Positions 1-64,000 of a stretch of DNA of 64,000 nucleotides are shown here, piece after piece; the first letter of the stretch is position 1, and every line of letters starts with the position of its first letter. Below the pieces are notes generated by a model. That model was not told the DNA's origin and searched no databases. It worked only from the letters and a program-made list of their open reading frames with translations. The stretch lies in assembly GCA_034670405.1 (NCBI GenBank), contig JAXDDX010000034.1:2281501-2345500 (forward strand), in the 5' to 3' direction. The DNA comes from Hoplostethus atlanticus. Its lineage: Eukaryota; Chordata; Actinopteri; Trachichthyiformes; Trachichthyidae. The position numbers were made by a program, and so were the translations under genes.

Positions 1-107
1 TCTTCATCACGCTGATTCACTCATGTATTTCATGGATCACTAGTCTGGCATGAAAGGGGTGTAAGTAGAGTTCCACCATTCAGTTAACTTGCTCTAGTTT
101 TCCTTAC
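1..107 (-). other. yme1l1 intron at window edge
   Basis: This is the start of the intron after the HESGH exon; the donor GTAAGG reads on the minus strand from 107. Nothing else is visible in it. Confidence 0.8.
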
Positions 108-6055
<5,948 letters not shown>

Positions 6056-6720
6056 GTTGAACTTCCACTGACACTACACCGATGGTTAGCTATGTACAGC
6101 AATGCCCTTGAGAGTCAAACGCCCTTGTTTCTCCCACTTTATCGTTAAATTTCTAGGTAAGTCGCAGCATTGACTGTGAACGGCTAAAGGCTAATTGGAC
6201 CGGAAGTACTTAACTAACAGCGTCAATTTCAAGCGGATATGATGTTTACATAACCCAAATCAAAGCAATTTTCAATTGTTATTTAGCATTTTCTGACTTC
6301 ATATATCTTTTAAAATTATAACGAATTTACAATAGAACGAAATTATTTCCAACAGTTTTACATGTCTAAAAAAACCGGATGTGATGTTATATTTGAATGC
6401 TGAATTGCACGCAATAAGCACTATCCAGATAATTGGGCTTATAGAAGGAGCAAAAGCACACCTTTTGAGTTACGTCTCAGTTCGTGTATGATATTTTTCA
6501 AGCAGATATAAACGGGAAAACAATATGTTTTATTCCCTAATGAGACAGTCTGCAAAGGTCATTCAGTAGCAGGTCTGACACAAAGATAAAGGGCAGTATT
6601 AGGCAAACAACACCACCTTTGCACATTGACACATAGCCTTTTGCTCATCTAGCTTGACTCGTGAATCTATTTAGAAGAAAAAAAAAATGCAATGAAGTGG
6701 ATGTGGTCTTCCCCAATATC
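6056..6720 (-). promoter_or_regulatory. yme1l1 5' UTR and promoter side
   Basis: About 670 bases separate the yme1l1 start codon from the acbd5 poly(A) signal, so the yme1l1 promoter must lie here or overlap the end of acbd5. No TATA box or other firm element is recognised. In human, MASTL sits between these two genes; no kinase exon is visible here. Confidence 0.45.
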
Positions 6721-7772
6721 TTTATTACATGTGAAACAACACAGAATTTACTTCTTGATTACATTACTATAATGATATAATTATGTATGAATATATGATA
6801 ATATTGCACCATAGGCGTACAGTACATTGTTTTCCCCCTAAATTGTACAACTGGCAAAACATATTTTGGAAGACATAAAAACATTTTGTCAACTAAAACA
6901 TGCATGCTACTAAAGGAGAGCACACACCAACACAGGATGAAATCAGTCTACAAAAGAATAAAGATAAAAAATGATTGTCCAGGGCCTGTATGATGCTTTT
7001 TGCAAAAGTTAAATCTTCGAGACCATTGCATTGAACCTATTAAATAAATATAATTTTCTAACCATAAGTGGCCATCATTGCCAAACAGAAATGCCCCTGA
7101 CATGTTCCAGATATGGAAAATGAAAAGGCTACAAATCTGTCCCTCTGGGTCGTTTTAAGGGAAATAATATATATTTACTAGAAGAACTTTGCTACACACA
7201 TAAAAACAGTTCTCTGAAACATATCAAGTAATCTTTGGATAAAATACTGAAAAATACTGAAATATATAGTTTGTGAATTGTACAGTGAATAAACAATTCT
7301 TCAATGTCAATGACTAAAAACGCTCATAGCTCAATAGCTACTGTATGATCATGACACCAGTTTACTTCAATTAAAAGTTAACTCAGTTATGTGACATAAA
7401 ACTCCTTGTAATCAAGTGATACTTGACACTTTTCAAAAAAGGACACTATCACCTCATGATAGGCTTATTGTAATGAAGCAAATGCACCAGCTTCAAGCAA
7501 TTGCCTATATTTATAATACCTAAATCTTCACTTACTAAAACATCTCTGGAGAGAGTCTCCTTGAACTCCAGGTGCTACACTATATTGCCGAGTCTCCTTT
7601 TAACCCTTTTTAGAACATAAATGTATCCTATCCATTACTGCTAGTGCCTGGCCACTCTCCATCAGTGGCATAAAAAAGTAACGGCAAGCTTCAAACAAAG
7701 GTGCAGCTGCTTCACCCACATGAGTAGGACCAGCATTCATGTATTGTGCTGATTCAGATCATTCCCAAAGCA
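6721..7772 (-). other. acbd5: acbd5 3' UTR with poly(A) signal
   Basis: AT-rich noncoding sequence follows the acbd5 stop codon. A canonical AATAAA on the minus strand (TTTATT at 6721-6726) is the likely cleavage signal, giving a 3' UTR of about 1.05 kb. No long reading frame is present on either strand. Confidence 0.65.
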
Positions 7773-10700
7773 TTCAGCTGATTTTCCTGGGAAGAGAAAA
7801 GTTGGAACACAGATTTAGTATATGAATTCATTTTTTTTGCAGTATACTAGCCTGGTCTACAGCAAACAGAATATGATAATACCAGTGAGCATTGGCCTGG
7901 AGGCGTTTGGTTAGTATTCTTGCTCACCTTCTCTTCCGCTGTAAGTAAACGTGGACAAGCCAATGGGCAATCAGAGGCCAGACTGTAGTCAACACCACTG
8001 TGACTGGAGACAAGTAAAAAGGCCACCAAGATGGTCTCTGGAATTACAAAAGTAAAAAATTGTGATGATGGACTGCAATTGTTCGCTAATTAGAGAGAAG
8101 TTTCTCTTAAAATGACATCGCTAAAACAATAACCACTTTCAATTTGAAATAAAAAGCTGATAAACAGTGGAAAAGGTTTCTCTAAAGACCTTTCGTGCGA
8201 GGGGAAGGGAGTCTTCCTGCCTCGGGGAAGGAGATCTCGACTGAAAAATGAAATAAGAAAAATGCTGAAGGCTGTCCTCTGTTATCCTCATTTAAGGTGT
8301 TCACATTTTCAATACACAGTATGCTTGAAGGAAAAAGAAATGAGCACAATGTAAAATTAATTTCTCTTCTCTCATATTGAAAAATAAATATCACCCTTCA
8401 GTGAGACTAGCTTGCATTGTGGCAAAAAAAAAACAACACACTAAAGATACTGGGACTGACACGATACAGCCAGTGGTCTTTCACCTGTGATACAGTCAGC
8501 ACCTCCAGGGTGTGCAGCCTGTGGAGCACATGGGCCATGTCGTCTTGTAGCCTCAGCAGCACCATAGCGATCTGCTCGTTGACGTTTCCTCCGGCAGCAC
8601 TAACAGAATGCCTACTCTGTGAGACGCGGCAGCAGGCGGCCTCTACGTTGACACACATCGGAGAGCCACCGGCAGCCCTTGGGGACTGGGACCCTGAAAT
8701 GGGCGTCAAAAGTGTGACTGAATGACAGCTTAAAGCTATTGCAATAACAATAAATAAGTATTACACATTAGCCGTATGTGTCTGTCTGCGATACTGTGTG
8801 TGCATGCCTAAATCCCCCGTTTGCTTCATGTTGCAACCTAATGCTTTTAAAAGTATAGGAAGGGTTAGGGCTACTGCAGTAGTCCCACCTCTCCCTCTCC
8901 TTGACAAGGAGCTGTTGTTTTGGGCTGCGCCAATCCCTTCTTCAAGATGGGGTCCATTCAGCATCATCTTGGTCTCAACCCAAAGTTCCTTTCGCCTCAC
9001 TGAGGCTGCCCTTGATCCAGATGGCTGGACCATTGATGCACCCGACCCCTGGGTGGGGGAAATGAGAGTCAACCATAGCTTCACGACTGTCTATCACCTT
9101 GTCCTGCTGAATGTGCTCTATACCTAGGAGGGATACTACACCTCTTCCATGGCTAGATGCTCCATTGAGTCACAGAATTCCTCGTTATCGGAGTCCGTGG
9201 CTCGGTAGTTCTTCTCAGGAATGTCACTGCTGTGATCTGAAGGGAGGAAAGCAGCATATCATCACCTAAAGATTATATCGTAAATTCTTTACTGGGCACT
9301 AGGTCTACTGTAAAGTGATTATTTCATATTTAGTCATCTAGCAATCAAGACTCTTGGTAACATCTGTAAGTAACAACTGTAAGTAATTCCATACATGTCA
9401 GTAATTCAACATCCAACATCCCTACAGGGATCATTAAAAGGTCATCATCTTATCTTAGAGTCCTTACATGAAAAAGGACAAAATGTAATCATCATCATAG
9501 ACATTTTGTGAAATGTTGGCAAGGATCTTTCCTTCTTTTCCTTTGCTCTCTGAACAGTTTTTTGTCTGCACGCTCCGAGTGCTGACGTAGCGTCTTACCG
9601 CTGAGGTGCCCTTTGAAATGCCTATGAGAGTTGTTCTCTACACAGAGAAGTTCCTCCTCCTCCACCTCGCTGTTGAGAGAGCTGTGTGTCCCGTTGGTAA
9701 AAGAGGACATACTGGGCTCCACGCTGCTGCTGGACCCCCTGGTGTCAGACCTCCTGTCCTCCACCCTCAGCAGCCTCAGATCAGGACTCCTCCAGTCTGA
9801 GACAAGGCACCAGGGCAGAGAGAAAGAGAGAGCATCTGATAAAGCAAAGCAATGAAGTGCACTACATTGCCCAGTTTAGATGTTGCCATATCTAGTCCTG
9901 GGTGTAATTACTGTGATTGCTTTCTTTATCTAGCTCAGTGAACGATTTTCCTCATTTATATGAATGTCTTTGCAGGGAAAGACTGAATGGGAGATTCAGT
10001 GTAGGCATACTTTTCAGTATGCATTTAAATCATAACAAAAAACACACTGCAAAGCATGCTCTCTGCTTACACGCTGCACGTCAGCAGTGCAGTGGGCTTT
10101 CCAGGCGTGTTTTGGGATATATGGAGGCAGTTTGTCTTGTTGAATATGGCAAATGTTACTTGATGCCCTCCGTCGGCTCGCTTGTGTGTGTCTGTGTGTA
10201 TTTTACAACACAAAAAATCCTGATAAGACAAAACAGCTAACAACTAGAACTACCGATGGTACCTTTATATTCCTCCTCCTCCTCCTCCTCCTCCTCATCC
10301 TCTTCATCTTCTGTCCTGTCTTCTTCTTCATCATCACTCTCCTCTTCCTCACTTTTCTCCGAATCACTACTTTCCTCTTTCCTCTCCGTTTTGCTATTCT
10401 CTTTGCTCTCCTCTGTCTCCTTGCTACTGACAGCTACGCCGTGAACGTTGCTTTTTTTGTCTTTTTCTGGGAGGTTTTGTATATCGTCCCACAGATCCCC
10501 AAAGCCTGAACAGGGGGGGGGGGGAGACTCTTCGTTATCTCTTCATGAATTGTACCCAACTGTAAGCTGCACAGCGCACATCTACAGGAAGCAGAGACAC
10601 GCTCAATCCGCAGGTGCTGCACGCTACGAAGCACAAACCACAGCAGAGGCAAACTGACTAACTATGGAGCGATAAAACAGACATCACATACATTACAGAT

Positions 10701-13331
10701 TACACTCATCCCTCTACTTAATTCCTCAGAGTACCTGCAGTGTATCAGCATTACTCTAATTCAGCCAAGGACAGTGAACACTAATCTGCCTGCCTTTGTC
10801 TGCCTTCTTTCAGCTGGGCGAAAGGCAATGAAAGCAACAATGAGGTTAAGATAAGCTTATACACTGTGGGACCAAGAGGAGCATCTACTGTATGTTCTAC
10901 AGCCACTGCAAACACAAAAGACTTGCCTTCCAGCACTGGTTTCTCAAATGGCTTCATCAACACATCTAGTGACAAAAAAGACATGTGACAGAGGAGCTTC
11001 GTGTTAAAAAAAAAAACATCTCCGTGACAAACAAAAGAGAATGAACAGCAGCAACAAAGACTCAGTACCAACTTCCCCACTTCAGCAGTCACACCCGCAC
11101 TGTATTGTTCTCTTGTGTCGAGCCATTGTTGCTGCCGCTCGACGCGCCTTCCGCTGCGGAGCAATCGCGCCATTTTTTGGATCACGCACCTGCTTGTTTT
11201 GCAAAAGGCCTAGTGAAGGGCCTCGTGTCCACCTCGTTTTCTCCATCCTCTTGTCCTCCTTCTACCTCGGCGTAGAAGGTACCAAGCTTCTCTACCAGGT
11301 CTGACACTTCATCTGAGACCGGGATGGTCTCCAGAATCTGAAAACGTATCGATACATGATAAGGTTTGTGTTTAAATAAAAAAAAAATTAAAAAAACGTG
11401 CAATCAACACTTTTAAGACTTTCTTTGAGACTTGGGAGGATCTGCAGAATTTAAAACGTGGCAGGATAAAGCACACAGCTTATGTTTGTATAAATATGTG
11501 TGGTGGGATTGTGTGCAGTCAACTGAAAACGACTTAATAAGAAAGAAACGTGTATTGTAAAGGCTGACTGATTTATCTGTTGCGCCAATTAATACGGGCT
11601 GATTAGAGGTTTATAAACAATCAGTTATCGGTGGAAGTGAATGCCACATACGCGCTGTGGTGTGGAAAATTAATAAGCGGGAGCTGTCTCTGGTTGTTAA
11701 TTAAGTTCTGTCACTATTTACCAACTTCATCAAACATTCACCATATAATATGATAAAATGATATGAGCCAATTCATTTTTTAATCCAGGTCATTTCATTT
11801 GTTCAAAAAATTCTGAGCCACCGTGAATAGAGATATCCCAGGTGGACGTGGAGGTGTCCAGCTGCATGCCATTGAAACACATTTAAAAGCATATTTTACT
11901 TTTCATTCAGTGTCTTAAGAGAATGTCTGCATAAAACATCAGAAATTAGTATTAGAACAAATTGGTATTACAGAAATTGTTATCCAGCCTTCAACCATCC
12001 ATAATTGTTGCCCTCCAATGTATTGCATGCAGTGTCTAGGCACACTGAGAAAAAGAGGGGACTGAAAATGAAGGAAAATGAATGAAATACTTGCCCACTT
12101 TTCTTTCAATCTGCCAATAAATTAAGAGGAAATGGAGATCGGAGGAGTGGTCCAAGTTTATCAACTCTTTATGTTTCTGTATGCTGCTTATATTCAGAGT
12201 TCATTTTTATTTGAAGGGCTTACCAGCTGGATGTCTTCAACATAATTCATCATGGCTTCCTCCTTTGTCATGTTTCCTAAAGAGCTCCATGCGTCCCTGG
12301 CAACACAAAATCTTGGTTTAATACATGAGCACTTGGTGAAAAACAAGCCTGCTGTTACAGTGGTGGCCGTTGGTCTCACCACACTGCATTTATTAAATCA
12401 TCCAAACAATTTGTCTTGGGAGTTGGAACAACAGCACAGCGGGCAAGTGAAGGGACGCTTCTCCAGTCATTACATCTGACAGTCTAACAGTGCACAAGGG
12501 TGTATTGTGTCTTTGACCTGGTGTCCAAATGCCCATATTTCGCTCCTGCTCTTATAACATGGGTCTTATATTTTTACAGCTTAAAAAGCGTTTTTTCAAT
12601 CCCTCATTGCTTGACTTTCCCTCTCCATGACAACATTTCAAAAGGCCCACCCTCGTCTGAAACATGCGACTACACACCTCCTCTCTGTTTCTGGTTGTAG
12701 CCACTGGCCAGAACTGTGACGTTAGAATTTAAGTGAGCATACTGTAAAAGTAGTTACCATTTAGCTTTCCCACGGGTGTCCCAGAAGCCGCTCGGTCTGG
12801 GGATGTTGCAGGGTCCCATGGTGGCCTGCTTGTAGTAACTACAGAACATCAGCATCATATCATCAGACGGCTGGAAAGGACCTGAAAAATGAAGGGGTGT
12901 GGACAGAAAACGTATTTTATCTGTTAGAACCTACATGAGCGTGGCAGCTTAGAAAATTCACATGAAAACAGCACAAAATATTGTGATATACATGAGCTAT
13001 GCGAGTTGTTAGACAGCCCTTGTGCCAACAGCTTTATAGAGTGCCAGCCAAGAAACCACAAACTTCTTAAATGCTCAGAATGTAGGTCAGTCACCTGCTA
13101 CCTGAGGTTGGCGTCTGACTGTAGACACTAAAGAACAGAGACTTCACAGAGTGTAGCAGATCATCATAACCATTATTAGAGTTGGCTGTAGTCCATTCAT
13201 ATCACTACCACAATAGAAAATAATAGAATAGAATAGAATAAGTCGTCACCATCTTCAGGCAAACTCCGGATCACTCTAACTGCGGCAGCAAATTTTGCCT
13301 CCAGGCTGGATTTGTCCTCCTCCTGCGCCAT
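7773..13331 (-). CDS. acbd5: ACBD5 acyl-CoA-binding, peroxisome-ER tether protein
   Basis: Tail-anchored peroxisomal membrane protein that binds very-long-chain acyl-CoA and tethers peroxisomes to the ER through VAP proteins (family knowledge). Coding exons in order: 13331-13250, 12881-12758, 12296-12224, 11337-11190, 10965-10927, 10505-10263, 9796-9599, 9236-9142, 9048-8889, 8693-8485, 8037-7928, 7785-7773, totalling 497 codons plus stop. N-terminal ACB domain, about residues 10-100, contains [27 protein letters not shown] and MTKEEAM. An acidic stretch ([13 protein letters not shown]) is in exon 6. A FFAT-like motif EFCDSMEHL is in exon 8, matching human VYCDSMEQF. A coiled-coil helix ([15 protein letters not shown]) precedes a C-terminal membrane anchor ([13 protein letters not shown] onward) and the basic tail RKRRKIS. 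Exon 5 uses a GC donor. The 3' end of exon 9 is the least certain boundary (alternative donor near 8849). Confidence 0.96.
9142..9236 (-). other. acbd5: acbd5 FFAT-motif exon
   Basis: This 95-nt exon encodes [17 protein letters not shown]. In human ACBD5 the equivalent segment (DSEVYCDSMEQF) is the FFAT motif that binds VAPA/VAPB on the ER. The core pattern acidic-aromatic-C-D-S-M-E is kept, so the tether function is expected to be kept. It is listed separately because it carries the partner-binding site. Confidence 0.75.
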
Positions 13332-37416
<24,085 letters not shown>

Positions 37417-40255
37417 AAAAAAAAAGAGAAGGCACTGCAGTTTTGACCGTGAAGATGTACAGTATGCAATCCAATGATAGCAGTTCAGACAGCTCCCGTT
37501 TTAAATGAAGTGCCATGTTGAAGTCTTTGGAATTTACGAATGCTGGTCCCATACTTCCACGGATTTGTTCTGGTCCACACAAAAAAAAAAAAAGTCACAC
37601 AAAGCAGGACAGTGCTGAAGGTTCGGAAAGGCCAAGAGGGTCTGTTGGTTTACACTGTGGACTAAAGGGAGGAGCTAAACCAACAGCTGTTGGAAGAAAA
37701 GGTAACGTGCTTCTCATAATACCAAGAATTGAATGGTCTTATTTCATTGGGGCCATCTGCCGCACAAGGAATTACAGTAGCATGGACATGGATGAAGCCT
37801 ATTCCAGCGGAGAACTTCCCCACAATCCAAAAGAAATCTCTAGACTGAGATTTATTTTGGATCACGTCTGTACAACCAACCCAATATATCGATATATGCC
37901 CCTTTTTATTTACACTGTAGGCCAGCAGACCGGCTACACCCAAAAAGACCAACACCTTCCCTCTCATAAAAGGAATAAAAACATCCATCTTACTTTGTCA
38001 AAATGGGGAAACGGACAAACAAACATCAACAAGTGCATTAGGACATGGCTGAATGTGTGATGCTGTCGATGTCCGAATCACAGATGTTTAGGGGGGGGGG
38101 AAAAAACAACAACCTTGAGATATCTATTTACAGTACTATGCTATGTGTCGGTGGGAACGGTAGGAGGGGAAACGGGGCCGAGGTGGGTGGGGAATGCGGG
38201 GATGTTAAAAAAAGGGTATACTGAGTATATAGAATGCATTACAAAAAAACGATATGAACTGTTTAAGTTGCTTATTCTGGTGGAGTTTTTTTTTTCTGTT
38301 CTATAAATTGTATATACTGTAACGTGAGACGCTGCCAGTACATTTGTCAGTAGTGTGTTTCACCTGTGAGTTTCCATCGGCGTCAATGGGAAGCGAGGTG
38401 GTGCCAAGATTGGACGGCTCTCAAATCACTTTTTATTGTTTGTATATTTTTTACTGGGATATTGTTTAAATCATCACTTACAGTGCCATTTTAACTCTAG
38501 CTTGGCCGAGTGGTCACACACAAACGTTTTTTTTTTTTTTATTGGTCAATTTTGTCAACTTGATCATCGCTGTCCAGCTACTGTAGCAGAGGTCCCCGGG
38601 ACGTGTCTTGCTTCAAACGGCAAGTGTGAAGAAGAGGAAGAAGTAATTGTTTGTTTTCCTGTTGTCATAGTTTTTTCCATTGTGTTGGAATAGCTGCACT
38701 GATTAGTTTTCAACAACTGTGATGACTTTGTGGTTTCCATCGTCGCTTTGATCGCAACACCGGAGTTGCATTTAAGCTAGCCAAGAGTTCCGCTAACACA
38801 CTTTTAGCATGGTTATCTTCTGTTCTTTCAGTGGTTACTGGTATGGTGCTTTACATTGGTGCTCAGTATAACCATAATCACCTACCATAACAACCTCAAT
38901 ACAAGTGCAAGGCTGTCAAGAATGCTCTACTCTACATATAGAAATGTAAGGGAGGATTTTTGTTTCCTTATTTTGTAACAAAGGGTGAACGTTCAACAGT
39001 TTTGAATGTAACCTCTTTCAATCATTTTTTTTAACCATAGTGAATGTAGGCAATTGAGCAGTGCGTTGTTTGCACTAAATCTACTACAGTTAGATTCAGA
39101 GTCTGCTACTTACGTTTTTTTTTTTGTCTTTCTACAGAAACAGATGAGAAGTCTGTGCCACATATGAATGAGAGTACAATGTTGTCATATTAGATATTTC
39201 AGATTGTCTTGATTTCCAGTCTCTCTCTACATGCAGCCTATGCACCTGATTTGTAAAGCTGACCAAACTGCAGGCCTGAGAACTTAGAAAATAGTGCTGA
39301 TATGAAGCGTGTCATTCCAAAACGAGATATCTACCATTTTTAAATCTTGCAAAAATGATCACAAAGTAAAACTCAAATATTCTTGAAACTACTTGTATGC
39401 TTTTAAAGTTACACGTCAGCGAATGTAATAATCTGTACAATGGAAATATTGAGCAATGGACATTAATTAACAATGTTTTATATTGTTATTCTAAAAAATG
39501 GTTTTGTAACATTTTGGAATGACAGCCTTCATTTATACTCTGTGTGGAATATCTCTAGCAAATGGCAGTCAGTCTTATCTTTGAAATCCTGACATTTGAG
39601 GTCACCGCCGTGCCCCTGCAGGAGACTTGAGGCGGATAATGATCCACAGTTAAGAGTTTCAGGTTTCCACACAGACGAGGGTGGAAGACATAATGCCAAC
39701 CCAATCAATATGAACAGTATTCATTCAGCCTCAGTGCATGATAGTATCCATACAGACACAAATATACATACTTCATTTATTACAGTGAATGATTTGCCAC
39801 TACATCCCATTCTTGATTGTATTTTTTTCCATCATGAGAGAGCGATTTTTGTGAGAAAACAACTTTTTCTACCTGCCGCATTTCTAGCTTTGCATCCGAA
39901 TTGTTTTTACGTCTATTTGTCTGAGACTGCTGAGGAAGGTTTGCTAGCAGTTGTGTGTGTAATGGATTTATTTATACTTTTCCTAGAGAAATCATGAGAC
40001 AACCACTGATGTGCAGAAACTTTGTAATGTTTACCACTTAACGTCTAGCATTTCAGGGCATCACGGCTCAAGGCGCCTTTCTTTGATGTGTGTTTTCTTA
40101 TGATGAAACGTGAAAAAAAAAGTGATCCGTAACTTAAATGTTCATGGGAACAGAATCCGATATTTGTCTTCTCCCCTCAGTTTGTACATATGATGTGTTC
40201 ATTGAAATTTATGTACAGTCCTTTTGTAATAAACAGCTCATCGAAACAATGAACA
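37417..40255 (+). other. abi1: abi1 3' UTR
   Basis: It follows the TAA at 37414-37416 and ends at a canonical AATAAA at 40228-40233 after the TTTTGTAAT stretch. The 2.8-kb length is inferred from the absence of an earlier strong signal. It contains long T and A runs and no other supported gene. Confidence 0.7.
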
Positions 40256-40543
40256 GAACTCTTTGTGTTTTGTGAGCCATGAGTCCACATGACAAAACAT
40301 ATATACAATGTAAAATGAATAGCATCCTACATGTTAGAATAAATACCACCTATCAAGATCCCTCTATTTGTTATTATCACAACATGAGAAACCGCCACAG
40401 CACCCTATCATAGGTCTGTGACACCAGTGCAATGTGTATTGGGTTATACAACACACTGGAAAACCACATTATGGCCTCTAGGGTGAACCATTTGGACCAA
40501 ACAGGAAAAAAAAGTCAGGACGTTTCTCAAAGTGCCTGTCTTG

Positions 40544-49484
<8,941 letters not shown>

Positions 49485-52400
49485 CTGGGAACAGTAGAAT
49501 AGATTTTACTATTACTTTTACTATTACTTTTACTTTTACTATTACTATTATTTAATACAGTGAGACATGTGAGAAAACTGCAGTAGCAGCAAGTATTTTG
49601 GGTTCCATCTCCAATCAATTTCCGTCTGGCAAAATCTGTTTTTATTGACCGTTTGTCATAACAGTTGGAAACACTGAGAAGCATAATCTGCTAAAAGGGC
49701 TGCAAACAATGGACATTGTTGTGGTACAGAAATACACACACGCAGACGCACACACACGTGCACATACACATGCACGCATTCACAGTTGAATGATCCGGTC
49801 GCAGTGTATTTGTCGTCGGTTTAAAAACAGAAAAACCTGCGCTCAATCAACCCACTAGAAGAAACAGAAATGCGATCTGTCTTTTCTAAATATGTTCAAA
49901 GACGCGAGCTGAACTATTTGCACACGCTGCGATGTGACCGCCCGCGCCTCTGCAGAGTGACAAGAGTCATATGTGACAGGCTAAAATGGCTCCCATGCTC
50001 CTCCTGGCTGTGAAGCAGGCGGGCTGGTTTTTATTAGCCTCCAGCAGACCAGTGAAGAGGCAAGAGGTCAGCCTCAACCAAACTGTGGAGCAAAGTGGTT
50101 GTACAGCCACTTCCCCTCGCTCTAAAACGAGTCTGTCTGTTTAAAGCTGTCTTCGGCAAACATGCACACCTACTAGAACCTGATTTAAGACCTCAAGACA
50201 TCATTTGCGGCGCAAAAATGTCAACTTTTTCTGGTTATTTCTTTGTCGTGTCCACCGGAAGACACCATGGGAGGTGGTAGCAAGCACCGTGAAGACCCAG
50301 AAATTCCTGGTGAGCCCTCTGGAGGCGTCACGGGGCCCAGTTCAATGAATCATCTGTCATGGAGGTGCCCACTTGATAACCCCAATAACATTCCAGCTCC
50401 CCTTTCCTCTCAGATCCAAGCTGAATACCGCGCACCCTAACCAGAGCAAGGGAGCGTCACATCAGATCCTGTGTGTCGGTAAATGTTCATTCCTGAAAAA
50501 CTGGGTTTCAACCATGCCAGTTTTTCATCCAGCAAACATTTCGTGAAACTCAGCGTCTGAGTTTGTCCATATGGAGACGCCTTCATGCCAACTTTAGGGT
50601 CAAAAATACATCTCGCATGTGGAGTAGTTTAAAGACCAAACTGACGAATGAGCTGTCTCCTACTTGCCAACTCTTTGAGAGCGTTGCTGCGAGATGCTAT
50701 CGACGGCGTGATGGATGTTCGTGTATCGTCAACGTATCGTCATCGGCATAGAAAGAAATGATTTAAATGAAAACACAAACAGCCATAAATACATCAACAA
50801 ATGTAGAGCTGCTATTGGATGTATAGCTTGTACATAGCAACCAGGCAATAGAATCAACGGGGTGTTAACTTTCTCTTCAGTTTCCAGGTCATCAGTGAGA
50901 TGAATGAGGAGGAGTACAGGAGTCTGGAGGAGAGCTTCACCACCTGCAGCCCAACATCAGTGAGACGAACGAGAGGGGTGAGGACTAAACTGAACTCCAT
51001 CCTGGACAACACCTCCCACCCACCCACCCCATGGTGAGCTGATGCAGCTATGGAGCATCTTCAGCCTCCACTTCATCCCCCCAAGCTGCAACATGGAGCC
51101 CTTTAGGCTCTCAGACTGTACAATGCTTCCTGTCCAAACGGCCCCAGTCCATCTCACCAACTAGGAGGGAGTTGAGGACTCCTGCTGTCTGAACGAACTA
51201 CCCTCTCCTGCTGCTGCCCTCTGGACTACACTTTCTTGCAGTGTTTTCTGATCCATATACATTTCTGCACATTCTCTGCATGAGTTGTCACAAACGGCAC
51301 ATTTTCTGTCGGCATGCTACCAATATATTGACAATGTGTTTAGCTTTGCGATGCACTGTCTGTATGCCTAGACACTTTCTGTACATACTGTATGTACGAT
51401 ACGGCCTTCTGTAGACTTTGTGCACACCATTATAATGCTGTGATCTATCATTTAAAATGTTTAAATTGTGAGATGTGTACATTTACACACATCTATATTC
51501 TTTTTTTATATTCTATTTTTCTATTCATATTTTTATCTTAATTCCAGTAACAATAATAAACCAACAAACTGCAGTTGGCTGCATTGTGATATGGTAAGCT
51601 ATATTATCCTAGAAGGAGAGGATAAACATCTTAATAGGTAAGACCTGGGTGAGTTTAAACATTTGAAGATCACAGCAGACAGTTGTTTGGCAGTGTTTAA
51701 CTTAATAATGAAATACTGTGTGCATTAGGGCTGCAGCTGGGGATGTGCACTTGCTGTCCTGTATACAGTAGACTTGCACGTACAGTACGTGGTGTGTGAG
51801 CTCACTCTTTGCCTCACTTTCTCTCTGTCATACGCAAATGCATACACACACATGCACTTCAAAACACACACATAAACCCAGAGACCTACATATATACTCA
51901 TGCCTGCATCCTGCAGACTCATTCTGTGTTTATGCTGAACAGTAAACAGACCATCCATTAAACTGTAATGAGGTAAAAGCAGCAGGGGGAGGGGAGAGGA
52001 GATAGTATTGTTTCCATATGAAAGTGAAGATCTGAAAAAATGTTTTCCCACTTTGGCTACAGAGGGACTTCTGCCTTTCAAATGTGGAAAAAAAAAATCC
52101 TAACTTCTGTTTATGTAACTGCTGAGGAGTCTCACAAACGACACGTGCAGTTATACCTTTGCACATCTATTTTCTTTTATCTATTTACAATAGATGTCGA
52201 CGGCGCACTGGATTTGCTAGCCCGGGCCTCTTCCATGAATTCCATGCTCTCATCAGGCGTGTCACGTTGTTGCTGCCGTCTCCCACTGTGGTCTGTCAGC
52301 TCGCCTCTTTACACCCCTAAAAACTAGCAACCTTCAAAAAGACTGACAGGCAGGCGGGCCCGAGCCAGCGCCTGAGTACAAGAAGCGATTTAGTGAGCTT

Positions 52401-52827
52401 TACATGCATGAAAGGAACAGGAAAGCAGTGCCTGCTGACAGTAAACCAACATGTTTTCTCTTTTCTTGTGGTCAACAGCTCCTTACTGTTTGTTAATTAG
52501 TTGCACAACCATCCGCTGGCTGCTACATGTAGACATGTGTTTGTCCTAAACAAAGCTGATGCGACTGTTCAAGTATTTAACTCTAAAATGGACGGGCCAA
52601 AGGGAATGTAGGCCTCCACAAAGGCTACATAATAACAGCCAAAACATATATGAAATGGTAAAAATCAAGACACCAGATTGGTCCAAGTATTTTTTTTACA
52701 TAAACCTTCTGGGGCATTATTAATAATACTGTTGGTATTGATTAATGTTCCCCATTCTATCAATACACAAAGCTTCAACATCCTCTAAAACTCCTCTAAA
52801 AATCATTAAACTCCTCAGAGCTCTTAC
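49485..52827 (-). other. apbb1ip 5' noncoding region / first intron
   Basis: No coding exon is supported here. A possible LINE fragment lies at about 50.87-51.5 kb. The remainder is moderately AT-rich with small (CA)n tracts and no recognisable gene on either strand. Confidence 0.45.
50870..51500 (+). mobile_element. possible LINE 3'-end fragment
   Basis: Plus-strand translation around 50.98-51.03 kb gives GVRTKLNSILDNTSHP, resembling the 'DKIL-DTSHPL' segment near the end of L2/CR1-type LINE proteins. The following sequence has further similar pieces with stops. It is decayed and without clear ends. Confidence 0.35.
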
Positions 52828-53005
52828 CTCTGCTGTCTCGCTGACACATCAAGCGTGATGAAGTGTGTGTGTAGAGGATGATGCTGATGTGTAAAGGCTC
52901 CCGTGAGTGTGGGAACCTTGCACACACGTGTTGAATGCACTGGAAACTGGTCTGAGCACTGCCGCTGCACGTATTAGTTGAGTAAGCAGAAAGAGGAAGT
53001 CGATT
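52828..53005 (-). promoter_or_regulatory. apbb1ip: candidate apbb1ip untranslated first exon with PU.1-like site
   Basis: A strong minus-strand donor, AGAG|GTAAGAG, lies at 52828/52827 and would join to the acceptor just before the ATG at 49484. About 160 bases upstream of it, AAAGAGGAAGT (52990-53000) is a near-perfect PU.1/ETS site. RIAM is mainly a blood-cell gene in mammals, so a PU.1-driven, TATA-less start is plausible. The transcription start itself is not visible. Confidence 0.4.
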
Positions 53006-54662
53006 TTACTGCTGCTCTTGTAAAGCAAGGGGCAGTGTTCTCTTCTCTAATTATGGTTGTGTTTCTGCACTGGCTGACCATTGCTTCCTTGCAGCTACCT
53101 GTTCCTGGTCTGCTTGTTGCCCCCCCCCCCCCCCCCCTTTCCCTATAATAGATGGGTGGTTGACTGTAGGTTGGTCCTAAGTAAAAGGTCACGACAGGTA
53201 ATGCACCATTTAACTGGTTATACGACTTTAAACAGGATTCGAAAGGAGATTATAGACGAGGGGCTCTGTCATTACCCAGTTGACGTCAGTGCACTCAGAT
53301 TCATGTGTGGTCCAATTTAGCCTGAGTGAGAAAGTCATTACAGTAACCTCACCTACTTTGATAATGTGTATGTGTGTGTGTGTGTGTGTGTTGCCTTTCA
53401 ACAGCCTTTTAAGAATGTCCATAATTACTCACTGAATGTATTTCTCATGCGACGGCTTCTCAGCATTTCCAAATGCTGTGTAACAAACTACTACTGAGGG
53501 ATGGAAGATTTATAGGCTTGTTTACATGAACGTAACTGTGTGTGTAGGAGTTCCATTATTAGACCCAGTGATATGTGCCACGAAAACGAGAAGAAGAAAG
53601 AGAGGGAGACATTGAAGTGTGGTCCAACGTTCCTAATGTGGGCTAAAGAGTTCATCAAAGCCGTGTGGGGTAAGGGGAGGGAAATTGAGAGTGGCAGTAA
53701 ACTATAATAGTAATAATAATAAAGTGGATATTTTACAGGGCGAGTGCTCACAACTTTACCTCATTTACAATATCACAGAGTTGTGTTTCTAAAGTTCTAC
53801 CCCTGCACTCTAATCCTATACCAGAGATGACATCAAAGCTTTGATCCCATATGAAAAGCAGTCATTCTCAGAGTGCTTAATTTTGACTTCCCTTGTTAAA
53901 TTCCCACATGTTTTTTTTAACCCTGGCATCCAGATGAATTACAGAAAGAAAGAAAGAAAGAAAGAAAGAATGAAAGAAAGGGTAGCACTGGAGGTCCTAA
54001 AGGGGCAAATGGTTCCCTACAATCTTTGAATCTTTGAAATATTGTTAATCTTTGAAACTTGACCATCCCACATTTGGCCCTTTCCATGACAAAAACAAAG
54101 AATCCTATATCAAATTTCTAAATCCCTGTAATTCCTCATCCACCCCATATTAACTGGGGGGGTCAGAGCATATGCAATGACCTGCCACTTCCTAGAAGTC
54201 TGAGAATAAAAATAACACAGATCAATATATTCCAAATATCTACCACATGCACCGCATCAGTAGACGCGGAGTGACTCGGCAGAGTGGTATGTCCGGGAAA
54301 GCTACGGGTTAATTTAAGACTACGGGCGAAACCTGTTGCCAATTAGGAGCAGCCACACGTGGGCTAGACGTAGCTATCTACAGAAGGGGCAAAGGGGGCA
54401 GAAACCGCCGTGCGCGCAATGGAGACAAGAAGCTGACTCGCTGTCCAATCACTTGTTCCGCATCGACTGAGAATTAACTTTGGCACAATTATTAATTTGA
54501 GGAAACTTTTATTTTGAAGGGATGATCAAACGAAATACGCGGGAGTGAAGGATTTGTGCTAAAAAAGGCCACATCGAGGATGCGTAAAAGTGACGCGAGG
54601 CTGGATTCTCCATAGTCGTTCCCAGGGGGTCGAATTCCATTTTTACCTTTCCGCATCGCAAC
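53006..54662. other. intergenic region upstream of the unnamed gene
   Basis: It holds a poly(C) run (53120-53137), a (TG)n tract near 53.37 kb and a (GAAA)n tract (53943-53980). The promoter of the downstream plus-strand gene should lie in its right part. No TATA box or other firm element is recognised. Confidence 0.4.
53943..53980 (+). repeat. (GAAA)n microsatellite
   Basis: A tetranucleotide purine tract with one GAAT interruption, in intergenic DNA. Confidence 0.95.
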
Positions 54663-57600
54663 ATGGCATTTCTCTCTGTGCTGTTTTTCTTCTGCGTCAC
54701 ATCTTTACTCAGCAGCACTGAGAGTGTTTCTGAGATCTGCAGGGGGACGCACTGCTTCGCTGCCCAGGACTGGAGCAGACTGTGCGTCGGAGAGCATTGC
54801 CAGGGGCGCACGGAGGCGACAGCGTCCCGACGGCAGCTTCATCACCCACCACAAACCAGACAAGCACAAGTCTACCCCAGGTTACCAACAGGATTCTCAG
54901 TCGAGTCATCATCAAGCCCAAAGCGCGCCGTTAGTGCCGTACACTATCATCCAACCACATCGACGAGACAATGCGCAATTAGCGTCTACCGGTACTGATG
55001 GCAGCAGAAGGTCGAATCCCAGGACCATCACGGCGGAGGTTTTCCATCCGGGCTGCGCCGGCGGGAACTGTCAGAGCGGCGTTTCCCCGCGACCAACGGG
55101 CAACGACGGCGCCACGCGGGAGTGCAAGGGGATCGAATGTAAACTGCCCCTCCGGATGCGCCAAAAGCCCCAGCCGTGCGTCGGAGACAGTTGCGGCACG
55201 ACTGGAGGAGAGGGCGGGGGAGGCAACACTTCCCCGGTTCATGTGACGGACAGAGCAGCACAGTTCCTCGGGGAGTTTCCGGACTTTGGGTCGGAGCGTG
55301 GTGCGTCACCCTTGGGGATACAGCTGACATGTGATATCAAACCAGGTCGGTATCATCCCCGATCTGGGGACAAATGGGTCCCTGATCACTTCCTTACCGG
55401 TGAAAGAGTAAGATTAGACAGAAAGTTATTTATCTGACTATCTGACTGACTGTCTTACACTGCAGTCCTCTCCAGTGAATGATACATGATCACATAACTA
55501 TCAATAAAAAATGTCCCTTTTCTCCCCACTTCCTTCCATTGTACCACAGGCTCCAATGAGGTTCCTTCAGAGGACGCCCTTGTGCTGCAGCTCCGGCTGT
55601 CTAAGGGCCAGGAGAAGCTCGTTGAGGCCCTGCGGGGCCAGCAGGATGAGGTCAGGGAGCTGCAGAGGCTTCTAGGAGAACAGCAGGGGACGCTGGTCAG
55701 CCAGCAGAGAGAAATACTGGAGCAACAGAGGAGGATGTATGAACAGATGGACCAAGTGAGGATGGGGATGGTGATGATGTTGTGGTATTCAGCAGTTGAA
55801 GTTGTGTGGTGTGTGTGTGTGTGGGGTGGGGGGGGGGGTGTTAACTACTAATATAACGAAGACCCATATATCAAGTTTTCCCTGGGCCCTGATACTTATG
55901 GTAGCCCCTGTTGTGAAAATGAGGATGATGACTACCATGTTTTTCCATTGAGCTGCTAACCGTGTTTGTATTTTGCTGCTTCCAGGTGAAGGCCCAGTAC
56001 AACCTGTTACTGGAGAACATCAAACAGATGGCCTTCCATGACCTACAGGGGGAGCTAGACAGCCACATGGAAACCCTGAGGGGGCAGGTTAGGGCCCGCC
56101 AAGCGCAGCAGGCCTTCGCTGTGCACAAGGTGGACATGGAAGCCAGCGTCATGGAGGTGAGGCGCTAAATGCTATCCCAAAATGCTACATATCCATTTTG
56201 CTACCGAAATGAATCTGTAGATTATCTAACTCTATCTCTTTCTTCAACCAACCTCGTGTCAGTAGAGTTACTTGTGACTGTTACTTGTGTTACTTGCGTG
56301 TTTGGCGCTGACAGGTGGGGCGCCCCCTGTTGGGCTGCGGGAGCTGTGGTCCCGAGGAGTACTGTGGGTTCAGCAGCGGTCATCCTCGTTGTGAGAGGTG
56401 CACCGTCTGTCCCGCCGGCTTCTTCCTGGTCGCCCAGTGTTCGGTCCACGCAGACAGAATCTGCCAGGTGAGCAGCCGTCACTTCTTAAAGGGGAATTCC
56501 GGTATTTTTAAACCTGGGCTCTATTTGTACATATTCGTCATTTATACCCCAAAATAGGTACAAAAAGTTTTGGAATTGCTCCGGTAGATCGCCTCAGCCG
56601 GCAGTCGCGAAACGGGCTGCTATGGCTGCAACGTAATCCGTAGGGGCAAGTGAGACGATCAAAGTACGTCCACTAAAAGTGCTTGTTTTTGCCACTGACA
56701 GGCTCAGATTGTTATTGGATTTTGCCGTTATCCTGCCATGCTTTCATGTGTACCGATGCCAGGTCAACACAATAAATTTAGCTAATAACATTACCTCACT
56801 CTGTCTGCAGCAGGTCTCGCCACTCAGTTCGGTAAAGTTGGAAATATATTGACAGATTCGAACTTCCCGGATCAATAACTCATAAGCGAAACGTTGTTAA
56901 AACACAAACGACGCCTCTTTCCCACCGTAGTGAGGTAGACAACGAGCTACAGCCATCAACATTATCAAACATCATCAAAACGAGCCGTCTTCAGAGCTGG
57001 ACAAATAACAGTGGTCTCTATGTACAGTGCTCAGGGACCGTCTAAAAAGTGCAACACCTAAAAGAGATACTACAAAAATATTCAATAACTCCACTCTTAT
57101 ACAGTGTAGTGTCCCCAAAATCACTCCACACATCAATGGTCTCCTGTTACGGACAACACTTATGACGGTGCTTCAGTGGGCTACGGCGCTCGTCCGGTAC
57201 TTGTGACATTGTAGGTTTGAGGCTTTTGTTGCATGTCATCTTCTCACATTTTTCCATTCTTTCACCATACTATCTAATAAAGCAGAAAGGCCTTGACAAC
57301 AACACACAGAAATAACTAAAGAACATAACAGAAGCCTGGAGATGAGGGGAATACAGTTAAAATCTTTTGTTTGTTTGTCATTACAGGACAGAGACGAATG
57401 CCTTGAAATATCAAATCTGTGTGGAGATCAACAGAAATGTCTCAACACTCCAGGTAACGAGAGTTCAGCTCCATATGTAGACACTGACAATAAAATCCAA
57501 CCTCATTTCTTACTTTTCTTGTTTTCAGGTGGATTCAGGTGCCAGGGCATGACAGAGCGAGATGCCAACTCGGGAATGTGCGGCCACGTCTACTTCTACA

Positions 57601-59093
57601 ACTCTGACATGGACGAGTGTCAGGCCTGTTCCGAGTGCGACGGAGACCCCGTGGCTTCGCCCTGCACCTTCACCGCCGACACCGTGTGCTCCAGCCCCGC
57701 CGCCGGCGACAGCGCCCTCTCTCTGTCCTGGGCCGGAGACGTGAGCCTACCCACGGCCCCGGGCCACGCCTTCCCGAGCTTGCGGCTTCAGATCCAGGGA
57801 AGAGGCGACGGGGGCCTAGTGTCTGCCGAGGACGGCCGCCTGGTGCTCCGGCAGCACGGCCTGGTGTGGCTGGACGAGAACCTCTCTCTGAATCACGGCT
57901 GCCGCAGCTTCGTCCAGGTGTGTTTGCGGATGAACAGCAGCGACGGCTCCGAGGGTCGCGACCTCAGTGGCGTCAGGGTAGAGCAGAGGGAGGGGCGCTC
58001 GCTCCAGAGTGTGAGCATCAGCGGGGTAGCGGAGGTCGCCCCAGGTCACGTGATCTCCCTCCTCCTCAGGAGCGCCAGCCACCACTGTAACCACAGCAGT
58101 GACGGGCTGCGGCTGTACGACCCCTCCGCCGCTCCGCTCAGTCTCTTCTGGCTATCCCACGATACCGGGGCTGTTGCCATGACAGCACAGGCAGTGGCAT
58201 CCGCACACTACCACACCAACTATCGGCCGGTCTTCCGCACCACATCGACCTCGGACCCCTACGTGGTGGGGCTGACTCACGATGGGCGCGGGGTGCGTTT
58301 TGCCGAGAGCGGCACCGTGCGCTTCGTATTCCAGCAGGCTCTGTACTCCATGGGCCAGGCGTGTGTGAGCGAGGGCTTCCATCTGTTGGCGTACCTCAAC
58401 CGTAACGGGACCGGCATGGAGCTGTCCCGCACCTTCAAACCAGGCGTCCACTACCGGGACACGTCCATATCGCTGTCTGGAGCGGCTAAAGTCGGCCCCG
58501 GGGACACGCTGGGTTTTGAGATTCTCTCTCCGGCTCAGTGCAACGTCCGCTACTTTGGCGACGAGACGGGCATCAGCACCCTCAGCTTGGTTTGGGTTCC
58601 CGCCGCCATCTCTTCCTCTCTCTCCGCCTCCGTGGCTCACACCAGCCTCCCCTCGGGAGCCGTCCGAAACAAGCCGCTGTTCTTCCGCCAGACCAGCCCT
58701 CAGGTCTCCCAGATGTCGCTGCCAGGGAAGGGATCCACAGACCAGAGACGAGACTTTGTCTTCGGGGAGAGCGGCACCGCTAGTTTGGCTCTGGACCTCA
58801 AGCTCATCCACTCCTGCAACCTGGTCAAGGTGACTCTTCTCCGGCGAAGCAATGCAGATGGGGCAAGAGAAGGGGGCAGGGAAGCAGAGGGAGGGAGGCC
58901 CGTCCCCCTGGCCCAGCAGGTGGGGGGCCAGATGCCCGAGGGCAGCCAGTGGGCCAGTGTGGGACTGCGGGCGTCCTTCCAGGTTCGTAACGGCACAGCG
59001 GTGTTCTTCACATTGGACTGCGTACGCGGACGGGTCAACCAGATCAGCCACCAGACAGGAAGTGGAGTGTCAATACTCTGGGTGGCAGTGTAA
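54663..59093 (+). CDS. secreted coiled-coil / TNFR-EGF-like / triple beta-sandwich protein, unnamed
   Basis: I do not recognise this gene. Exons: 54663-55345, 55550-55755, 55986-56156, 56315-56467, 57387-57453, 57529-59093, about 948 residues. ATG 54663 opens a hydrophobic signal peptide (MAFLSVLFFFCVTSLLSS). Exon 1 has five C-x-G-x-x-C motifs (CRGTHC, CVGEHC, CAGGNC, CKGIEC, CVGDSC). The first two are in one frame and the last three in the next, so an extra-base difference lies between 54801 and 54995. Exons 2-3 encode a long coiled coil. Exon 4 has a TNF-receptor-like cysteine module (CGSCGPEEYCGF to CSVHADRIC). Exon 5 starts an EGF-like module (DRDECLEISNLCGDQQKC). Exon 6 adds a second TNFR-like stretch (DECQACSECDG) and three tandem modules ending LSLFWLS, LSLVWVP and VSILWVAV, each with two cysteines. 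These may be C1q/TNF-like jelly rolls. Likely secreted, possibly trimeric through the coiled coil. Function unknown. Confidence 0.8.
56487..57215. repeat. dispersed repeat in intron 4 of the unnamed gene
   Basis: It starts TTAAAGGGGAATTCCGG and continues with CTATTTGTACATATTCGTC and GTGTAGTGTCCCCAAAATCA, wording I recall from abundant non-autonomous interspersed repeats of spiny-rayed fish. No coding capacity. Edges and class are uncertain. Confidence 0.4.
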
Positions 59094-59850
59094 TAAAACC
59101 AAGCCAAGAGAGAGGAAAGCAAAATATAAATAGTAACATTTGACGTCACGCTCTACGAAGTTTGTTGATATGACTTACTAATCCAGTAGACCATGTTTAG
59201 CCATTTGTAGGAGGGACCAGTTTGATTGGTTGTTTTTTGTAATAACTAGCTACTATGATACATATTTTTACATTTGTTTATTTTGTGCTCAGAACAGATC
59301 CAATCTTCACACATATAACATGACTGTAGCATGATGCGTAACATATTGTGTTCATTTTAAGCACCAGTGTTGTTTTATGATTTCTACACTAAGTGCTATT
59401 AATGACTCCGTGCTCTTTCATATTTAGAAATTCCACGTGTTTTATTTTGTCTGTCTCCTATTTATGTACTTGAGTTTCTCCACTGACGCCAAGGGAACTT
59501 TAATACTCGCTGTGACTGAAGCATTTTCTGCGCTTTCGCCGGTGCTGGTTTCCATTCAGAAGTGTGTTTTTTAAGAGCATGTGTTTCACGTTAGCCGCCA
59601 TTTTCTAATGGTGAGCATCCACTGCATGGTTTGTTTAATGACCACCTTCTGCATATTATGGACTTTAAGAGAGTCCATGTGTTGACATTTAAACTGTCCT
59701 GGGGAGAGGGCATGTTATTCTACATATGAACACAGAGATATAGATATAGTTACTGCTTACCCAAACTAAACTGTAATAAAGTGTATATTTGATTCTTGTT
59801 TTTTTTTTTTTTATAGTGAACCCAATAAAAAGGTATTTGTTTTTGCCAGA
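59094..59850 (+). other. 3' UTR of the unnamed gene
   Basis: Two canonical signals follow the stop: AATAAA at 59775-59780 and at 59824-59829, separated by a T run. The 3' UTR is therefore about 0.7 kb. Confidence 0.65.
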
Positions 59851-60933
59851 TGTGCTTTGCTGCTGCTTCTGTGCGTTAGTGAGTGTGACATTTAGCAATA
59901 TGTGGTGGTGGGAAGTCTTGTAATTTAAACCAGTTATTAAGCTGCTGCTCTGGTATCTAACATCATTAGTTATAAACGTGTGCACTAGCTATTCCACAAT
60001 TCCTAAAACTTTGCGATTTGATTTGATTTCCCCCAATTTAATAACGAGGAATGATGTTTTCTATTGTTTTATTTTGATAGGCACGTGCACTTTCTTGGTC
60101 GTGAGTAATCTTACGTGTACTTTGTAATCCTTTCGTGAGCTTTACGTTCATGTGAGTAGGTGGTCAGCGAGAGGTGTGCGGACTATCGCACATCAAACGA
60201 CAGGTCCTCTACTGTAAATTTAACAGTTGAGATTATATTAGACGGCTAGTTAACAGCCCTGCGCACTTCCACCCACAATCCTCTCGCTCCCAGAATGTTT
60301 CCATTGTGTTGGCAGAAGATCAGAAAGAATAGTTTGATGCCGGGGCATGTGTTCTATGAAAACTAGTAGACCAGTGGATGTTATTATTTTATGTCCTAGG
60401 TCTTTGAAGTGATGACCTCCAAGTTACTGTACACCAAAGATTATTCAGTAAATCGTGACTTTTTAAAGGACCAGTGGCATTGCATGTGCAAGTTGCTTTC
60501 TTTGAGGAGCTGGAGGCCCCGCGCGATCAAAGGAGTACCACCGCCGCAACCGTTTTCCAGTTCAATCCTCTAATGCCCCCCTACTTCAAGGTGCCTGAAC
60601 AGGCCGTTATGATGCATAAAGCGTAGCTCAGTGAACCTATACTAATTTGTGTGCACGACCTTCGTCAGAGAACCCAGCGCAGGAGAGCAAAGACGCTAAC
60701 CAGAGCCCGGGCCGACCAGCAGAACAGAAACAAAGCATATCAGAAGACAAATTAAAACCACTCCCAGACTGATGGATGAGTGACTGGGTGAGTTATGGTG
60801 GTCTGGGGATGATAAAAATTTTTAAAGGGAAAAGGTCAGGGCCCCCAATACACAGAACTGAACTCCATCTGGCACGCCTAGATGGCCTAGCGCATTAGCA
60901 CTCGGGGTAATGGAGCACAGATGGAGGGAAAGG

Positions 60934-60979
<46 letters not shown>

Positions 60980-61093
60980 GTATGGGTGTTGTGGCACCCT
61001 GGGGGAAAAGCCGGGTGCCACAAGTCCAATCTGAGGGCACACTCATGGCATGGATCACTCCAGAGTCAAGATTCAAACAGAAATGATAGTTTA
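59851..61093. other. intergenic, no gene seen
   Basis: Apart from a (TG)n tract at about 60937-60977 there is no supported feature. The reading frames are short and not protein-like. Confidence 0.5.
60937..60977 (+). repeat. (TG)n microsatellite
   Basis: A TG tract of about 40 bases, about 115 bases before a long minisatellite. Confidence 0.95.
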
Positions 61094-62250
61094 CTCCTCT
61101 GGCTCCTCTGGCTCCTCTGGCTCCGGCTCCTCTGGCTCTTCTGGCTCCTCCAGCTCCTGCAGCTCCTCTGGCTCCTCTGGCTCCTCTGGCTCTTATGGCT
61201 CCACCGGCTCCTCCAGCTCCTCCAGCTCCTCTCTGGCTCCTCTGGCTCCGCCGGCTCCGGCTCCTCTGGCTCCTCTGGCTCCTCTGGCTCCTCCAGCTCT
61301 TCCGGCTCCTCTCTGGCTCCTCTGGCTCTTCTGGCTCTTCTGGCTCCTCCATCGCCGGCTCCTCCGGCTCCTCCGGCTCCTGCAGCTCCTCTGGCTCCTC
61401 TGGCTCCTCCGTCGCCGGCTCCTCCAGCTCCTGCAGCTCCTCCGGCTCCTCTCTGGCTCCTCTGGCTCTTCTGGCTCCTCCATCGCCGGCTCCGCCGGCT
61501 CCTCTCTGGCTCCTCTGGCTCCGCCGGCTCCGGCTCCTCTGGCTCTTCTGGCTCCTCTGGCTCCTCCAGCTCTTCCGGCTCCTCTATGGCTCCTCTGGCT
61601 CTTCTGGCTCTTCTGGCTCCTCCATCGCCGGCTCCTCCGGCTCCTCTGGCTCCTCTGGCTCCTCCGTCGCGGGCTCCTCCAGCTCCTGCAGCTCCTCCGG
61701 CTCCTCTCTGGCTCCTCTGGCTCTTCTGGCTCCTCCGTCGCCGGCTCCGCCGGCTCCTCTCTGGCTCCTCTGGCTCTTCTGGCTCTCCAGCTCTTCGGGC
61801 TCCTCTCTGGTTCCTCCGTCGCCGGCTCCACCGGCTCTCCGGCTCTTCGGGCTCCTCTCTGGTTCCACCGGCTCCTCCGGCTCCTCTGGCTCTTCTGGCT
61901 CCTCCGTCGCCGGCTCCACCGGCTCCTCCAGCTCTTCAGGCTCCTCTCTGGCTCCTCTGTCGCCGGCTCTGCCGGCTCCTCTCTGGCTCTTCAGGCTCCT
62001 CTCTGGCTCCTCCGTCGCCGACTCCGCCGGCTCCTCTCTGGCTCCTCTAGCTCCTCTGGCTCTTCTGGCTCCTCCGGCTCTTCGGGCTCCTCTCTGGCTC
62101 CTCTGGCTCTTCTGGCTCCTCCGTCGCCGGCTCCGCCGGCTCCTCTCTGGCTCCTCTGGCTCTCCGGCTCTTCGGGCTCCTCTCTGGTTCCTCCGTCGCC
62201 GGCTCCTCCGGCTCCTCCGGCTCCTCTCTGGCTCCTCTGGCTCTTCTGGC
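61094..62250 (+). repeat. minisatellite, 9-bp GGCTCCTCT units with higher-order repeats
   Basis: About 1.16 kb of GGCTCCTCT-type nonamers with variants (GGCTCTTCT, GGCTCCTCC, GTCGCCGGCTCC). A block of about 273 bp starting at 61241 recurs from 61514, as shown by TCTGGCTCCGCCGGCTCCGG at both positions, so there is a higher-order unit. Because 9 and 273 are multiples of three, long frames stay open on both strands: Ser-Gly or Leu-Trp-Leu runs on plus and Glu-Glu-Pro runs on minus. I regard these as by-products of the repeat and not genes. Confidence 0.95.
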
Positions 62251-64000
62251 AGATGCCTTGGTCTGCCACAGTGTGTCTTCAGGTAGTGCATGTGTTCATA
62301 TGTGTATGTGAAAAAAGAAATAGAGCTAGAATATTCCATATGGACAATTTCAGATTCAAGCAAATATGTGAAATGCACTTGTTTCTAAAAGAAGCACATC
62401 ATACTTGTGTCTGTCTGCACAGCCATCATACTGTATGGAATTTTACCCCCCCCCCCCCCCTCGTCTTATATGTAACAGGCATGTGTGACACATGCGGACC
62501 TCTCACCAGGAGCCAGAGGGATATAGAGAGACAGGCTGCCAAAGGGTTTGAGTCCAGCGTGAGGTGGGCGGTGAACTGGTCTCCATATGGTGTGCAGACA
62601 TTGAAAAATACAGGTAGAAAGAAGAAAAACCTCTCCTTTAACCCCCGAAACATCCGTGTTGTCAGGGCAGAGGACAGAAAGAAAGACAAAGACATACACA
62701 GAAGAAGTAACTAACAGAAGGGGAGGCATGAGAGAAATCTACTGCCCCTGTGCATCTGGAAGCATTTCTGACTTGTTTTGAGCTCTTCTTCTCCTCCACG
62801 CTGTTAACTCCCTGACTGCGTCACCCAGAGGCGTTCTGCAGTCTCTGTGGTCTGTTGCAAGTTGAAATGTCTTTATGGTATGTGTTAGAAAACCTGTTGA
62901 TAGACATCGGTTGGATGGTTTTGGGTCCTAGACCACCAGCAAATCAATAAATATCAATGTAATCAATAAATGCTACTACTACTACACATCTGAGGCAGTT
63001 AATGATATCACATTGTTTCATTGTACAGTATATTAAAGCACTCAGTAGATGGGTATTATATAGATATCATTGATTCTGTCATGATTTCATCAAATGTCAT
63101 AAAACTGATTCTAAAAATAGTGTTAAATAATCCTTGAACAAATTGGCCTCTACAGTTAAACATAATTTTCTTCTGAAAAGCACATTAAAGCATGATATTT
63201 CCAACTGGTCCCAGTGAAGTTACAGTGGTATGATACTGCCATCTAGAGGATGGAAAGAGAACACAACATCAACTTTGGTTTTAATTGAGATATAATTTAT
63301 TATCATCATTTCCTTGCCACATATTTTAGATGTCACTATAGTGGATTAACGGGGACGTCATTGATATTTTAGTGCATCGACGTGCTATATGACAATACAA
63401 CAGTACAGTATATTATAGTAGTTTAGATTAACATTGGTCTAATAGAGATATAGGTATGGTAAAATAAGTTTTAATTTGTTTAATGAACATTTTACCATTT
63501 ATCTGTGATTGTACTTTAAGGGGTTAGTTAGCACAACGTCTTCCTGTTAGTATTATCCTCTTTAATACTGTTGTAAATGCCTGTTGAACATCTATAGAAA
63601 AAAGACAACTGTCCAACAATGTGTGTAAATGTGAGAAAAAAAGGCAGTTCTGTGGCTGTGATTAAAAATGTGACTTGCAAGGAACAGTCAGCCCCGGTTA
63701 AAAAATCCCAACCAACAGTCTGGGATATGGCTACAAAAAACCCACACTGCATACTTAAGACTATTTTTGATGTCGGCTAATAATGCGGTTATGTGTTATT
63801 TTTTTCTTTCTTGTGTGTTCTGGTATCTGAGCTCTAACGCGATTAATCGGCACTTGAGTGTTGAGTGTAGTAGCAGAAAGGAAATTGCATCGCTATTATC
63901 TTGTACAAGGCATCTTTGTGGCAGATAAAAAAAAAAAACAACAACACAGGAAAAAAAGAGGTGACATTATAGCGGCGTCTAATCTCATCACGTACAGAGA
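62251..64000. other. intergenic, no gene supported
   Basis: AT-rich DNA with a poly(C) run near 62446-62460. A segment at 62480-62612, between an ACAG and a GTAGAAAG, could be read as an exon (CDTCGPLTRSQRDIERQ) but has no recognisable family and no partner exon. Nothing else stands out. Confidence 0.45.

Follow-up and report, generated by a model that had tools for sequence, protein, structure and literature searches.

Multimerin/EMILIN proteins are secreted and feature an N-terminal cysteine-rich part, a long coiled coil, an EGF module (in multimerin), and a C-terminal C1q head. Members of the TNF receptor superfamily typically carry adjacent tandem repeats plus either a membrane anchor or a tail with a death domain or TRAF-binding site. 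Chains with more than one C1q head are already in print: CTRP4 features two heads on one secreted chain (PMC10866667), the mollusc proteins HcC1qDC5 and CfC1qDC-2 feature three per chain (PMC10672478), and the mollusc protein HcC1qDC6 consists of a signal peptide and three C1q domains (PMC5519582). A domain-shuffling survey of vertebrates names EMI together with C1q for Multimerin 1 and, in cyclostomes, TNFR_c6 joined to PRY or SPRY (PMC11788884). The term TNFR is absent from the two C1qDC texts (PMC10672478 and PMC5519582). TNFR repeats and C1q heads on one chain were not found in searches of the open-licence literature.

The window, a stretch of 64,000 nucleotides of the Hoplostethus atlanticus genome (C34:2281501-2345500; genome of 633 Mb), contains a probable gene of six exons at 54663..59093 on the forward strand, with GT-AG introns and exons that join in phase (Table 1). 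The product seems to be a secreted, disulfide-rich extracellular protein, and its architecture is probably the one described here: TNFR and EGF modules, and in addition, three related beta modules. A sequence-only reading of the locus had proposed such a mixed chain without a named family. This proposal is upheld—Pfam shows the TNFR and EGF modules, the third beta module is predicted to adopt a C1q/TNF fold, and no named family matching the whole chain was found in Pfam, PDB sequences, or the open-licence literature. Public fish genomes may well carry the gene as uncharacterised.

Table 1. Features of the window gene (positions within the window)
Feature	Position	Strand	Description
Exon 1	54663..55345	+	Holds the start codon, a likely signal peptide, and the five C-x-G-x-x-C motifs
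Obligatory one-base frame change	54799..54995	+	Between motifs 2 and 3; interval includes a GGGG run
Exon 2	55550..55755	+	Possible coiled coil, first part; GT-AG
Exon 3	55986..56156	+	Possible coiled coil, second part
Exon 4	56315..56467	+	TNFR cysteine-rich repeat 1 (Pfam match 56345-56464); extra CGSC pair ahead
Exon 5	57387..57453	+	Most of a calcium-binding EGF-like module; rest to ~57545 in exon 6
Exon 6	57529..59093	+	EGF end, TNFR repeat 2, three beta modules, stop
TNFR cysteine-rich repeat 2	57579..57689	+	TNFR_c6 over cut-off
Beta module 1	57714..58163	+	Putative C1q/TNF-like fold, from homology to module 3
Beta module 2	58164..58604	+	Putative C1q/TNF-like fold, by way of module 1
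Beta module 3	58605..59090	+	Predicted C1q/TNF-like jelly roll (structure prediction)

The window gene belongs to a two-member family in this genome. Its paralogue lies at C41:2776416-2780952 on the reverse strand and encodes 946 residues, open from start to stop, with the modules in identical order. The identity between the two amounts to 44% in the N-terminal region, 62% in the coil, 67% in the first TNFR repeat, 75% in the EGF module, 62% in the second TNFR repeat, and 52%, 71%, and 61% in beta modules 1, 2, and 3. The window gene retains each of the paralogue's 35 cysteines and has two additional ones, of which one falls within the likely signal peptide. In the paralogue, a single exon (C41:2778850-2779409) corresponds to exons 2-4 of the window gene (55550-56467), a two-intron difference that would reflect intron loss or gain after the duplication. 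A genome search with modules 1-2 returned two loci, and a search with the coil region and the first TNFR repeat returned no third family member; weak matches on C64 and C16 resemble a frame open by chance and a TNFR repeat of the usual kind. No relatives were confirmed in prokaryote genomes and viral contigs (57 and 51 stretches with the pattern).

The N-terminal region features the five proposed C-x-G-x-x-C motifs: CRGTHC (54738-54755), CVGEHC (54783-54800), CAGGNC (55054-55071), CKGIEC (55123-55140), and CVGDSC (55177-55194). A frame break between motifs 2 and 3 had been overlooked. The start codon, the signal peptide, and motifs 1-2 share one frame, which ends at the stop 54996-54998, and motifs 3-5 and everything after them lie in the next; the whole chain is thus not in a single frame in the assembly. 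Exon 1 of the paralogue is conserved and unbroken, with the same five cysteine pairs, one of them as CTDTDC without the glycine. The N-terminus itself is hydrophobic and suits the proposed signal peptide, as judged by hydropathy and reading.

An assembly slip, a real frameshift or allele, and a weak hidden intron are possible causes of the frame change. A frame-restoring intron inside exon 1 is a weak candidate and fits poorly: 18 GT-AG pairs are of fitting length (at least 60 bases, acceptor up to 55060), and the best has a donor score of 6/9 and 7/14 pyrimidines, compared with 7-8 for the donors and 8-13 for the acceptors of the five introns of the gene model. A genome search for further copies of exon 1 matched only the exon itself and that of the paralogue. 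The frame change and the lack of a better copy in the assembly would suit a pseudogene in the window, with the family function carried by the paralogue. This is improbable in view of the rest of the gene, since exons 2-6 have intact splice sites and stay open for 720 codons, and since pN is 0.248 and pS 0.629 (dN 0.30, dS 1.37) between the two genes over 796 aligned codons, a comparison that excludes exon 5 and the beginning of exon 1. The GGGG run inside the interval also speaks against a pseudogene, as runs of G are common places for assembly slips.

Exons 2-3 may encode the coiled coil that had been proposed, as suggested by a weak heptad pattern. Over the entire region, the fraction of LIVM at positions a and d is 0.36 in the best phase, compared with 0.28 overall (paralogue: 0.42 and 0.29). 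In windows of 28 residues, up to 0.875 of the a/d positions are LIVMAY—the best of seven phases, taken without a control—and the phase drifts.

The cysteine modules proposed from the sequence are recovered by Pfam when each segment is scanned alone. TNFR_c6 scores 36.9 bits for repeat 1 and 31.9 bits for repeat 2 at a gathering score of 29.4, and the short segments of both repeats in both paralogues range from 31.6 to 37.3 bits. EGF_CA scores 31.6 bits in the window gene and 31.9 bits in the paralogue (cut-off 27), and 23.1 bits, under the cut-off, when the longer protein of the window gene is scanned. This EGF module is degenerate because its fifth cysteine is absent, as judged by reading. 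At 57387-57581, it abuts TNFR repeat 2, whose first cysteine may act as the sixth EGF cysteine. The protein thus shares two cysteine-rich repeats above the Pfam cut-off with the TNF receptor superfamily but differs as a whole: The EGF module splits the repeats, modules with a predicted ligand fold follow, no death domain matches Pfam at E up to 1 in the window protein, and no 19-residue segment past residue 40 exceeds a mean hydropathy of 1.55, the strength looked for in a membrane anchor. Secreted decoy receptors likewise lack an anchor.

Each of the three beta modules holds one conserved cysteine pair, and their closing motifs are LSLFW, LSLVW, and VSILW. Their relation was judged by pairwise alignment against 500 shuffles per pair. 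In the window gene, z is 6.1 for modules 1-2 and 5.1 for modules 1-3 (0/500 each) and 1.7 for modules 2-3 (32/500); in the paralogue, the values are 7.6 and 7.0 (0/500 each) and -0.2 (295/500). Module 1 of the window gene scores 6.1 and 3.9 against modules 2 and 3 of the paralogue. The three tandem modules are therefore related as had been read from their shared pattern, modules 2 and 3 being tied only via module 1.

Standard profiles do not reach these modules. None of the six modules of the two paralogues matches Pfam C1q (PF00386) or TNF (PF00229) at E up to 10, in a scan whose HMMER filters discard most matches above 0.1, and none of the 85 C1q and 15 TNF profile matches of the genome lies at the window gene or the paralogue. 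No family reaches the cut-off in the C-terminal 460 residues; PgaA_barrel, the sole sub-threshold Pfam match (E 0.23, in the beta modules of the paralogue), was rejected. With hhalign, the best probability to C1q/TNF is 14.3% for the modules combined and at most 1.5% for any single module, as measured against 85.3% between C1q and TNF under an identical set-up; the global mode forces an end-to-end alignment and was excluded as evidence. The phmmer search against PDB sequences returned 28 sequences at E 0.18-4.3, mostly on the EGF module or the helical region. A profile built from two sequences gave three matches to PDB sequences, the best of which, an Arp2/3 subunit at E 0.065, is not credible. 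The six modules were also compared with 22 C1q and 7 TNF domains drawn from the profile matches of this genome, and the best of the 174 pairs has an uncorrected z of 3.6.

The fold of module 3 was predicted with AlphaFold2 from a three-sequence alignment. The jelly roll in the model can be superposed on C1q or TNF heads of solved structure, and the model is of moderate quality: 50 of the 162 residues have a pLDDT of at least 70, residues 1-47 and 84-96 fall below 50, the last strand lies at approximately 55-59, and two of the five models are near 37. The classical C1q/TNF fold has ten strands; DSSP assigns eight of at least three residues to the model, residues 1-47 of which are below pLDDT 50. 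Among the matches, C1q-family heads (Caprin-2, C1q, and cerebellin) tie with TNF-family heads (APRIL, LIGHT, TL1A, and BAFF among the best). A single-sequence model of the three modules together was poor, and among the matches listed for it, all 50 fall on module 3. A C1q/TNF-type fold is thus predicted for module 3, and modules 1 and 2 would share it by homology, via module 1.

Three confidently folded jelly rolls, the support envisaged by the sequence-only reading, were not obtained, and one was, at moderate confidence; in the module that could be modelled acceptably, the jelly roll is the fold predicted. The label "ligand-type" for the modules is too strong because the C1q-family heads tie with the TNF-family heads that also match module 3. 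Another beta-sandwich, drawn by a bias of AlphaFold2 toward the TNF/C1q fold, would account for the moderate pLDDT of module 3, the shallow alignment of three sequences, and the weak profile scores, but is considered very unlikely.

With a C1q/TNF-type fold, the protein resembles several known systems in part. It shares with multimerin/EMILIN predicted secretion, N-terminal cysteines, an EGF module, and C-terminal C1q-type heads. It differs in that two TNFR repeats are present, three heads take the place of one, the heads are missed by the Pfam C1q model, the coiled coil is weakly supported, and no EMI domain matches Pfam at E up to 1 in exons 2-6 and two frames of exon 1. CTRP4 and the tandem C1qDC proteins of molluscs also have several C1q-type heads per secreted chain. 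Compared with them, TNFR and EGF modules stand ahead of the heads, and the heads lie outside the Pfam C1q model. The likeness to the TNF ligand superfamily lies in the predicted fold of module 3; the protein is, by reading, not a type II membrane protein, has three modules per chain, and has no Pfam TNF match. PDB 4zch, which we take to be an engineered single-chain APRIL-BAFF-BAFF, is among the model matches and likewise has three jelly-roll heads per chain.

The best explanation, held tentatively and at somewhat less than even chance, is a multivalent adhesive or recognition molecule with clustered heads. The chain would be secreted, as suggested by hydropathy. Several chains may be joined through the CxGxxC loops at the N-terminus and through the helical region that exons 2-3 encode, as suggested by the weak heptads and by analogy. 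By analogy with multimerin, C1q, and CTRP proteins, the TNFR-EGF-TNFR block would form a stalk or a side-binding surface, and the three C-terminal jelly rolls would form the head and binding end. Clustered heads would then provide avidity in the manner of multimerin/EMILIN or C1q, rather than that of a conventional TNF receptor or a TNF cytokine.

The main rivals are a purely structural matrix protein and a soluble regulator of TNF ligands. As a structural protein of the extracellular matrix, the chain would use its three jelly rolls for assembly only. The highly conserved cysteines and the multimerin/EMILIN-like order—N-terminal cysteines, helical region, EGF, and C-terminal C1q-type heads—suit such a role, which nevertheless seems unlikely given that the Pfam scan shows no EMI domain and that the three modules diverge strongly, suggesting different roles. 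In the second rival, a soluble regulator of cytokines of the TNF family, decoy action would come from TNFR repeats that bind the ligands of this family, helped by jelly rolls that join or imitate ligand trimers. This is distinctly unlikely, although two TNFR repeats exceed the cut-off and the TNF-family heads named above stand among the best model matches beside the C1q-family heads. In addition, CTRP4, with its two C1q domains, blocks a cytokine receptor competitively according to PMC10866667, which indicates that head-type proteins are able to act as cytokine regulators. It is a long shot that the three diverged heads of a single chain form an asymmetric pseudo-trimer—a natural single-chain heterotrimer of TNF/C1q type—bound in cis by the chain's own TNFR repeats, so that receptor and ligand make up one self-contained pair, to be opened or exchanged for signalling.

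If the architecture is true, the TNF/C1q head fold and TNF-receptor repeats occur on one secreted chain, and a natural tandem of three non-identical modules makes single-chain trimers of the superfamily testable. Since the heads are too diverged for standard C1q/TNF profiles, profile-based surveys would miss the family; the vertebrate survey of domain shuffling uses Pfam domains, and the heads would therefore escape it (PMC11788884).

The surroundings of the two genes share a linkage. On C41, the order is gad2 (+), paralogue (-), and an apbb1ip/raph1-type gene (+), the neighbours being named tentatively from sequence motifs. The gad2 exons adjoin the paralogue (C41:2758955-2764583), and the one exon checked scores 96.7 bits for GAD2 and 86.1 bits for GAD1. 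The window likewise holds an apbb1ip/raph1-type gene (66.5 bits for APBB1IP and 65.6 bits for RAPH1), which is on the reverse strand at 46-47 kb and stands head to head with the window gene, as on C41. Exons further left in the window are presumably Abl-interactor-like and YME1L1-like, and the 40 kb beyond the right edge of the window showed no gad2 motif. The shared linkage at C34 and C41 fits two copies of one block, whose duplication would most simply be the teleost genome duplication. Human GAD2 and APBB1IP are presumably neighbours, an order matched by gad2, the paralogue, and the apbb1ip-type gene on C41; we know of no such gene between the human pair. The linkage to gad2 and the apbb1ip-type gene provides an address for finding the gene, or dating its loss, in other vertebrates. 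Downstream of the window gene, a tandem array of approximately 1.16 kb (61094-62250) is built from the 9-base unit CTCCTCTGG and also shows longer periodicities, at 273 and 386; it is open in several frames on both strands and resembles a low-complexity repeat rather than a gene.
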